Positions 1 through 64,000 of a DNA stretch of 64,000 nucleotides are shown piece by piece. The notes under the pieces were generated by a model. That model was given only the letters and a program-made list of their open reading frames with translations, ran no database searches and was not told where the DNA came from. A program made the position numbers and the translations under genes. Origin of the DNA: Lachnospiraceae bacterium AC2028 (GTDB taxonomy: Bacteria; Bacillota; Clostridia; Lachnospirales; Lachnospiraceae); contig JNJD01000012.1 in NCBI GenBank assembly GCA_000702685.1, positions 62,001 to 126,000 on the forward strand. The letters are read 5' to 3'. Each line of letters begins with the position of its first letter. Positions within the stretch are counted from its first letter, which is position 1.

Positions 1-1699
1 CGATCCTGCTCTCAGGATGCTCGCCGATATCCATAGTGGATGAAACCTCGAGTATCGGCCTTGCGGATCCCTGTGCGGCATATACATAAGCTGCGAGCTT
101 GGGATTCCTGAACATATCGGTCACGCCGTGATAGCAGATCCTGTCTCCGCTTCCGAAATCCTTGTGGGTATTGTAGTCGAACATGCACCAGCCAAAGCTT
201 CCTGCGATGTCACCGCTTCCGGCCACATCATCTATTACTTTCGCATGTCTGAGCGAATGCTCGGCTCTGTGCCATTCATCGTCAAAGCTCTTGGTGGGAT
301 AGATATGTCCGCCGTACTCCGTTACAAGATAGGGCTTGTTCGGATCCGAAGTAACATTCTTTTTAGCCTGGCATCCGTCAGTCTTTCCGCCGGTATGTGA
401 GAAATCGTTGAAGGTATAGACATCCTCAAGGAGCTCACTCTTTTTAAGATATCTGACTCCGCCGGTGGATCTCGAAGGATCGAGGTTTCTTGCGCATTCG
501 TTCGTCCTGAGATAAAAGTCATGATCGTCCTGTGACTCGTTGATCCTAACACCCCAGAGAATTATCGATGCGTGATTACGGTACTGAAGCACCATATCCC
601 TGACATTGGCAACTGCCTGTTCCTTCCAGTCATCTCCGCCGATATGCTGCCATCCGGGTATCTCCATGAAAACAAGGAGTCCGAGCTTGTCACACTGTGA
701 GATGAATGCCTGTGACTGGGGATAATGGGATGTTCTTACGGCATTTACTCCGAGTTCCTCCTTCAGGATCCTTGCGTCTTCTTTTTGCAGGGAATCGGGC
801 ATTGCATATCCGACATAGGGGTAGCTCTGATGACGGTTGAGTCCCCTGATCAGATACTTTTCACCGTTGAGATAAAATCCGTCGGTCTTCCACTCAGCGG
901 TCCTTACACCGATCACGATCGTCTGCTCGTCAAGAGTCTTCTTGGATTTCTTATCGACGATCTCCGTTCTCAGATCATAGAGAACCGGGCTTTCGGGATA
1001 CCAGAGCTTAACATCTCCGGGATCGAACTCCATCGAAAGGGCAAAGCATTTTTCCTCGGGTTCATATTCTCCGATGAGTCTTCCCTTTCCGTCTTCGCCG
1101 TGCTCGCTGATGAACTGCTTTACAAGGATAGGTGCTCCGGGCTCGCCGTCGACGAATGCGCTTGAGTGAAGCCTTAATCCCGCATCATCCTTAACGGTAT
1201 ATGTGAAGAGCTGCTCCATATGTATTCCGTCATAAACATCGATGCGGACATTTCTGTAAATGCCGCCGTATGTCATATAGTCGATGACATGTCCGAACGG
1301 GGGCTGGTCAAGATCTTCGTGGCTGTCGAGCTTTACGGAGATGAGGTTTTCACATCCGTATTTAAGAAGCGGTGAGATATCGATCGTGAAAGCGGTGTAG
1401 CCGCAGTGATGACGTCCCGCTCTGTCTCCGTTGATATAGACATCGGCATAATGAGCCGCGCCTTCGAATGTGAGTTTTATGCACTTTCCTTCCCAGTCCG
1501 CAGGAACATCGATATGCTTTCTGTAAAGAACGAGCTTCTGATATTCGGATTCGTCGAAATAATTGAATGCGGTCTCTTTTACGGTGTGCGGAATGCGCAC
1601 CGTTTCAAAAGCGCTGTCGTCATATTCCGGAAACAGCATCCTGTCCTCATAATCACCCGTGTACTTCCAACCCTCATTCAAGAAAAACTGTTGTCTCAT
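1..1699 (-). CDS. Glycoside hydrolase family 2 (beta-galactosidase/glucuronidase type), 3' end cut by window edge
   Basis: The reading frame starts at ATG 1699 behind a strong GGAGGGGG ribosome site and is still open at base 1, giving about 566 visible residues. The N-terminal third is a sugar-binding jelly roll, followed by an immunoglobulin-like domain and then the TIM barrel, which opens with LIRGLNRHQSYPYVG. Two glutamates fit the retaining GH2 mechanism: Glu388 in INESQ (acid/base) and Glu461 in VTEYGGH (nucleophile), 73 residues apart, close to the 76 of LacZ. There is no signal peptide, so it probably acts on imported oligosaccharides in the cytoplasm. It starts 11 bp after the TetR gene and is presumably controlled by it. 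Beta-galactosidase, beta-glucuronidase or beta-mannosidase activity cannot be told apart from the visible part. Confidence 0.9.
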   Translation of the reverse strand, partial: MRQQFFLNEGWKYTGDYEDRMLFPEYDDSAFETVRIPHTVKETAFNYFDESEYQKLVLYRKHIDVPADWEGKCIKLTFEGAAHYADVYINGDRAGRHHCGYTAFTIDISPLLKYGCENLISVKLDSHEDLDQPPFGHVIDYMTYGGIYRNVRIDVYDGIHMEQLFTYTVKDDAGLRLHSSAFVDGEPGAPILVKQFISEHGEDGKGRLIGEYEPEEKCFALSMEFDPGDVKLWYPESPVLYDLRTEIVDKKSKKTLDEQTIVIGVRTAEWKTDGFYLNGEKYLIRGLNRHQSYPYVGYAMPDSLQKEDARILKEELGVNAVRTSHYPQSQAFISQCDKLGLLVFMEIPGWQHIGGDDWKEQAVANVRDMVLQYRNHASIILWGVRINESQDDHDFYLRTNECARNLDPSRSTGGVRYLKKSELLEDVYTFNDFSHTGGKTDGCQAKKNVTSDPNKPYLVTEYGGHIYPTKSFDDEWHRAEHSLRHAKVIDDVAGSGDIAGSFGWCMFDYNTHKDFGSGDRICYHGVTDMFRNPKLAAYVYAAQGSARPILEVSSTMDIGEHPESRI

Positions 1700-1710
1700 A
1701 TCCCCCTCCG

Positions 1711-2283
1711 TTACTTTACGACAATACCGTCAACCATTATGTTCACAACACTGTCAAGAGCATCGGCATATGAAATGCCTTCCTTTACAAGAACGTCCTT
1801 GGCAAAGAATTTTTCAAGTGCAGCCTCAAAGACCGTCTTGAAGAGTCCGATATTGACCGGCTTGAGAACTCCTTCCCTTATTCCCTGCTCCATTATCGCA
1901 ATGGTCAGTTCCCATCCGCTCTCAAGTCTTTCCTCAACCTTGGCGTAGATATCGGGATATTTATCCCTGAGGATGTAGAGCTGTCCGAGATCCACGTCAC
2001 GGTATCCGTCGGGAAGCACGCCGAGTATCCTGCGGAGTTTTTCAACGGTATCCGTATCCGGATCGTCCATTACCTTTCTTTCGCTTTCCTTGATGGAATC
2101 AAAGGCATGATCGACCATCGCCATAAAGAGCGTCTGCTTTTCGCGGTATACGGTATAAATGGTCTTCTTGCTCATGCCGAGATGCTTAGCAAGGTCGTCC
2201 ATAGTGAACTTAAGGCCTTTTTCGGCATAAACCTTTACCGTGCCTTCCAGGATCGTCAGTTTTAATTTTTCGCTATCCTGCAT
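1711..2283 (-). CDS. TetR/AcrR-family transcriptional regulator
   Basis: This is a 190-residue protein. The N-terminal helix-turn-helix is visible at about residues 10-55, with AEKGLKFTMDDLAKHLGMS followed by KKTIYTVYREKQTLF, as is typical of TetR repressors. The rest is the helical ligand and dimer domain. I start it at ATG 2283, preceded by AAGGCGGA. A longer frame to 2406 would run across the promoter, so I reject it. It is first in a two-gene unit with the GH2 enzyme, so the expected role is autoregulation plus control of that glycosidase. The inducer is not evident. Confidence 0.9.
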   Translation of the reverse strand: MQDSEKLKLTILEGTVKVYAEKGLKFTMDDLAKHLGMSKKTIYTVYREKQTLFMAMVDHAFDSIKESERKVMDDPDTDTVEKLRRILGVLPDGYRDVDLGQLYILRDKYPDIYAKVEERLESGWELTIAIMEQGIREGVLKPVNIGLFKTVFEAALEKFFAKDVLVKEGISYADALDSVVNIMVDGIVVK

Positions 2284-2349
2284 ATGTGAGTCCGCCTTTC
2301 GAATAGAAAAAAGAGCCGTTAATGAATACGTGATGCGGTAAGAAATGTC

Positions 2350-2369
2350 GGAAACGATTTTCCGTTTCC
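2350..2369. promoter_or_regulatory. Candidate TetR operator (inverted repeat)
   Basis: There is a perfect 7-bp dyad, GGAAACG-N6-CGTTTCC, just downstream of the -10 element. Two extra copies of the half site as TAGTTTCC lie at 2370-2377 and 2426-2433, so the promoter is flanked by the motif on both sides. This is the expected position for repression by the TetR protein encoded next to it. The assignment is by position and symmetry only. Confidence 0.55.
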
Positions 2370-2377
2370 TAGTTTCC

Positions 2378-2406
2378 ATTATAAAATAAGGCTTCCGCGG
2401 GTGCAA
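2378..2406 (-). promoter_or_regulatory. Sigma-A promoter of the tetR-GH2 unit
   Basis: On the minus strand TTGCAC (2401-2406) and a perfect TATAAT (2378-2383) are separated by exactly 17 bp. Transcription would start near 2371, inside the proposed operator region. Confidence 0.7.
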
Positions 2407-2463
2407 GGAACCAAATTGACAAATTTAGTTTCCGTTCTTTGTGCAAAAAGGCGTATAAAAAGT

Positions 2464-2508
2464 ACAAAAAAATACTCTGTACTTTGCCGGAGCATTGTAC
2501 AGAGTATT
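2464..2508 (-). terminator. Rho-independent terminator of the LamG-like secreted protein gene
   Basis: A perfect 12-bp stem (2471-2482 with 2497-2508) and a 14-nt loop are followed on the minus strand by a run of seven T. It lies 33 bp past the stop codon of the gene at 2542. Confidence 0.8.
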
Positions 2509-2541
2509 TATGATTTAAGTATTCAGATCAGAGGATCCGCG

Positions 2542-3672
2542 TCATAGCCACAGAGCATACGTTGCCACACCGGAAACGTTCGCATATGCGCTATCCCAGT
2601 CAAGACCGTTAAGTCCGACTACCATACCCTGAATGGTAATGTTGGATGATGAGCACCATCCGCCGGGAGTTGAACCTGAATAGGTAGCTGCGATGCCGGG
2701 ATTTCTGGTAACGCACTGCCAGAAGTATACGCTGTCGCCGCTGGTGTAATTTGATCCGGGCTTCTTGAATCTGATGTTGGTGATCTGTGCATTTACGGTA
2801 TCACCGTCAAGTCTTGCACAGCCTTCAACGGATGCGCTGAGGTTTCCGCCGAGGAGATAGGTATTGCCTACGGTGCCAACCTTCGCACCGTTGACATAGA
2901 GATCAACGATACCGGTCTGGTTGTCGAGGACGATCATGATCCTTGTGGGAACTCCGAGCTGAGCGGTTCCGAACCACTGGTAATTCTGTCCGCCGGGGCC
3001 GTTATGGATAACGTTCTCGCAGAGATAGGTAGCTTTTCCGGTGTAAGGAGCTCTTGCGAATGCATCATACTGGATACCGAAGCTTACAGCTGCGCCGGTA
3101 GCACCGCTCTGAAGAAGAATCTTTGCGTGGTAACCGGTTCCGGTTCCGGAAAGATTGATGGTAGCTTCTACTGCTGCATATCTTGAGCCGAAGCTTGAAA
3201 TGGTAGCGCCTGATGCGGGAGCTACGGGAAGTGCCGCACCGCCTGCTGCGCCGGTAGCTGCGAGTTCAGCTGCTGCTGAAGGGAATCTTCCCTCAGCCTT
3301 TCCGCAGAGATCATAATGCATCTTGAGCATTGCGGGATCGGTGCCCATTGCTGCGGCTACATCGGGATATCTTGCTGCATAGTATGCTGCGTCAAATCCT
3401 GCGGAGCTTGCAGCGGTGGTGCCGGCAGCACCGCCGGGAGCATAGGGAAGTCTTCCCTCAGCTTTTCCGCAGAGCGAATAGTGCAGATAAAGCCAGTTGG
3501 GATCTGTGCCGAATACAGCAACTACATCAGCGTTGTTGGCTGCATAGTACTCTGCATCAAACATCTGGCCGTCAGCCATTTTCTTGGGAGCAGCTTCTAC
3601 CTTGAGAACTCCTACACAGAAGACGATTGCAAGGAAGGATGCAGCTGCGATCAGTGTTTTTTTCAGATTCAT
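2542..3672 (-). CDS. Secreted protein with two CGKAEGR-type repeats and a LamG/concanavalin-like domain
   Basis: The protein has 376 residues from ATG 3672, which follows GGAGGAAG. Residues 1-30 form a clear signal peptide (MNLKKT, hydrophobic core, VEAAP cleavage region). Two copies of a repeat of about 50 residues follow, each running from FDAxYYA through DVxxxxGTDP to HYxLCGKAEGR. Such repeats occur in surface proteins of many anaerobic Firmicutes. The C-terminal half looks like a beta-sandwich of the LamG/concanavalin type (AKILLQSG, RIMIVLDNQTGIVDLYVNG), which suggests carbohydrate or surface binding. I see no catalytic motif or sorting signal. The gene is monocistronic, between the mfd terminator and its own terminator. 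The exact function is unknown. Confidence 0.8.
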   Translation of the reverse strand: MNLKKTLIAAASFLAIVFCVGVLKVEAAPKKMADGQMFDAEYYAANNADVVAVFGTDPNWLYLHYSLCGKAEGRLPYAPGGAAGTTAASSAGFDAAYYAARYPDVAAAMGTDPAMLKMHYDLCGKAEGRFPSAAAELAATGAAGGAALPVAPASGATISSFGSRYAAVEATINLSGTGTGYHAKILLQSGATGAAVSFGIQYDAFARAPYTGKATYLCENVIHNGPGGQNYQWFGTAQLGVPTRIMIVLDNQTGIVDLYVNGAKVGTVGNTYLLGGNLSASVEGCARLDGDTVNAQITNIRFKKPGSNYTSGDSVYFWQCVTRNPGIAATYSGSTPGGWCSSSNITIQGMVVGLNGLDWDSAYANVSGVATYALWL

Positions 3673-3763
3673 TATTCTTCCTCCTTTCAGAACAAATAAT
3701 CTGAGTAAGTGCATATATTATAGCAAAAGAGAAAGGATTTTACAAAATTTTAATAATTATTTC

Positions 3764-3781
3764 GCGGGTCCTGCCACCCGC
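3764..3781 (-). terminator. Hairpin 3' of mfd
   Basis: The dyad GCGGGT-N6-ACCCGC begins 11 bp beyond the mfd stop codon. The downstream sequence is AT-rich but not a clean T run, so termination may be partial. Confidence 0.5.
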
Positions 3782-3792
3782 AGACTTTACTT

Positions 3793-6700
3793 TTATTCTG
3801 CTCTCATGAGCTGCATGTCTTCGAGCAATCCGAGGGTGAGGGCGATGAGGTTCTGCTCCTCTTTCTCGACAAGGCTTTCGGGAGTGTAGCGGTAGGTGAA
3901 AGCCGGAACGCGGCCGTTAGCCGAAAAGCTCAGGTGCTTTTTGTGCTTGGCGAGAATGTCGGGGATCACTGAAGGGTTGACCTTCGCATCAGCCTTGAAG
4001 GAGAATGTGACTTCGCCCTTGCCTCCCTTGATCTCCGTGAGATATACGTTGTGTCCGAGCCTGCGCATGTAAGCGACCTTAAGAAGATTCTCCGCGGAAA
4101 GAGGGAGCTTTCCGAATCTGTCCAGAAGCTCGTCCCTCATATCACCCATATCGTTTTCATTCTCGATGGATGCGATGCGCTTGTACATGTCGAGCTTCTG
4201 CTCTTCGTTAAAGATGTATTCCCTGGGGATGAATGCATCGATGTCGAGATTTACGACCGTCGTGAATTCTTCGGGCATATCGTCACCTTTGAGTCTTCCG
4301 ACCGCTTCTCCGAGCATCTTGCAGTAAAGATCGTAACCTACGGCCTCCATATGTCCGTGCTGGGTCTTTCCGAGAAGATTTCCGGCGCCTCTGATCTCAA
4401 GATCCCTGAGTGCGATCCTGTATCCGCTTCCGAGGTCGGTAAATTCACGCACAGCACCGAGTCTCTTTTCCGCTACTTCGGAAAGGATCTTGTTCTTGCG
4501 GTACATAAGGAATGCGAATGCGACTCTGGAAGATCTTCCGACACGTCCTCTGAGCTGATAGAGCTGGGACAGTCCGAAGCGGTCAGCATCATAGATGATC
4601 AGTGTATTTACGTTGGGTATGTCCATTCCGGTCTCGATGATGGTCGTGCTGACAAGGATGTCGATATCGCCGTTTACGAAATCGTACATTACATCCTCGA
4701 GCTCCTTCTCCTTCATCTGTCCGTGTGCATATTCGATGCGTGCATTCGGAAGCGCCTGCCTGAGCATCTCGGTATGTTCGGGAATGGTTCTTACATTGTT
4801 GTACAGATAATAGACCTGTCCTCCGCGGGCAAGTTCCCTGCTCATTGCTTCCCTTACGATCTCATCATTGTATTCGCATACGAATGTCTGTATGGGCTGT
4901 CTGTCCGTGGGAGGCTCTTCGAGAAGGCTCATGTCCCTTATTCCCGCAAGGCTCATCTCGAGAGTCCTGGGAATGGGGGTTGCGGACAGCGTGAGGACAT
5001 CGACATTCTCACGGAGCTTTTTGATCTTCTCTTTATGGGTAACACCGAAGCGCTGCTCCTCATCGATTATCAGAAGCCCCAGATCCTTGAATCCGACATC
5101 GTCCGATAAGAGCCTGTGAGTTCCGATGACGATATCAACGAGTCCCTTGCGGAGTTCGTCGATGGTCTTCTTTATTTCCCTGGTCGTTCTGAACCTGGAC
5201 AAAAGACCGATCGATACCGGGAAGTCCTTCATCCTCTGTGTAAATGTCGCAAAGTGCTGCTGTGCAAGAATGGTCGTCGGAACAAGGCATGCAACCTGCT
5301 TGCCTTCCTGTACCGCCTTGAACGCCGCTCTTATTGCAATCTCTGTCTTGCCGAATCCGACATCGCCGCAGATAAGCCTGTCCATTACCTTGCCGCTTTC
5401 CATATCGGCCTTGGTATCCCTTATTGCGGAAAGCTGATCCTCGGTCTCTTCAAACGGGAATGTCTCTTCGAATTCTCTCTGCCATACGGTATCGGGGCCG
5501 TAAGTAAATCCCGGAACGGACTGTCTCTTCGCATAGAGTTCGACAAGATCTCTTGCGATGCCTTCCGCCGAAGCTCTCGCCTTCGACTTGGTCCTCTCCC
5601 ACTCCTTGGATCCGAGCCTGCTTATCTTCGGCTTCTTATCAATGTCCGCGGAAGCGTACTTCTGGACCATATCAAGTTCGGTCGCAAGTACGTAAAGGAC
5701 ACCGCCGCCGGCGTATTCAAGCTTGATGTAATCCTTGACCGAATCTCCGGATGCGATCTTCTCGATGCTCTTGTAAACACCGAGTCCGTATGTTTCATGC
5801 ACGACATAATCACCGGGATGAAGATCTTCGAGAACGGAGATCCTTGTTCCGGTAAAGGTAGATGCTTTTTTCTTTTTCTTCTTTTTGATGCGGCCGCCGA
5901 AGATATCATTCTCTGCGATGACGACGAGCTTGAGCATCGGATATTCGAATCCTCTTTCGATATATCCGTGCATTATAGTTACGGTCCCTTCTTCAAGCGG
6001 TGCATCGAGGTCTTCCCTGTACGAGCATGCGATGCCGTCCTTTTCCAGCTCGCTCTGCATACGCGCAGCTCTCGTCCTCGACTGCGAGAAGATGATCGTC
6101 TTATATCCTCTTTTCTTAAAAGAAAGAAGGTCCTTCTCAAGCAGTTCGGAATTACCGTTATATGACTGGACGTTCCTGCCGCCGATATCGTATCTGTACT
6201 TCGGAGAAAAATCTTCCCTTGCGGAATCGAATACTGACAGACCGACAAAGCCTGCGTTTTCCATTCCTGCGATTATAGAATCGGCGCTGCAGAGTACATC
6301 CGCCTGACCGGGAAGTGCATATCCCTTCTCGAGACGAAGCGTCTGGCTCTCCCTGAATTCGGCTTCAACCGCCCTGCCCTGTCCTATGCACCTGACAGGC
6401 TCGTCCGCAAAATATCTTACGTCCTTACCGAAAAGACTCTTTATCCACTCGGGAAAAGAAAGAGTTTCGTCCGGATAGAAATATTCAAGATAACTTTCGA
6501 GATTGAGCTTTCTTCCAATCTCAACAAGGTCTTCCTTGAGCCTCTCGGCAGTCTGAACTATCCTTGCCGCTTCTTCGGTTCGGAATGCCTTGCGGAGTTT
6601 TCCCGACTGCTTTTCCGCATCATCAAGTATGCGTTTCAATCCCGCGTGCATTCTGTCTTCATCAATGAGCATCTCGGATGCGGGATATATGCTTACGCTC

Positions 6701-7368
6701 TTTAAAGGCGCGATGGATCTCTGCGAATACGGATCGTATATCCTGATGGATTCTATATCATCTCCCCAGGTTTCGATACGGTAGGGATTATCCTCGGTAA
6801 GATCGAAAATATCTATGATGTCTCCGCGTATTGCGAACTGTCCCGGAGACTCGGCCCCCGCACTTCTCTCATATCCGAGGAAGGTGAGCTTCGATGCGAT
6901 CTCTTTCGTATCAACGCTTCCGCCTTCTTTTAAATTTATGACGGCGCTGTCATTATTTACGGGGATCTGTTTAGTCATAAGTGCCGCAAAGGTGGTCACT
7001 ATCGTAAGGGTTTCTTTTTCAAGGAGAGCCCTGTAAGCACGGACGCGGTCACGAATAAGGTCGTTACTGTTGATATCCGACTGGAAGAAGATAAGATCCT
7101 TTGCGGGGAAAAGAAACGTATTCTCATCATAGAGCCTGAACTCATCCGCAATAGCCCTGGCCCTTATATCGTCGTACGTCAAAATGATCCGGCATTTCAC
7201 CTCGGGCGAGATGCCGGCTATCATGTGAAGTTTCTGTGAGTCGCCGCATCCCGTAACCGATACGGTTCCTTCGGGAAGTCTTGAGCTTCCGCCCTTCACG
7301 ACCGTTCTTATGTTTTCAATATCCGCAAGTCCTTCAAGAGGAGCGAGCAGAGCACTGTTAAGCTTCAT
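3793..7368 (-). CDS. mfd: Transcription-repair coupling factor Mfd
   Basis: At 1191 residues this is full length for Mfd, the translocase that removes RNA polymerase stalled at lesions and recruits UvrA. The UvrB-like N-terminal region is followed by the RNA polymerase-interacting CarD-like domain (LHPGDYVVHETYGLGVYKSI). The RecG-like motor then carries GDVGFGKTE (Walker A, near residue 665), DEEQRFG (Walker B) and SATPIPRTL. The C-terminal TRCF domain is present. An unusual run of seven lysines lies just before the CarD-like domain. The start overlaps the end of pth by 11 bp, so the two are co-transcribed. Confidence 0.97.
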   Translation of the reverse strand: MKLNSALLAPLEGLADIENIRTVVKGGSSRLPEGTVSVTGCGDSQKLHMIAGISPEVKCRIILTYDDIRARAIADEFRLYDENTFLFPAKDLIFFQSDINSNDLIRDRVRAYRALLEKETLTIVTTFAALMTKQIPVNNDSAVINLKEGGSVDTKEIASKLTFLGYERSAGAESPGQFAIRGDIIDIFDLTEDNPYRIETWGDDIESIRIYDPYSQRSIAPLKSVSIYPASEMLIDEDRMHAGLKRILDDAEKQSGKLRKAFRTEEAARIVQTAERLKEDLVEIGRKLNLESYLEYFYPDETLSFPEWIKSLFGKDVRYFADEPVRCIGQGRAVEAEFRESQTLRLEKGYALPGQADVLCSADSIIAGMENAGFVGLSVFDSAREDFSPKYRYDIGGRNVQSYNGNSELLEKDLLSFKKRGYKTIIFSQSRTRAARMQSELEKDGIACSYREDLDAPLEEGTVTIMHGYIERGFEYPMLKLVVIAENDIFGGRIKKKKKKKASTFTGTRISVLEDLHPGDYVVHETYGLGVYKSIEKIASGDSVKDYIKLEYAGGGVLYVLATELDMVQKYASADIDKKPKISRLGSKEWERTKSKARASAEGIARDLVELYAKRQSVPGFTYGPDTVWQREFEETFPFEETEDQLSAIRDTKADMESGKVMDRLICGDVGFGKTEIAIRAAFKAVQEGKQVACLVPTTILAQQHFATFTQRMKDFPVSIGLLSRFRTTREIKKTIDELRKGLVDIVIGTHRLLSDDVGFKDLGLLIIDEEQRFGVTHKEKIKKLRENVDVLTLSATPIPRTLEMSLAGIRDMSLLEEPPTDRQPIQTFVCEYNDEIVREAMSRELARGGQVYYLYNNVRTIPEHTEMLRQALPNARIEYAHGQMKEKELEDVMYDFVNGDIDILVSTTIIETGMDIPNVNTLIIYDADRFGLSQLYQLRGRVGRSSRVAFAFLMYRKNKILSEVAEKRLGAVREFTDLGSGYRIALRDLEIRGAGNLLGKTQHGHMEAVGYDLYCKMLGEAVGRLKGDDMPEEFTTVVNLDIDAFIPREYIFNEEQKLDMYKRIASIENENDMGDMRDELLDRFGKLPLSAENLLKVAYMRRLGHNVYLTEIKGGKGEVTFSFKADAKVNPSVIPDILAKHKKHLSFSANGRVPAFTYRYTPESLVEKEEQNLIALTLGLLEDMQLMRAE

Positions 7369-7936
7369 CTTTTCTCGTATTGAATTTGTTCATCGCAGTT
7401 TCGGGCCCTTCGGTAACGATACATTCGATCGCATCCGCAGCCTTCACGAACGCATCCTTCATGACCTTCGCATCCTCAGATGAGAAATGGCCGAGGACGT
7501 GATCGACCATATCCTCGCCGGGGCCGCCCACTCCGACTCTTACTCTTATGAATTCATCACCGCCCATATGAGCGATTATATTCTTAAGTCCGTTGTGTCC
7601 GCCGGCGCTTCCCTTGACCCTGATCCTTATATGGCCGGTGGGGATCGCAACATCATCGGAAATGACTATAAGGTCGCTCAAGCCCTCCAGCTTGTAATAA
7701 TCATTCAGCGCCCTTACCGCTTCACCGGAAAGGTTCATGAATGTCTGGGGCTTTACAAGGATGACCTTTTCGTTACCTATCATCGTGCGTGCGGTATGCG
7801 CCCGGTGTTCGGCCTTCCACATCCCTGGTCCCACTCCGAGCTTCTCCGCAAGGACGCTCATAACATCGAATCCGACGTTATGGCGTGTGTGTTCATATTC
7901 TCTGCCGGGATTTCCCAGGCCCACTATCATTTTCAT
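7358..7936 (-). CDS. pth: Peptidyl-tRNA hydrolase
   Basis: The protein has 192 residues, the usual length. It recycles tRNA from peptidyl-tRNA released by stalled ribosomes. The N-terminus MKMIVGLGNPGREYEHTRHN carries the conserved Asn (GLGNPG) and the catalytic His of HTRHNVGF. Further family motifs are KPQTFMNLSGE and the GSAGGHNGLKNI loop. The pth-mfd pairing is common in Firmicutes. The gene lies 59 bp after the membrane protein gene at 7996. Confidence 0.96.
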   Translation of the reverse strand: MKMIVGLGNPGREYEHTRHNVGFDVMSVLAEKLGVGPGMWKAEHRAHTARTMIGNEKVILVKPQTFMNLSGEAVRALNDYYKLEGLSDLIVISDDVAIPTGHIRIRVKGSAGGHNGLKNIIAHMGGDEFIRVRVGVGGPGEDMVDHVLGHFSSEDAKVMKDAFVKAADAIECIVTEGPETAMNKFNTRKDEA

Positions 7937-7995
7937 ATTCTTTACTCCGTTTCGGTTTGATGATCCGTCGTTAAGACCGATCGTCTGTAAACGTA

Positions 7996-9774
7996 CTATC
8001 TTTTATAGAACCTTACATATTTTCCGTCGATACACTCACTGTATCCGAAATCATTTTCTATATACTTCATGATCCAGTTATCGGGATCCTCCATAAGCTG
8101 TCCGTACCAGCAGTCGACAACTATGACATCCGGTTTTTTCTCCGGATACAATTCCCAATACGTAAGAAGTCTTTCATCGTAGGAAGTGGGATCCACTATC
8201 GAAAAATGACAGACCTTATAATCGCCGAACATATAAGGAGTCGTTCCGGGTGCCTGGATCATATTGGTGACTATGAGAACGTTTTCGCCCTCTTCGATGT
8301 TTGCCGCAAAATCCTCATAGTCCGAATTGTAGATGTAACAGCACATATAATCCGAAAGGATTCCGATTGCGGGTCCTTCCTTCATTATGCCGCGTATATC
8401 GATTACCGACCTGAGCTCTCTTCCGCCCTTTATGGATCCGCCTTTGCCTATCATTGCGGTAACGATCATTCCGATGAACAGGACCGTGATCAGCTTCTTT
8501 CCTTTTTCTCCCGCAAGTACCGAGATGATACAAAGAGCCATGACGATCCCGAGCATTCCGTGCGTAAGTGCATTAAAAAACTGGAGGTCGCTTATATAAA
8601 ACACAGCCAGCACGGATATCACGGATCCCCAGAATCCGTACAGAAACGGTCTGATCAGTTCCGACTTCTCTTTATCCTTACGATACGATGTGATCAGTAT
8701 ACCGGCCGACAGGAATAACGTGAGAAGATGTATCTGTGGATATTCATATCCTTTTCTCAGCACGATCCAAAAGAATATCTGGATCACACCGGCGATCAGC
8801 ACCATGGAAACAACCGGCATAAATTTTCTGCAGGTCTCCTCATCAGTCGAAGATCTCCTGATGAATATCTTTGTGATCAGCATTGATGCTGCAAAGATCA
8901 GGGCAAGCATCAGAGCCGTCTGCCACAGATATGTAATGCTTCCGGAAAGTTTCCCTTCCGTCGATCCCGACAGATCATGCGTCAGATCAAATCCGATCGA
9001 ATAACGAACATTCCGTATCAGTTCTTCCGGAGTTATCCTGCGCAGCACAACCGCAAGCCACACCAGCGCGCACGCAGCATCGGCAGATACGTATATAAGA
9101 ATGTCCCTGATCCTGTGCTTACGGGAACTGACGGCAATGAAGACGATCGTGACAGGAAAGAGGATGATGCATGAAGGGTAACTGAGTATCTCCAGAGCCA
9201 GTGCCGCCGATGAAAGAATCAGGAAAAGAAAACTTCCCTTTTTATCCGGGGTTTCTTTTTCACGGAAATAATATTCCATCAGTGACAGCGTCATTATCGT
9301 AAAGAACCAGAGCTGCATGTTGGAAAATTCCGGAATATCGATCAGCTTGGGCACGGAATTAAAATACAGAAGTGCCGAAAGCAGTGCGGTGGTTTTGTCG
9401 GTGTATCTTTTCACACTTCTGAAGATCCAGTATGAAAGCGCGGCTCTTACAAGCTCGGTAACGATCCTGAGCGTGATCACCACTCCGGTATAGCCGCCGG
9501 TCAGCAGGCGGAATACATACATTATCGCTATGCACATAAAAGCGGATGTCTGGTGCGGTTCCCACATCGTGCCAAAGATTGAATCGCCGCTCAGATTCCT
9601 GTAGGCCATGACGATCTGGTATTCTTCATCCATCGTGTAATCAACGAATATCAGCTTCACAGCCGCAAGGATGCTGAATATGAAAAGCACGGTCATCAGC
9701 CTGTTTATAAAATTGTTTTCTTTTGATTTTTGCATAGCCATACGCGAACAGAGCATAAGACCCTGTCCGTACAT
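7996..9774 (-). CDS. Multi-pass membrane protein, probably a GT-C fold glycosyltransferase
   Basis: The protein has up to 592 residues and about 11-13 hydrophobic segments. The first external loop holds VDYTMDEEY, reminiscent of the acidic DxE-type motif of GT-C enzymes (PMT/ArnT-like) that move sugars from polyprenyl carriers. The last 130 residues form a soluble domain ending in YVRFYKR. I do not recognise the specific family. The start is uncertain: ATG 9774 has no good ribosome site, and in-frame ATGs follow within 15 codons. It has its own candidate promoter and is not clearly tied to the glg genes upstream. Confidence 0.6.
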   Translation of the reverse strand: MYGQGLMLCSRMAMQKSKENNFINRLMTVLFIFSILAAVKLIFVDYTMDEEYQIVMAYRNLSGDSIFGTMWEPHQTSAFMCIAIMYVFRLLTGGYTGVVITLRIVTELVRAALSYWIFRSVKRYTDKTTALLSALLYFNSVPKLIDIPEFSNMQLWFFTIMTLSLMEYYFREKETPDKKGSFLFLILSSAALALEILSYPSCIILFPVTIVFIAVSSRKHRIRDILIYVSADAACALVWLAVVLRRITPEELIRNVRYSIGFDLTHDLSGSTEGKLSGSITYLWQTALMLALIFAASMLITKIFIRRSSTDEETCRKFMPVVSMVLIAGVIQIFFWIVLRKGYEYPQIHLLTLFLSAGILITSYRKDKEKSELIRPFLYGFWGSVISVLAVFYISDLQFFNALTHGMLGIVMALCIISVLAGEKGKKLITVLFIGMIVTAMIGKGGSIKGGRELRSVIDIRGIMKEGPAIGILSDYMCCYIYNSDYEDFAANIEEGENVLIVTNMIQAPGTTPYMFGDYKVCHFSIVDPTSYDERLLTYWELYPEKKPDVIVVDCWYGQLMEDPDNWIMKYIENDFGYSECIDGKYVRFYKR

Positions 9775-9796
9775 TTCAGATACATTACCTATAAAG

Positions 9797-9823
9797 ACTA
9801 TAATCTAAAGCGCTTTACGTCAA
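9797..9823 (-). promoter_or_regulatory. Candidate promoter of the GT-C-like membrane protein
   Basis: On the minus strand TTGACG (9818-9823) and TATAGT (9797-9802) are 15 bp apart, which is shorter than ideal. A perfect AAAGCGCTTT palindrome (9807-9816) fills the spacer and could be an operator. Confidence 0.35.
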
Positions 9824-9852
9824 TATTTTTTCGGATAATAGTACGGAAAAGA

Positions 9853-9880
9853 AAAAGGTGCGGAAGCTTCCGCACCTTTT
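9853..9880 (-). terminator. Terminator of the glgC-glgD operon
   Basis: A 28-bp perfect palindrome, AAAAGGTGCGGAAG joined to its complement, sits 12 bp past the glgD stop and ends in a T run on the minus strand. Confidence 0.8.
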
Positions 9881-9891
9881 ATCCATATTCA

Positions 9892-11013
9892 TTACATCAC
9901 AAATCTTTCACGCTGCTCCACAACAACCTTGATCCTGCCGTCCTCTCCGCGGTGGACTTCTCCGCCGTTAACGGTCGAGTGGCTCTCGACGATACAGTTT
10001 TCTATGACGGCATTGTCTCCGATATAGACGTCGTTCAGGATTATGGAATTCCTGATAATCGTGTTGTTGCCGATATAACTCGATTTAAAGAGCATCGAAT
10101 TCTCCACGACACCGTTGACTATGCATCCGCTGGATACAAGAGCGTTTCTCATCTGAGCGCCCGGATTGTATTTTGCGGGAGGAAGATCGTCAACCTTCGA
10201 ATAGATATTAGGATATTCCTTGAAGAAATAATCCCTTACCTCAGGTTTTAAGAAATCCATATTGGTGTCGAAATAATCTTCCACGGATGCGATGTTCTTC
10301 CAATAGGTTCCGATCTTGTAGCCGAAGATCCTCTTCACATCACGGTATCTGATGATGACATCGCGTACGAAATCGTATCTGTCTTCTTCCGCACACTTTT
10401 CGATCATATCTATGAGGAGTCTTCTGCGAATGATATAGATGCCACAGGAGATGGTGCGTGTCTTGGGCTGAAGAGGTTTTTCCTCAAATCCCACAACCCT
10501 CATGTCCTCATTCATCATGATGGTTCCGAAACGGGACATATCGGTTTCTTCCGGCATATCCTTGCAGACCACCGTGATGTCGGCTTTCTTGTCGACATGG
10601 AATTCGAGAAGGGTATTGAAATCCATCTTATATACGCAGTCGCCGGGAGCGATGATCACGTAGGGCTCATGGCTCTCCTTAAGGAATCCGAGATTCTGAT
10701 AGATGGCATCCGCGGTCCCTCTGTACCAGCTGCTGTTATCGGATGTCATAGCGGGAGTCAGGACAAAAAGTCCGCCCTGTTTACGTCCGAAGTCCCACCA
10801 CTTCGATGAATTCATATGCCTGTTGAGACTTCCCGCATTGTATTGCGTAAAGACCGCAACCTTCTGGATATGGGAATTGGACATATTACTCAAGGTGAAA
10901 TCTATGCTTCTGTAGCTTCCCGCAATGGGCATCGCACACACTGCCCTTCTCTGGGAAAGCTCATTCATTCTGTGATTGTTACCGCCGGCTAAAATAATTC
11001 CGATTGCTCTCAT
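9892..11013 (-). CDS. glgD: Glucose-1-phosphate adenylyltransferase subunit GlgD
   Basis: The protein has 373 residues. In Firmicutes GlgD pairs with GlgC to make the ADP-glucose pyrophosphorylase that commits glucose-1-phosphate to glycogen. The nucleotidyltransferase fold is visible from IGIILAGGNNHRM, and a left-handed beta-helix lies at the C-terminus. The signature loop is altered compared with GlgC (LAGGNNHRM instead of [10 protein letters not shown]), as expected for this regulatory, poorly catalytic subunit. It starts 10 bp after glgC and is followed by the operon terminator. Confidence 0.93.
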   Translation of the reverse strand: MRAIGIILAGGNNHRMNELSQRRAVCAMPIAGSYRSIDFTLSNMSNSHIQKVAVFTQYNAGSLNRHMNSSKWWDFGRKQGGLFVLTPAMTSDNSSWYRGTADAIYQNLGFLKESHEPYVIIAPGDCVYKMDFNTLLEFHVDKKADITVVCKDMPEETDMSRFGTIMMNEDMRVVGFEEKPLQPKTRTISCGIYIIRRRLLIDMIEKCAEEDRYDFVRDVIIRYRDVKRIFGYKIGTYWKNIASVEDYFDTNMDFLKPEVRDYFFKEYPNIYSKVDDLPPAKYNPGAQMRNALVSSGCIVNGVVENSMLFKSSYIGNNTIIRNSIILNDVYIGDNAVIENCIVESHSTVNGGEVHRGEDGRIKVVVEQRERFVM

Positions 11014-11023
11014 ACTCTCCTCC

Positions 11024-12292
11024 TTACTCTTCCGCAGTTATAAGTGACCTGCCCGAAGGAAGACAATTATCGGGGTAATCTGTTGCAGTGGTTTCTCCGT
11101 AAACAACGGAATTCTTGCCGATGCGGACGCCGTCCGGGATCGTACTCTTTTCACCGATGGTGACAAGACCGTCAGTATAGATCTGAGGTGCGGTATCATT
11201 GGGAACCTCATCTCCGATTCCCATAACGACATTGTTACCGACCGTTACCTTCTCGGCTACTATCGCTTTGGTCAGCTCACAGTCATCACCGATCACGGAT
11301 TCGTTCATTATGATCGAATCCCTTACGATGGTGCCTTTGCCGATCCTTACGCCGCAGCCGATGACGGAATTGTAAACCTTGCCGTAGATCTCGCTTCCGA
11401 CACCTATGATACATTTAGATACTTCGGATTCAGAAGAGAAATACTGGGGAGGCTGGATATCGCTCTTGGTATAGATCTTCCAATACTCTTCATAGAGATT
11501 GAATTCGGGAACTATATCGATGAGCTCCATATTGGCCTGCCAGTAGGAATGAAGTGTTCCGACATCCTTCCAGTACGAATTGAATTCATAGGCATAGAGT
11601 CCGGCACCCTTATCCCTGCAATAAGGAATGATGTGCTTGCCGAAATCGAGGTTGGGCTGATCTTTGAGTGCGATCATTCCGTCCCTTAATGTCTTCCAGT
11701 TGAAGATATATATACCCATGGATGCAAGATTCGATCTGGGATTCTTGGGCTTTTCCTCGAAGTCCACGATACGCCTGTCGTCATCGGTGATCATGATGCC
11801 GAAACGGCTTGCTTCCTCGGTGGGCACGGGCATGACCGCTATGGTAAGATCGGCACCCTTGGACTTATGGAAGTCGAGCATCACCTCATAATCCATCTTG
11901 TAAATATGGTCACCCGAAAGGATCAGAACATAATCGGGATTGTAATTCTCGATATATTCCATGTTCTGGTAAATTGCATTTGCGGTACCGGAATACCACT
12001 CACTTCCCTGAACGCTCTCATAGGGAGGGAGCACCGAAACGCCGCCGATATTCCTGTCGAGATCCCAGGGGATACCTATTCCGATATGGGAATTGAGCCT
12101 GAGAGGCTGATACTGAGTCAGGACACCGACCGTATCAACACCCGAGTTGATACAGTTGGATAACGGAAAGTCTATGATCCTGTATTTTCCCCCAAAGGAA
12201 ACAGCGGGCTTAGCCACCTTGGATGTGAGCACTCCCAGTCTGGATCCCTGTCCGCCTGCCAGAAGCATGGCTATCATTTCCTTCTTTACCAT
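11024..12292 (-). CDS. glgC: Glucose-1-phosphate adenylyltransferase GlgC
   Basis: The protein has 422 residues from ATG 12292, placed behind AGGAGG at about 12303-12308. A longer frame to 12379 lacks a ribosome site. It makes ADP-glucose from ATP and glucose-1-phosphate in the cytoplasm. Visible motifs are [12 protein letters not shown] (nucleotide loop), [11 protein letters not shown], the GTANAIYQN segment and [13 protein letters not shown] (metal-binding Asp), followed by a beta-helix of hexapeptide repeats. It is the first gene of glgC-glgD. No glycogen synthase or branching enzyme lies in the window. Confidence 0.95.
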
Positions 12293-12442
12293 GTTAGCGA
12301 ACCTCCTGAAATATGAAAAACTGCACTTTTTCGAAATAATCCGACAAATTCTTGGAATACGTTTTCTATTAGAATCCATCAGCGATTTCGACTACTGCAT
12401 ATATGTACTATACCATTATAATCTGAAAAATTAAATAGTTTT

Positions 12443-12469
12443 CTCATAAATTGTTAGACAATTTATGAG
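12443..12469. promoter_or_regulatory. Perfect 12-bp dyad between divergent glgC and bioY
   Basis: CTCATAAATTGT and its exact complement are separated by TAG. No gene converges here, so a terminator is unlikely and an operator is more plausible. A glgC -10 (TATAAT on the minus strand, 12415-12420) lies 23 bp away, with only a poor -35 next to the dyad, which would suit an activator-dependent promoter. The rest of the 380-bp intergenic stretch 12293-12673 holds the bioY control region. Confidence 0.45.
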
Positions 12470-12529
12470 CTTTTAAAAAATTCACTATATCTTGTATCAA
12501 TCGCTTGAAAAAGACACAAGGAAGTTCAA

Positions 12530-12560
12530 TTGTTAACCTATATGACTGTGTGGTTGACAA
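12530..12560 (+). promoter_or_regulatory. BirA-type biotin operator
   Basis: TTGTTAACC-N13-GGTTGACAA matches the known Firmicute BirA box (TTGTTAACC, 13-bp spacer, GGTTAACAA) in all but one base. It overlaps the -35 element of the bioY promoter, so biotin-loaded BirA would block transcription of the biotin transporter. Confidence 0.85.
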
Positions 12561-12582
12561 TCGGCCGTCCGGATGTTAATAT
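12554..12582 (+). promoter_or_regulatory. bioY promoter
   Basis: A perfect TTGACA (12554-12559), a 17-bp spacer and TAATAT (12577-12582) lie about 90 bp before the bioY start. The -35 is inside the right half of the BirA operator. Confidence 0.8.
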
Positions 12583-12673
12583 CTCATTCGTTCGCATCCG
12601 CTTTCGTCCCGAAAACGAAAAACTCCACCTAAGGGCGGTACGGATAATCTTCAAAAAAGGAAAAGACATTATC

Positions 12674-13219
12674 ATGAAAACAAACAGGCTCTACAGCACA
12701 ATATACATCGGACTCTGCGCGGCACTCACAGCCGTCTGCTCACAGATACAGATTCCCGCGGCGGTTCCCTTTACGCTCCAGACCTTCGCGGTATTCCTTG
12801 CCTGCGGACTCCTCGGAGGTAAAAGAGGAACCGTATCCGTCCTCATCTACATTCTTCTGGGTGCGGTAGGTCTTCCGGTATTTGCCGGTTTCAAGGGCGG
12901 AATAGGTGCGCTCCTCGGAACGACCGGCGGATATATAATCGGTTTTCTTTTTACCGCACTCGTTATGTGGCTGTTTGAAAAAGCTCCCGGAAAAAAAATG
13001 ATCCTTCTGGGGATCTCGATGATATGCGGCCTTCTTGTCTGCTACGCTTTCGGAACCGCATGGTTCATACTTGTTTACACCAATACAAAAGAGCCTGTCG
13101 GAATAATGACGGCTCTTTCATGGTGTGTATTTCCTTTTATCATTCCCGATATGGTCAAGATCGCACTGGCACTGGCTCTTACGTCCAGGCTCAGAAAGCT
13201 CATTACTTTCAGAACATGA
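12674..13219 (+). CDS. bioY: Biotin transporter substrate-binding subunit BioY
   Basis: The protein has 181 residues with about six membrane segments. BioY is the S component that binds biotin in ECF-type uptake. The family signature is clear in TAVCSQIQIP, PFTLQTFAVFLAC, GLLGGKRG, YILLGAVGLPVFAGFKGG and GGYIIGF. The start is ATG 12674; an upstream extension would cross the promoter. The energising EcfA/T genes are not nearby, as is usual for group II ECF transporters. The BirA box upstream supports the substrate. Its 3' end overlaps the convergent kinase gene by 11 bp, leaving no room for a terminator between them. Confidence 0.95.
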   Translation: MKTNRLYSTIYIGLCAALTAVCSQIQIPAAVPFTLQTFAVFLACGLLGGKRGTVSVLIYILLGAVGLPVFAGFKGGIGALLGTTGGYIIGFLFTALVMWLFEKAPGKKMILLGISMICGLLVCYAFGTAWFILVYTNTKEPVGIMTALSWCVFPFIIPDMVKIALALALTSRLRKLITFRT

Positions 13220-14210
13220 TCTTAACGGTTGTGCCTTCACCTTCCTCCGATTCCATTGCGATGTCGTGTCCGAGGCGGAGGCACAGCTTTTTGCACAGGT
13301 AAAGTCCTATCCCTGTGGATGCCCTTCCCGTCCTTCCGTTGCTTCCGGTAAAGCCCTTGTCAAAAGCACGGGAGATCTCGGCGGACTTAATTCCGACACC
13401 GTTGTCGGAAATGTTCAGAACTTCCCTTGCGTTTTCCTCGGTCATATAAAAAGACAGCTTCAGGTTTCTGTCACCGGATGCGTACTTGATACTGTTATCC
13501 ACGATCTGGCTGACAATGAACGCAAGCCACTTTCCGTCGCTTAAGATCTTCTTTCCGCCCTGCAGGTCTCCCATATCTATCGATGCATGCATGGGAATGA
13601 GAGTCTTTCGTCTCTTTGAGATCACTCCCTTTATAATCTCGGACAGCTCTGTCTCTTTTATGAAAAAGTCCTTCTCGACATTGGAGCTTCTCGCATAAAA
13701 GAGTGCCTGCTCCACATATCCTTCGATCCTGTCAAGTTCATCCGCAATCCCGCTTTCGGCCACCGTAGCATCGCCGTGATTTTCGATCATCATCTTCGAA
13801 GCGGATATAGGGATCTTCACTTCATGAACCCATGTCTCGATATAATCCCTGTATTCCTCCGAACCTCTGCGGTAATCCGCAACGTTATCGCTCATCGACA
13901 CTTCCGCTTTCTTAAGCACCGACATGAGCATTTCGGCTTCCTGTGAATCAGGTTTTTCCATCACTTCGGATATCAGATACTTTTTATCAAGGGTATCTAT
14001 CTTACCCTGTACATCGTCGAACATATGCTTAAGCTTCCGGTAATCGATATACAGGCAAAAGAAAAAACAGAATATGCACGCGAGAGCCACATAGATCATA
14101 AGAGGTGCGGAGCCTCCTATGGTCAGCAGAAATATATCCGTGGTCACTGTCAGAAAGAGACACGCGATAACGTGAAAGATATGTTCTTTTATGTATCCGG
14201 GAAAACTCAA
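13209..14210 (-). CDS. BceS-like sensor histidine kinase
   Basis: The protein has 333 residues. Two N-terminal membrane helices (about residues 13-60) are joined by only a few external residues, the intramembrane-sensing architecture of BceS kinases, which sense through their partner ABC permease. The phosphoacceptor is His129 in ETWVHEVKIPI. The HATPase domain shows VDNSIKYA (N box), NISDNGVGIK (G1) and TGIGLYLCKKL (G2). The start overlaps the response regulator stop by 4 bp. The operon is of the peptide-antibiotic detoxification type (bacitracin, lantibiotics); the actual inducer is unknown. Confidence 0.9.
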   Translation of the reverse strand: MSFPGYIKEHIFHVIACLFLTVTTDIFLLTIGGSAPLMIYVALACIFCFFFCLYIDYRKLKHMFDDVQGKIDTLDKKYLISEVMEKPDSQEAEMLMSVLKKAEVSMSDNVADYRRGSEEYRDYIETWVHEVKIPISASKMMIENHGDATVAESGIADELDRIEGYVEQALFYARSSNVEKDFFIKETELSEIIKGVISKRRKTLIPMHASIDMGDLQGGKKILSDGKWLAFIVSQIVDNSIKYASGDRNLKLSFYMTEENAREVLNISDNGVGIKSAEISRAFDKGFTGSNGRTGRASTGIGLYLCKKLCLRLGHDIAMESEEGEGTTVKIMF

Positions 14211-14914
14211 TTCAGCAGATACCCCATTCCTCTTTTGGTGGTTATCGCATCACTTATGCCGATCTGTTCAAGCTTGGACTTAAGACGTGTCATATTGACC
14301 GTGAGAGTATTGTCATCCACAAACGCTTCATTGTCCCACAGCTCCTCCATTATCTTATCTCTCGAAACGATGCTTCCCTGCTGCGCCATGAGAAGCCTGA
14401 GTATATGGAATTCATTTTTTGTAAGTTCGACTTCTTCCGTTCCTTCGGAACTTATCCTTCCCTTTGACAGATCGATCCTGAATGTCTTGCCGCCTGCGGT
14501 TCTGATCTCTTTTGCATCCGCAGCTGCGGAAGCGTAAACTCTCTTAAGCACGCTTTCGATCCTCGCAAGGAGTATCCTGGTGTTGAAAGGCTTCGGAACG
14601 AAATCATCGGCACCGCTCTGTATGCTGATAAGCTCCGTCAGTTCGCTGTTATCGCTCGTGATCATAATGACAGGGACTCCGGAATGATCCCTGAAGGCTT
14701 TGCATATCCTTATCCCGTCAAATCCGGGAAGGGATATATCAAGCAGCAAAAGTGACAGATCCGCTTCAAGGAGCAGATCTGTCATCTCATCTTCACTCAT
14801 TCCGGCATATCTTTCGGGAGTTATGAACTCCGCTTCATATCCGTTCTTTTCAAGAAAAATCTTTAATTCGGAACCGATCTTGAGATCGTCTTCCAATATT
14901 CCGATCCGGTACAT
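14207..14914 (-). CDS. BceR-like OmpR-family response regulator
   Basis: The protein has 235 residues. The receiver domain shows the acidic pair in GILEDDLKIG, phosphoacceptor Asp59 (LLLLDISLPGFDG), ITSD and the KPFNTRIL lysine. A winged-helix DNA-binding domain occupies the C-terminus (VELTKNEFHILRLL, MTRLKSKLEQIG). It is coupled by overlap to the kinase gene and follows the permease gene by 19 bp. A BceR-type box near 18826 is a likely target. Confidence 0.92.
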   Translation of the reverse strand: MYRIGILEDDLKIGSELKIFLEKNGYEAEFITPERYAGMSEDEMTDLLLEADLSLLLLDISLPGFDGIRICKAFRDHSGVPVIMITSDNSELTELISIQSGADDFVPKPFNTRILLARIESVLKRVYASAAADAKEIRTAGGKTFRIDLSKGRISSEGTEEVELTKNEFHILRLLMAQQGSIVSRDKIMEELWDNEAFVDDNTLTVNMTRLKSKLEQIGISDAITTKRGMGYLLN

Positions 14915-14933
14915 GGTTTCATCTCCGTGAATT

Positions 14934-16925
14934 TTATATACCGACTATTTTTCTACATCCCTCATAGGTTGTCAAGAAATAACCGCCGTATATCAGTACC
15001 ATTATGAAAAGAGAAAGCACGATACCCTGCCCCATATTGATCATGCCGATGGAACTCATGAAGCCTTTGACAAAGCTTACGCCTGCCAGGGTATTCAATA
15101 TCGCGATGACAAGAGGGAACATGAAGAACGAGAACACTCTTACGAAAAGGGCTTTCTTTCTCTCGGGTCCACTTGTACCGATATTCCTGAGTATCGTAAA
15201 GTGCGACGCAGAGTCGATGGAATCGGAAAGCATCTTGAGTCCTATGATCGCAGCGCTCGATATGACGAAGACGATGCCCAGATACAGGACCACGAACACA
15301 ATGATGACCGTTATGCTGATGCTGCTCGTCCTTATGCTTTTCTTTGTCGTATAGAAGACTGCGTTCTCTCCGATCTCATCAAGTATTCCGGTCATTCTGT
15401 CACCGGCTTCCTCACTCAGATAATTTGCCGCGATAAAGTTGCTCACGACTTCAAGAGTACAGTCCGGTGAATCAAGAACTCTGTCGGGAAGAACAACTAT
15501 GCCTAAGTTTGCCTCCAGACCCGACATGAGAACGCATTCGGGAATAACATGATCGTATGCGGGATGAAGCTCCGTTCCGGATACGGTAAGAACATTTCCT
15601 TCCTCAAGCGATCTGTTCACTATCTCACCGAGCAAATCGAAATCAAGGATGAACGCATATTCATCATCTTCCATCCGGAGTCTGCCGCGTCCGTACATAT
15701 CCTCGATCATGTTGTAATCGGACAGTCTCATTACTCCGACCATCGCACCCCAGTCAGCCATCCTGAAGTTTTCGGTGGCTTCGGCTTCATGGTCTCCGAG
15801 CAATGCGCTGACCGTAACATCGCTTCCCTTGCTTATGGGAATCTGAATATGATCGGCCGCCCACTCATCCATAGGGATCCCATTCTCCTCAAAAAACGCT
15901 TCGGGCGAAAGAGAGAAAAGATCCATCGTTATATCCACGGGAGTAATATTTCCGAGTCTTGTGTTGACGTAATTTCTTATCGAAAAGCCCGTAGAGAAAA
16001 ACAGCAGAGCAAGAAAAAGAAGAAGGGATATGACCGCCATCGATATCGAAGATGTGCCTATACCCGAAGTAAACTGTCTTACAACGAATGCATTAAGTCC
16101 CCTGCGGTAAAAACTGTTGCAGGATGAGCAGGCTTTCTGCAAAAAGCCTCCGGCCGAACGGAAGAACATGAATGTTGATACAAATCCTATCACAATGCAT
16201 GCAAGGAATCCGTTCCGGGTCAGGTCCTCTCCGAAGAACCCTATGCGGATCCAGACATATATGAAGCATGCGGCCGAGATCACGAAAAGGATAACAGACA
16301 GACCGGTGTTCCTGAGAACGGTCTTCTCACTCTTTTTCGCTGCGGTGAGAAGATCTATGAGCTTATTCTTCCTGACGGATCTTTTGTTGAGCAGGAATAC
16401 GACTATATAGATTCCGATGAAGCACAGGAGAGTCATCACAAGCGCCCTTCCCGATATATCGAACCTGAAATCGGAAAGGTCCATGACGAACATCTTGGCG
16501 ACAATGACCGAAAGACACTGCGACGCCACCACGCCCAAAGCTATTCCGATCACGAGTGAAAAGAAACCGACAATGCAGGTCTCATACAAAAGAATGCGGG
16601 ATACCTTTGAAGGGCTCATTCCGAGCAGCATATAGATGCCGAATTCCTTCTTGCGTCTCTTGATCAGGAAATTGTTGGCGTATATTATCAGAAGCCCGAA
16701 GATGATCGCAACGGCTACGGAAACCATTCCGATGACCTTGACGAAATTCTGTACCGCTGCATTCGAAGAACACATGGCTTCCTTCATCATTCCCTGCGTT
16801 CCCACGGCGTTGAACATATAGAATATGGTGACGCCAAGTATAAGAGTGAAGAAATAAATCGAATAATCGCTGCGGCTCTTCCTGATGTTCTTAAGCGCTA
16901 TGTCAAACGATCTCATCGAGCTCAC
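14934..16925 (-). CDS. BceB-like ABC transporter permease
   Basis: The protein has 663 residues with about ten membrane helices, and a large extracytoplasmic domain of about 200 residues between helices VII and VIII (from STGFSIRNYVN to TTKKSIRTSS). That is the hallmark of BceB permeases, which bind the antimicrobial peptide complex and signal to the kinase. The N-terminal FtsX-like segment contains IKRRKKEFGIYMLLGMS, the typical cytoplasmic coupling region. The gene overlaps the end of the ATPase gene by 23 bp. Confidence 0.92.
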   Translation of the reverse strand: MSSMRSFDIALKNIRKSRSDYSIYFFTLILGVTIFYMFNAVGTQGMMKEAMCSSNAAVQNFVKVIGMVSVAVAIIFGLLIIYANNFLIKRRKKEFGIYMLLGMSPSKVSRILLYETCIVGFFSLVIGIALGVVASQCLSVIVAKMFVMDLSDFRFDISGRALVMTLLCFIGIYIVVFLLNKRSVRKNKLIDLLTAAKKSEKTVLRNTGLSVILFVISAACFIYVWIRIGFFGEDLTRNGFLACIVIGFVSTFMFFRSAGGFLQKACSSCNSFYRRGLNAFVVRQFTSGIGTSSISMAVISLLLFLALLFFSTGFSIRNYVNTRLGNITPVDITMDLFSLSPEAFFEENGIPMDEWAADHIQIPISKGSDVTVSALLGDHEAEATENFRMADWGAMVGVMRLSDYNMIEDMYGRGRLRMEDDEYAFILDFDLLGEIVNRSLEEGNVLTVSGTELHPAYDHVIPECVLMSGLEANLGIVVLPDRVLDSPDCTLEVVSNFIAANYLSEEAGDRMTGILDEIGENAVFYTTKKSIRTSSISITVIIVFVVLYLGIVFVISSAAIIGLKMLSDSIDSASHFTILRNIGTSGPERKKALFVRVFSFFMFPLVIAILNTLAGVSFVKGFMSSIGMINMGQGIVLSLFIMVLIYGGYFLTTYEGCRKIVGI

Positions 16926-17673
16926 CTCCGAGAACAGTCGTCACATCAACGATCCTTCTGAAGAAATCCTTCCTTGACTCCTTCTCTTCCTTCACGATCT
17001 CGGTAAAGATCTGTCCGTCCTTGATGAAAAGAATGCGGCCGGCGTAGCTTGCGGAAAACGTGTCATGCGTGACCATCAGGATCGTCGAGTTTCTCTCGGA
17101 ATTAAGCTTGCCGAGACTTTCCATCAGTGCCTTGGAAGATCTTGAATCAAGCGCACCCGTCGGTTCATCCGCAAGAACAAGCTCGGGATCCGTAACGACG
17201 GCCCTTGCCGCTGCCACTCGCTGTTTCTGTCCTCCGCTCATCTCATACGGAAATTTATCGAGTACATCCTCTATCCCGAGAAGCCCCGCGATATCGCCTA
17301 TCCTGTCATCGATCTTCGCGGCATCCTCGCCCCTCACGGAGAGTGCAAGAGCAATGTTCTCACGTGCGGTCATGGTATCCAGGAGATTAAAATCCTGAAA
17401 GATGAAACCGAGACACTCCGCACGGAAACGGTCAAGCTCCTTCCCCTTAAGGTCCGCGATGTTCTTATCCCTGATCAGCACTCTTCCCGCAGAAAGTGTA
17501 TCTATCGTGGATATGCAGTTTAAGAGCGTGGTCTTTCCGCTTCCGCTCGCGCCCATGATGCCGACAAATTCTCCTTCGCTCACGGTAAAGCTAAGGTCAT
17601 TTAAGGCAGCGGAAATATTTCCCTTGTTTCCGTAATATTTTTCTGCATTTTGAACTTCCAGTATGACTGACAT
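16903..17673 (-). CDS. BceA-like ABC transporter ATP-binding protein
   Basis: The protein has 256 residues. It is a MacB/LolD-type ATPase with [12 protein letters not shown] (Walker A), [18 protein letters not shown] (Q loop), [14 protein letters not shown] (signature), [16 protein letters not shown] (Walker B and D loop) and MVTHD (switch His). It energises the BceB-like permease encoded immediately downstream. The start at 17673 follows CCGGAGGAAAG. Confidence 0.95.
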
Positions 17674-17692
17674 TTCTTTCCTCCGGGCAGCT

Positions 17693-17717
17693 GCCTGCCG
17701 GATGATCTCCGGCAGGC
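17693..17717. other. Strong hairpin between the DUF4003 gene and the ABC ATPase gene
   Basis: A perfect 10-bp stem, GCCTGCCGGA with its complement, encloses a 5-nt loop and lies directly upstream of the ATPase ribosome site. The T run (GCTTTTT) follows on the plus strand, so this is not a canonical minus-strand terminator. It may be an RNA-processing or expression-balancing element within the operon. Confidence 0.5.
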
Positions 17718-17737
17718 GCTTTTTCGATTAATACTTA

Positions 17738-18718
17738 TCAATGTGATGCGTTTGAAGCGGCGGATATTGCTACGACGATCATCATCACTTCCATTGCGAC
17801 GATCGTCTGAATGGTCTCGACAATGATGGGATTCTTCATTCCGTTTCCGGATACGCCTTCGCATTCGGCTACAATGAGCGCAGCAAGCATGAGTCTGTCG
17901 GATCTGCCCATGACGGACATTCCCATGCCCTTCAGGCTTGCAAGATAACGCTCGGTCTCACAGATCTCCTTAACGAGTGCATCGTGATCCTTACCGGTTC
18001 CGATGAGTGCTCCGATGGAAGCAAGACCGTACTCTTTGCTGTATTTTCTGTGATTTGCCCTGAAAGCTCTGTAGATCTCCGCAGCTTCCCTGCATTTATC
18101 CTCCGAACTGCCTTCCTGAAGAACAAGCACCTCGGCAAGTCCCTGGACGGAATCGGAATATGTCCTGAATTCCTTCTTAAGAATCCTGTAGGATTCTTCC
18201 ATCTCGGATACGATCTCGTCAACGCTCTTATCGGTCATTGCAAGGCATACCACCATGGGCATATCATCGTTTGCCGTGAGCATGGGATGCTCTTTCTTCA
18301 TGCAGGTCATTATATCCCTGAACTTGCCGATTATGGCATCCGCGTCGGACATACGGCCGGCATCGACAATGTTGGCTGCGGCGATGACCATATAGGTGTC
18401 CTTGACGAAACGGCCTTTCTTGATCTTATCGTAAAGAGCCTTCACATCCCTGAAATACTTTTCGGGATCTTCCGAAAGTGCCATTCTGGTCACAAGGAAA
18501 AGTCTCTCGCTGCTCCTGAAGGGAGAAAAGGCACCGGTGTTCTTCTTGATGATCGAAAGGCATTTCTTCATCCTCTCAACATCGGCTTCCTTATCCTCGG
18601 AAGTATATACCATGCTCGAAAGAACGCTCATGAGCTGGTAATCCCATACGAATTTCTTGTGGATGCGGTTCTTATTGTCAGCAAACAGTTCACATTTTCT
18701 GATCACTTTTTCAGTCAT
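17738..18718 (-). CDS. DUF4003 family protein
   Basis: The protein has 326 residues from ATG 18718, behind AAGGAG. It is predicted cytoplasmic and mostly helical. I recognise the DUF4003 family pattern: an N-terminal segment (VIRKCELFADNKNRIHKKFV), central helical repeats and a hydrophobic C-terminal tail (IVAMEVMMIVVAISAASN). The family has no established biochemical role. Here it is the first gene before the Bce-type ATPase (64 bp, with the hairpin between), and the BceR-type box lies in front of it. This suggests a link to the envelope stress module, which is inference. Confidence 0.75.
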   Translation of the reverse strand: MTEKVIRKCELFADNKNRIHKKFVWDYQLMSVLSSMVYTSEDKEADVERMKKCLSIIKKNTGAFSPFRSSERLFLVTRMALSEDPEKYFRDVKALYDKIKKGRFVKDTYMVIAAANIVDAGRMSDADAIIGKFRDIMTCMKKEHPMLTANDDMPMVVCLAMTDKSVDEIVSEMEESYRILKKEFRTYSDSVQGLAEVLVLQEGSSEDKCREAAEIYRAFRANHRKYSKEYGLASIGALIGTGKDHDALVKEICETERYLASLKGMGMSVMGRSDRLMLAALIVAECEGVSGNGMKNPIIVETIQTIVAMEVMMIVVAISAASNASH

Positions 18719-18825
18719 TTTCTTTTCTCCTTTTCTTACCTTTGTCAGGGAAATCACATCTCCCTTACAGGTATGAGAATACAACCGTAACGGATATATT
18801 CACATCGAATTGTCTTACCTTTACC

Positions 18826-18839
18826 TTACAGTTTTGTAA
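18826..18839. promoter_or_regulatory. BceR-type operator box
   Basis: TTACA-GTTT-TGTAA fits the TNACA-N4-TGTAA inverted repeat described for BceR-like regulators. It lies about 108 bp upstream of the DUF4003 start, in the promoter region of the five-gene module. No clear promoter hexamers were identified next to it. Confidence 0.6.
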
Positions 18840-18845
18840 GATTGA

Positions 18846-18873
18846 AAAAGGGCGTACGGATGACCGTACGCCC
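18846..18873 (-). terminator. Terminator of the dnaD-dnaC-prs unit
   Basis: The stem GGGCGTACGG-ATGA-CCGTACGCCC (18850-18873) is followed on the minus strand by CTTTTTC. It lies 17 bp beyond the prs stop. Confidence 0.8.
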
Positions 18874-18889
18874 GGGCATTTGAAAACTG

Positions 18890-20086
18890 TTATACATCCA
18901 TCTCAAGCTCGCCTGCGTTGTATCTTGCGACTATGCTCTGGATCCTCTCGTTGGGATTCAGAAGATCGGAGATCGATGAATCGTGGTTGAGAGTATCGAT
19001 GATGTATGCGATGTACTTGCTCAGATCGCAGCTGATGTACCATTCCTTCTCGAGAAGCTCGGGAGTCTGGTAGATCAGGTTGGTTGTAAGAACTCTTGAG
19101 ATAAGGCCCTTCTCGTATGCTTCATCGAACTTGGAAAGTCCGCCGGTGAAGAGACCGAAGGTTGAGAATACGAAGATATTTCCAGCATTTCTCGCCTTGA
19201 GCTCGGCAGCTACTTCGAGTACCGAATCTCCTGAGGAGATCATATCGTCTATGATTATCATATCCTTGCCGGAAACATCGCTTCCGAGGAATTCGTGTGA
19301 TATGATCGGATTTCTTCCGTTAACGATCTTGCGGTAATCGCGTCTCTTATAGAACATACCCATATCAATGCCGAGAACGTTGGCGATATAGATAGCTCTG
19401 CGCATTCCGCCTTCATCGGGAGAGATGACCATCATATGATCGGAATCGATCTTAAGTCCCTTTACGTGGCGGAGAAGTCCCTTGATGAACTGGTAGGGAA
19501 CCTGCACCGTCTCGAATCCGCTTAAGGGAATCGCATTCTGTACCCTGGGGTCATGCGCATCGAAGGTGATGATGTTGTCAACACCCATACGGACGAGTTC
19601 CTGAAGAGCTATCGCACAGTCAAGCGATTCACGTGCGGTTCTCTTGTGCTGACGGCTCTCATACAGGAAAGGCATGATGACCGTGATCCTGCGGGCCTTA
19701 CCGCCTACAGCTGCGATGATCCTCTTGAGATCCTGATAATGATCGTCGGGTGACATATGGTTTTCATGTCCGCAGAGCGAATATGTTTCCGAATAATTCA
19801 GAACGTCTACAAGAATGTAAAGATCGGAACCTCTGACCGATTCGAGGATCTCACCCTTTCCTTCGCCGGATCCGAACCTTGGAACCCTGGCCTTGAGAAG
19901 GTATGAATCCCTCTGATATCCCGAGAATGCGAGCGAACCCTTGTGCTCGCTCTCTCTTTCGGAACGCCACTTGACCAGGTAAGAATCTACGCGCTCGGCA
20001 AGACTCCTGCATCCGTCAAGTGTGATTATCCCGAGAGAACCTACGGGAATGCTTTCGAGATTTCTTTTTTCTTCACGCTTGGGCAT
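18890..20086 (-). CDS. prs: Ribose-phosphate pyrophosphokinase (long form)
   Basis: The protein has 398 residues, longer than the usual 315 because of an N-terminal extension and insertions. It makes PRPP from ribose-5-phosphate and ATP for nucleotide, histidine and NAD synthesis. Recognisable parts are ITVIMPFLYESRQHKRTARE, the FDAHDPRVQNAI metal and substrate region, MVISPDEGGMRRA, and IIIDDMISSGDSVLE, the ribose-phosphate (PRPP) binding loop. It lies 12 bp after the helicase-loader gene and ends the unit. Confidence 0.92.
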   Translation of the reverse strand: MPKREEKRNLESIPVGSLGIITLDGCRSLAERVDSYLVKWRSERESEHKGSLAFSGYQRDSYLLKARVPRFGSGEGKGEILESVRGSDLYILVDVLNYSETYSLCGHENHMSPDDHYQDLKRIIAAVGGKARRITVIMPFLYESRQHKRTARESLDCAIALQELVRMGVDNIITFDAHDPRVQNAIPLSGFETVQVPYQFIKGLLRHVKGLKIDSDHMMVISPDEGGMRRAIYIANVLGIDMGMFYKRRDYRKIVNGRNPIISHEFLGSDVSGKDMIIIDDMISSGDSVLEVAAELKARNAGNIFVFSTFGLFTGGLSKFDEAYEKGLISRVLTTNLIYQTPELLEKEWYISCDLSKYIAYIIDTLNHDSSISDLLNPNERIQSIVARYNAGELEMDV

Positions 20087-20098
20087 ATTTATCTCCTG

Positions 20099-21058
20099 TC
20101 AATACACGGATCTGAGATCGGGTCCGCACATTTTTAACACATCATAGGAGCCTGTTATCCTTGAAAAGATCCTGTCGGAATAACGGTCCCGCAAAAGAGG
20201 AAGCTCAAGATTGGTGGAGATTATCACCGATCTCCTCGCATTGAACCTCTCATTGATAATAGTAAAAAGCTCTGTACCCACAAAAGAATTGGTCATCTCA
20301 GTTCCAAGATCGTCTATTATGAGAAGATCACAATCATAGATACGATCCCTGAGTGCTGCGGCTTCGGCCGCATCCCCTTTGGCAAACTGAGCCTCGGCAA
20401 GACTGTCGAAAAGCGTCTTGGCGCTCATATAGACAACACTGTGATATGATGCCAGAAGTTCCGACGCAATGCAAGCCGAAAGAAATGATTTGCCGGTACC
20501 TACTGTACCACAAAACATGATATTTCGATAGTCCGTATCGAATGTGGCAATGAAATCCCTGCAAAGATCCACGGCTTTGAGGAAGTGAGCCTTGTTCTCA
20601 TCATCCATCAGATCCGTGCGCATCACGGAAAAATTGTTCTTTTCAAGGATTCCGGACATGCCGGATTCTTCGAGAAGGATCTCCGATTCTCTCTTTTTAA
20701 AGCATCCGCATTTTTCCGCGGGTCCGTCTTCTTTTACGATGTATCCGGTATCGCGGCAGACAGGGCAGGTGTAGATCCTCTCCCTGTATGCGGGATCGAT
20801 TCCCTTTTCGGAGATGAACTTTTCCCTGGATGCGGTGAGTTCATCATACTTTGCCTTAAGAGACGAACCGTCCGTTCCCCTTACACCGGCAAACGCCAGA
20901 TCCAGACCGGCCACAGCGATCTCATCGTCATAATCCTTCAGTTCGGGATAGGATGAATAGATCCTCTGAAGCCTTTCATCATAGAGTCTTTCATTCTCTC
21001 TTCTGATCTCGCCGTATTCGGCGTTCAATTTTTCAAAGGAACGGTTTCCAAGTCCCAT
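20099..21058 (-). CDS. DnaC/DnaI-like helicase-loading AAA+ ATPase
   Basis: The protein has 319 residues. The N-terminal third is charged and helical. A zinc-binding segment follows (TCPVCRDTGY ending in KCGC). The AAA+ core shows GTVGTGKSFLSACI (Walker A), DLLIIDDLGTEMTN (Walker B) and VIISTNLEL (sensor 1). Proteins of this type load the replicative helicase DnaB during initiation and restart. It is encoded 10 bp after a DnaD-like protein, the usual Clostridial pairing, and before prs. Confidence 0.88.
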   Translation of the reverse strand: MGLGNRSFEKLNAEYGEIRRENERLYDERLQRIYSSYPELKDYDDEIAVAGLDLAFAGVRGTDGSSLKAKYDELTASREKFISEKGIDPAYRERIYTCPVCRDTGYIVKEDGPAEKCGCFKKRESEILLEESGMSGILEKNNFSVMRTDLMDDENKAHFLKAVDLCRDFIATFDTDYRNIMFCGTVGTGKSFLSACIASELLASYHSVVYMSAKTLFDSLAEAQFAKGDAAEAAALRDRIYDCDLLIIDDLGTEMTNSFVGTELFTIINERFNARRSVIISTNLELPLLRDRYSDRIFSRITGSYDVLKMCGPDLRSVY

Positions 21059-21068
21059 AATAACTCCG

Positions 21069-22193
21069 TCAGTTCTTTACTATCTTCTTCTCCAGTTCGG
21101 CAAAATCGATATCGCCTCTCTGGGAGAATCTGTTGAACCTGTTAGATGAATTGGTGCCTGCCGCGGAAGCATCACCCTGTGCGGATCCAGACTTGCTCTT
21201 TTTCTCATGCAGTCTGTCGAGTCCCTCGACATCGCTGAGCTTTCCGACTCCCTTATCCTTCCAGTTCTTAAGAATGCGGTCCGCATACTGGAAGCGGTTC
21301 TTCTCGGTGGCCAGAACGGTTCTCTCACAGGCCTCGAGTATTATATCATCCGAAAAGCCGTATTCGCATACCCATCTGTTTATGTAGGAGACTTCTCTTT
21401 CCGTCGGAGTGTTTCCGGTCTTTCCGAGCTGTCTCATTATCTCATATACTTTTCTGTCATATCTTCCGGGAAGGTTGTCGGCCTGTTCGGGAGTGGTGAC
21501 TCCGTTCTCCTTCCAGCTGATTGCCACCTTCTCTATATAGCGGAAATCCGATTTATCCCTCGCTGCGCAGTACTGGAGCAGATGGTCGAACATCTCATCC
21601 GAAAAACCGAGTTCATCGCAGATATAGATGATAGTGCTTATATCGGAGGGAGACAGAGGCTTCTTTCTGTATTCCTCTGCAAGATAGAAAATATCGATTC
21701 CGCTCTCCGAGCTTTCGTGCGAAGTCTTGAATGCCTTGACCTGCGCGGATGAATACGAGGGCTTGATGGGAATGACTCCCTGTGTGGATGTCATTTCCTG
21801 AGGCGCCGAAGTGCCCTGGGGAGCAACTATATTCTGCGGAGTTACGATGGACTGCGGGATATGCGTATCCTCCACAGTGGGTCCCATCTTCTCGAGCTGG
21901 CACAGATTCTTGAGATGTACACCGACGACAACTCCGTCATCATCGAAATCAAGGTCAAGTATCTCCTTGCCCTTCCAATACTTAAGCGCCCTGAGAACAT
22001 CCTTCTCAGTGAAGTTGAACCTGTCTGCGATATCGGACACGGATGTCTCGAGATTGGCGCCCATCATGCGCACAAGGTACAGATATACCTTAAGCTGCGC
22101 GTCATTTGCATCCGTCATGTAACAGTCGATAAACCTGTTGGAAAGGATCGTCGCATTAATGTAGCTGTCCTGATAGATTGTTAAAGCACCCAA
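21069..22193 (-). CDS. DnaD-domain replication initiation protein
   Basis: I use TTG 22193 as the start, 9 nt after GGGGG. This gives 374 residues beginning MGALTIYQDSYINATI, which fits relatives better than the upstream ATG at 22259. The N-terminal winged helix (KVYLYLVRMMG, VSDIADRFNFTEKDVLRALKYW) is followed by a Ser/Thr/Pro/Gln-rich linker. Two tandem DnaD/DnaB2 domains then appear, each ending in the expected helical signature (YIEKVAISWKENGV and YADRILKNWKDKGV). Such proteins bind DNA and help recruit the helicase loader encoded next. Confidence 0.88.
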   Translation of the reverse strand: MGALTIYQDSYINATILSNRFIDCYMTDANDAQLKVYLYLVRMMGANLETSVSDIADRFNFTEKDVLRALKYWKGKEILDLDFDDDGVVVGVHLKNLCQLEKMGPTVEDTHIPQSIVTPQNIVAPQGTSAPQEMTSTQGVIPIKPSYSSAQVKAFKTSHESSESGIDIFYLAEEYRKKPLSPSDISTIIYICDELGFSDEMFDHLLQYCAARDKSDFRYIEKVAISWKENGVTTPEQADNLPGRYDRKVYEIMRQLGKTGNTPTEREVSYINRWVCEYGFSDDIILEACERTVLATEKNRFQYADRILKNWKDKGVGKLSDVEGLDRLHEKKSKSGSAQGDASAAGTNSSNRFNRFSQRGDIDFAELEKKIVKN

Positions 22194-22329
22194 GAGAAGT
22201 GACCCCCGATCGCCGCATGATTTCGAAAGAACGGCGATACTATTTATAACACATAGCAAGGGTGTTTTAAATTGGACAAAATGACGATTTCTGCGCCGTT
22301 ACTGCATTCCGCCGGATCAAGGTTAAAAA

Positions 22330-22463
22330 AGTGGATAAAGTGCATTAGTGGATAACACATGTTAGATGTGCATAAAATCTGGATTTTTCTATCCACCAAA
22401 TAATTAAATAATCCACGGTATCTTCGGTTTGCCCGAACCGAAAACCCGTGGATATGGTGGAAA
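22330..22463. promoter_or_regulatory. Cluster of DnaA-box-like sites with a nested dyad
   Basis: Two exact AGTGGATAA copies (22330-22338 and 22347-22355, 8 of 9 to the DnaA box on the minus strand, 17 bp apart) are followed by four weaker 7-of-9 matches around 22389, 22409, 22447 and 22455. The 22411-22417 and 22447-22453 sites form the outer stem of a dyad (ATCCACG/CGTGGAT) with an inner 7-bp stem TTCGGTT/AACCGAA. The 376-bp stretch 22194-22569 has no gene. It probably carries DnaA control of the dnaD-dnaC genes, and the dyad may also act as the murC terminator. Confidence 0.5.
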
Positions 22464-22569
22464 ACTATTTGGCATGAGACAGATACCGCATTTTATTCAC
22501 ATCTCCCGCAATTTCAGTTATCAACATGTATTCCTCTTGTATATTTTTTCGAAAAGGGAGTTTGGTTTT

Positions 22570-23853
22570 TCAGAAATTTTCTTTAACCACGTCCCTGAGC
22601 CACTTGTCCGCAGGTCCCGCGCTCATAAGCACTACCAAGAGATCTTCTTTCAGACACTTCCGGATCTCCTCTATAAGCCCGTCATCCATTCCGGCTGCTT
22701 CGGCGGTTTCGCTGTTCGAAAGCCGGGAGATCAGTTCTTCCGGCGAAAGAACGGCCAGATCGGGATCCTCACGAACCAGATAGGTGGGAAGCCAGTATAT
22801 CTTATCCGCCTTCAGAAAAGCATTCTTATAACCGGCCTTCACCTTATGCTGTCTGGCATTCTGATGAGGCTGGTAGATCACCGCAACGCCCTTCTTACCC
22901 AGAGCCGAAGCTTCCTCCGAAGCAATCTCCACAGTTGCCTCGATCTCTTCGGGATGATGCGCATAGTCGGTATATATGCCGTCGGCCAGTTTTTCAAAAC
23001 GGCGTCCCACTCCGGGAAAAGCATTCAGAATATCTATAAGCTCTTCATCGGGTGCATCACATATCTTCTTAAGTGCGTGCAGCGCCGCCGTTGCATCACG
23101 CCTTTTGACTTTACCTGAAAGCGTAAAACGGGGATCGATATCTTCAATGATCTCGGTATCTTTCCCTTCAAGGAAGGACATATCGTCCGGCGCCGCACCG
23201 GGCTCCGCAAATATCACCCGCCCGCTCTGAGCTTCAAACTGTTCAAAAGCAGCTCTGTAATCCGCTTCCGTGGGATAGATATCCTGATGATCGTACGAAA
23301 CAAAAGTGATCACACTTAAGGAGGGATGATAATTCAGGAAATTCCTGTCATATTCATCAGCTTCGTAAAGGAAGAATCTGTCGCCCCTTTTGTATGAACC
23401 CGAAGGAGCAAAATTGATCGTGGTTCCGACAAGGTATGCCGCGGGAAGTCCAAGTCTGAGCGCCGCCCATGTGAGCATGCTGACCGTGGTGGTCTTGCCG
23501 TGTGTGCCTGCGACCGCGATCATCTCAAGTCCGAGTTTATCGACCAGATGGGCCGTGAGTTCATCACGCTTGGAACATCTGATACCCAGCCTTCCGGCCA
23601 GAAGCAGCTCCGGATGATCCTCCGGAAGTGCCGAGGTGTAGACAAACCAGTCTATACCCTCCTCGTCGAACTTCTTCTGAAGGTACTTTCCGTCCTGATC
23701 ACCGATATAAAAATCTATCCCGTTTCTGCGGAGTTCTCCGGTTATTGCGCCTTCGGCCCTGTCCGATCCCGTCACATGAATACCCGCATCGAGCGCCATA
23801 AGTGCAAGGGGTCCCAGGCCCGTTCCCGATATTCCGGATATATAAATATTCAT
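22570..23853 (-). CDS. murC: MurC-type Mur ligase (UDP-N-acetylmuramate ligase)
   Basis: The protein has 427 residues, somewhat shorter than classical MurC (about 450-480). The N-terminal Rossmann part binds the UDP-sugar (ISGISGTGLGPLALMALDAG). The central domain has the ATP loop AGTHGKTTTVSML and the metal region FLYEADEYDRNFL. The C-terminal domain shows YTDYAHHPEEIEAT and YQPHQNARQ. The family joins L-alanine, or in Mpl a tripeptide, to UDP-MurNAc in peptidoglycan synthesis or recycling. The N-terminal glycine loop differs from the GIGG(I/V)GMSG form usual in MurC, so a second or recycling-type paralogue is possible. It appears monocistronic. Confidence 0.8.
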   Translation of the reverse strand: MNIYISGISGTGLGPLALMALDAGIHVTGSDRAEGAITGELRRNGIDFYIGDQDGKYLQKKFDEEGIDWFVYTSALPEDHPELLLAGRLGIRCSKRDELTAHLVDKLGLEMIAVAGTHGKTTTVSMLTWAALRLGLPAAYLVGTTINFAPSGSYKRGDRFFLYEADEYDRNFLNYHPSLSVITFVSYDHQDIYPTEADYRAAFEQFEAQSGRVIFAEPGAAPDDMSFLEGKDTEIIEDIDPRFTLSGKVKRRDATAALHALKKICDAPDEELIDILNAFPGVGRRFEKLADGIYTDYAHHPEEIEATVEIASEEASALGKKGVAVIYQPHQNARQHKVKAGYKNAFLKADKIYWLPTYLVREDPDLAVLSPEELISRLSNSETAEAAGMDDGLIEEIRKCLKEDLLVVLMSAGPADKWLRDVVKENF

Positions 23854-24010
23854 CTCAATACTCCTTATTTATTCCGCATATGATACGATCCGATAATTAT
23901 ACTTATGCGGAAATGTAAAAAACGGTGGACATAAAGCGATTTTTAAGATATTATCGCTGTTAGTGCTCTTTAATGAATATATTATACCATTTATTACAAG
24001 AGCAGACCAA

Positions 24011-24046
24011 AGTCAGTTCGAAACCTTCCTGACTGAGCTAAAATTC
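24011..24046 (+). ncRNA. Candidate preQ1-I riboswitch upstream of queT
   Basis: Stem P1 is AGTCAG (24011-24016) with CTGACT (24029-24034). Its loop is TTC-GAA-ACCTTC. After a 9-nt A-rich tail (24035-24043) TTC (24044-24046) can pair with loop GAA (24020-24022), closing an H-type pseudoknot. The loop lengths (3, 3 and 6), the initial UUC, the last-loop C and the tail adenines match the preQ1-I plan. A second hairpin, TCCAAA/TTTGGA (24045-24050, 24057-24062), overlaps the pseudoknot strand and could be the alternative fold. Confidence 0.55.
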
Positions 24047-24095
24047 CAAATCTTTTTTTGGATCTACGCTTAAAACAAAACTAGAGGAAAAGAAA

Positions 24096-24620
24096 ATGAA
24101 AAAAAATGTTCTGTTCATCACGCAGGGTGCGATCATCGCAGCCCTGTACACTGTCCTTACCGTTCTTGCGGGTTCACTTAACCTTGCGAGCGGTGTCATC
24201 CAGGTCAGATTCTCCGAATCCCTGACCATCCTTCCGGCATTTACGCCTGCTGCCATTCCCGGATTATTCATCGGATGCATCATCAGCAACATCCTTACCG
24301 GATGCATGCCTCTCGATACCGTATTCGGCTCTCTGGCCACCCTTATCGGCGCTGTCGGAACCTATCTGCTCACACATAAAAAGAAAGACGGAGCCTGGGT
24401 GTTCAAGCCCGGCAAAGTATCGGCAGCCGTCACTCCGATTCCTCCCATTCTCGCAAACACGATCATCGTGCCTTTCGTACTCGCATATGTGTATATGTAC
24501 GAAGGAGGCGTTCCCTTCTTCATGCTTACCGTAGGAATCGGTGAGATCCTCAGCTGCGGCGTACTGGGACTCATACTGTACGGTGCGCTCTATCCCAGAA
24601 GAAACCAGATCTTCGGATAA
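24096..24620 (+). CDS. queT: QueT-family queuosine-precursor transporter
   Basis: The protein has 174 residues with five to six membrane segments and a start behind AGAGGAAAAG. The family (DUF988, an S component of ECF transporters) is recognised from QGAIIAALYTVLTVLAG, VQVRFSE-like IQVRFSESLTILPAFTP, AIPGLFIGC, DTVFGSLATLIGA and FMLTVGIGE. It is thought to import a queuosine precursor such as preQ1 or queuine. The preQ1-type leader in front of it supports that substrate. It is monocistronic with a terminator 17 bp downstream. Confidence 0.92.
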   Translation: MKKNVLFITQGAIIAALYTVLTVLAGSLNLASGVIQVRFSESLTILPAFTPAAIPGLFIGCIISNILTGCMPLDTVFGSLATLIGAVGTYLLTHKKKDGAWVFKPGKVSAAVTPIPPILANTIIVPFVLAYVYMYEGGVPFFMLTVGIGEILSCGVLGLILYGALYPRRNQIFG

Positions 24621-24636
24621 ACAAAACTAAATATTT

Positions 24637-24672
24637 AAAAGGCAGCTCCGTCATTTCGAAGCTGCCTTTTTT
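24637..24672. terminator. Bidirectional terminator between queT and the 4Fe-4S protein gene
   Basis: GGCAGCT (24641-24647) pairs with AGCTGCC (24660-24666). The hairpin is flanked by A and T runs that suit both strands. The end of the convergent 4Fe-4S gene reads into it. Confidence 0.8.
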
Positions 24673-25514
24673 GTATTTCCGGTTTTTCTTAACTCATCTG
24701 TTCCTGCAAAGGAAAGAGCCTTTACGGGACAGTCCGCGATGCACTTTCCGCAGCGGATGCAGTCGGGGTGATTGCTTTCCCTGACGGGATCGAGTCTCAT
24801 GGGACAAACCTTCTTACAGGTTCCGCAGTCAGTGCATGCGTCCTTATCAAGTTTGATGCGGACAAGTGCGATCTTATTGAACAGTCCGTATATCGCACCC
24901 AGGGGACAGATGAATCTGCAGAAAGGCCTGAAGATGAATGCCGAGCAGATAATGATACCAACCAGTATCACGATCTTGAAAGTGAACATCAGTCCGGCCT
25001 GCGCACGCAGCGTTTCGCTCGCACGGATCAGAAAGAGTCCGCCTATGGTTCCCTGGGGACAGATGAATTTACAGAATGCGGGATATCCCATTCCCTTTTG
25101 GATATACGTAACAATGGGAAGCAGTATGACAAGCACTGCCAGTGTCACATATTTCAGCCATCCGAGATACTTTAATCTCTTCATGCATTTCGGCACGGGG
25201 ATCTTGTAGATGAGTTCCTGTATAAGTCCGAAGGGACAGAGCCACCCGCATACGAATCTTCCGAATACCGCGGCAAAAAGAAGTACGCTTCCGATCACAT
25301 AGGTGTTGAGCCCTTTTTTCAGATTGCCGAGTGTCTGCTGAAGAGATCCCAGAGGGCATGAACCCGCAGCCGCGGGACAGGAATAACAGTTAAGTCCCGG
25401 GACACAGACTCCCTTTGTTTTGCCCGTATGGAGCTTTCCGCTGAACAGATTCGTCAGATGCGGATTATAAAGAAGAGTTATCAGAAATTGTGTTATCTTC
25501 CTGCGCTTATCCAA
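24651..25514 (-). CDS. NapH-like polyferredoxin membrane protein (4Fe-4S)
   Basis: The protein has 287 residues from a TTG start at 25514, behind GGAG. The start overlaps the stop of the CXXC gene. Four to five membrane helices carry the paired cysteine motifs CGWLCPFG and CRFICPLG seen in NapH/NosR/RsxH-type proteins. There is also CPAAAGSCPLG near the N-terminus and CKFICPQG between. The C-terminus holds two 4Fe-4S ferredoxin motifs (CTDCGTCKKVCP and CIRCGKCIADCP). The likely role is moving electrons across or along the membrane, here presumably to the small CXXC protein and the thioredoxin protein encoded upstream. Confidence 0.88.
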   Translation of the reverse strand: MDKRRKITQFLITLLYNPHLTNLFSGKLHTGKTKGVCVPGLNCYSCPAAAGSCPLGSLQQTLGNLKKGLNTYVIGSVLLFAAVFGRFVCGWLCPFGLIQELIYKIPVPKCMKRLKYLGWLKYVTLAVLVILLPIVTYIQKGMGYPAFCKFICPQGTIGGLFLIRASETLRAQAGLMFTFKIVILVGIIICSAFIFRPFCRFICPLGAIYGLFNKIALVRIKLDKDACTDCGTCKKVCPMRLDPVRESNHPDCIRCGKCIADCPVKALSFAGTDELRKTGNTKKAASK

Positions 25515-25656
25515 GGCCTATGCACTCCAGGCAGATCATGCTTCCTTTATTACGTGTATCCCCGGTCTTCCCCTTGTATGCCCCAACCGATATCAGGGTG
25601 ATAGCCAGAAGAATGACCGCAATCCTTGCGATAAGAGCCGCTTTTCCGGTTTTCAT
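25507..25656 (-). CDS. CD1871A-type small CXXC membrane protein
   Basis: The protein has 49 residues. It begins MKTGKAALIARIAVILLAI, continues as a single membrane helix with a short linker, and ends in ICLECIGLG. This layout matches the small CXXC-motif proteins found in clostridia next to a thioredoxin-like protein and a 4Fe-4S membrane protein, which is exactly the present context. The C-terminal CLEC would lie on the outer face and could shuttle electrons or disulfides. Its stop overlaps the TTG start of the polyferredoxin gene, so the two are translationally coupled. The redoxin gene ends just downstream at 25668, in the order of transcription before it. Confidence 0.8.
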   Translation of the reverse strand: MKTGKAALIARIAVILLAITLISVGAYKGKTGDTRNKGSMICLECIGLG

Positions 25657-25667
25657 TTACTTTTCCC

Positions 25668-26828
25668 TTATCTGAATGCGGATGAATAATCACTGTTTAC
25701 GGCATCTTCCATGGCATCGTACATCCAGTCGTAATCCGCCTGTCCGAGATGATTACCATATACGACTCCGTATCTGTCTATAACTATGCTGAGCGGTACG
25801 GCTTCCAGATAAAGACCTCCTTCAAGCTCCCATCCGTCAACATAGTATATCGGAAGATCGACATCATAATCCTCGGCATACTGCGTTCCGAGTTCGGGAC
25901 CCTCGTCGAGATCGATCATGATCACTACCGCATCTCTGTCGAACTCGTCGGCAATATCCTGCATATCGGGAATTTCGTAGAAGCAGTACGTGCACCAAGT
26001 GGTGAAGAAATTGATATATACTGTCTTTCCCTCAAAATCACTTATCGAATATGTTTTTCCGGACGCATCATAGAATGTGAAATCGGGAATGACCTGTCCT
26101 TCATCATATCCGAGTCCGTATGCTGCGATAAGATCGTCTCTGTCTATATCGGGGATCGTAACATCGGGAGTTGCGGTTCCCGAATCGGCGGGAGTATCCA
26201 TTGAGCCTGCAGGGCCCGAGGATGCCGGAACGGCAGCGCCGGATGCGGCGTGGCTGAGATCATCTAGATCATCGAGGAGTTCCCCGTCGGGATCGTCACA
26301 CACTTCCTCGTAAACATCGGCAAGCTCAAAGCCAAGATCCCAGTCCTCATGCTTGATCGCTTTTTTTATCGCAGACTCAAGGGTCTTGCTCACATATTTA
26401 TCGAATTCCTTCAGGTCGCTCTTTGAAAGGGCATCTGAAGCATCGTCATACAGATCCGGGATCTCATCATAATCTTCCCTTCCCATGCAGACATCGAAAA
26501 GACCTTTATAGGCTTCAAGGTTTCCTTCGTCGATCGAAAGAGCAAGTTCATAACCGCGCTCCGCCCTGTCGTAATAGCCGCCTGCCACATTGCCGTTTGC
26601 GCCGTCCAGTGCATTCTGCAGTCTTCTGGAAGGCGAAGCGAAATAAATGATGCCGATCACCGCAGCAAGTACGACAAGGCTACCTGCAATTAAAGCTATT
26701 ATGAGCGGAGTTCTTTTTTTGGGAGTCTGCTGTGAAGCAGTCTGCTCACCCGTAGTCAATTGTGCTCCGCATGCAGGACAGACGGGTGTATCTATATCTA
26801 TTTTTAATCCGCAATTATTACAGAACAT
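25668..26828 (-). CDS. Zinc-ribbon, membrane-anchored TlpA/thioredoxin-like protein
   Basis: The protein has 386 residues. Residues 1-25 form a zinc ribbon (CNNCG and CPACG). A membrane helix follows at about 38-65. A helical TPR-like region (about 75-190), an acidic and Ala/Ser/Gly/Pro-rich linker and a TlpA-type thioredoxin domain (about 250-386) complete it. The redox site is TTWCTYCFYEIPD. The catalytic domain would face outside and the zinc ribbon the cytoplasm. It is followed at 11 bp by the CXXC protein gene and preceded at 31 bp by the 849-residue gene. Its likely role is reduction or isomerisation of extracytoplasmic thiols; the substrate is unknown. Confidence 0.85.
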   Translation of the reverse strand: MFCNNCGLKIDIDTPVCPACGAQLTTGEQTASQQTPKKRTPLIIALIAGSLVVLAAVIGIIYFASPSRRLQNALDGANGNVAGGYYDRAERGYELALSIDEGNLEAYKGLFDVCMGREDYDEIPDLYDDASDALSKSDLKEFDKYVSKTLESAIKKAIKHEDWDLGFELADVYEEVCDDPDGELLDDLDDLSHAASGAAVPASSGPAGSMDTPADSGTATPDVTIPDIDRDDLIAAYGLGYDEGQVIPDFTFYDASGKTYSISDFEGKTVYINFFTTWCTYCFYEIPDMQDIADEFDRDAVVIMIDLDEGPELGTQYAEDYDVDLPIYYVDGWELEGGLYLEAVPLSIVIDRYGVVYGNHLGQADYDWMYDAMEDAVNSDYSSAFR

Positions 26829-26859
26829 ATTCTTCTCCTTTTTCGTGACGGCGGGTCCG

Positions 26860-29409
26860 TCAAGCGGTCTTTACCGCCCAGATTTCAGAACCGGCATAGG
26901 CGTATGTAATGAACTGGTTTCCGTTATTTTCGAACAGTTCCTTCATCTTTACAATATCCTTTTTGTATAATTCTCCGGTAGAGGGATCCATTATGACGAG
27001 TTCCTTCTCGTTGTGGCCCGTGACAAGCACTGCGCCGCCGCCCTGGAGCAAAGCGAGAACGGGAATATCATTATCAATGTAAAAGTACATACTGTCGAAC
27101 GGGCATCCGGTCAGATCGAGTACGGTTACGGAATCCATATTATCGGCAAGTATATCCCTTACGGAATCACCCGACTTAAGGAGAACCTCGGAATTTCTTA
27201 TGATCCCTTCGTATCCGAGCATTACATCCATGCAGACGCTGAGAGCATTCTCTCCCTCATCGATGGAATTCTCTTTGATCTCAAGTATCTGGTTTACGGT
27301 CTTTTTCGGAGACCACTTCCAGATAACGTTACCGTTCTCCTCGATCGCGGTTCCCCCGCATTCCATAGCAGCCTCAACCGCAGCGGATTCGGTTATATAG
27401 ATGCCGCATATTCCGGATGCGTCAAATACATAGAACCTGTCGGCATCCATCGAAAATTCCGGATCGAGGATCACGCTTTCTTCCGCGATCTCACCGGGAG
27501 TCGTTACTTTAAGAGATGACACCTTTATATTCGATGCGGTCTGTATCTGAACATATCTTTCGTATTTATCGATGACCGCCACGGAGACCACATTCCTTCC
27601 GATCTCGTCTTCCTTGCTGAATGTGATGTTATCCCCATCTGCTCCCTTATAGGCTCCGGGACTTCCGCTGAGTCTTGTGAGCAGGATCCTGTTATCTTCT
27701 ATCTCCACATCGGTTACATAGAATCCTTCTTTTTCATAATATTTGAGAAGCTTTCCGGTTCCGTCGCATATGCATATACGGTACATTGGGAAAAGAAGGT
27801 TTCCGCTGGTCTCGGTCTGAAGATCCCCGGCTCTTGCCACTCCGTAGATCATATCCTCGCCCCTGAAACCGAGGAATCTTATATACTCTCCGGAGCCCGC
27901 ACTTACCTTGACCGAGTCTTCGGTTTCAAGATCGGTAACGGTCAGTTCGGAAACGGTCACGTTTATATCATTGCCCATGGTTACGATGAGTCTCTGGTCA
28001 TCACTGGTCTGAAGCGCATCACCGGACCAGTACATTCCCGTCTGTCTGATCGTCTTTTCATCGGGGTCTATCCTGAATACGGCATTTTCCATGGTCATAT
28101 AGATGTGGCCGTACGTATTCATATACAGGAGTCTTCCCATTTCCTCCATCAGTATATCCGCGGATTTGTCATAAGGGATGTACAGGATCTCCTTCAGGGT
28201 GTTTATGGAATCATCGTACGAATAGAAGGTTATTCCGACATCGCCTTCATGAACTCCCCTGTTCATATATCCGTACACCGCAAATACCATGTTCCCGTCA
28301 TCATCGATATCCAGGATCCTGATATCGTGACGGTCGTAGATATTCCTTACATCGAATACTCCGTAATCATAGAAGCTGTATGCGCAGGCAAGCTTTGCCG
28401 CTTTTTCGTTGTACATGAAAAGCCTTCCGCCGGATACGAATGCAACGCATTTTCCGTCAGGACTTTCCATCATCTCGGGATCCTCGACGGCTATACCGAG
28501 TGTGATCTTGTCATTAACACACATATCCGCGGGATTTGCGATCTCCTCCATCGTCCTGATGTAAGAAAGGATGTATATTCCCTTCTGGGTGTATCTGACC
28601 TTGATCTCTTCATGTGCCTTATATGCTGTCAGTGAGGTGCCGTATCCGCTCCTGAGCATATAGTCGGTATAGACGGTGGCATCACATCCGCTGTCTTCCT
28701 TGAGATAGATCCCGGGTTCCCCATAGGGAGTGACCTCGAGATCACCGTATGTTATCTGGGAAAAAGATGAATGGATATCGACATATGCAAATGTCGAATT
28801 ATCGTTTAACGAAGAATTGGTCTCAAGATGCTTTTTGATCGCTTCCGCAGTCTTTTTATCGAAAAGGCAGTCATGAAAATACTTGGCATATGCTATCTTG
28901 TCATATGCAAGCTCTTCATCTCCCTTTATGACACGTGTGTAATAATATATCTCCCTTCCGTCTTCCATGGAGAGGATTATTTCGAGAGAATACTCGGCAC
29001 CGTCCGTGATAAGATCCTTGAGCTCGATCTTACCCTTGAGGTTTCCGATATTGTTCATGATAAGATCGGTCTCGCCTTCTTCAATGAGCCTTCCGTCCTC
29101 AATATTCCTGAGTTCGTAGGATGCTCCGGCAACCTTGCTTCCGAATGTGTCGATCGTAATGGGAATGCTTCTCGACGAATTGATGTAAGTAAGGGAATCC
29201 CTGTCATACGAAATATTTCTCGGCGTGGAATAACCGGGAAGCATATTGTATCTTATGTCTTCAATGGACATATAAATGACCGGCTGGGAGGCCGGGTCCA
29301 TATCGACAAGCATATTCACCTGTTTGCGGCTCATAAGTTTACCGAATATCAGTACCGCGGTAACGAATACCAGTATGTAGACCAGAGCCCTGATGAGTAT
29401 TTTTTTCAT
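26860..29409 (-). CDS. Large membrane-anchored extracytoplasmic protein with a C39-like C-terminus
   Basis: The protein has 849 residues. A single N-terminal helix (residues 3-23) anchors it outside. The middle contains repeated short beta segments (YGHIYMTMENAVFRIDPDEK, LIVTMGNDINVTVSELTVTD), suggesting a beta-propeller. The last 120 residues resemble a C39-type papain-like fold (GYEGIIRNSEVLL, DNDIPVLALL, AVLVTGHNEKELVIMDP), with the His-Asp region present but no obvious catalytic cysteine. I do not recognise a named family. It heads a run with the thioredoxin, CXXC and polyferredoxin genes, so co-expression is likely. Confidence 0.65.
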   Translation of the reverse strand: MKKILIRALVYILVFVTAVLIFGKLMSRKQVNMLVDMDPASQPVIYMSIEDIRYNMLPGYSTPRNISYDRDSLTYINSSRSIPITIDTFGSKVAGASYELRNIEDGRLIEEGETDLIMNNIGNLKGKIELKDLITDGAEYSLEIILSMEDGREIYYYTRVIKGDEELAYDKIAYAKYFHDCLFDKKTAEAIKKHLETNSSLNDNSTFAYVDIHSSFSQITYGDLEVTPYGEPGIYLKEDSGCDATVYTDYMLRSGYGTSLTAYKAHEEIKVRYTQKGIYILSYIRTMEEIANPADMCVNDKITLGIAVEDPEMMESPDGKCVAFVSGGRLFMYNEKAAKLACAYSFYDYGVFDVRNIYDRHDIRILDIDDDGNMVFAVYGYMNRGVHEGDVGITFYSYDDSINTLKEILYIPYDKSADILMEEMGRLLYMNTYGHIYMTMENAVFRIDPDEKTIRQTGMYWSGDALQTSDDQRLIVTMGNDINVTVSELTVTDLETEDSVKVSAGSGEYIRFLGFRGEDMIYGVARAGDLQTETSGNLLFPMYRICICDGTGKLLKYYEKEGFYVTDVEIEDNRILLTRLSGSPGAYKGADGDNITFSKEDEIGRNVVSVAVIDKYERYVQIQTASNIKVSSLKVTTPGEIAEESVILDPEFSMDADRFYVFDASGICGIYITESAAVEAAMECGGTAIEENGNVIWKWSPKKTVNQILEIKENSIDEGENALSVCMDVMLGYEGIIRNSEVLLKSGDSVRDILADNMDSVTVLDLTGCPFDSMYFYIDNDIPVLALLQGGGAVLVTGHNEKELVIMDPSTGELYKKDIVKMKELFENNGNQFITYAYAGSEIWAVKTA

Positions 29410-29433
29410 GACACGGATATTATAGATTAAAAC

Positions 29434-29470
29434 AAAGCCGCGGTCTATGCATGCAGACCGCGGGCTTTTT
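29434..29470 (-). terminator. Terminator of the ATP synthase operon
   Basis: GCCGCGGTCT pairs with AGACCGCGGGC across an 8-nt loop and is followed by CTTTGTTTT on the minus strand. It lies 33 bp after the atpC stop. Confidence 0.75.
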
Positions 29471-29502
29471 ATCTTAACTATTAAAACGACCTGACTTTAC
29501 GA

Positions 29503-29898
29503 TCACTTAAGAGCATTTATTCTGGTTATCGCCCTTTGAAGCGCAAGCTCCTCGGTGGACATATCAACATCATCCGTCTTGCTCTCAAGTCTCTTTTTGG
29601 CTCTTTCCATTGCAGCCTTTGCTCTCTCTTCATCGATCTCGTCGGGCCATTCAACTGCTTCGGCGAGAACATTGAACGAATCGGGAAGAATTTCCGCAAA
29701 TCCGCCGTGGAGGGCCGCCTTCTTGATCTCATCGCCTTCATGGATGGTAAGGATGCCCGGCTTGCAGATGACCGTAAGGGGAATATGTCCCGGATAGCAG
29801 CCTATCTCGCCCTCTGTTGTATTCATTTCTACCATGTCCGCCTCGCCCTCATAGAAGACTCTTTCGGGTGTGACGATCCTGAGTTTGAATTTATCCAT
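29503..29898 (-). CDS. atpC: ATP synthase epsilon subunit
   Basis: The protein has 131 residues, the usual size. The N-terminal beta-sandwich shows LRIVTPERVFYEGEADMVE and GEIGCYPGHIPLT. The C-terminal helical hairpin (ERAKAAMERAKKRLES, LALQRAITRINAL) is the part that can brake ATP hydrolysis. It is part of the F1 central stalk and the last gene of the operon, 19 bp after atpD. Confidence 0.95.
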   Translation of the reverse strand: MDKFKLRIVTPERVFYEGEADMVEMNTTEGEIGCYPGHIPLTVICKPGILTIHEGDEIKKAALHGGFAEILPDSFNVLAEAVEWPDEIDEERAKAAMERAKKRLESKTDDVDMSTEELALQRAITRINALK

Positions 29899-29917
29899 GA
29901 GACTGATGATCTCCTAA

Positions 29918-32196
<2,279 letters not shown>

Positions 32197-32214
32197 TGCA
32201 TTTACCTCTAAAGT

Positions 32215-33732
32215 TTATTCTTCGGTTTTAAGGAACGACTCTTTGAACTGGCCGATAGCCTTCTTGAGGCTCTCTTCGTTCTCATCGCTAAGTACCTTGT
32301 CCTGTCTGATGCCGGTGAGCACCTCGGGATACTTGGCTGAAAGGAATTCGATGAACTCCTTCTCGAACCTTGTGATCTCGCTTACGGGAACATCGAGCAG
32401 GTACTTCCTGGTTACGACGTAGATCATGATGACCTGGTTCTCAACGGGCATGGGTGAGTACTGAGGCTGCTTGAGAACTTCTCTGATCCTTTCGCCCTGT
32501 GCAAGCTTTTCCTTGGTATCATCATCAAGCTCGGAACCGAACTGAGCGAATGATGCAAGCTCTCTGTACTGTGCGAGCTCGGTTCTGATGGGAGCCGCGA
32601 TCTTCTTCATAGCCTTGATCTGTGCGGCACCGCCGACTCTGGATACGGAAAGACCCGCGTTGATAGCCGGTCTGAAACCGGAATTGAACATCTCGGTCTC
32701 AAGATATATCTGTCCGTCGGTAATGGAAATAACGTTGGTAGGTATGTAAGCGGATACGTCGCCCGCCTGTGTCTCGATGATGGGAAGTGCGGTAAGAGAT
32801 CCTCCGCCGTACTCTTCGCTCATTCTCGCTGCTCTTTCAAGAAGTCTTGAATGCAGGTAGAAGACGTCTCCGGGATAAGCTTCTCTCCCGGGCGGTCTGT
32901 GAAGGAGAAGTGAGAGTGTTCTGTATGCTGCGGCGTGCTTACTCAAGTCATCATAGATGACAAGAACGTCACCGCCGTTCTCCATCCACTCTTCTCCGAT
33001 AGCACATCCCGAATAAGGTGCGATGTACTGGAGGGGAGCAAGATCGGATGCCGTCGATACGACAACCGTTGTATAGGACATTGCTCCGTATTCTTCAAGG
33101 GTCTTAACGATATTTGCAACCGTTGATGCCTTCTGGCCGATCGCAACATAGATACAGTTAACACCCTGGCCTTTTTGATTGATGATCGTATCGATCGCGA
33201 TAGCGGTCTTACCTGTCTGACGGTCACCGATGATGAGTTCACGCTGTCCGCGTCCGATAGGGATCATGGAGTCGATAGCCTTGATACCGGTCTGAAGAGG
33301 AGTATCAACGCTCTTACGTGTGATAACGCCGCTTGCGACTCTCTCGATACGACGATATTTCGTAGTCTGGATGGGGCCCTTGCCGTCTATGGGCTGTCCG
33401 AGTGAATTAACGACTCTTCCGAGAAGCGCATCACCTACGGGTACCTCAACGACTCGTCCGGTCGTCTTGACGGTATCACCTTCACTTATATTCCTGGCTG
33501 ATCCGAGCAGAACCGCACCGACATTGTCTTCCTCAAGGTTGAGGACCATGCCGTATACCTCTCCGGGGAATTCCAGCAGCTCGCCCTGCATGGCCTTCTC
33601 GAGACCATGCACTCTGGCTATACCGTCTGCAACCTGGATAACGGTACCTACGTCAGCAACTTCCAGAGTGGAAGCGTAACGCTTTATCTGCTCCTTGATA
33701 ACGGAACTGATTTCTTCAGGTTTCAAATTCAT
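32215..33732 (-). CDS. atpA: ATP synthase alpha subunit
   Basis: The protein has 505 residues. It is the non-catalytic nucleotide-binding F1 subunit, with [15 protein letters not shown] (P loop), the N-terminal [16 protein letters not shown] that contacts delta, and the signature [17 protein letters not shown] including the arginine finger region. It is 30 bp after atpH. Confidence 0.98.
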
Positions 33733-33762
33733 GTTATCGTATTCCTCTCTTTCCGGCGGGTT

Positions 33763-34311
33763 TTATCCCAGCTGGATATCTAAAAGCTTGGAAGTTAGAT
33801 CATCGAGCCTGGTCTTCACGGATGCATCCGCTACGCGGTCTCCGATACGGATCACGATACCGCCGATGATCGAAGGATCAACATTGTAATGTGTCTCCAG
33901 CGTCGCGTAGGTAGTGGTCTGCCGTATGCGGTCCTCTACAGCCAGTCTCGTATTTATGTCAAGATCCATAGGAGAGGTTATGTACACAACCCCGATCCCA
34001 CGGTCTGCCTTAATACGGTCGGTAAAATATTCAAATATGGAGTCCAGTTCTTTAAAGCGCTCTTTGTCGACAACAGTCAGGATAAAACCCGTGAGTTCAT
34101 CCATCACTCTTCCGCGGAAGGTCTCTTCTACGATCTTCTTTTTATCCTCTTTGGATACGGAAGGATGAAGCATGAGCTTGGTGAAATCCGGATTCTCATC
34201 GAGGACCTTCTTAATGACCCCGATCTCCTCCATCATGTCATCGGATCTGCCGGAACTGACGGCCGTGTCATAAAGAGCTTCTCCGTAAACACCGGATATC
34301 AGTTTTGCCAT
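33763..34311 (-). CDS. atpH: ATP synthase delta subunit
   Basis: The protein has 182 residues. It connects F1 to the b-subunit stator. The N-terminal helical bundle (SGVYGEALYDTAVSSGR) and the C-terminal segment (VDPSIIGGIVIRIGDRVADAS) match the OSCP/delta family. Its start overlaps the atpF end by 13 bp. Confidence 0.95.
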   Translation of the reverse strand: MAKLISGVYGEALYDTAVSSGRSDDMMEEIGVIKKVLDENPDFTKLMLHPSVSKEDKKKIVEETFRGRVMDELTGFILTVVDKERFKELDSIFEYFTDRIKADRGIGVVYITSPMDLDINTRLAVEDRIRQTTTYATLETHYNVDPSIIGGIVIRIGDRVADASVKTRLDDLTSKLLDIQLG

Positions 34312-34838
34312 GTGCTCTCACCTATTTCTTTCAGGGCTTCGTCAACCAACTGATCTTGAACGGTCGTGTCAATGGATGCGGAAACAACTTTGCCTGCGAT
34401 GAGTGACGCAAGCTCAACCATTTCCTTCTTAACATCATCAGCCACCTTCTGCTTTTCGAGCTCGGCTTCCCTGGATGCATGCTCTACGATGCGTCCGGCT
34501 TCCTCATGCGCACGGGCAACGATCTGTTTCTCATTCTCGATACCGCGCTTGTGAGCATCCGCCAGGATTCCTTCGGCCTCGACATCGGCATTCTTCATCT
34601 TGGCTTCATACTGCTCTTTGAGCTCTGCAGCCTGCTTTTCGCTGTCGGCTGCGGCCTTGAGTTCATCCTCGATGTGTTTTTTCCTCGCCTCAAGATACTT
34701 TCTTGCGGGATTCCAGAGAAAATAACTCATGAAGAGAAAGAGAACAAATATGGCGATGATCATCAGGCAAGAATCGGCAACCAGCTGGAAATCCAGACCG
34801 AAAAGTCTGGGCTGCATGCCTTCAGTCAATAACAACAT
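34299..34838 (-). CDS. atpF: ATP synthase b subunit
   Basis: The protein has 179 residues. One N-terminal membrane helix (about residues 18-42, with FLFMSYFLWNPARKYLEARK) is followed by a long charged coiled coil that forms the peripheral stalk. The start ATG follows GAAAGGAGG. It lies 52 bp after atpE. Confidence 0.94.
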   Translation of the reverse strand: MLLLTEGMQPRLFGLDFQLVADSCLMIIAIFVLFLFMSYFLWNPARKYLEARKKHIEDELKAAADSEKQAAELKEQYEAKMKNADVEAEGILADAHKRGIENEKQIVARAHEEAGRIVEHASREAELEKQKVADDVKKEMVELASLIAGKVVSASIDTTVQDQLVDEALKEIGESTWQN

Positions 34839-34890
34839 TCTCTTGCCTCCTTTCTCATTTTATGTTCGGTGTTTCTGGGCATCTTGCGGA

Positions 34891-35166
<276 letters not shown>

Positions 35167-35203
35167 TTATATGTTCAAAGACTTCTCAGTCTGTAGAACC
35201 CGT

Positions 35204-35947
35204 TTAATTGTCGCCTCTTGCACTCGAGATGTAAGTCATCGTCAGCATGCAGAAAACGTAGGTCTGTATCGCTCCGGAAAAGAGATCGAAGTACACATGA
35301 AGTGCTGCGGGCCATCCGGTCGCGATCCATCCGAGCAATCCGTAGATCAGCGCCATCATGACCGTTCCGGAAAGAACGTTTGCGAAAAGACGCAGCGACA
35401 GCGAAATGGGTACGGCGATGTCGGATATGATATTGATGGGAAGCCAGATGGGAAGCCAGGGAGGCAGGGGGGAGCACTTGTCCGCCCAGAGCTGCTTAGG
35501 CTTGGAGAATCTGACCTCGCTGTAGTGGATGATCGTGAATGTTATGAGCGCAAGCGGAAGCGTTACGCCGTAGTCGGCCGTGGGAGGCCTGAGTCCGAGA
35601 AGACCCGAGATGTTCGAAAGAAGTATGAAGCAGAAAAGAGTTGCGATGTAGTTAAAGAATACGGGAGCCGATTTTCCCATTCCTCCCTTGACTGTGTTCA
35701 TGAGAAATTCGGTAAGAAGCTCGACTCCGTTCATAAAGCCGTTAGCGGGTGCGAAATTCTCCTCGCGGAGAGCTTTCTTGAATCCGTTTCCGGCAATAAC
35801 GGAAAACACCATCAATATGAGCATGACCATAAGGATGCTCACATGGGTGGTGGTTAAATATACAGTGTGGCCAAAGAATGAATACTCGACCAGGCCATGG
35901 ACCATGAAGTCGATATTATCTGCAGACAGCAGTAATCCGTATCCCAA
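35204..35947 (-). CDS. atpB: ATP synthase a subunit
   Basis: The protein has 247 residues with five to six membrane helices. It forms the ion half-channels against the c ring. The essential arginine is in ISLSLRLFANVLSG, and the preceding helix shows NYIATLFCFILLSNISGLLG. A Pro/Trp-rich loop (CSPLPPWLPIWLP) before that helix is a local feature. It follows the AtpI-like gene by 41 bp. Confidence 0.95.
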   Translation of the reverse strand: MGYGLLLSADNIDFMVHGLVEYSFFGHTVYLTTTHVSILMVMLILMVFSVIAGNGFKKALREENFAPANGFMNGVELLTEFLMNTVKGGMGKSAPVFFNYIATLFCFILLSNISGLLGLRPPTADYGVTLPLALITFTIIHYSEVRFSKPKQLWADKCSPLPPWLPIWLPINIISDIAVPISLSLRLFANVLSGTVMMALIYGLLGWIATGWPAALHVYFDLFSGAIQTYVFCMLTMTYISSARGDN

Positions 35948-35988
35948 TTCTCTTCCCCTCCGTTATCGGTTTTATATAAGTAATCCGG

Positions 35989-36495
35989 TCAGGACCGGTC
36001 TTTTTTCTTTTCACTTTCCGGAACAAGCTCCGGATGGAGTGCGTCATACTCCTCCTGGGAGATCGACGGCGGGTCCGTTTCGCCGAACCATGCGTTGTAC
36101 ATCTTATGTGTGAGCGGCTGCATGTACGCTGCCAGCTTAAGTGTCATGTACGATATGAAGAACACTATGGGATCGAGCTTATCGGATAAACAGAAGATCA
36201 CGAGCATCACTCCGAGTATCACATACCTCTTCAGATAGCCCATATAAATGGTCCGCTGTGCCTGCTTTTCCGGAAGGTCCAGTGCCTTGTCCAGAACCCT
36301 GTACATATCCGAAGCCGACAGGATCGCCGTCAGCATTCCGAACACCCAGGACAGACACATCCACGGTGCCTTCTCCTTAAACACCGGAGCAAAACATGCC
36401 GTAACGATAAGTCCCAGCAGTCCGAGGATCACTATCCCGGTCTTAAGCTCCAGAAGCGTTCTATTTGTTTTTTTCAGAGCGGTCCGAAGACTCAT
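35989..36495 (-). CDS. AtpI-like membrane protein of the ATP synthase operon
   Basis: The protein has 168 residues with four predicted membrane helices and a charged C-terminus ending SEKKKDRS. Its position, size and topology match UncI/AtpI-type proteins that assist c-ring assembly, but sequence motifs are weak. It overlaps the upstream AtpZ-like gene by 35 bp. Confidence 0.65.
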   Translation of the reverse strand: MSLRTALKKTNRTLLELKTGIVILGLLGLIVTACFAPVFKEKAPWMCLSWVFGMLTAILSASDMYRVLDKALDLPEKQAQRTIYMGYLKRYVILGVMLVIFCLSDKLDPIVFFISYMTLKLAAYMQPLTHKMYNAWFGETDPPSISQEEYDALHPELVPESEKKKDRS

Positions 36496-36733
36496 CCTTT
36501 AAGTCCGAAGATCCTTTATCTTCCGTGATGCTCATCGCAAAACGGTAAATGTTCCGAAATCCCGCGATCGCACCGATAAAAAAGAACAATATGGCTATCC
36601 ATCTTGTCCCAAACTTCCTGTCCAGAAAGATTCCCAGTGCTCCCATACCGCATATCGGCACGAGAAGGAAGACAGTGAACTGGAACATCATGGACAGTGC
36701 ACGGATAACTTTGCGGTCGTCACCTTTCTTCAC
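36461..36733 (-). CDS. AtpZ/AtpI-type small membrane protein
   Basis: Two membrane helices with FLLVPICGMGALGIFLDRKFG and IGAIAGFRNIYRFAM fit the small AtpZ family found first in ATP synthase operons, which is linked to Mg2+ or Ca2+ handling and c-ring assembly. The start is unclear. The frame is open to a TTG at 36781, but a promoter-like TATAAT lies inside that extension. GTG 36733 gives 90 residues with the expected basic N-terminus (VKKGDDRKVIRAL) but has no ribosome site. ATG 36691 would give 76 residues. Confidence 0.7.
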   Translation of the reverse strand: MKKGDDRKVIRALSMMFQFTVFLLVPICGMGALGIFLDRKFGTRWIAILFFFIGAIAGFRNIYRFAMSITEDKGSSDLKDESSDRSEKNK

Positions 36734-36742
36734 AACATATGA

Positions 36743-36771
36743 ATTATATCGTAAATTTATAGAAAAGTCTA
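36743..36771 (-). promoter_or_regulatory. Candidate promoter of the ATP synthase operon
   Basis: On the minus strand TAGACT (36766-36771) and a perfect TATAAT (36743-36748) have a 17-bp spacer. Transcription would start near 36736, only about 3 nt before GTG 36733. Confidence 0.45.
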
Positions 36772-36867
36772 TCAAATCCAAGCTGTTTTGTGCTATAGTC
36801 TATGCAAAAGAAAACGGATTCCGACGTGCCTTCGGAGCCCGAAATACGTTTGTTTACAGGAGGTGTT

Positions 36868-37347
36868 ATGGTCATCCGGAAACTTTTCAGAAAAAGGATC
36901 ATCCCCGCAGAGTGCTTTGAGCTCAAAGATGACGAGATCGTCTATTCCGACGACGAAGTGCTCATAACCAGATGGAAGACCATAAATCCGAAAACGGAAT
37001 TTGACCACGGTTCAAGCGTATACATCTACGATAAAGGCATCAAGATAAGTAAATTCTACAAAGAGGACGGTTCTCTCCTCTACTGGTACATAGACATCGT
37101 CGAATACACTCCCGATCACGACAAGGGTGAGCTTACCGTCACCGATCTGCTTGCGGATGTTGTGATCCACCCCTCGGGAAGAGTCAAGGTCGTGGATCTG
37201 GATGAGCTTGCGGACGCCCTCGAAAAAGGGCTAATCACCCAGGAACAGACAAGCAACTGCTTAAGACAGCTGAACAACCTGCTTGTGACCATACAGAGGG
37301 ATAAGTTCGACACTCTCAGCGAATACCTTGATTCAAGAGGACTTTAA
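36868..37347 (+). CDS. DUF402 domain protein
   Basis: The protein has 159 residues from ATG 36868, which follows AGGAGG; an upstream in-frame ATG at 36802 has no ribosome site. The DUF402 core is visible in WKTINPKTEFDHGSSVYIYD, LLYWYIDIVEY and LTVTDLLADVVIHPSGRVKV, then DLDELADALEKGLIT. Members with known activity are nucleotide phosphatases or RNA-binding proteins, so a role in RNA or nucleotide metabolism is possible. It is the only plus-strand gene between 24.7 and 47 kb. Confidence 0.85.
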   Translation: MVIRKLFRKRIIPAECFELKDDEIVYSDDEVLITRWKTINPKTEFDHGSSVYIYDKGIKISKFYKEDGSLLYWYIDIVEYTPDHDKGELTVTDLLADVVIHPSGRVKVVDLDELADALEKGLITQEQTSNCLRQLNNLLVTIQRDKFDTLSEYLDSRGL

Positions 37348-37405
37348 ATCGACGGACCTTGTGACCGGAGGGTCGGTTCCGGCATTCACTCCCACCACAA
37401 AAAAC

Positions 37406-37432
37406 AAGCCCCCGCATCATGCGGGGGCTTTT
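37406..37432. terminator. Bidirectional terminator between the DUF402 gene and yhaN
   Basis: AAGCCCCCGCA-TCA-TGCGGGGGCTT is perfect, with TTTT after it on the plus strand and an A run before it that serves the minus strand. Confidence 0.9.
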
Positions 37433-37445
37433 ATCATGCACATTC

Positions 37446-39824
37446 TTATGCGTTGAATCTTCTTGCGCTCTGGCAGGTAAAGTAGATGATCTGATAACCG
37501 GATGCAATGTCCCTGATGAATCTCGAAGCACCGGAAAGCTTCTTGTCATCGAGATTGACGAAGGGATCGTCAAGCACGATGAAAGGCTTTTCAGCCGCAT
37601 ACATCGCATCAGCCATGGCAACTCTTCTGCACAGTCCGACAAGATCCTTGTAGCCTTCGGAGAGCGTATCGGGAACCCTGGGCTGTCCCTGCTCGACATA
37701 TGTAACGTTCAGGTTGGCATCGATGGTAAATACCTTGCCGTCGTCTCCGCTCAGCATCTTGAAATATTTATCAAAGGATGCCTGAATATCCTTGATGTAT
37801 CTGGTGTTAAAGTTGTCTCTGGCAGTAGCGAGATACTCCCTGGTCTTGGTGATGATATCGTATCTCTTCTTAAGAACCTCAAGGTCTTCAAAGCGCCTCT
37901 CATACTCTTCATGGGCACTTTCCATCGTGGCACAGATCTCTTCGGCTTCCTGGAGCTCCTTCTTACAGGATTCCACAAGCTTATCATCATTGGCGATGGA
38001 CTCTTCGACCTTTTTGAGCATGCTCTCAAGATCGAAAATGGTTATGACCTCATCCTCGGGGCTCTTAAGGCCTTCATAGAGCGATACGTTGTGATCCGTC
38101 TCGAATACCTTGACTCTTGTGGCAGCATCATCGGCATCAGCCTGTCTTGCCTTGATCTGCTCTACCCTCGTGGCGATCTCGCTTACGGGAAGACATATCT
38201 CGGACGCATCCGACTCGGGGATGGAAGCTCTGGTTCCCATGATGGAACATTTCTTGACATACTCTTTGATGGCATCAAGCCTTCCTTCGTAGTCTTTTTC
38301 CCTGACCATCTCTTCGTACTGTTTCTTTTTATTGCCGAGTGCTTCGTATTCCCTTACCTGGTTTCTCAGGTTGATAAGATCGCTCATGGCAGATCTTCCG
38401 ACATACGTTACGCCGACCGCACCGAGGAGATCCTGGGCATCCATCTCTGTGCCCTCGACGAGTTCCTCATCCTCGGCGATCTTTTCCATGAGTTCGTTAT
38501 ATCTGCGTGATGTACCCTCGCCCTTGGTCCTGGTCTCATCATTGTGCTTCTTGCGAAGTATCAGGCCGTAAACGATCATGGCGATACCGATGACGGACGC
38601 TGCGGCAATGAAATAGATCTTGGTGATGACGGCCGCAAGGACAGCAGCAAGGATGATGACAAGTCCGCCTATCGCAAGTGCTATGAACGGCTTATATTTC
38701 TCCCTCTGCTCCTCGAGAGCCTGGTTCTTGATCATCTCCGCCTGGTCTCTTCTGTCGGGAAGTTCATCCTTGAGCTCCTGGATCATGTTCCACTGCTTGA
38801 GAAGCTTATCGATCTCGGAAGAAGCGGGGATCTTCTTGGCGAATTTCTTGGTCTCCTCTTCGAGACGTTCAGCCTCGGCGGGAGTAAGGTCATGAGATCT
38901 GAGTTCCTTCTCGTCATCCCTGAGCACTATCGAATCCTCTACCCACTTCTGCGCGGTCGCTTCATCGGGGATCTCTCCCTCGAAAATGCTCTTGGCGGTG
39001 CGGAGTTCGGAATCGGCCTTATCACGTGCCGCTTTGAGGTTCTCGTAATTATCCTTCTGCTCCCTGAGATCAAGATATCTTCTCAGGGCATCGAGTCTTG
39101 CCTTGACCTTGAGCTGGGTCTTCCTGTCTTCCTCGGACTTCACCGCAGCCTGCTCAGCCTTTGACGAAAGCTCTACGCAGAGATTCTTCTGGGAATCGAT
39201 GTTCCTGAACAGATCCTTGAGCTTGGAAAGTTCATTCTCTTCCTTGTTGATGAGACCGGTAGCCCTGGAAGGCGTGAGCCTGTCGCTTTCTTTCTTGAGA
39301 AGCTCCTCGGCAGCGGCATACCTTCTCATGTCGTCATCCTTCTCGGAAACGCCGCCTATGCGGGCACTGATATCTCCGGTCACGCTGGTCGCGCAATCCT
39401 GCTGCGATACATATGCGGTCCTTTCAAAAGAATCCGCATCTATTCCGAAAAGTGCGATGCCGGGAACGGGTTCAAAAGAATGATCCGCCATTCCGGTCTC
39501 GGTGTTCATTATCTTGAGAACATCCTCGGATTCCTTGGTTCCGAAGGTTCTGTAAATGCAGTAGTTTACACCGTCTTTTTCGAAGGTCAGATTTCCTCCG
39601 TATGTTCCTCCCTGCCAGGGTTTGAAGAACTTTCTCTCGTTCTCGTATTCGTTCTTCCTTACCTTCTCACCGGAGAATCCGTAGAGCATGACCTTGATAA
39701 ATGACGCAAGTGTCGATTTTCCGGTTCCGTTATCGGTGCAGAAGCAATTGAGTCCGGCGGAAAAATCCTTATCCTCATTGCTGATCTTTCCGAAGTTATC
39801 TATATGGCATGAAACGAGTTTCAT
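37446..39824 (-). CDS. YhaN-like SMC-type ATPase (SbcC-related)
   Basis: The protein has 792 residues. An N-terminal ABC half site (SCHIDNFGKISNED, DNGTGKSTLASFIKVMLYG) is followed by long coiled coils. Two central membrane helices (FIALAIGGLVIILAAVLAAV, YFIAAASVIGIAMIVYGLIL) interrupt the arms. The C-terminal half site has LSEGYKDLVGLCRRVAMA and PFIVLDDPFVNLDDKKL. The transmembrane insertion is the hallmark of YhaN rather than SbcC or RecF. With YhaO it probably forms a membrane-linked Rad50/Mre11-like DNA processing complex. It overlaps yhaO by 4 bp. Confidence 0.88.
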   Translation of the reverse strand: MKLVSCHIDNFGKISNEDKDFSAGLNCFCTDNGTGKSTLASFIKVMLYGFSGEKVRKNEYENERKFFKPWQGGTYGGNLTFEKDGVNYCIYRTFGTKESEDVLKIMNTETGMADHSFEPVPGIALFGIDADSFERTAYVSQQDCATSVTGDISARIGGVSEKDDDMRRYAAAEELLKKESDRLTPSRATGLINKEENELSKLKDLFRNIDSQKNLCVELSSKAEQAAVKSEEDRKTQLKVKARLDALRRYLDLREQKDNYENLKAARDKADSELRTAKSIFEGEIPDEATAQKWVEDSIVLRDDEKELRSHDLTPAEAERLEEETKKFAKKIPASSEIDKLLKQWNMIQELKDELPDRRDQAEMIKNQALEEQREKYKPFIALAIGGLVIILAAVLAAVITKIYFIAAASVIGIAMIVYGLILRKKHNDETRTKGEGTSRRYNELMEKIAEDEELVEGTEMDAQDLLGAVGVTYVGRSAMSDLINLRNQVREYEALGNKKKQYEEMVREKDYEGRLDAIKEYVKKCSIMGTRASIPESDASEICLPVSEIATRVEQIKARQADADDAATRVKVFETDHNVSLYEGLKSPEDEVITIFDLESMLKKVEESIANDDKLVESCKKELQEAEEICATMESAHEEYERRFEDLEVLKKRYDIITKTREYLATARDNFNTRYIKDIQASFDKYFKMLSGDDGKVFTIDANLNVTYVEQGQPRVPDTLSEGYKDLVGLCRRVAMADAMYAAEKPFIVLDDPFVNLDDKKLSGASRFIRDIASGYQIIYFTCQSARRFNA

Positions 39825-40927
39825 AAACTGATGTCCTCCCCCTTAAGAGCCTGTATTGCACATCTTACGATAAGACCTCTTTCATCCTCGGATAAGTCTT
39901 CCTCCTTCAGAAGTCTTACCAGCTCTCCCTTCAGGGATGCTTCGTGAAGGTATTCGTCATAATCGATGGCGACTCTGCTGGAATCCTTCACTTCGCCGTA
40001 GAAGAATCTTTCGGACACCTGTCTCTTTACATGCTCTATATCTTTTTCCGCATCAACGGAGGTCTCTCCGGTAAGTATTATCCTTACCAGATCGTCACTC
40101 GTTGCGGGTGAACCTTTTACGGCTTCACTTATACGGCTGTCGATCTCGGGGGTGGTCATGCAATCCGAGATATCGGCCTTGATCTCGTAGATATTTCTTT
40201 TTGCGAAGGGAACAAAAGAAGTCTTAAAAGAAAGATCGTTATCATCGATGTCAACGACAACAAAGCCGTGCTCGCCGCATTCATCAAAGCCTCTTCCTTC
40301 GGGGCATCCGGGGTAACAGTACTTGCCCCTTGAAGGAAGTTCACCTTCGGTAAAGGTATGATAATGACCGAGCGCGAGATAATCGATGTTGCGGTTTCTG
40401 AGACGGGAAAGATCGATGCTTTCGGCCTTATCCCTGCCCTGATATTCGCCGACGGCTCCGTGCATCGTCACTATATTCATCGCGTCGTAATCAAGGTTGA
40501 GTTCGGTATATGCCTTATCGAATCCGTCTTCGCCGGGTACTATTCCGATGATATTTACATTTTTTCCGACAGAAGTTTTGAGAGAAAGGCTGTCGATGCC
40601 TTCCTTGTCGAAGATGATGAGATTTCCGGGATAATCCCCTTCGAAATATGCAGCCTCGTCATGGTTTCCCTTAAGATATATAAATGTCACATCCGGATGA
40701 GAATTAAATGCCGCCTTTACGCGGTTCACCGCTCCCACTCTGACATTCCTGGTATCAAAAAGATCTCCCGCTATGATAACGGCACTCACTCCGTTCTCAT
40801 CGGCATAATCCGCGATACCGCAGAATGTGTCCAGCAGCTCATCCCTCCTCATTGAAGCTTTGGATTTGTCCAGCTTGGATTCCATTTTGGAATCAAGATG
40901 AGCATCCGCTAGGTGTATTAGCTTCAT
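39821..40927 (-). CDS. YhaO/SbcD-like metallophosphoesterase
   Basis: The protein has 368 residues. Calcineurin-like nuclease motifs appear in order: LADAHLD, IAGDLFDTRN, LKGNHDEAAY, VTMHGAVGEY and LALGHYHTF. This is the Mre11/SbcD nuclease partner of the YhaN-like ATPase encoded by the overlapping gene. A C-terminal helical region likely docks on the coiled coil. The gene follows the SleB-like gene by 15 bp. Confidence 0.9.
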   Translation of the reverse strand: MKLIHLADAHLDSKMESKLDKSKASMRRDELLDTFCGIADYADENGVSAVIIAGDLFDTRNVRVGAVNRVKAAFNSHPDVTFIYLKGNHDEAAYFEGDYPGNLIIFDKEGIDSLSLKTSVGKNVNIIGIVPGEDGFDKAYTELNLDYDAMNIVTMHGAVGEYQGRDKAESIDLSRLRNRNIDYLALGHYHTFTEGELPSRGKYCYPGCPEGRGFDECGEHGFVVVDIDDNDLSFKTSFVPFAKRNIYEIKADISDCMTTPEIDSRISEAVKGSPATSDDLVRIILTGETSVDAEKDIEHVKRQVSERFFYGEVKDSSRVAIDYDEYLHEASLKGELVRLLKEEDLSEDERGLIVRCAIQALKGEDISL

Positions 40928-40942
40928 CCGTATGTTACCCCC

Positions 40943-42151
40943 TTAGTAAAATATATGATGTCCTATCTGGATTCCGGTCAGTCCCTCTATGGGGGTCCGG
41001 AAATAGACACATGTTCCGACATTCGTCACTCCGGCCATTGCTTCGTCCGCAGCCTGATAGCAGCTCGACGTTGCTTTGTTCTGGGCCAGTGCGATCGCCA
41101 GTCTTCCGCTTCCCGCAGGTGAAAACTGTCCCCTCTGGTAAATAACCCCTGTCAGTGTATCGGGATATTTGGCACTGAGCAACCTGTTTATAACGACCGC
41201 TCCGACGGCGACCTGTCCGTCATAGGGCTCGCCGCCCGCCTCGCAATAGATCAGATTTGCCAGAAGGTATCTGTCATTTTCCTCCCATGTAACCTGGGAA
41301 ATATCTCTCCAGACGCCGTTTGCCGCCGCTCTCGACATAGCCTGTTCCTCGGCCAGTTTCTGCTTGAGGTATGCTATATCGGCTTCCTTGGCCTTGATCG
41401 CCGCTTCGTAAGCAAGTGCCGCAGCTTCGGCATCTTGTATCTGATCGGCATAAACGCTCATAACGCTTCTGGTCTCGGTTATTATTCCGGAGACCATATT
41501 CTGCTGCTCGATCGTCTGTTCCTGAAGGCTTTCCAGTTCCTGTTCTTCCATCTCGAGCCTGGCTTTCTGCTCTTCGATGAACGCCCTGTTTGCCTTGAAC
41601 TCTTCAAGTTTTTTCTTGTCGTAGCTTTCGATCTTCTCGAAAAAATCTGCGGCGGTGAGCATTTCGGACAATGACCTTGCTCCGAGGATCGCGGATATGA
41701 AATCCTGGTCTCCTCTTTCGTACATATCGCGTACTCTGATGACCATGCATTCATACTGCCATTCTTCGGTCGCTATTGCCTCCTCGAGTGCGATCCTGGT
41801 GGCTTCGATCTCTGCCTGCTTATCGATCATTCCCTGTTCGAGGCTCTCGAGATTATCTCCTATCTCCTCAAGCCTGCCGTTGAGTTCGTTCACCTTGACC
41901 TGGAGCTCTCCCTGTTCGGTCTTAAGATCGTTGAGATTATCCTGATTGGCCTGCTGCTGCGCTTCGAGCGCTTCTTTTTCGGCCTGGGCCTGATCGATCT
42001 GCTGCTGCGTTGTCGCATTTACCACGGATCTCCCTGCAAGAACAAGGGTCAGCGCAAGCACGGGAGCAAGCAGTCCGCTGAGAGCGGCTCTGCATCCTCG
42101 CCTTACTTTCGCGCTTTTCAATATCCGGTTTATAGGCAAAGCATTTCTCAT
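40943..42151 (-). CDS. Secreted SleB-like cell wall hydrolase with long coiled coil
   Basis: The protein has 402 residues when started at ATG 42151, which overlaps the dCMP deaminase stop as ATGA. A longer frame to 42313 runs inside that gene. A signal/anchor (LSGLLAPVLALTLVLAGRSV) is followed by a PcsB/EnvC-type coiled coil of about 230 residues. The C-terminal domain is SleB/CwlJ-type, with LLANLIYCEAGGEPYDGQVAVG, VVINRLL and the C-terminal CVYFRTPIEG. It likely cleaves peptidoglycan during growth or division, with the coiled coil acting in regulation. A spore-cortex role cannot be excluded. Confidence 0.88.
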   Translation of the reverse strand: MRNALPINRILKSAKVRRGCRAALSGLLAPVLALTLVLAGRSVVNATTQQQIDQAQAEKEALEAQQQANQDNLNDLKTEQGELQVKVNELNGRLEEIGDNLESLEQGMIDKQAEIEATRIALEEAIATEEWQYECMVIRVRDMYERGDQDFISAILGARSLSEMLTAADFFEKIESYDKKKLEEFKANRAFIEEQKARLEMEEQELESLQEQTIEQQNMVSGIITETRSVMSVYADQIQDAEAAALAYEAAIKAKEADIAYLKQKLAEEQAMSRAAANGVWRDISQVTWEENDRYLLANLIYCEAGGEPYDGQVAVGAVVINRLLSAKYPDTLTGVIYQRGQFSPAGSGRLAIALAQNKATSSCYQAADEAMAGVTNVGTCVYFRTPIEGLTGIQIGHHIFY

Positions 42152-42639
42152 AGATCGATCTCTATTTTCCTGCCCGTTTCCATATATTGGGTATATTTGA
42201 CGCCTGCTGCATCGAACATTCTCTTGGCCGCATTGTTGGCATCGGTGCCCGCATATTTGTCGCTGTGATATACGACCTCTTTGATTCCGGCCTGTATTAT
42301 CGCCTTTGCGCATTCATTGCAGGGGAAAAGAGAAACATAAAGGATCGTATCCTCCAGTGAGCCTCCCCTGTAGTTGAGGATCGCATTCAGTTCGGAATGC
42401 GTAACGAATGCGTATTTATTGGTACCGGGATTGCCTTCCCTTCCCCAGGGAAATTCGTCATCGCTGCATCCCTTGGGAAGTCCGTTGTAACCCATGGAAA
42501 GAATCTTGTGGTCGCGGCTGACTATGCAGCATCCGACCTGAGTGCTCGGATCCTTGCTGCGAAGCCCGGAAAGATGGGCTACGCCCATGAAATATTCATC
42601 CCAGCTTATATAATCTTCTCTCTTTTTATCATCCATCAC
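42148..42639 (-). CDS. comEB: dCMP/cytidine deaminase family protein
   Basis: The protein has 163 residues. Zinc ligands and the catalytic Glu are in THSELNAI and [25 protein letters not shown] and [18 protein letters not shown] are typical of dCMP deaminase/ComEB. It deaminates dCMP to dUMP for thymidylate synthesis. It overlaps upp by 4 bp and the SleB-like gene by 4 bp, so all three are translationally coupled. ComEB is a name from competence operons; no competence genes are present here. Confidence 0.92.
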
Positions 42640-43265
42640 TTGGTACCGAAGATCCTGTCGCCGGCATCGCCGAGTCCGGGTACGATATAGTTATGATCGT
42701 TGAGCTTCTCATCTACCGAACCGATGAAGATGTCAACGTCGGGATGTGCTTCCTTTAATACTTCAATGCCCTTGGGTGCCGCGATGATGCAGAGGAAGTG
42801 AATGTTCTTGCATCCTCTGACCTTGAGCATCGAGATAGCCTCCGATGCGGATCCGCCGGTAGCGAGCATGGGATCCACAACAAAGATCTCTCTTTCGGCA
42901 CAGTCTGCGGGTATCTTGCAGTAATACTCAACAGGCTTGGATGTATCGGGGTCTCTGTAAAGTCCGATATGTCCTACCTTGGCGGTGGGGATCATTGAAA
43001 GCATTCCGTCCACCATTCCGAGACCTGCTCTGAGAATGGGGATGACCGCGAGCTTCTTGCCGGCAAGCTGCTTGACCGTTGTCTTGCAGATGGGGGTCTC
43101 GATCTCAACATCTTCGAGTCTCAGATCCCTGGTTGCCTCATAGCACATGAGCATTGCGATCTCGCCGATGGTCTCGCGGAACTCCTTGGTTCCGGTTTCC
43201 TTTCTTCTGATAAAACCGATCTTGTGCCTTATCAAAGGATGATCCATTACAACTACTTTTCCCAT
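42636..43265 (-). CDS. upp: Uracil phosphoribosyltransferase
   Basis: The protein has 209 residues, the usual length. It makes UMP from uracil and [34 protein letters not shown] and the PRPP loop [16 protein letters not shown] are visible, and [14 protein letters not shown] at the end closes the uracil site. It lies 22 bp after rpiB. Confidence 0.97.
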
Positions 43266-43287
43266 ACCGCTTCTCCTGTTAATTTAT

Positions 43288-43725
43288 TTAATCCTGGTTT
43301 TCGATCTGTCTGATCCTTCTGGCATGACGCTGTGCGCCGGAAAACTCTGTCTCAAGGAATGTCTCGGCTATGCTCTCGGCAAGATTGGGTCCGATGATTC
43401 CCGCACCGAGCGCAAGCATATTGGCATCATTGTGAAGCCTTGTCATCTTGGCACTTAAGGGATCGGAGCAGAGTGCGCATCTTATGCCCTGTACCTTGTT
43501 GGCGCATATGCTCACACCGATACCGGTGGTGCATACGACTATTCCCTTTTCACATTCGCCTTTCTCTACGAGCCTTGCCGCAGCGTAAGCGAACTTGGGA
43601 TAATCACAGCTGTCCTCGGAATAGGTTCCGACATCATGTATCTCATAGCCCTTGTCGGTCAGATATTTCTTAAGGTGCTCCTTAAGAGCATATCCGCCAT
43701 GATCGCATCCGATTGATATCTTCAT
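43288..43725 (-). CDS. rpiB: Ribose-5-phosphate isomerase B
   Basis: The protein has 145 residues from ATG 43725, behind GGGAGGAAG; a frame to 43740 lacks a site. It interconverts ribulose-5-phosphate and ribose-5-phosphate in the pentose phosphate pathway. The N-terminus ISIGCDHGGYALKEHL, the catalytic Cys in GIVVCTTGIGVSI and the LHNDANMLALGAG motif are diagnostic. Its start overlaps the end of sua5 by 4 bp. Confidence 0.95.
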   Translation of the reverse strand: MKISIGCDHGGYALKEHLKKYLTDKGYEIHDVGTYSEDSCDYPKFAYAAARLVEKGECEKGIVVCTTGIGVSICANKVQGIRCALCSDPLSAKMTRLHNDANMLALGAGIIGPNLAESIAETFLETEFSGAQRHARRIRQIENQD

Positions 43726-44792
43726 TTTACTTCCTCCCATTTCGAACCAGCGGATCTGAGCAATCTGTTCCAGAAAGCTTCTCCGAATCCACGGTCCGTA
43801 AAATTTTCCACAAAGATCACGTCGACATTCTCATCATCCATATCCCTTAATGCGGAATAGAACTCGTGCGCCGCGCTTGAAGCATCGTCCAGTGAGCCCG
43901 CGCTTCTTATGACATCCGCGTCATATTTTGAAGCATGTTCCGATGAACAGAACACTCCCGTTTTCCGGCCGTTTCTATTTGCCACGGCCAGCTCGCCGAC
44001 AATATATTCCGATACCGCATCGTCAGATCCCTTTACAGGTCTGACCTCCCCCCTGGGAGCATAATGCCTGTATCTCATTCCGGGAGCCTTCGGTCTGTCC
44101 TTGCAATCCGGATCGAGCAGTGCGGGATCCGTGATCACTTCGGTTCCGAGAGCTTCCGAAAGCATCTCGTTCGTTATAAAGCCCGGGCGAAGGACCATTA
44201 TGCGCTCTCCCGCAAGATCGACTATCGTCGATTCAAGTCCTATCGGGTTTACGCCTCCGTCGATTATCGCATCGATACGTCCGTCCATATCCTCCAGCAC
44301 ATATTTAAATGCGGTGGGGCTGGGCCGTCCCGAAATATTCGCGCTCGGGGCCGCTATATATCCCCCGGATGCTTTTATAAGCTGTCTTGCGGTCAGATCG
44401 TCCGGCATTCTTACCGCGACCGTATCAAGTCCGCCGGTTGTGCGGCTTGGGACCTTCCCGGATGACTTCATCACCATGGTGAGCGGTCCGGGCCAGAACC
44501 TGTCCGCAAGTATCCTGCACTCATCCGGTATGTCCGTAACAATGCTTTCGAGCGAAGCCATATCCGAGATGTGTACTATCAGCGGATTATCGGAAGGTCT
44601 TCCCTTTGCGGAATAGATCTTTGAAGAGGATTCTTCGTTAAGCGCGTCCCCTCCGAGTCCGTAAACCGTCTCTGTAGGGAAAGCAACAAGCCCGCCTTCT
44701 TTTATGATGCGTCCGCATTCACCGATCGCTTTCAGATCGTTTTCCGTAAGCGGTCCTTCGGGCTGTTCTATTTTGTAGATCGATGTTTTCAA
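43722..44792 (-). CDS. L-threonylcarbamoyladenylate synthase (Sua5 type)
   Basis: The protein has about 356 residues from TTG 44792, 4 bp beyond the stop of the GH18 gene. The open frame continues upstream inside that gene, which I treat as overhang. The YrdC domain shows GGLVAFPTETVYGLGGDAL, KGRPSDNPLIVHI, FWPGPLTMVM and RMPDD. The C-terminal Sua5 domain (from PKAPGMRYRHYAP) distinguishes it from short TsaC. It makes threonylcarbamoyl-AMP for the t6A modification of tRNA. The TTG start has only a weak ribosome site, so translational coupling to the upstream gene is likely. Confidence 0.92.
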   Translation of the reverse strand: MKTSIYKIEQPEGPLTENDLKAIGECGRIIKEGGLVAFPTETVYGLGGDALNEESSSKIYSAKGRPSDNPLIVHISDMASLESIVTDIPDECRILADRFWPGPLTMVMKSSGKVPSRTTGGLDTVAVRMPDDLTARQLIKASGGYIAAPSANISGRPSPTAFKYVLEDMDGRIDAIIDGGVNPIGLESTIVDLAGERIMVLRPGFITNEMLSEALGTEVITDPALLDPDCKDRPKAPGMRYRHYAPRGEVRPVKGSDDAVSEYIVGELAVANRNGRKTGVFCSSEHASKYDADVIRSAGSLDDASSAAHEFYSALRDMDDENVDVIFVENFTDRGFGEAFWNRLLRSAGSKWEEVK

Positions 44793-44796
44793 TATC

Positions 44797-46518
44797 TTAC
44801 TGACCGTATGCGTAGACCCTGAGAAGATTCCAGCTGTCGGAGGTTCCGTATCCGATCCTCCACGCTCCGACTCCTCCGAGGTCAAGGGTATTCATAACGT
44901 TGAGCTTGGCCATCAGTGATGAAGTATCCTCGAGCCATACCTGATAAAGCGTGGTGCCCTCTCTCCACTCGATATAATTCTGTGAAGTCTCCTCATCCCA
45001 GACGGGAGTAAGGCCAAGGTTCGCGACATATTCGGCCTGGTTGACAAGTGTCAGATACTTTCCGGTTGTGGTGCCGTCCTTGGTGGTCCATACGACCGTG
45101 TAGAAAGGAACAGCGTTGATGACCTTCTCGGAAGGAACTTTTTCAAGGGTAAGCGTAAGTCCGTCCGAAGTAAATCCGAGGCTGGATACGCTTCCTGCGG
45201 TTCCGCCGTACGGAGTGTGCTCGTCATAACCCATTATCAGGACATAGTCGACGAACCGGCCCTGAAGGTCGAGCCTGTAATGAGAGTTGTAATCATAAGG
45301 TACATAATTATCCGTGGAAAGGCATATTCCGCTTTGTCTGCACAGCACGGATATCTCTCTCAGGAACTGGACAAAATAATCGCTGCTTTCGACGGGCAGC
45401 TCCTCGAAGTCGAAGTTCAGACCGTCGGCGCCGACTTCCATGACCGCTGCCACAAGGTCGGATTCCAGCTTTCTTCTCTTTTCGGTATCCGACAGAAGAG
45501 CCGTCTCATCCAGATCGATGCCGTTTTCATTGGCATAATTGAAGTTGTCGGCAACAACCCAGACTTTGATGCCTTTCTGATGGCACTTTGCGACATAGTC
45601 GGCGGAGCAGAAATTCCTGAACGAACCCTGCTCATCGGTAAGCGATATCCACGTAGGTGCTATGACATTGATGCCGAGAGCTTCATTAAGCGCTTCGCCG
45701 AGAGTATCGTTGCCTCCGATGCCCGCTATCTGGTGGAATCCCAGATTGACTCTTGTATCAAGCCTTACAGTCGTGTATTCGGGAAGAGCCGGTGCGATTG
45801 GAGCTATGTCCGTAACAGGCTCTGCCGAAGTCATACGCTTATTCTCTATGTATCCGATGATCGAGTCGGAGGTCTTGACCTTGCTCCAGTCCTCCATAGC
45901 CTCTATCAGTTCGACCGTTTCACCCTCTTCGACTTCCCTGAGGATGGGGCTCTTGATCCCGCCTCTTTCGCGTATCTGTGTATCTCTTGTGACCGTGCGC
46001 ATTTCATGGGCGGTTCCCCACTGGGTATAGAGCTGGACACGGCATTCATAAATATCGACGGTGAAAGTACAGAACATCTTCAGATAATCCGCAGAGACAT
46101 AGAGACGGCCGTTTTCCCTTAAGGTAAGAGGATATCCCAGATCTGTGGTCACGCCGGATACGCTGTAAGAACTCGATCCGTCCGTAACCTCATAGGTCTC
46201 CTTGGCGGTCGTGAACATGAGCGTTCCGCCGTTGTAAGCTCCGTCATAGAAAAATCCCTGGGTAAGGTAAGCTCTGACGGTATCATAGCCAAAATAGCAC
46301 CGTCCGTCCCTGACAAGGGCCTGATCGGCGATCTGTTCATTCTGAAGGATAATGGCGGCCATTTCGCCGGATACCCCGTAATGGGCATTAAGATCGGCTG
46401 TTTCTTTGCCGTACGAATATTTCTTATATAAAGGAATGCCAACGGTAACAGCCCCTATGATAAGGATGAGCAGTATGGGGATCAGCACCATCAAGGCATG
46501 TTTTTTTCTCTTTTTCAT
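44797..46518 (-). CDS. Membrane-anchored GH18-family glycosidase with SH3 domain
   Basis: The protein has 573 residues. An N-terminal helix (ALMVLIPILLILIIGAVTVG) anchors it. A copper-amine-oxidase-N-like beta region (about 90-170) and an SH3b domain (about 180-240, TQIRERGGIKSPILREVEEG) precede the GH18 barrel (about 265-573). The catalytic motif is DGLNFDFEE, with Asp365, Asp370 and acid Glu372. GH18 proteins of this layout (YaaH/YdhD-like) act on peptidoglycan or chitin-like glycans. It is the first gene of an eight-gene run to yhaN. Confidence 0.9.
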   Translation of the reverse strand: MKKRKKHALMVLIPILLILIIGAVTVGIPLYKKYSYGKETADLNAHYGVSGEMAAIILQNEQIADQALVRDGRCYFGYDTVRAYLTQGFFYDGAYNGGTLMFTTAKETYEVTDGSSSYSVSGVTTDLGYPLTLRENGRLYVSADYLKMFCTFTVDIYECRVQLYTQWGTAHEMRTVTRDTQIRERGGIKSPILREVEEGETVELIEAMEDWSKVKTSDSIIGYIENKRMTSAEPVTDIAPIAPALPEYTTVRLDTRVNLGFHQIAGIGGNDTLGEALNEALGINVIAPTWISLTDEQGSFRNFCSADYVAKCHQKGIKVWVVADNFNYANENGIDLDETALLSDTEKRRKLESDLVAAVMEVGADGLNFDFEELPVESSDYFVQFLREISVLCRQSGICLSTDNYVPYDYNSHYRLDLQGRFVDYVLIMGYDEHTPYGGTAGSVSSLGFTSDGLTLTLEKVPSEKVINAVPFYTVVWTTKDGTTTGKYLTLVNQAEYVANLGLTPVWDEETSQNYIEWREGTTLYQVWLEDTSSLMAKLNVMNTLDLGGVGAWRIGYGTSDSWNLLRVYAYGQ

Positions 46519-46539
46519 ACTTAAATCCCGGTTATTTTA

Positions 46540-46568
46540 TTGTATGGTCTAAGCGTATGACCATACAA
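46540..46568. promoter_or_regulatory. Perfect 10-bp dyad at the start of the GH18 transcript
   Basis: TTGTATGGTC and its complement flank a 9-nt spacer. The dyad sits just downstream of the predicted -10 and 22 bp before the start codon, so it can act as an operator or a 5' leader hairpin. Confidence 0.5.
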
Positions 46569-46572
46569 AGTC

Positions 46573-46601
46573 ATTTTAGCACACCGCTCAGTAATCGTCA
46601 T
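46573..46601 (-). promoter_or_regulatory. Candidate promoter of the GH18-yhaN operon
   Basis: On the minus strand ATGACG (46596-46601) and TAAAAT (46573-46578) are 17 bp apart, each with two or fewer departures from consensus. Confidence 0.5.
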
Positions 46602-47265
46602 CAGTTTTTAAGCGGCTTTTTAAGTAACCAGACCCCGCACCGCACGTGATTGCGGCACGGGGTCTGACTCATGACATTAACCTTTGACCTACTCCGAAAA
46701 TTCTTAAATTTTTATGTAGATCCCAATCTGATAATCTGCTTTCGCCGGTTCCCAAAAGGAATTAGAAAACACCGTGAATATTTTCCTTGCGAAAGCCGTA
46801 CCATCCTCCGTAAAGCGGCTCATCGGATCAGGCGATCCGGATAGTGCAAACGCATCTAAGAGCTGCCTTTCCCCACGGAAAAGACAACTTACCCATCTGT
46901 TCGGGTATCAATATTATTATTTTCGATTATTTTGGCTACACAATGGATATTTTGGAGGAAATCTCCTGCGAAAGATAAGACCGGCCTGCAATGTTATGAC
47001 GCATGCGGTTCTTCCTATCCGCAGATCTGATGCTGCGGATATATCGAATGTGTATCTTCCGGTCCGGGAGGACCTTTTTTCGGTTCATCTCCTTTCCGCC
47101 GCTACGGTTTTCGGAAGATGTAAAGCCATTATCAGCGGATGAATACGGCATATTCAAGGGCAATTTTCCACAAATTTTCACCGACACAGATGTCATTTCA
47201 GTTGATTTTCCGGCGGAAAAACCGATATATACTGGTGAAAGACTGTTTGTATACTATTTTTTACC
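46602..47265. other. Non-coding region with several perfect dyads; possible structured RNA
   Basis: About 660 bp hold no convincing gene. Visible structures include AGACCCCG/CGGGGTCT with inner CCGCA/TGCGG (46630-46665), GCTTTCGC near 46739 with GCGAAAGC near 46790, CGGATC-AGGC-GATCCG (46824-46839), a long imperfect stem between about 46813 and 46870 (GCGGCTC with GAGCTGC), TTTCC/GGAAA (46868-46880), and ATCCGCA/TGCGGAT (47017-47040). The pairing fits either strand. I recognise no known RNA family. Confidence 0.45.
47061..47080 (+). terminator. Rho-independent terminator on the plus strand with no obvious gene
   Basis: GGTCC-GGGA-GGACC followed by six T has the form of a compact terminator. 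No plus-strand coding gene ends before it, which suggests a small RNA upstream. Confidence 0.55.
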
Positions 47266-47294
47266 TTGACGCTCCGATACAAAACGGCTATTAT
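47266..47294 (+). promoter_or_regulatory. mecA promoter
   Basis: TTGACG (47266-47271), a 17-bp spacer and TATTAT (47289-47294) predict a start near 47301. Confidence 0.75.
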
Positions 47295-47327
47295 ATGACA
47301 ATCTTGTAAAAGATGGGGGAAAAACAG

Positions 47328-48122
47328 TTGAACATTGAAGTACTGGGTAACCTTCGCGTTAAGTGTACCCTTACAAGTGAATATCTTAAGTCGCGCTGGA
47401 TAGATGCGGGCGATCTTGCCTACGGTTCCGAAGCGGCAACTGCTCTCTTCAGGGATATCATCGAAGAGACCAGGGAAAAGTTCGGTATCGATTTCCAGGC
47501 CAGGGAAAACCACCCTGTGATGATCGAAGCCATACCCATGGGAGAAGGCTCACTCGCTGTCATAATCAGCAAGGCGGAAGATGCCGAGGAACTCGACACG
47601 AGGTTCTCCAGATTCTCGCCGGAACACGCAGCCGAGGGCATCACCCCCGATTACGGCGATGACGAGGATGATATCGACGAAGATGATGACGGAATCGAAG
47701 GTGCAGCTCCCGTTTTCAGGGAGAGAAAGCGCAGCTCTTCAAAGCCTTCGGTCAGGAAGAACGTTACCGATTTCGGCAAGCCCTTCTTCGAAACTCTCGA
47801 AAAAGAAAAAGAGCGCATCCGTGAAGGCGGCTGTCTTGTCACCATCACTTTCGACATGATCGGCGATCTCTACGATCTGGCCGGCGCGGGTCTCGGTTAC
47901 AAGGGAGAGACATCCCTTTACAAGAACACCTCAACGGGCAAGTACCTGCTCGTGATACCCGCAGAGGGTGAGGAATACACCAAGGCACTGAATTTCGCCG
48001 AGGCTGCCTCGGAATTCGGAAAGGCGCGTATAGTCCCCAGAGCGGGAGCCGCTTTTCTCGACAAGGATCACGAGTGTCTCATAGGAACCGGCGCACTCGA
48101 CAAGATCGCGGGAGAAAAATAA
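47328..48122 (+). CDS. mecA: MecA-type adaptor protein for ClpC
   Basis: I start it at TTG 47328, because GGGGGA lies 7 nt upstream and the product then begins MNIEVLGN, as in MecA. The ATG at 47313 has no ribosome site and is only 12 nt from the predicted transcript start. The protein has 264 residues. The N-terminal domain (RDIIEETREKFGIDF, VMIEAIPMGEGSLAVII) and C-terminal domain (VTITFDMIGDLYDLAGAGLG) are joined by a very acidic linker of about 40 residues. MecA delivers substrates to the ClpCP protease and regulates competence or stress regulators. Confidence 0.88.
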   Translation: MNIEVLGNLRVKCTLTSEYLKSRWIDAGDLAYGSEAATALFRDIIEETREKFGIDFQARENHPVMIEAIPMGEGSLAVIISKAEDAEELDTRFSRFSPEHAAEGITPDYGDDEDDIDEDDDGIEGAAPVFRERKRSSSKPSVRKNVTDFGKPFFETLEKEKERIREGGCLVTITFDMIGDLYDLAGAGLGYKGETSLYKNTSTGKYLLVIPAEGEEYTKALNFAEAASEFGKARIVPRAGAAFLDKDHECLIGTGALDKIAGEK

Positions 48123-48148
48123 AAATAACATACGTTTCTTATATGCCG

Positions 48149-48175
48149 CGGGGAGACTTTTCATAAGTCTCCCCG
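48149..48175 (+). terminator. Terminator after mecA
   Basis: CGGGGAGACTT pairs perfectly with AAGTCTCCCCG across a 5-nt loop. The T run is broken (TTCCACGTTCC). Confidence 0.65.
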
Positions 48176-48260
48176 TTCCACGTTCCATATGTTTTTATAC
48201 AAGGGTTTATGCTATAATGTACTGAGTCTTTTTCATAAATTTATGAAAGGAAAAAGTCTG

Positions 48261-50318
48261 ATGATGAAAACCCGCTTGAAGGTAAAGGGGCACTTAAGAT
48301 CGTATATGCGCTTCAGCATATATCTCGGTCTGCTTCTCCTTGCCGTTAATGCCGCCATATTCCTGGTAAGTATTCAGGCCGGTGCACTTCTTTGTGCATT
48401 TACCGTTTTCTATTTTATAGTTTCCCTTACTCTGTATTACAACAACAAGCCCATGATCATGAATGAGCTTGTAAGCTTCGCGACCGAGTACGGCCAGATA
48501 CAGAGAAAGCTCCTCAGAGAGCTCGACATTCCCTATGCCCTTCTCGATGAGGACGGCAAGGTGATGTGGACCAATCTTGCATTCGAGCAGATCACCGACG
48601 AACCCAAAAAATACAATAAGTCGATCACTTCCATCTTCCCCGTCATAACCGGGGACAGGCTTCCGAGGGAAGAAGATTCCGATGAAGCCGAATTCGATAT
48701 TGAGCACGAAGGAAGGGATTACAGCATCCGCCTCAAGAGGATCCCGCTCAAGGAGATGGCCGAGAACAGCGACCTCATTGAAGCCGAAGGATACAACGGA
48801 TATCTCATAGCGATGTTCATGTTCGATAAGACCGCTCTCAACATCGCACTTCAGGAACTGGATGACCAGTCACTCTGTGTCGGAATGATCTATCTGGACA
48901 ATTTCGACGAGGCAATGGAAAGTGTCGAGGAGGTCAAGCAGAGCCTTCTTGCCGCACTCATAGACAGAAAGATCAACAAGTACATATCCGGTCTCGACGG
49001 AATCTGCCGCAAGACCGAGAAGGATAAGTACCTCGTGATACTCCGCAAGAAAGCGATCGCCGAGATGCAGGACAAGCATTTCGAACTCCTTCAGGACATC
49101 AAGACGGTCAAGCTCGGTGAGAATTCCATGGCGGTCACCACCAGTATCGGACTCGGTGTGGACGGCCTTACATACGCCCAGAATTACGAATATGCACGTA
49201 ATGCGATAGACCTTGCACTCGGAAGAGGCGGCGACCAGGCCGTCATCAAGACCAAGGACCAGGTAACCTATTACGGCGGAAAGTCACAGACCATCGAAAA
49301 GAGTACGAGAGTCAAGGCACGTGTCAAGGCTCAGGCACTCAGGGAGATAATCACAGCCAAGGACAATGTCCTGATCATGGGACACAGCCGTCCCGATGCG
49401 GACTCATTCGGTGCTGCCGTCGGTATCTACTGTATCTCCAAGGTTCTCGGAAAGAGCGCTTACATCGTCATGGATAATCCCACCAGCGAAGTACAGCCCC
49501 TGATAGATACTTTCATAAGTGGCGGTGAGGAATACGAGGAAGTCATGATCAGTTCGCAGCAGGCCATCGATCTTGCGAATGCCGGTTCTGTCCTCGTTGT
49601 CGTAGACGTCAATAAGCCGTCGATAACCGAATGTCCCGACCTGATCAAGTACTGCAAGACCATCGTTGTACTCGACCATCACAGATCGGGAAGCGAAGTC
49701 ATCGAGAACGCGACCCTTTCATATATCGAGCCCTATGCATCCAGTGCCTGCGAGATGATATCCGAGATACTCCAGTATGCCGCGGATAATGTCAAGATCC
49801 GTCCCGAAGAAGCGGACTGCATGTATTCCGGAATAATGGTCGACTCCAACTCCTTCCAGAGCAAGGCCGGCGTAAGAACCTTCGAAGCTGCGGCATTCCT
49901 CAGAAGGTGCGGTGCCGATGTCACCAGGGTGAGAAAGATGTTCCGTGCGGGTGCGGATGAATACAGAGCCAAGGCAGATACCGTATCACAGGCCGAGATC
50001 TATCGCGGAGCATATGCGATAAGCGTCTGTACCGCAGACGACTGCCCGAGCCCCACTCTGATCGGAGCACAGGCAGCCAACGAGCTTCTCAACATAAGAG
50101 GCATCAAGGCAAGCTTCGTACTCACGGACTTCGCAGGCAAGATACATATAAGCGCAAGATCCATAGACGAAGTAAACGTCCAGCTCATCATGGAGCATAT
50201 GGGCGGAGGCGGACACCTCTCGGTCGCTGCATGCCAGCTTGAAGGCGCGCAGATAGAGGAAGCCATAGGCGAACTTAAAAACACAATTGATTCTTTGACA
50301 GAAAGCGGTGAGATCTAA
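48261..50318 (+). CDS. gdpP: GdpP-type cyclic-di-AMP phosphodiesterase
   Basis: The protein has 685 residues from ATG 48261, behind GAAAGGAA. Two N-terminal membrane helices are followed by a degenerate PAS domain (ELDIPYALLDEDGKVMWTN), a degenerate GGDEF domain (about 190-350) and DHH/DHHA1 domains. Metal ligands are visible in HSRPDADSFG (His375, Asp379, Asp381) and LDHHRSG (Asp472, His473, His474). GGGGHLSVAACQ is near the C-terminus. It hydrolyses c-di-AMP, affecting osmolyte balance and wall homeostasis. It overlaps rplI by one base. Confidence 0.95.
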   Translation: MMKTRLKVKGHLRSYMRFSIYLGLLLLAVNAAIFLVSIQAGALLCAFTVFYFIVSLTLYYNNKPMIMNELVSFATEYGQIQRKLLRELDIPYALLDEDGKVMWTNLAFEQITDEPKKYNKSITSIFPVITGDRLPREEDSDEAEFDIEHEGRDYSIRLKRIPLKEMAENSDLIEAEGYNGYLIAMFMFDKTALNIALQELDDQSLCVGMIYLDNFDEAMESVEEVKQSLLAALIDRKINKYISGLDGICRKTEKDKYLVILRKKAIAEMQDKHFELLQDIKTVKLGENSMAVTTSIGLGVDGLTYAQNYEYARNAIDLALGRGGDQAVIKTKDQVTYYGGKSQTIEKSTRVKARVKAQALREIITAKDNVLIMGHSRPDADSFGAAVGIYCISKVLGKSAYIVMDNPTSEVQPLIDTFISGGEEYEEVMISSQQAIDLANAGSVLVVVDVNKPSITECPDLIKYCKTIVVLDHHRSGSEVIENATLSYIEPYASSACEMISEILQYAADNVKIRPEEADCMYSGIMVDSNSFQSKAGVRTFEAAAFLRRCGADVTRVRKMFRAGADEYRAKADTVSQAEIYRGAYAISVCTADDCPSPTLIGAQAANELLNIRGIKASFVLTDFAGKIHISARSIDEVNVQLIMEHMGGGGHLSVAACQLEGAQIEEAIGELKNTIDSLTESGEI

Positions 50319-50764
50319 TGAAGATTATTCTTTTACAGGACGAGAAAAAACTCGGCAAAAAAGGCGACATCATAAATGCAAGCGACGGATATGCAAGAAA
50401 CTACATCCTTCCCAAGGGAATAGGCGTTGAAGCTACAGCGGCCAACATCAATGACCTTAAGCTCCAGAAAGCCAACGAGAAAAAGATCGCTGACGAAAAG
50501 CTTGCCGAAGCACAGGCACTATCCGAAAAGCTCGGTTCGCTCACAGTCGTAACATCCATAAAGACCGGTGCCGGCGGACGTTCATTCGGTTCCGTATCAT
50601 CCAAGGAGATTGCCGAAGAATGTGCCAAGCAGCACGGCATCACCCTCGATAAGAAAAAGATCGTACTGGACGATGCGATCAAAGCTCCCGGATCCTATAC
50701 GGTACAGGTCAAGCTCCATCCCCAGGTTACCGCATCCTTAAGCGTCAAGGTCGAAGAGGCTTGA
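50318..50764 (+). CDS. rplI: Ribosomal protein bL9
   Basis: The protein has 148 residues. MKIILLQDEKKLGKKGDII and the downstream RNYILPKGIGVEAT are the L9 signature. The linker helix (IADEKLAEAQALSEKL) and C-terminal RNA-binding domain are complete. The gdpP-rplI-dnaB order is widespread in Firmicutes. Confidence 0.97.
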   Translation: MKIILLQDEKKLGKKGDIINASDGYARNYILPKGIGVEATAANINDLKLQKANEKKIADEKLAEAQALSEKLGSLTVVTSIKTGAGGRSFGSVSSKEIAEECAKQHGITLDKKKIVLDDAIKAPGSYTVQVKLHPQVTASLSVKVEEA

Positions 50765-50765
50765 T

Positions 50766-52148
50766 ATGGACTACAACGAGAATGTCATCAAAAAAATAAT
50801 GCCTCACGACGATGATGCGGAAAGAGCCGTCCTCACCAGTATGCTCATGTCCTCCAAAGCCATCTCGGAGGTCCAGGAGATCATAAAAGCCGGTGACGAG
50901 TTCTATAACAGGGTTTTCGGAGTCATCTATGACACGATCGTAGAGATGGAAAACAGCGGCAGCAAGGTCGATCCCGTCACACTCAAGGACAAGCTCGGAG
51001 AAAAAGAACTTCCTTCCGATGTGGCAAGCCTTTCCTTCATCATGGACATCATGAAGGATTCCGCCACCAGCACCAGCGCCAACGCATCTTACTATGCAGG
51101 TATTGTCCACAGAAAGGCCGAGAGCAGAAGCCTGATAAGGGCAGCCGAGACGATCGCCGAAGAAGGATATAAGGACGACACCGACGTAAGCGAGCTCTTT
51201 GATGATGCTGAAAAGAAGATCTTCGAAGCAACACAGTCAAGAGTCGTAAGAGACATCAAGCCCATAGACCAGATCTTTTACGAGGCACTCACCAATGTAG
51301 CCGCGGCATATCGTAACCGCGGCAACGTGACAGGTCTCGCAACCGGTTTCAGGGACCTGGATTACCTGACATCGGGATTCCAGAGATCCGACTTCATACT
51401 CATAGCGGCCAGACCCTCAATGGGTAAAACGGCCTTCGCCCTCAACATTGCCGAGCATATGGCTCTTAAGGGCAAAAAAGGCGTCGGAATTTTCTCACTC
51501 GAAATGAGCTCGACCCAGCTGGCAAACAGATTGATGGCCATGAATGCGAGGGTAAGCGTATCCCTTCTCAGAAGCGGCAAGATATCGGGTGACGATTATC
51601 AGAAGATCACACAGAGCGGAAGCCTCTACGGCGAATCCAATCTCTTCATAGACGATACTCCCGGAATCTCCGTATCAGAGGTCAGAGCCAAGTGCAGAAG
51701 GCTCAAAGCCGCAGGAAAGCTCGATATCATCTTCATAGACTACTTACAGCTGATGCAGGGCTCAGGCCGTGCGGAAAGCAGACAGCAGGAAGTCTCCCAG
51801 ATATCCAGAGACCTGAAGGGACTTGCACGTGAGCTCGATATTCCCGTTGTGGCCCTCTCACAGCTTTCGAGAACGGTCGAGAGCAGAAAGCCTCCAAAGC
51901 CCATGCTTTCCGACCTGCGTGAATCCGGTGCGATCGAGCAGGACGCCGATATAGTAATGTTCATCTACCGTGAGGATTACTACAACAAGGATACAAAGAG
52001 AAAGAACGTATCGGACATCATCATCGCCAAGCAGAGAAACGGCCCGGTCGATGAATTCCCTCTCGTATGGCTGCCCGAATATACCAAGTTCAGCGATATG
52101 AGCAAGGATGAAAAAGAAAAACTCAGAAGCGACTCTTCCGAGGAATAA
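50766..52148 (+). CDS. dnaB: Replicative DNA helicase DnaB
   Basis: The protein has 460 residues. The N-terminal domain (MPHDDDAERAVLTSMLMSS) is followed by the RecA-like motor with ARPSMGKTAFALNIA (Walker A), DIIFIDYLQLMQG (Walker B) and SDLRESGAIEQDADIVMFIY. It is the hexameric helicase loaded by the DnaC-like protein encoded at 20.1 kb. It starts one base after rplI. Confidence 0.97.
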   Translation: MDYNENVIKKIMPHDDDAERAVLTSMLMSSKAISEVQEIIKAGDEFYNRVFGVIYDTIVEMENSGSKVDPVTLKDKLGEKELPSDVASLSFIMDIMKDSATSTSANASYYAGIVHRKAESRSLIRAAETIAEEGYKDDTDVSELFDDAEKKIFEATQSRVVRDIKPIDQIFYEALTNVAAAYRNRGNVTGLATGFRDLDYLTSGFQRSDFILIAARPSMGKTAFALNIAEHMALKGKKGVGIFSLEMSSTQLANRLMAMNARVSVSLLRSGKISGDDYQKITQSGSLYGESNLFIDDTPGISVSEVRAKCRRLKAAGKLDIIFIDYLQLMQGSGRAESRQQEVSQISRDLKGLARELDIPVVALSQLSRTVESRKPPKPMLSDLRESGAIEQDADIVMFIYREDYYNKDTKRKNVSDIIIAKQRNGPVDEFPLVWLPEYTKFSDMSKDEKEKLRSDSSEE

Positions 52149-52156
52149 GCATAAAA

Positions 52157-52185
52157 AAAGCGCAAGTGCAACGCACCTGCGCTTT
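52157..52185. terminator. Bidirectional terminator between dnaB and the ferredoxin gene
   Basis: AAAGCGCA and TGCGCTTT close an inner GTGC/GCAC stem with a single mismatch pair. T-rich tracts follow on both strands, the better one on the minus strand. Confidence 0.85.
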
Positions 52186-52199
52186 AATTATATTTTGGA

Positions 52200-52370
52200 T
52201 TATGCCTGCTCGATTGCGCCTACAGGGCACTGTCCTGCGCATGCTCCGCAGTCGATGCACTTTTCGGGATCAATCTCGAACTTGCCGTCTGCCATGGAGA
52301 TAGCGCCAACGGGGCACTGAGCCTCGCAAGAACCGCAGCAGATACATCCGTCACCAATCTTATATGCCAT
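52200..52370 (-). CDS. 2[4Fe-4S] ferredoxin
   Basis: The protein has 56 residues from ATG 52370, behind AGGAGG. Two cluster motifs are present, CICCGSCEAQCPVGAI and CIDCGACAGQCPVGAI, the clostridial type. It is a small cytoplasmic electron carrier, for instance for pyruvate oxidation or radical SAM enzymes. It has its own terminator and a -10 (TATAAT, 52430-52435). Confidence 0.95.
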   Translation of the reverse strand: MAYKIGDGCICCGSCEAQCPVGAISMADGKFEIDPEKCIDCGACAGQCPVGAIEQA

Positions 52371-52470
52371 AATAACACCTCCTTCTGATTCGTCCATTCG
52401 GACATTGGATACCCTACTTATCCATCTGTATTATAGTAATATAATTGTCTGACTATTACAAGAAAAAGAG

Positions 52471-52490
52471 TTATTAGTCTGAACTAATAA
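52471..52490. promoter_or_regulatory. Perfect dyad upstream of the ferredoxin gene
   Basis: TTATTAGT-CTGA-ACTAATAA is exact. Related copies lie nearby (GTCTGACTATTA at 52447-52458 and AGTCTAATAG at 52496-52505). The copies flank the ferredoxin -35 region, so a regulator site is likely. I cannot name the regulator. Confidence 0.5.
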
Positions 52491-52512
52491 TAGTTAGTCT
52501 AATAGAACATCT

Positions 52513-53295
52513 TTACTTATGTGAAAAATCCTCTCCCGCGGCCGTGAGTTCTTCACGTCTTTTCTTTACACCGTCGAGAATTACCTTTTTCTTTTCGAGA
52601 AGAATCTTGGGATCGAGAGGTTTGGTATCTTTTAACGGATAATCTATTCCGAGCTCCTCGTATTTCTTTTTACCCATATCATGATAGGGGAGCGCGTCGA
52701 GGGCTCTCAGATTGTGGAACTGTCCGATGAAATATCCCAGATCATACAGGTACTTGTCGTCATCGGTCAGACCCGGAACGATAACGTGGCGGATCCACAT
52801 ATCGACATTCTTCTCCTGGAGATAGAACGGGAATTTCAGAATATTCGTATTGGGCTGAGCGCACAGGGCCTTGTGATGCTCATTGTCGATATGCTTGATA
52901 TCGAGCATTACGAGATCGGTCAGCTCGCAGAGCCTGTCATACTTTTTCATCAGCTCCGCATTGTCGGGATTGAACATGATTCCCGAGGTATCGAGACAGG
53001 TATGGATGCCGTCCTTTTTGCAGAGTTCGAAGAGTTCGAGCAGGAAATCGATCTGGACAAGAGGCTCTCCTCCGGTCACGGTGATACCGCCGCCGTTCTG
53101 GTAGAAGCTCTCGTTCCTGTGATACTGCTCGAGGATATATTTGGGCTCCATATCGGTTGCACCCGCCATCTCCCAGGTGTCCGGGTTATGACAGTACTGG
53201 CATCTCATGGGGCATCCCTTTGTAAATACGACAAATCTCGTGCCGGGACCGTCAACGGTTCCGAAGCTTTCAAGAGAATGGATATGACCTATCAT
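52513..53295 (-). CDS. pflA: Pyruvate formate-lyase activating enzyme
   Basis: The protein has 260 residues. It is a radical SAM enzyme that installs the glycyl radical. The cluster motif CPMRCQYCHNPDTW is near residue 30, and TGGEPLVQIDFL follows. It has no extra ferredoxin insert, so it is the PflA class rather than the eliminase-type activases. The start follows AAAAGGAG, 20 bp after the terminator of the pfl genes, so expression may come from read-through. Confidence 0.95.
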   Translation of the reverse strand: MIGHIHSLESFGTVDGPGTRFVVFTKGCPMRCQYCHNPDTWEMAGATDMEPKYILEQYHRNESFYQNGGGITVTGGEPLVQIDFLLELFELCKKDGIHTCLDTSGIMFNPDNAELMKKYDRLCELTDLVMLDIKHIDNEHHKALCAQPNTNILKFPFYLQEKNVDMWIRHVIVPGLTDDDKYLYDLGYFIGQFHNLRALDALPYHDMGKKKYEELGIDYPLKDTKPLDPKILLEKKKVILDGVKKRREELTAAGEDFSHK

Positions 53296-53310
53296 CTGAT
53301 TCTCCTTTTT

Positions 53311-53342
53311 AAAACAGGCCCGGAGCTTACGCTTCCGGGCCT
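53311..53342 (-). terminator. Terminator between the pflB-grcA unit and pflA
   Basis: AGGCCCGGA and TCCGGGCCT form a perfect 9-bp stem, followed by GTTTT on the minus strand. It lies 34 bp after the glycyl-radical gene. Confidence 0.8.
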
Positions 53343-53375
53343 AATTTCAGTTAATGCATTTCCGATACCGCGAGA

Positions 53376-53621
53376 TTAAAAAGACTCGTGGAAAGTTCTG
53401 GAAATAACGTCTGCCTGCTGCTCGGGAGTAAGCTTAATGAAGTTTACTGCGTATCCGGAAACACGGATGGTGAGCTGAGGATAGTTCTCGGGATGCTGCT
53501 GTGCATCGAGAAGAGTATCTCTGTTAAGAACGTTAACGTTAAGATGGTGTCCGCCCTTGGTAGCGTAACCATCGAGAAGGTTTACAAGGTTGCTAACCTG
53601 TGTTTTTGATGCTTCTGCCAT
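53376..53621 (-). CDS. grcA: Stand-alone glycyl-radical domain of pyruvate formate-lyase (GrcA-like)
   Basis: The protein has 81 residues. It corresponds to the last 80 residues of a normal [23 protein letters not shown], the glycyl-radical loop RVSGYAVNF (Gly56) and the terminal [14 protein letters not shown]. In E. coli the homologous GrcA is a spare part; here PflB itself lacks this domain, so this protein is probably an obligatory subunit. It has a very strong ribosome site, AGGAGG. It is 22 bp after the small Cys ORF. Confidence 0.92.
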
Positions 53622-53643
53622 GATTTTTTCCTCCTGTTAGGAT

Positions 53644-53847
53644 TTATTGATAGTCGTCGATTCCCTGATGGAGCGTGGGAACACTGCATGCCAGAGGGGT
53701 TCTTGAACAGTCCGTGCAACCCATGGTGGTCACGTCCCTGACATTTTCCGTATCATCAGACGTATCAACATTCACATGTCCGGTGCCGTTTTCGAAACCT
53801 TCATCGAGCATCTTTACGAGATCGTCTATCATGTCTTTTTGATCCAT
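53644..53847 (-). CDS. Small cysteine-containing protein of the pfl locus, unknown function
   Basis: The protein has 67 residues behind AAAGGAG. The first 25 residues (IDDLVKMLDEGFENGTGHVN) align with the start of the radical domain encoded next ([20 protein letters not shown]). The C-terminal half is different and carries CTDC and then a third Cys in RTPLAC. I recognise no family. It may be a partner or regulator that mimics the radical domain, or a decayed duplicate. The intact ribosome site and frame argue for a real protein. Confidence 0.75.
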   Translation of the reverse strand: MDQKDMIDDLVKMLDEGFENGTGHVNVDTSDDTENVRDVTTMGCTDCSRTPLACSVPTLHQGIDDYQ

Positions 53848-53898
53848 TAGGGTCTCCTTTCCGATATTTTATTTCTATACAGTCCCTTCCGGCCAAGG

Positions 53899-53914
53899 CA
53901 GCCCGCAGGCTGCG
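53899..53914. other. Intercistronic hairpin after pflB
   Basis: GCAGCC-CGCA-GGCTGC lies 27 bp after the pflB stop and has no T run. It may stabilise the pflB message or set the ratio of pflB to the downstream subunits. Confidence 0.5.
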
Positions 53915-53940
53915 TAGCCTTCAGAGATTTGAAGCATTTA

Positions 53941-55983
53941 TTACTTGCTGAGATCTACGTCAATGTCTCCTGCAAATACCTTGTCATCCTTGCCGAGTGC
54001 ACCGGGGATGATGGTGAAGGTATTGGAGATTCCGTCCTGAGCATCGTTGAAAGGAAGCTTGGATACGGATGAGAGTGATGCGACAGCACCGTGGGTATCT
54101 CTACCATGCATCGGGTTAGCTCCGGGTGCGAAAGGCATTCCCTTCTTACGTCCGTCGGGAGTGTTACCGGTTGCCTTACCGTAGGTAACGTTGGAAGTGA
54201 TGGTAAGGATAGAGGTGGTAGGAACACCGTCTCTATAGGTGTGGTGACGGCGTACAGCGGTCATGAACTTGTGAACGATCATCTGAGCGATCTCGTCTAC
54301 GCGGTCATCATCATTTCCGTACTTAGGGAACTCACCGGTGGTCTTGAAGTCGGTGATGATACCGTCTTCGTCACGGATAACTTCAACCTTAGCGTACTTG
54401 ATAGCTGAAAGTGAGTCAGCAACGATTGAAAGACCTGCGATACCGGTTGCGAAATATCTCTTAACGTTCTTGTCATGAAGAGCCATCTCTGCTCTCTCAT
54501 AGCAGTACTTGTCGTGCATATAGTGGATGATGTTGAGGGTGTTAACGTAAACCTCAGCCTGCCACTCCATCATGTCGATGAACTTGTCCATAACATCATC
54601 ATAGTCAAGGACGTCACCGGTTACAGGGCGGTACTTAGGTCCAACCTGCTTCTTGGTAACTTCATCGATACCACCGTTAAGAGCATAAAGGAGACACTTA
54701 GCAAGGTTAGCACGTGCTCCGAAGAACTGCATCTCTTTACCGATAACCATGGAGGATACGCAGCAAGCGATTCCGTAATCGTCGCCGTGAACTACTCTCA
54801 TGAGGTCATCGTTCTCGTACTGGATCGAAGAAGTGGTGATGGAGATCTTAGCACAGTACTTCTTCCAGTTCTGAGGAAGTCTGGTTGACCAGAGAACGGT
54901 AAGGTTGGGCTCGGGAGCTGCTCCAAGGTTCTCAAGGGTGTGGAGGTAACGGAAAGAGGTCTTGGTGACCATATGTCTTCCGTCAACGCCTACGCCGCCG
55001 AGAGACTCGGTAACCCAAACGGGATCGCCTGCGAAGATCTGGTTGTACTCGGGTGTTCTTGCGAACTTGACACAACGAAGCTTCATGATGAAGTGATCTA
55101 TGAACTCCTGGATCTGCTCCTCGGTGAAGGTTCCGTTTGCAAGGTCACGCTCTGCATATATATCAATGAAAGTGGAGGTACGGCCAAGGCTCATTGCTGC
55201 ACCGTTCTGCTCCTTAACGGATGAAAGGTATCCGAAATAGGTCCACTGGATAGCTTCCTGTACGTTAGCAGCGGGCTTGGAGATATCGCATCCGTAAGAT
55301 GCAGCCATCTCTTTCATCATCTTGAGAGCCTTGATCTGCTCGCTGAGCTCTTCACGGAGACGGATGACATCATCGGTCATAACGTAATCGGTGGAAAGCT
55401 TCTGCTCTTCCTTGTCCTCGATAAGTCTGTCGATTCCGTAAAGAGCAACTCTACGGTAGTCGCCGATGATACGGCCTCTTCCGTAAGCATCGGGAAGACC
55501 GGTAATGATGTGAGAAGTACGGCAAGCTCTCATCTCGGGAGTGTAAGCATCGAAGCATCCCTCGTTGTGAGTCTTACGGTTTACTGCAAAGAAAGCGGAA
55601 ACTTCGGGATCAACCTCGTATCCGTTGTCCTGGCATGCCTTCTCAGCCATTCTGAGTCCGCCCCAAGGCTGAAGTGAACGCTTGAAGGGCTTGTCGGTCT
55701 GGAAGCCGACGATCTTCTCCTTGCTCTTGTCAAGGTATCCGGGGCCATGAGAAACGATAGTTGAAACAACCTTGGTGTCCATATCAAGAACGCCGCCTGC
55801 TTCTCTTTCCTTCTTCTGAAGATCAAGGACCTGTGCCCAAAGATCCTTGGTAGCCTGTGTAGGTCCTGCAAGGAAGCTCTCATCGCCGTCATAGGGATGA
55901 TAGTTTCTCTGGATGAAGTCACGGACATTTATTTCTTTGTCCCACTTACCTGTTTTGAAATCCTGCCATTCAGGTCTTTCCAT
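53941..55983 (-). CDS. pflB: Pyruvate formate-lyase core without glycyl-radical domain
   Basis: The protein has 680 residues against about 760 in the full-length family. It converts pyruvate and CoA to acetyl-CoA and formate. The catalytic pair is Cys407-Cys408 in GIACCVSSM. Other landmarks are [25 protein letters not shown] and [20 protein letters not shown]. The chain stops after GDIDVDLSK, exactly where the radical domain (with the essential Gly) should begin. That domain is encoded separately at 53376. Codon use is that of a very highly expressed gene. The start is behind AGGAGG. Confidence 0.96.
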
Positions 55984-56061
55984 TTAGTAGTACCTCCTAT
56001 TGAAATAAAAAAGATTTGTTGGACGAAAACGGTATCTTAGCCCACTTCGTCAAGTGAATTC

Positions 56062-56091
56062 ATTATAGAAAATCTTGTATACATTAGTCAA
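56062..56091 (-). promoter_or_regulatory. pflB promoter
   Basis: On the minus strand TTGACT (56086-56091), an 18-bp spacer and TATAAT (56062-56067). The spacer carries TTGTATACAT, and an inverted copy GTGTATACAA lies upstream at 56144-56153, possible regulator sites. Confidence 0.7.
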
Positions 56092-56194
56092 GGCAATGCC
56101 GTGTACTTTTTTACGTACAAAGCCCGTAAAATGGGAGTTTTTCGTGTATACAATCCTACTTTCGGAGTTGTTTTCGCGCCATCCGAAAATTCAC

Positions 56195-56226
56195 TGTTGT
56201 TAAAATCACAACATATGGGATATACT
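56195..56226 (+). promoter_or_regulatory. Promoter of the DUF1858 gene with overlapping dyad
   Basis: TTGTTA (56197-56202), 18 bp and TATACT (56221-56226). The dyad TGTTGT-N7-ACAACA (56195-56213) covers the -35. It resembles a redox-regulator (Rex-like) site only loosely. Confidence 0.5.
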
Positions 56227-56268
56227 GTCTAATCAGATACAAAAAAACTGTTTTTTACGGAGATCATC

Positions 56269-56550
56269 ATGAGCACCGAAAATATGGAAAACAATATGGC
56301 TGAAAACACCGAAGAATCTTCGGAAAACATTCTTGAAGCACACGGCATAAGAGCGGATATGACTCTCGGCGAGATCATGCAGACAAAGCCCGAAGTCATC
56401 CCCATTCTGATGGAGGCCGGAATGCACTGTATCAGCTGTCCCGCAGCTATGATGGAGACTCTCGAAGAAGCATCCATCGTGCACGGCATCCCCGTTGATG
56501 AGCTTATGAAGTTCATCAAGGAATCCCTCGAAAGAGAAGGCAACGAATAA
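56269..56550 (+). CDS. DUF1858 domain protein (redox-disulfide type)
   Basis: The protein has 93 residues. The DUF1858 core is DMTLGEIMQTKPEVIPILME, then GMHCISCPAAMMETLEEA, then HGIPVDELMKFI. The CISC motif is the conserved CxxC of this family, which is often linked to hybrid-cluster proteins and iron-sulfur or nitrosative-stress repair. An N-terminal acidic tail of about 25 residues is extra. It is divergent from pflB. Confidence 0.9.
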   Translation: MSTENMENNMAENTEESSENILEAHGIRADMTLGEIMQTKPEVIPILMEAGMHCISCPAAMMETLEEASIVHGIPVDELMKFIKESLEREGNE

Positions 56551-56564
56551 TACTTACGGCCGCA

Positions 56565-56596
56565 AAAAGCCCGTCCGATCTCTCGGACGGGCTTTT
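56565..56596. terminator. Bidirectional terminator between the DUF1858 and chemoreceptor genes
   Basis: AAAAGCCCGTCCGA and its complement around a 4-nt loop form a perfect 14-bp stem with T and A runs at the ends. Confidence 0.9.
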
Positions 56597-56619
56597 ACTA
56601 TGCGCTTTTGATCATCTTA

Positions 56620-59058
56620 TCAGAGAGTGAACTGATTGATGATTTCGTTAAGATCCGCAACAACCTTCTTGCAGTCCTCAACCTTGTGAATGCTCTCGGT
56701 GGTATCGGCTGCCATCTCGCTGCTTCTTTCAGCGATCTCAACAACACCGTGCGAAGCTTCGGTAACCGTGTTGTCGATGCCGCCGATCGCATCGGCAATC
56801 TTGCCGATATCGGTTGCGAGCTGACCGATGCTGCTTCTGATCTCGTTCATGCTCTTTCCGAAGGTATCTGCGTCATTCTTGTACTGCTCGGAAACCTTGC
56901 CGAATTCTTCGTAATCGGAAAGTACATTGGTCTCGAGGAAGCCGGTGGTCTGGGTCAGGCAATCGGACATCTGCTGAACCGCACTGTTGACTTCATCAAC
57001 GATTCCGCCGATGTTCTTGACAGCTTCGGATGTCTGGGTTGCGAGATTACTGATCTCGGATGCGACAACCGCGAATCCGCGTCCCGCTTCTCCCGCTCTT
57101 GCCGCCTCGATCGAAGCGTTGAGTGCAAGGAGTCCGGTCTGTGAAGAGATCGCCATGATGGTTCCGGTAAGTTCATTGATCTTGTTGACAGCCTGGGAAG
57201 CAACGATGGCTTCTTCGGATTTAACCTTAACGGATTCATAGATCTCGATGGTCTTTCTGCTTGCTTTCTCGGTGGTGGCTGCAAGTTCGCCGGCACGGTC
57301 GAGGACTTCGTTCGAAAGCTGCTTGCCTTCGTCGGCGAGCTGATCGATACCGCGTGCATTATCCTGAACATTTGCGATATTCTGGGCGATAGTGGTTGTG
57401 GAAGCTGCGGTCTCCTGCATACCTGCCGCAAGTTCCTGGGTAGTAGCGGAGTTGTCTTCGCATACTCTTCCGACATTGTCGATCGTGGACTGAAGAGCTC
57501 CTACATTGGTATCGATGCTCGTACCGGCCTGGGCAATGGATTCGACCATCGTACGGAGATTATCCCTGGTCTTGCCGATAGCCCTTGCGATAACACCGAC
57601 CTCATCGCTTCTCTTTTCAAGATTCTTGGAATTTGCATCCTCGGTGAAGTCGTAATTTGCAGTCTTGTTGATGACAGGTACAAGATGATCCAGAGCCTGG
57701 AGCATGAAGATCGTAAATACCGCAACAAGAATTACGGCGATGACAAGGAAGATGATGCCGGTAACGATAAGTGTTGACTTCATTGAATCAACGCCAACCA
57801 TCATCTTATCTCTGTCAGCGGTAACGATTACGATATTACCGTCATTGGTGAATGCATATCCCGCAACCTTGTAAGATCCCTTGTACTCATAAGTGCAGGA
57901 TCCGTCGGGAACATCCTTGCCTGCCTGAAGATCTGCCACGATTCCCTTTACGGCTGCGTTTTCAACGGGCTGTCCGATCTTCTCGGGATTGGTGTGATAG
58001 AGCATTGTTCCGTCGGGAGAAACCATATATGCATAAGATCCCTCGACACCGGACATCTCGATCTCACCGATGAGCTTGCTGTAATCGATATTGATGAGCT
58101 TGTCATAGTCTGCGGTTACGAGAACGATATTACCGGTATCGGTAAAGGAGTAACCTGCGAGCTTGAAAGCTCCCTTATATTCATAAACGACATAACCGTC
58201 ATTTACGGTCTTGCCTGCCTGGATATCAGCTACGATGCCCTTTACGGCCGCGTTTTCAACAGGCTGTCCGATCTTCTCGGGATTGGTGTGCCAGAGCATT
58301 GTTCCGTCGGGAGAGACCATATATGCATATGATCCTTCAACACCGTCGATGGTTATATTTCCGAGGAGAGTATCATAATCGATCTTCATGAACTGATCGT
58401 AATCAGCGGTGACGATAAGGATATTTCCGTCCCTGGTGAAAGCATAGCCCGCAAGCTTAAGTGCGTCCTTGTATTCATAAAGAACGGAACCGTTCTCAAC
58501 CTTTATGCCTGCCTGTAGGTCTGCTACGATGCCCTTTACGGCCGCATTCTCAACCTGTCCGCCGATCTTCTCGGCAGTGGGATGCCAGAGCATTACGCCG
58601 GTAGGGGATACCATATATGCATATGAACCCTCAACGCCGATGATCTTCACATCCTTAAGGAGAGCGTTCAGATTGCCTCCGTCGGAAGCATCTATAGCCT
58701 TGGCAACTTCCTCGGCAAGGTTCTGGGCATAAGCCTTGTAGACGGTCTCGCCGAACCCTCTGGAGAAGTTGATCGATATGGCAGCTTCCTGTGCGAGGTT
58801 CATCGCATATCCACCATAAGCCTTCTCTCCGAATTCGGTTGCGAAGTCAACACCTATCGCAGCCTCTTCCGCAAGGTTCTGAGCGTAATTGAGATAAGTG
58901 TCTTCCATTGCATTTGTTGCCCTTGTTGTAGCAACAATGATCTCAATGAGGACCAATACAAATACGATCGCACTGATCAGAAGTGTGATCTTGGTACTCA
59001 TCTTCGAAAAAAATGTCAGTTTGTCGCTTTTCTTAGCCGAGCCGCTTGCGCTTGCCAT
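56620..59058 (-). CDS. Methyl-accepting chemotaxis protein with tandem Cache-like repeats
   Basis: The protein has 812 residues from ATG 59058, behind GGAGGGG. A membrane helix (about 23-45) is followed by a large external region. This starts with two and a half 26-residue repeats ([10 protein letters not shown] type), then three near-identical 98-residue modules beginning [13 protein letters not shown] second membrane helix, a HAMP-like linker and the methyl-accepting signalling domain ([20 protein letters not shown]) follow. The modules resemble single Cache domains, which bind small ligands. No other chemotaxis gene is nearby. Confidence 0.92.
57757..58638 (-). repeat. Three 294-bp tandem repeats in the chemoreceptor gene
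   Basis: The units start at 58638, 58344 and 58050 on the minus strand, with exact 294-bp (98-codon) spacing. Protein motifs are shared in order: [28 protein letters not shown], and GNI followed by VTAD. Units 2 and 3 are most alike. Confidence 0.9.
58654..58887 (-). repeat. 26-codon repeats before the Cache-like modules
   Basis: The YAxNLAxE unit begins at 58887, 58809 and 58731, with exact 78-bp spacing. The last unit is incomplete. Confidence 0.8.
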
Positions 59059-59096
59059 TTTTTCCCCTCCGTTTGTTAAAAATTTATATATTTTAC

Positions 59097-59112
59097 GATC
59101 GGTCGCCCGATC
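59097..59112. promoter_or_regulatory. Dyad upstream of the chemoreceptor gene
   Basis: GATCGG-TCGC-CCGATC lies 39 bp before the chemoreceptor start. No sigma-28 promoter of the expected form was found in 59059-59264. Confidence 0.35.
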
Positions 59113-59267
59113 AATACATACAATTATTACAAATACAGATATAAAAATATGATAAAGTCCGAGGCATAAAAATTCAATGGGATTATTCACAAAAATATGG
59201 AGAAAATTACAATTTTATGCACAATTTAACGTTTTAGCGGACGAATTACGCCAATTTGCAAAAAATA

Positions 59268-59296
59268 AACGCCCGGATCGCTTGGATCCGAGCGTT
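59268..59296 (-). terminator. Terminator of rpsF-ssb-rpsR
   Basis: AACGCTCGGATC with GATCCGGGCGTT on the minus strand (one wobble) closes a 5-nt loop, followed by TATTTTTT. Confidence 0.85.
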
Positions 59297-59317
59297 CTTT
59301 TTTGATTAAAACCTGAA

Positions 59318-59584
59318 TCAATCCTGGGTATAAGGAAGGATTGCCATCTGGCGTGCACGCTTGATAGCTGTGGTGAGCTCTCTCTGGTGCTTAGCGCAGT
59401 TTCCGGTGATACGGCGGGGAAGGATCTTGCCTCCCTCGGAGATATACTTACGGAGCTTGTTAGCATCCTTGTAATCAATTACATTATCCTTGCCACAGAA
59501 AACGCAGACCTTTCTGCGTCTGGCATGCATGCCGCCTCTTCTCTTGGCGGGGCCTTCAGGTCTCTCAGATTTGGTAAATGCCAT
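59318..59584 (-). CDS. rpsR: Ribosomal protein bS18
   Basis: The protein has 88 residues from ATG 59584, behind CAGGAGG. The core [35 protein letters not shown] and [13 protein letters not shown] are diagnostic. The CxxC and later Cys indicate the zinc-binding form. It is the last gene of the rpsF-ssb-rpsR operon. Confidence 0.97.
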
Positions 59585-59610
59585 GATTGCCTCCTGCAAA
59601 TCTTAACGAG

Positions 59611-60039
59611 TTAACTGAATGGGAGCTCTTCTACCAGTCCGTCGGGAACGTTAAGGAAATCATTTCCTCCGTTTGAAGAACCCGATGAAGCCGATCCTGA
59701 GGAGAATGATCCATCGGATGAAGCATTCTTGCTCTCAGCGAATTCAATGTCCTCGACCATGATGCGGACATCGTAGACCTTCTGTCCTTCCTTGTTGGTG
59801 TAGTTGTTGTTCTGGAGTCTTCCGGAAACCACAACCTTGGTACCCTTCTTGAGATATCTCTCAACGAACTCGGCCTGCTTGCCGAAGGAAGTACAATTGA
59901 AAAAGTCTGCATCAGGTTCGCCGTCACGCTTAAACCTGCGGTCCACCGCGATACTGTACCTGGCAAAAGTCGTTCCTGTTGTTGAACTGCTGACTTCGGG
60001 ATCTCTGGTGAGTCTTCCCATTAAAATAACTTTATTCAT
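59611..60039 (-). CDS. ssb: Single-stranded DNA-binding protein
   Basis: The protein has 142 residues. The OB fold is at residues 1-105 (MNKVILMGRLTRDPEV, DFFNCTSFGKQAEFVERYL). A Ser/Gly-rich linker follows, and the tip LVEELPFS is a slightly extended form of the usual acidic, partner-binding tail. It lies between rpsF and rpsR, the standard arrangement. Confidence 0.96.
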   Translation of the reverse strand: MNKVILMGRLTRDPEVSSSTTGTTFARYSIAVDRRFKRDGEPDADFFNCTSFGKQAEFVERYLKKGTKVVVSGRLQNNNYTNKEGQKVYDVRIMVEDIEFAESKNASSDGSFSSGSASSGSSNGGNDFLNVPDGLVEELPFS

Positions 60040-60051
60040 ATAGTGTTCTCC

Positions 60052-60342
60052 TTATGCTTCGTCCTGTCTAACGCATAAGTATCTGATGACGCCGTCCATG
60101 ATCCTGATGCGGCTGTCGATCTCTGAGATCGCAGTTCCGTCAGACTCAAAATGAATGAAGTAATAATAGCCTTCGGTCATCTTCTGGATTTCGTAAGCGA
60201 GCTTTTTCTTGCCCCACTCTTCTACATCCGCGATCTGTCCGCCGAACCTGGTCACATACTTCTTAATCTTCTCAAGTACAGCGGCACGTGCGTCGTCATC
60301 AATTACTGCATTAATAACGACAGCTAATTCATACTTGTTCAT
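60052..60342 (-). CDS. rpsF: Ribosomal protein bS6
   Basis: The protein has 96 residues from ATG 60342, which follows AAAGGAGG. MNKYELAVVINAVIDDD, VEEWGKKKLAYEIQ and YYFIHFESD match S6. First in the operon with ssb and rpsR; S6 and S18 bind 16S rRNA together. Confidence 0.96.
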   Translation of the reverse strand: MNKYELAVVINAVIDDDARAAVLEKIKKYVTRFGGQIADVEEWGKKKLAYEIQKMTEGYYYFIHFESDGTAISEIDSRIRIMDGVIRYLCVRQDEA

Positions 60343-60407
60343 GCTGTTACCTCCTTTTGGTCTCTGGCCCACATAAAGTGAGCAAGGAAAATATATCACG
60401 GAGTTTC

Positions 60408-60436
60408 AATATATCATCTGGACTGCGGCAAAGCAA
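60408..60436 (-). promoter_or_regulatory. rpsF operon promoter
   Basis: On the minus strand TTGCTT (60431-60436), 17 bp and TATATT (60408-60413). The leader of about 60 nt has CTCAC-TTTAT-GTGGG and an early CTCC that could pair with the ribosome site. This may be S6:S18 feedback control, which is unproven. Confidence 0.65.
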
Positions 60437-60573
60437 GTATTTTATCACTCAAAAATACATTTATTAGGAAAAATGTCTCTTTATGTGCCGCAAAAAGCCC
60501 TGTTTTCAAGTCTATACACGATAATATTTTCTCTTATGTCAGAAAGAATTTATCGTGTTACAATAAATTTGTG

Positions 60574-60602
60574 TTGACATTCAATATCTGTGATGATATA
60601 TT
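60574..60602 (+). promoter_or_regulatory. Promoter of the DUF2975-XRE-DUF4173 operon
   Basis: TTGACA (60574-60579), 17 bp and TATATT (60597-60602) lie about 80 bp before the first gene. The rest of 60343-60683 shows only the two divergent promoters. Confidence 0.8.
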
Positions 60603-60683
60603 GTCTCACGAAGGGCAGCAGATACCCTTACGATCATGATCAATACCGGCTCATTCGGGCGCCGGACATAAACGGAGGTAAAC

Positions 60684-61178
60684 ATGTCACAGAAAAATTT
60701 AGCGAGATGGATACAGGGCATACTCCTCGGATTCGGAGCATTCGGACTGTTCTTCTGCATCGGTGTCGTCTATTTCGGTATCATCCCCATTATCGGCAAG
60801 GACATAGTAATGCGCAATCCGGAATTCGCATACATGTTCACACCCTGGATGGTATTCCTTCTTCTCACCGCAGTTCCCTGTTATATCTTCCTCTTTTTCG
60901 GATGGAAGATATCCAGGAACATAATGGACGACAGATCGTTCTCACAGGAAAATGCGAACTACCTTAAGAGGATGGCCTACCTGGCACTGGGAGACACGGT
61001 ATTCTTCTTCATCGGGAACATCGTTTTATTCTTCCTCAGCATGAACCATCCGGGAATGCTCCTCGGGTCGCTCATCATCGACTTTCTCGGCATTTCGGTC
61101 TCTGTCATATGCGCCGCTCTGTCCCATCTGGTACAGAAAGCCTACGAACTCCAGGCAGAGAATGATCTTACGATATAA
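60684..61178 (+). CDS. DUF2975 family membrane protein
   Basis: The protein has 164 residues with four membrane helices. The family pattern is seen in WMVFLLLTAVPCYIFLFFGW, SFSQENANYLKRMAYLAL and the C-terminal AALSHLVQKAYELQAENDLTI. Such genes are regularly paired with a small XRE regulator, as here (12 bp downstream). Function is unknown; a membrane sensor or inhibitor for the regulator is possible. Confidence 0.88.
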   Translation: MSQKNLARWIQGILLGFGAFGLFFCIGVVYFGIIPIIGKDIVMRNPEFAYMFTPWMVFLLLTAVPCYIFLFFGWKISRNIMDDRSFSQENANYLKRMAYLALGDTVFFFIGNIVLFFLSMNHPGMLLGSLIIDFLGISVSVICAALSHLVQKAYELQAENDLTI

Positions 61179-61190
61179 GGAGGGCGGGCT

Positions 61191-61421
61191 ATGGATGAAG
61201 ACAGGATAATATTCAACATAGATGTAATGCTCGCCCGGAGAAAGATGAGCGTCAGCGAACTTGCCGACAGGGTCGGGATCACCGTGGCGAACATGTCCAT
61301 CTTAAAGACCGGCAAAGCAAAAGCAGTTAAAGTAGATACCCTTTGTAAACTGTGCAAAGCGCTGGACTGTCAGCCCGGCGACCTGCTCGAATATCAAAAA
61401 GGAGAATCATCTCAGGAGTAA
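61191..61421 (+). CDS. XRE-family transcriptional regulator (YozG-like)
   Basis: The protein has 76 residues, almost all one helix-turn-helix: VMLARRKMSVSELADRVGIT, then VANMSILKTGKAKAVKVDTL and LCKALDCQPGDLLEY. It follows the DUF2975 gene by 12 bp and precedes the DUF4173 gene by 4 bp, so it probably regulates its own operon. Confidence 0.92.
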   Translation: MDEDRIIFNIDVMLARRKMSVSELADRVGITVANMSILKTGKAKAVKVDTLCKLCKALDCQPGDLLEYQKGESSQE

Positions 61422-61425
61422 CACC

Positions 61426-62907
61426 ATGGAAATATTCAGATTTAAAAGATCATTCAAAAAAGCCCTTCTCTGGGCGGCACTTGCCATAATCCTCATATAC
61501 AGGAACCGCGGTTCGGTCATGTATCCCATATTTATGGCTTCAACTCTTGCGATCCTCGCATGGGACTGCAAGAGCATGGGCAAGAGCCTCATCAGGAACC
61601 TGGAAGGAAAGTTCGATATAAAGCTTTTCTACTGTATCGTTCTGATGCTGCTTTCCATCCACAAATGCATCAGCTCGTCCTTAGACCTTCAGTGGGGCAG
61701 CGGACTCGGCATCCTTCTCATCTTCTCCTGCCTGCTTCTCAAGATCTATTCCAACCAGGAAGCAAGTGAGATAACCGCAATGCTTGTTAAGATAGGGCAT
61801 CTCATGATCGTCCCCCTCAAGAATCTTGATAAGCCCTTCATTGATTCTTCCGCGGCAAGAAAAGCTCGCACCGGTGAAGAGACCGTCGGCAAAAAGAGAG
61901 CAAAGAGCATTCTCCTCGGTCTGGTCATAGCCATTCCGCTCCTCTGGATAATCCTCGCACTGCTTTCGTCCGCAGACCTTGTCTTCGGAAACATCGTCGA
62001 AGATATCCTCGACTGCATAACCTTCCCCGAACTTAACGAAGACTGGGTGGGAGTTCCTTTCAAGTTCTTCCTGTCCTTCATGGCTTTCTATACATGGACC
62101 GCCTGCCTTCCGGCCGAAATATTCTTCGAGGGAAAAGAACCCAGGAAATTCGATGCGGTAGTCGCAATAACCTTTAACAGCCTTATCGCCGTTGTATATC
62201 TTCTTTTCAGCGGCATTCAGTTCGTATATCTCGTCGGACAGATGGAGCTTCCGAACGGATACACATATGCGGAATACGCACACGAAGGATTTTACCAGCT
62301 CCTTGCGGTCACCATACTCAATCTGATCCTCGTGTCATTTTGTAAAAAGCACTTTGCGGACAACAAGGTCCTCAAAGCCATCCTTCTCATCATCAGCGGC
62401 TGCACCTATGTGATGATCGCATCATCGGCACTCAGGATGTACCTCTATGTCGGCGTTTACGGCCTTTCACATTTAAGAGTATATGTGCTCTGGCTCCTTG
62501 TGATACTTACCGTCTGGACCACCATCCTCATCGTGGGCATATTTAAAGAGAAGCTCCCTTACTTCAGGATCATTACCGTTTTCGTAAGTGTATGGTATCT
62601 CGCATTTGCATTCTCAATGCCCGACAAATGGATCGCAGCATACGACCTCAGTCTTGAGCGCGTGCCCACGGATCTCGTCTACGAAGTCTACCCCGATGCG
62701 GCGCAGATCATCAAGGACGACGGAAGATACTGGGAAAAATACTGCAACTTCTATCACGACGAACTCGATGACTACAAGGAAAAGAACATCCTTCAGTTCG
62801 TCCGTGAATACAACATCTCGGAGGATTCCGCAATGAGACTTGTCGAAGCTTTCGATCCGGACGAATACGAATACAGATACGATCGCGACATGTTATTCGG
62901 TGATTAA
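61426..62907 (+). CDS. DUF4173/DUF4153-type polytopic membrane protein
   Basis: The protein has 493 residues with about 11-12 membrane helices in the first 400 and a soluble C-terminal tail of about 90 residues, rich in Asp, Glu and Tyr. The motif ALRMYLYVGVYGLSHLRVYVLW is typical of the family. No activity is known. It shares the operon with the DUF2975 and XRE genes and ends at a strong terminator. Confidence 0.8.
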   Translation: MEIFRFKRSFKKALLWAALAIILIYRNRGSVMYPIFMASTLAILAWDCKSMGKSLIRNLEGKFDIKLFYCIVLMLLSIHKCISSSLDLQWGSGLGILLIFSCLLLKIYSNQEASEITAMLVKIGHLMIVPLKNLDKPFIDSSAARKARTGEETVGKKRAKSILLGLVIAIPLLWIILALLSSADLVFGNIVEDILDCITFPELNEDWVGVPFKFFLSFMAFYTWTACLPAEIFFEGKEPRKFDAVVAITFNSLIAVVYLLFSGIQFVYLVGQMELPNGYTYAEYAHEGFYQLLAVTILNLILVSFCKKHFADNKVLKAILLIISGCTYVMIASSALRMYLYVGVYGLSHLRVYVLWLLVILTVWTTILIVGIFKEKLPYFRIITVFVSVWYLAFAFSMPDKWIAAYDLSLERVPTDLVYEVYPDAAQIIKDDGRYWEKYCNFYHDELDDYKEKNILQFVREYNISEDSAMRLVEAFDPDEYEYRYDRDMLFGD

Positions 62908-62936
62908 AAATTCCCCTGTGAAATATGATTGAAGAA

Positions 62937-62985
62937 GACGGTTCTCCCAACCCGCTCAGAGCGAGTCGGAAGAACCGTCCTTTTT
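62937..62985. terminator. Bidirectional terminator between the DUF4173 and SGNH genes
   Basis: GACGGTTCT and AGAACCGTC close an inner CGCTC-A-GAGCG hairpin. CTTTTT follows on the plus strand. Confidence 0.8.
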
Positions 62986-63005
62986 CTTATCAAATATTTA
63001 TATCA

Positions 63006-64000
63006 TCAATCTACGATTCCGAATCCGAGGATAGTAAATCTCTTATCCTTTTCGGGAATCCTGATCTCAACATCTCTTTCTTTTGCGGGACCTGAGCGGA
63101 ATGCTATCAGGGCATTCGCATGCTGCCAGCCGATGATGTGGGGATCGATATCGAGTTTCTTCTCACCGTCGACATAAACCTCGGCGCGTCCGACTTCGGG
63201 GGATGCGGAATCCATATATCCGATAAGAAGCGCGCTGAACTTCATCCTTGCCCTGAAGACAACCTCGGAATCTCCCTTTCCGTCATAGAACCAGTTGCCG
63301 GCAAATTCCGGTGTGACATTCAGGTCCATATTTCTCTCAACACACTGGACTTCTGTGCTGTCCGTTCCGAACGCGCCCTTGTCGTACGAAATGACTGCGG
63401 GTGCGGAATCGATATTGAACCTGTCAACGAGATAGACATTTTCGAACTCTCCGCCCTTGGGAGGGGTGATGCCCGTAATATCAAGATCGGCTTCATCCGC
63501 AGATTCATCGGCTACCCTGAAGATATTGATCAGGCCGTCGGCCATGATGCGGTGTCCAGTATTGGTGGGATGGTACATATCGTAGAAGTAGCGGTTCTTG
63601 CCGACTACGCCGCCCTCTTCCTCACTCAGATAGAACTGGTCATAAACCGCATCCTTGATGCTGACCATGGGAAGGCTATACGCTTCGCCCACGGGCTTAA
63701 GTCTGTCCTGAAGATTATAGCCGTCCACAAATACGGAATAGATCAGGATAACTGCAGGCTTCTGAGGACTGTTGTAAATCTTTCTTACAAGAGAATCGAA
63801 GCACTCGCCCTGCGTTTCGTCTCCTTCGTCATTAACGGCAAATTCCACAACAACCAGATCGGGAGCCTTTTTACCATTGTCGGTAACATCGTGATCGTAA
63901 CGCAGCATTCCGAGTTCGGAAGGAGTTCCGCCGACACCTGCTTTGGTATATCCGACGTTGTCTTCATATCCCCTTCCGGCTATATCGCAGAAGCCCTGAA
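63006..64000 (-). CDS. SGNH/GDSL-family hydrolase, 5' end beyond window
   Basis: At least 331 residues are visible and the frame is open through base 64000; an ATG at 63908 is internal. Block III (VVVEFAVNDEGD) and block V (YDMYHPTNTGH, with the Asp-x-x-His pair) of the SGNH fold are present, while the nucleophile Ser block lies outside. The C-terminal 130 residues form a beta-rich domain (FEFAGNWFYDG-like, RAEVYVDGEKKLDID). The family removes acyl groups from glycans or lipids, here perhaps acetyl groups of plant polysaccharide. Confidence 0.85.
   Translation of the reverse strand, partial: QGFCDIAGRGYEDNVGYTKAGVGGTPSELGMLRYDHDVTDNGKKAPDLVVVEFAVNDEGDETQGECFDSLVRKIYNSPQKPAVILIYSVFVDGYNLQDRLKPVGEAYSLPMVSIKDAVYDQFYLSEEEGGVVGKNRYFYDMYHPTNTGHRIMADGLINIFRVADESADEADLDITGITPPKGGEFENVYLVDRFNIDSAPAVISYDKGAFGTDSTEVQCVERNMDLNVTPEFAGNWFYDGKGDSEVVFRARMKFSALLIGYMDSASPEVGRAEVYVDGEKKLDIDPHIIGWQHANALIAFRSGPAKERDVEIRIPEKDKRFTILGFGIVD

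Follow-up and report, generated by a model that had tools for sequence, protein, structure and literature searches.

In many bacteria of the gut and rumen, pyruvate formate-lyase (PFL) consists of two chains. Nearly all such two-piece PFLs examined here carry a short two-cysteine peptide, either on the tail of the catalytic chain PflB or on a separate small protein, and the 67-residue protein encoded in the window (the whole 64,000-nucleotide stretch of DNA that was analysed) is of the second kind. We conclude that this protein, Cys67, is an accessory subunit of a two-chain PFL and the trans version of a PflB C-terminal two-cysteine arm, that is, the detached cysteine arm of a split PFL combined with a docking element copied from the radical domain. 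This anatomy and the equivalence of the cis and trans forms are in our judgement very likely to be correct, because the two forms are reciprocally present and appear to have been swapped repeatedly. In gut and rumen anaerobes PFL has a central place in fermentation, and oxygen destroys it at the radical; the two-cysteine peptide probably looks after the exposed active site of the enzyme.

That PFL can be split, with a radical subunit that is replaceable, is already known from the NCBI-curated family GrcA3. What is new is that split PflBs without a Cys67 gene bear a two-cysteine peptide on their own C-terminus. Among the titles and abstract openings of the open-licence literature we found no account of a Cys67-like protein, of split PFL in Lachnospiraceae or of a two-cysteine PFL tail, and no described third part of a split PFL. 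If our interpretation is true, PFL here is a three-part, field-repairable enzyme consisting of a catalytic core, a disposable radical cartridge and a thiol caretaker. Glycyl radical enzymes could then have a dithiol arm, which would be a new type of accessory subunit for the superfamily.

The Cys67 gene and its neighbours

The operon runs in the order pflB, Cys67, radical subunit, pflA and small ferredoxin (Table 1), and a ferredoxin gene resembling the one in the window comes after pflA in many relatives. The initial annotation had described a 67-residue cysteine protein between two PFL halves, with a good ribosome site; both points are borne out, as pflB and the radical subunit gene flank the minus-strand ORF, which starts with ATG behind an AAGGAG. 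The C-terminus of the window PflB has neither a cysteine nor a glycyl radical loop. A promoter-like site ahead of pflB, a hairpin and an inverted repeat are weakly compatible with a single transcript whose parts might be present at different levels. Divergent from pflB lies a gene for a DUF1858 protein with an MHCISCPA motif, and an ORF resembling it comes after pflA in another genome (L115 of G097).

Table 1. Positions in the window of Cys67, its parts and the surrounding features.
Feature	Position	Strand	Basis
Cys67 (67-aa small subunit; docking element and two-cysteine arm)	53644..53847	-	ORF, homologues, dN/dS
Docking element, Cys67 residues 3-32 (helix and HVNV strand)	53752..53841	-	Homologous to radical subunit residues 5-34 (hhalign)
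Cysteine arm, Cys67 residues 44-64 (CTDCSRTPLACSVPTLHQGID)	53656..53718	-	Alignment of 50 homologues
Codon of Cys67 C44	53716-53718		Not invariant
Codon of Cys67 C47	53707-53709		Invariant
Codon of Cys67 C54	53686-53688		Invariant
Ribosome binding site AAGGAG of Cys67	53854..53859	-	6 bases ahead of ATG
pflB, catalytic half, 680 aa	53941..55983	-	TIGR01255 1088 bits, model 2-665 of 744
PflB active-site pair C407-C408, codons	54760-54765	-
Standalone glycyl radical subunit (NCBIfam GrcA3), 81 aa	53376..53621	-	NF038360 158.2 bits, cut-off 158
Radical Gly56 of the radical subunit, codon	53454-53456	-
pflA, PFL-activating radical SAM enzyme, 260 aa	52513..53295	-	TIGR02493 286 bits, cut-off 231.75
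Small dicluster ferredoxin	52200..52397	-
Sigma-70-type promoter-like site ahead of pflB	56062..56091	-	Consensus match only, 11/12 bases
Hairpin between pflB and Cys67	53848-53943	-	-28 kcal/mol, z -1.87; 9/200 shuffles fold equally well
GC-rich inverted repeat between radical subunit gene and pflA	53316-53342
DUF1858 protein, divergent from pflB	56269-56550	+

Compared with its 11 nearest named relatives (L182-L192), Cys67 has dN/dS values of 0.04-0.12 at dS values of 0.7-1.5, which indicates a protein-coding gene under purifying selection. We searched for homologues in a family sample of 199 Lachnospiraceae genomes, one per genus. Matches at E <= 0.1 occurred in 61 of the 199 genomes and were clear (E <= 1.8e-5) in 52. 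The protein is thus conserved, and 50 of these 52 genomes have its gene flanked by pflB and the radical subunit gene. The two exceptions are G006, a 67% complete assembly in which the radical subunit was not found, and G002, where the gene is elsewhere. A pattern scan of named genomes yielded 528 related stretches, and the order pflB, Cys67, radical subunit held in all of the best 80, nearly all of them labelled Lachnospiraceae or genera of that family; as these 80 were picked by closeness to the query, the figure says little about exceptions.

Comparison of Cys67 with Pfam, NCBIfam and PHROGs gave only a weak GrcA3 match and one chance-level PHROG. PDB sequences matched neither Cys67, nor its profile, nor a cis tail of PflB, so short a tail being one that may escape detection, and the cysteine arm itself had no Pfam, NCBIfam or PDB sequence match. 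Two homologues (L059 in G012 and L083 in G026) end straight after GCTDC or GCTTC, which gives them a C-x2-C end; in G012 a TAA is present where relatives continue. Both shortened proteins still hold two cysteines.

A putative docking element copied from the radical domain, and a cysteine arm

As judged by profile comparison, the first ~30 residues of Cys67 are homologous to, and copied from, the beginning of the radical domain. The likeness exceeds chance: blastp aligned Cys67 to the radical subunit of the window at 36% identity over 25 residues (E 6e-4, for this single pair), and the Smith-Waterman score of the two proteins was equalled by only 10 of 5000 shuffles. Aligning 50 Cys67 homologues with 23 radical subunits by hhalign gave a probability of 95.8 and an E of 7.7e-9 over 30 columns. 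The alignment of Cys67 to the radical subunit stops at the start of the would-be glycyl loop, and the GrcA3 model (NF038360) matched residues 4-29 only (E 0.017; 15.2 bits, the cut-off being 158). When genomes were scanned with the Cys67 profile, radical subunits too were hit at their N-termini, with E values of 1e-4 to 1e-6. The corresponding segment in E. coli contains the strand that is duplicated by YfiD and pairs with PFL (PMC8683613, in excerpt). That the N-terminus is a true radical-domain copy fits a role on PflB, and we infer that the copied helix and strand, by which the radical domain itself is joined to PflB, may dock Cys67 there.

Past this point the resemblance ends. A glycyl radical loop of the RVSGY type was not found in Cys67, nor was a match to the Pfam Gly_radical family (PF01228), so the protein cannot carry the radical; where the loop would be there is a segment with C44, C47 and C54. 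The alignment with the start of the radical domain and the replacement of the glycyl loop by a cysteine segment had both been noticed in the initial annotation and stand as described. Its description of the whole protein as a mimic of the radical domain holds for the docking half alone, since where the small protein is lacking a two-cysteine peptide of the same kind as the arm sits on the C-terminus of PflB.

In its first ~30 residues, its small size and its service to a PFL that lacks or has lost its radical domain, Cys67 is like GrcA/YfiD and GrcA3, and it shares an operon with GrcA3. It differs from GrcA/YfiD in having no RVSGY loop and no Gly_radical match, and in falling as far below the GrcA3 cut-off as given above.

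A second family of ~65-residue proteins has a similar helix-strand start (L110 2710-2847, L112 1887-2102 and L113 2069-2281). The L110 copy belongs to the genome of the window itself (G000:C6:516209-516346, minus strand) and matches the Cys67 profile at E 1.9e-4. The ends of these proteins differ from that of Cys67 (YHHGRCDVGSP in two of the three), and two of the three members have no Pfam or NCBIfam match.

Six residues are invariant in the 50 Cys67 homologues: D15, G23, C47, A53, C54 and P57. Conservation thereby singles out C47 and C54 as the residues with which to test the role of the arm. The number of cysteines is two in 15 of the small proteins, three in 34 and four in one. C44 is present in 34 of the 50, so CTDC is not the conserved core of the arm and was rejected as a shared functional feature. 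The suggestion that CTDC forms a metal or oxygen sensor is accordingly not supported: C44 is missing in 16 of the 50 homologues, and the motif reduces to two cysteines at variable spacing. Gly43 of the TMGC stretch was considered as a substitute radical glycine and dropped, being present in 36 of the 50. By eye, LACSVPTL in the arm resembles the PflB active-site stretch IACCVSSM, a resemblance that was not used.

The arm in cis and in trans

In split PflBs without an adjoining Cys67, the sequence past ..ALGKDD..GDLDxD runs into a short tail with at least two cysteines, for example ..GCGDMACKVPTLHKGIDDDDNN in L093, ..LDCPDEACRIPNLMEGLDREF in L068 and ..LDCSNGACSTPTLFEGLDNDEE in L124. Among 33 such cis tails, 24 have two cysteines, eight have three and one has four. 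Given a cysteine frequency of 1.4% over PflB as a whole, two would be expected in about 5.5% of random tails of 28 residues. A C.[VIST]P[TN] motif occurs in 19 of the 33 tails, and some others have CAC, CC or CACC without the PT or PN. The last two cysteines are spaced by 0-9 residues, as C-x4-C in 15 of the 33. PflBs with Cys67 nearby, in contrast, have no cysteine after LGK in any of 55 cases.

We then asked how the two forms are distributed among genomes. A standalone radical subunit was defined as a frame of at most 160 aa among the matches listed (down to about E 2e-32), weaker matches not being counted; the G141 frame of 183 aa and the G181 frame of 407 aa therefore did not qualify. Of the 79 family genomes with such a subunit among the matches listed, 50 have an adjacent Cys67, 27 have a cysteine tail on PflB, and in the remaining two (G002 and G129) PflB is tailless and the Cys67 gene lies at another place in the genome. 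The Cys67 of G129 (L111 2230-2481) was missed by the single-sequence search and found with the profile after the rule of Cys67 or cysteine tail had predicted its presence.

Class-level draws outside the family sample gave 18 further genomes with a split PflB, of which five have Cys67, nine a cysteine tail and three neither, one (G389) being unreadable; the rule thus holds in 14 of the 17 readable genomes. In G348 the Cys67 gene sits downstream of the radical subunit gene. The three genomes with neither are G451 and G552, from one genus, and G351, which is 82% complete; their split PflBs have no cysteine tail, and Cys67 was not found in their genomes. In G552 (L275) and G451 (L281) the tail of the split PflB is rich in lysine (..KSA) and has no cysteine arm, and both genomes also encode a full-length PFL.

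The closest solved PFL sequences to the window PflB are PDB 38lb and 38la, both named 'Formate acetyltransferase'. Neither was found by a radical-subunit search of the PDB sequences, and judging from their sequences they appear to lack the radical domain. Chain 38lb_A runs past ALGK into GECDMC, a C-x2-C tail, and is thus of the cis-tail kind, whereas the window PFL is of the separate-protein kind. As 38lb starts this tail, structural data on the cis form may already exist; we found no paper on 38lb or 38la in the open-licence literature.

We examined the history of the two forms on a PflB core tree and on a second tree. The first, a quick IQ-TREE run on 98 rows in which 42 of the 95 inner branches have poor support, left out L002, L017 and L074 as too short, L095 and L126 because the junction motif was unmatched, duplicates, and L133. 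Cis and trans states required 11 changes on it, against means of 26.6 and 32.6 after shuffling, and its starred branches force at least four changes for the cis label and at least six for the trans label. The two states thus appear to have swapped repeatedly along the tree.

One-chain PFLs served as controls (n = 25; 12 from the class draw and 13 family members chosen for the best radical-domain scores), and 24 of the 25 have no cysteine between ALGK and the radical domain. The exception is L168 (G096), whose junction holds TCGCEEVTC, a cysteine insert at precisely this point. In the second tree (82 rows), L168 and a one-chain clade of L169-L173 (99*) are nested in a split clade (95*). L169-L173 have no junction cysteine, and Cys67 was not found in their genomes (G074, G108, G142, G174 and G011). 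On a simple reading, L169-L173 were re-fused and lost the arm; alternatively, several independent splits might account for the same pattern, and this tree carries a long-branch warning for other parts of it. The absence of the arm from these nested one-chain enzymes ties it to the two-chain state. Under either history the arm accompanies that state, and L168 is a one-chain enzyme that retains it.

A possible role at the active-site cysteines

The docking site, the thiol chemistry and the timing of Cys67 action we infer as follows. When PflB lacks its radical subunit, or has lost it through oxygen damage, its C407-C408 pair would lie open, and the copied docking element would seat Cys67 at the vacant radical-subunit site on PflB. 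The flexible arm would then bring C47 and C54 to PflB and occupy the vacated site. There, through dithiol exchange, it might hold C407-C408 as thiols or restore them to thiols, and so service or shield these cysteines until a fresh radical subunit docks.

Several considerations led us to this proposal. If the radical domain is separate and replaceable, the active-site cysteine pair must be open at times. The chemistry of E. coli PFL passes through the adjacent pair C418/C419 (PMC10591478, in excerpt), whose counterpart in the window PflB is C407-C408. The only feature common to all cis and trans versions of the arm is its thiol pair; as this alone is kept and PFL works through adjacent cysteines, we propose that the arm services that pair. 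The spacing of the arm cysteines varies, which is easier to reconcile with a flexible dithiol than with a fixed metal site. An arm that moves between cis and trans and is absent from whole chains would give a testable account of how the catalytic cysteines of an opened radical enzyme are protected or repaired.

Ribonucleotide reductases offer an analogy. The C-terminus of E. coli NrdA carries a C-x4-C pair. Reductases including NrdJa/NrdJb place a cysteine pair at a flexible C-terminus, which may belong to the main chain or to a small subunit of its own (excerpts of PMC4520616 and PMC5704485); the arm of split PFL has the same layout, two cysteines close to a flexible C-terminus of either PflB or Cys67. 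In the split class II enzyme the small subunit NrdJb mediates dithiol exchange at the NrdJa active site (PMC4520616, in excerpt), which by analogy could be a precedent for a separate dithiol subunit. Searches of PDB sequences revealed no homology between the arm and the reductases, although tails this short may escape such searches; PFL itself does not act as a reductase, and an exchange at its active site by the arm is our proposal.

Other observations count against the arm as a dithiol caretaker of C407-C408. The literature consulted reveals no need for a reductant in the PFL cycle, and Cys67, through its copied docking element, and the radical subunit would be rivals for a single site, so that an ordered exchange would be required. 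The arm is not uniform, being short in G012 and G026 and reduced to CAC, CC or CACC in some tails. L168 keeps its cysteine insert although it is a one-chain enzyme, and no arm was found in G451, G552 and G351. We therefore put this role forward tentatively, at somewhat less than an even chance. The fuller statement, that split PFLs use a mobile peptide with two cysteines, attached in cis or borne by a subunit with a pirated radical-domain docking element, to service the catalytic cysteine pair between radical-subunit exchanges, is a shade more tentative again.

AlphaFold models of artificial in-frame read-through fusions were too poor to interpret, with a mean pLDDT of 33.5 for PflB-Cys67-radical subunit of L231 (14 rows) and of 47.3 for PflB-Cys67 of the window (39 rows). 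A Foldseek search with the latter model, at that mean pLDDT, returned only PFLs, at TM <= 0.47.

Among the alternatives, the arm might instead be a short linear motif for assembly or recognition, which recruits or locks the radical subunit (or PflA) onto PflB, its cysteines being structural or forming a disulfide clamp. The tie of the arm to the two-chain state and its absence from the nested L169-L173 would be expected of such a motif, and residues other than cysteine are also conserved (A53 and P57 in the small proteins, C.[VIST]P[TN] in the majority of cis tails). In E. coli, PflB residues just ahead of the break and the YfiD N-terminus matter for YfiD binding and activation (PMC8683613, in excerpt). 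But the C.[VIST]P[TN] motif is missing from 14 of the 33 cis tails, whereas two or more cysteines are present in every one, making the thiols the most constant part, and tails such as DQGCCEDNID give little else to recognise. We consider such a motif unlikely.

Distinctly less likely is a metal or iron-sulfur site, in which the two arms of a PflB dimer, or one arm and other ligands, hold zinc or an Fe-S cluster. Three or more cysteines are found in 34 of the 50 small proteins and nine of the 33 tails, and benzylsuccinate synthase likewise has small cysteine-containing accessory proteins, BssB and BssC, encoded with a glycyl radical enzyme. These are [4Fe-4S] subunits, one of which promotes thiyl radical formation, and BSS beta affects that step (PMC12590467, in excerpt). 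Cys67 differs from BssB and BssC, however, in that it and the arm have two to four cysteines at loose spacing, match no such Pfam or NCBIfam family and have a radical-domain-like docking element instead. Four cluster ligands in a fixed pattern, as in Fe-S small subunits, do not occur in the 50 Cys67 homologues. Against a metal site also stand the 24 tails and 15 small proteins with only two cysteines, spaced by 0 to 9 residues, the incomplete conservation of C44 and the lack of any Pfam, NCBIfam or PDB sequence match for the arm.

Ranking slightly lower still, an arm thiol might act as a hydrogen-atom donor for the glycyl or thiyl radical, thereby switching PFL to a non-radical, oxygen-safe state. 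The placement of the L168 insert at the junction beside the radical domain, which brings thiols near the glycyl radical, would suit such a safety device, as would the passage of the E. coli radical via the C418/C419 pair (PMC10591478, in excerpt). A one-chain PFL would need the arm equally, yet 24 of the 25 have no junction cysteine. Finally, that Cys67 is non-functional, whether as a radical-domain duplicate in decay or as an ORF that arose by chance, is very improbable: the protein is short, is cut off early in G012 and G026 and was not found in G451, G552 and G351, but its low dN/dS at appreciable dS, its residues invariant across 50 homologues and its retention at a hotspot of compact operons all speak against decay.

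Apart from the operons described above, extra standalone radical subunit genes occur with no pflB in the fetched stretch (L077, L089, L091, L094, L096, L097, L098, L099 and L114). Judged by eye from their neighbours, they are mostly in genomes that also hold a full operon, and they look like spare-part copies. A thioredoxin-like ORF lies directly after the radical subunit gene of L114.
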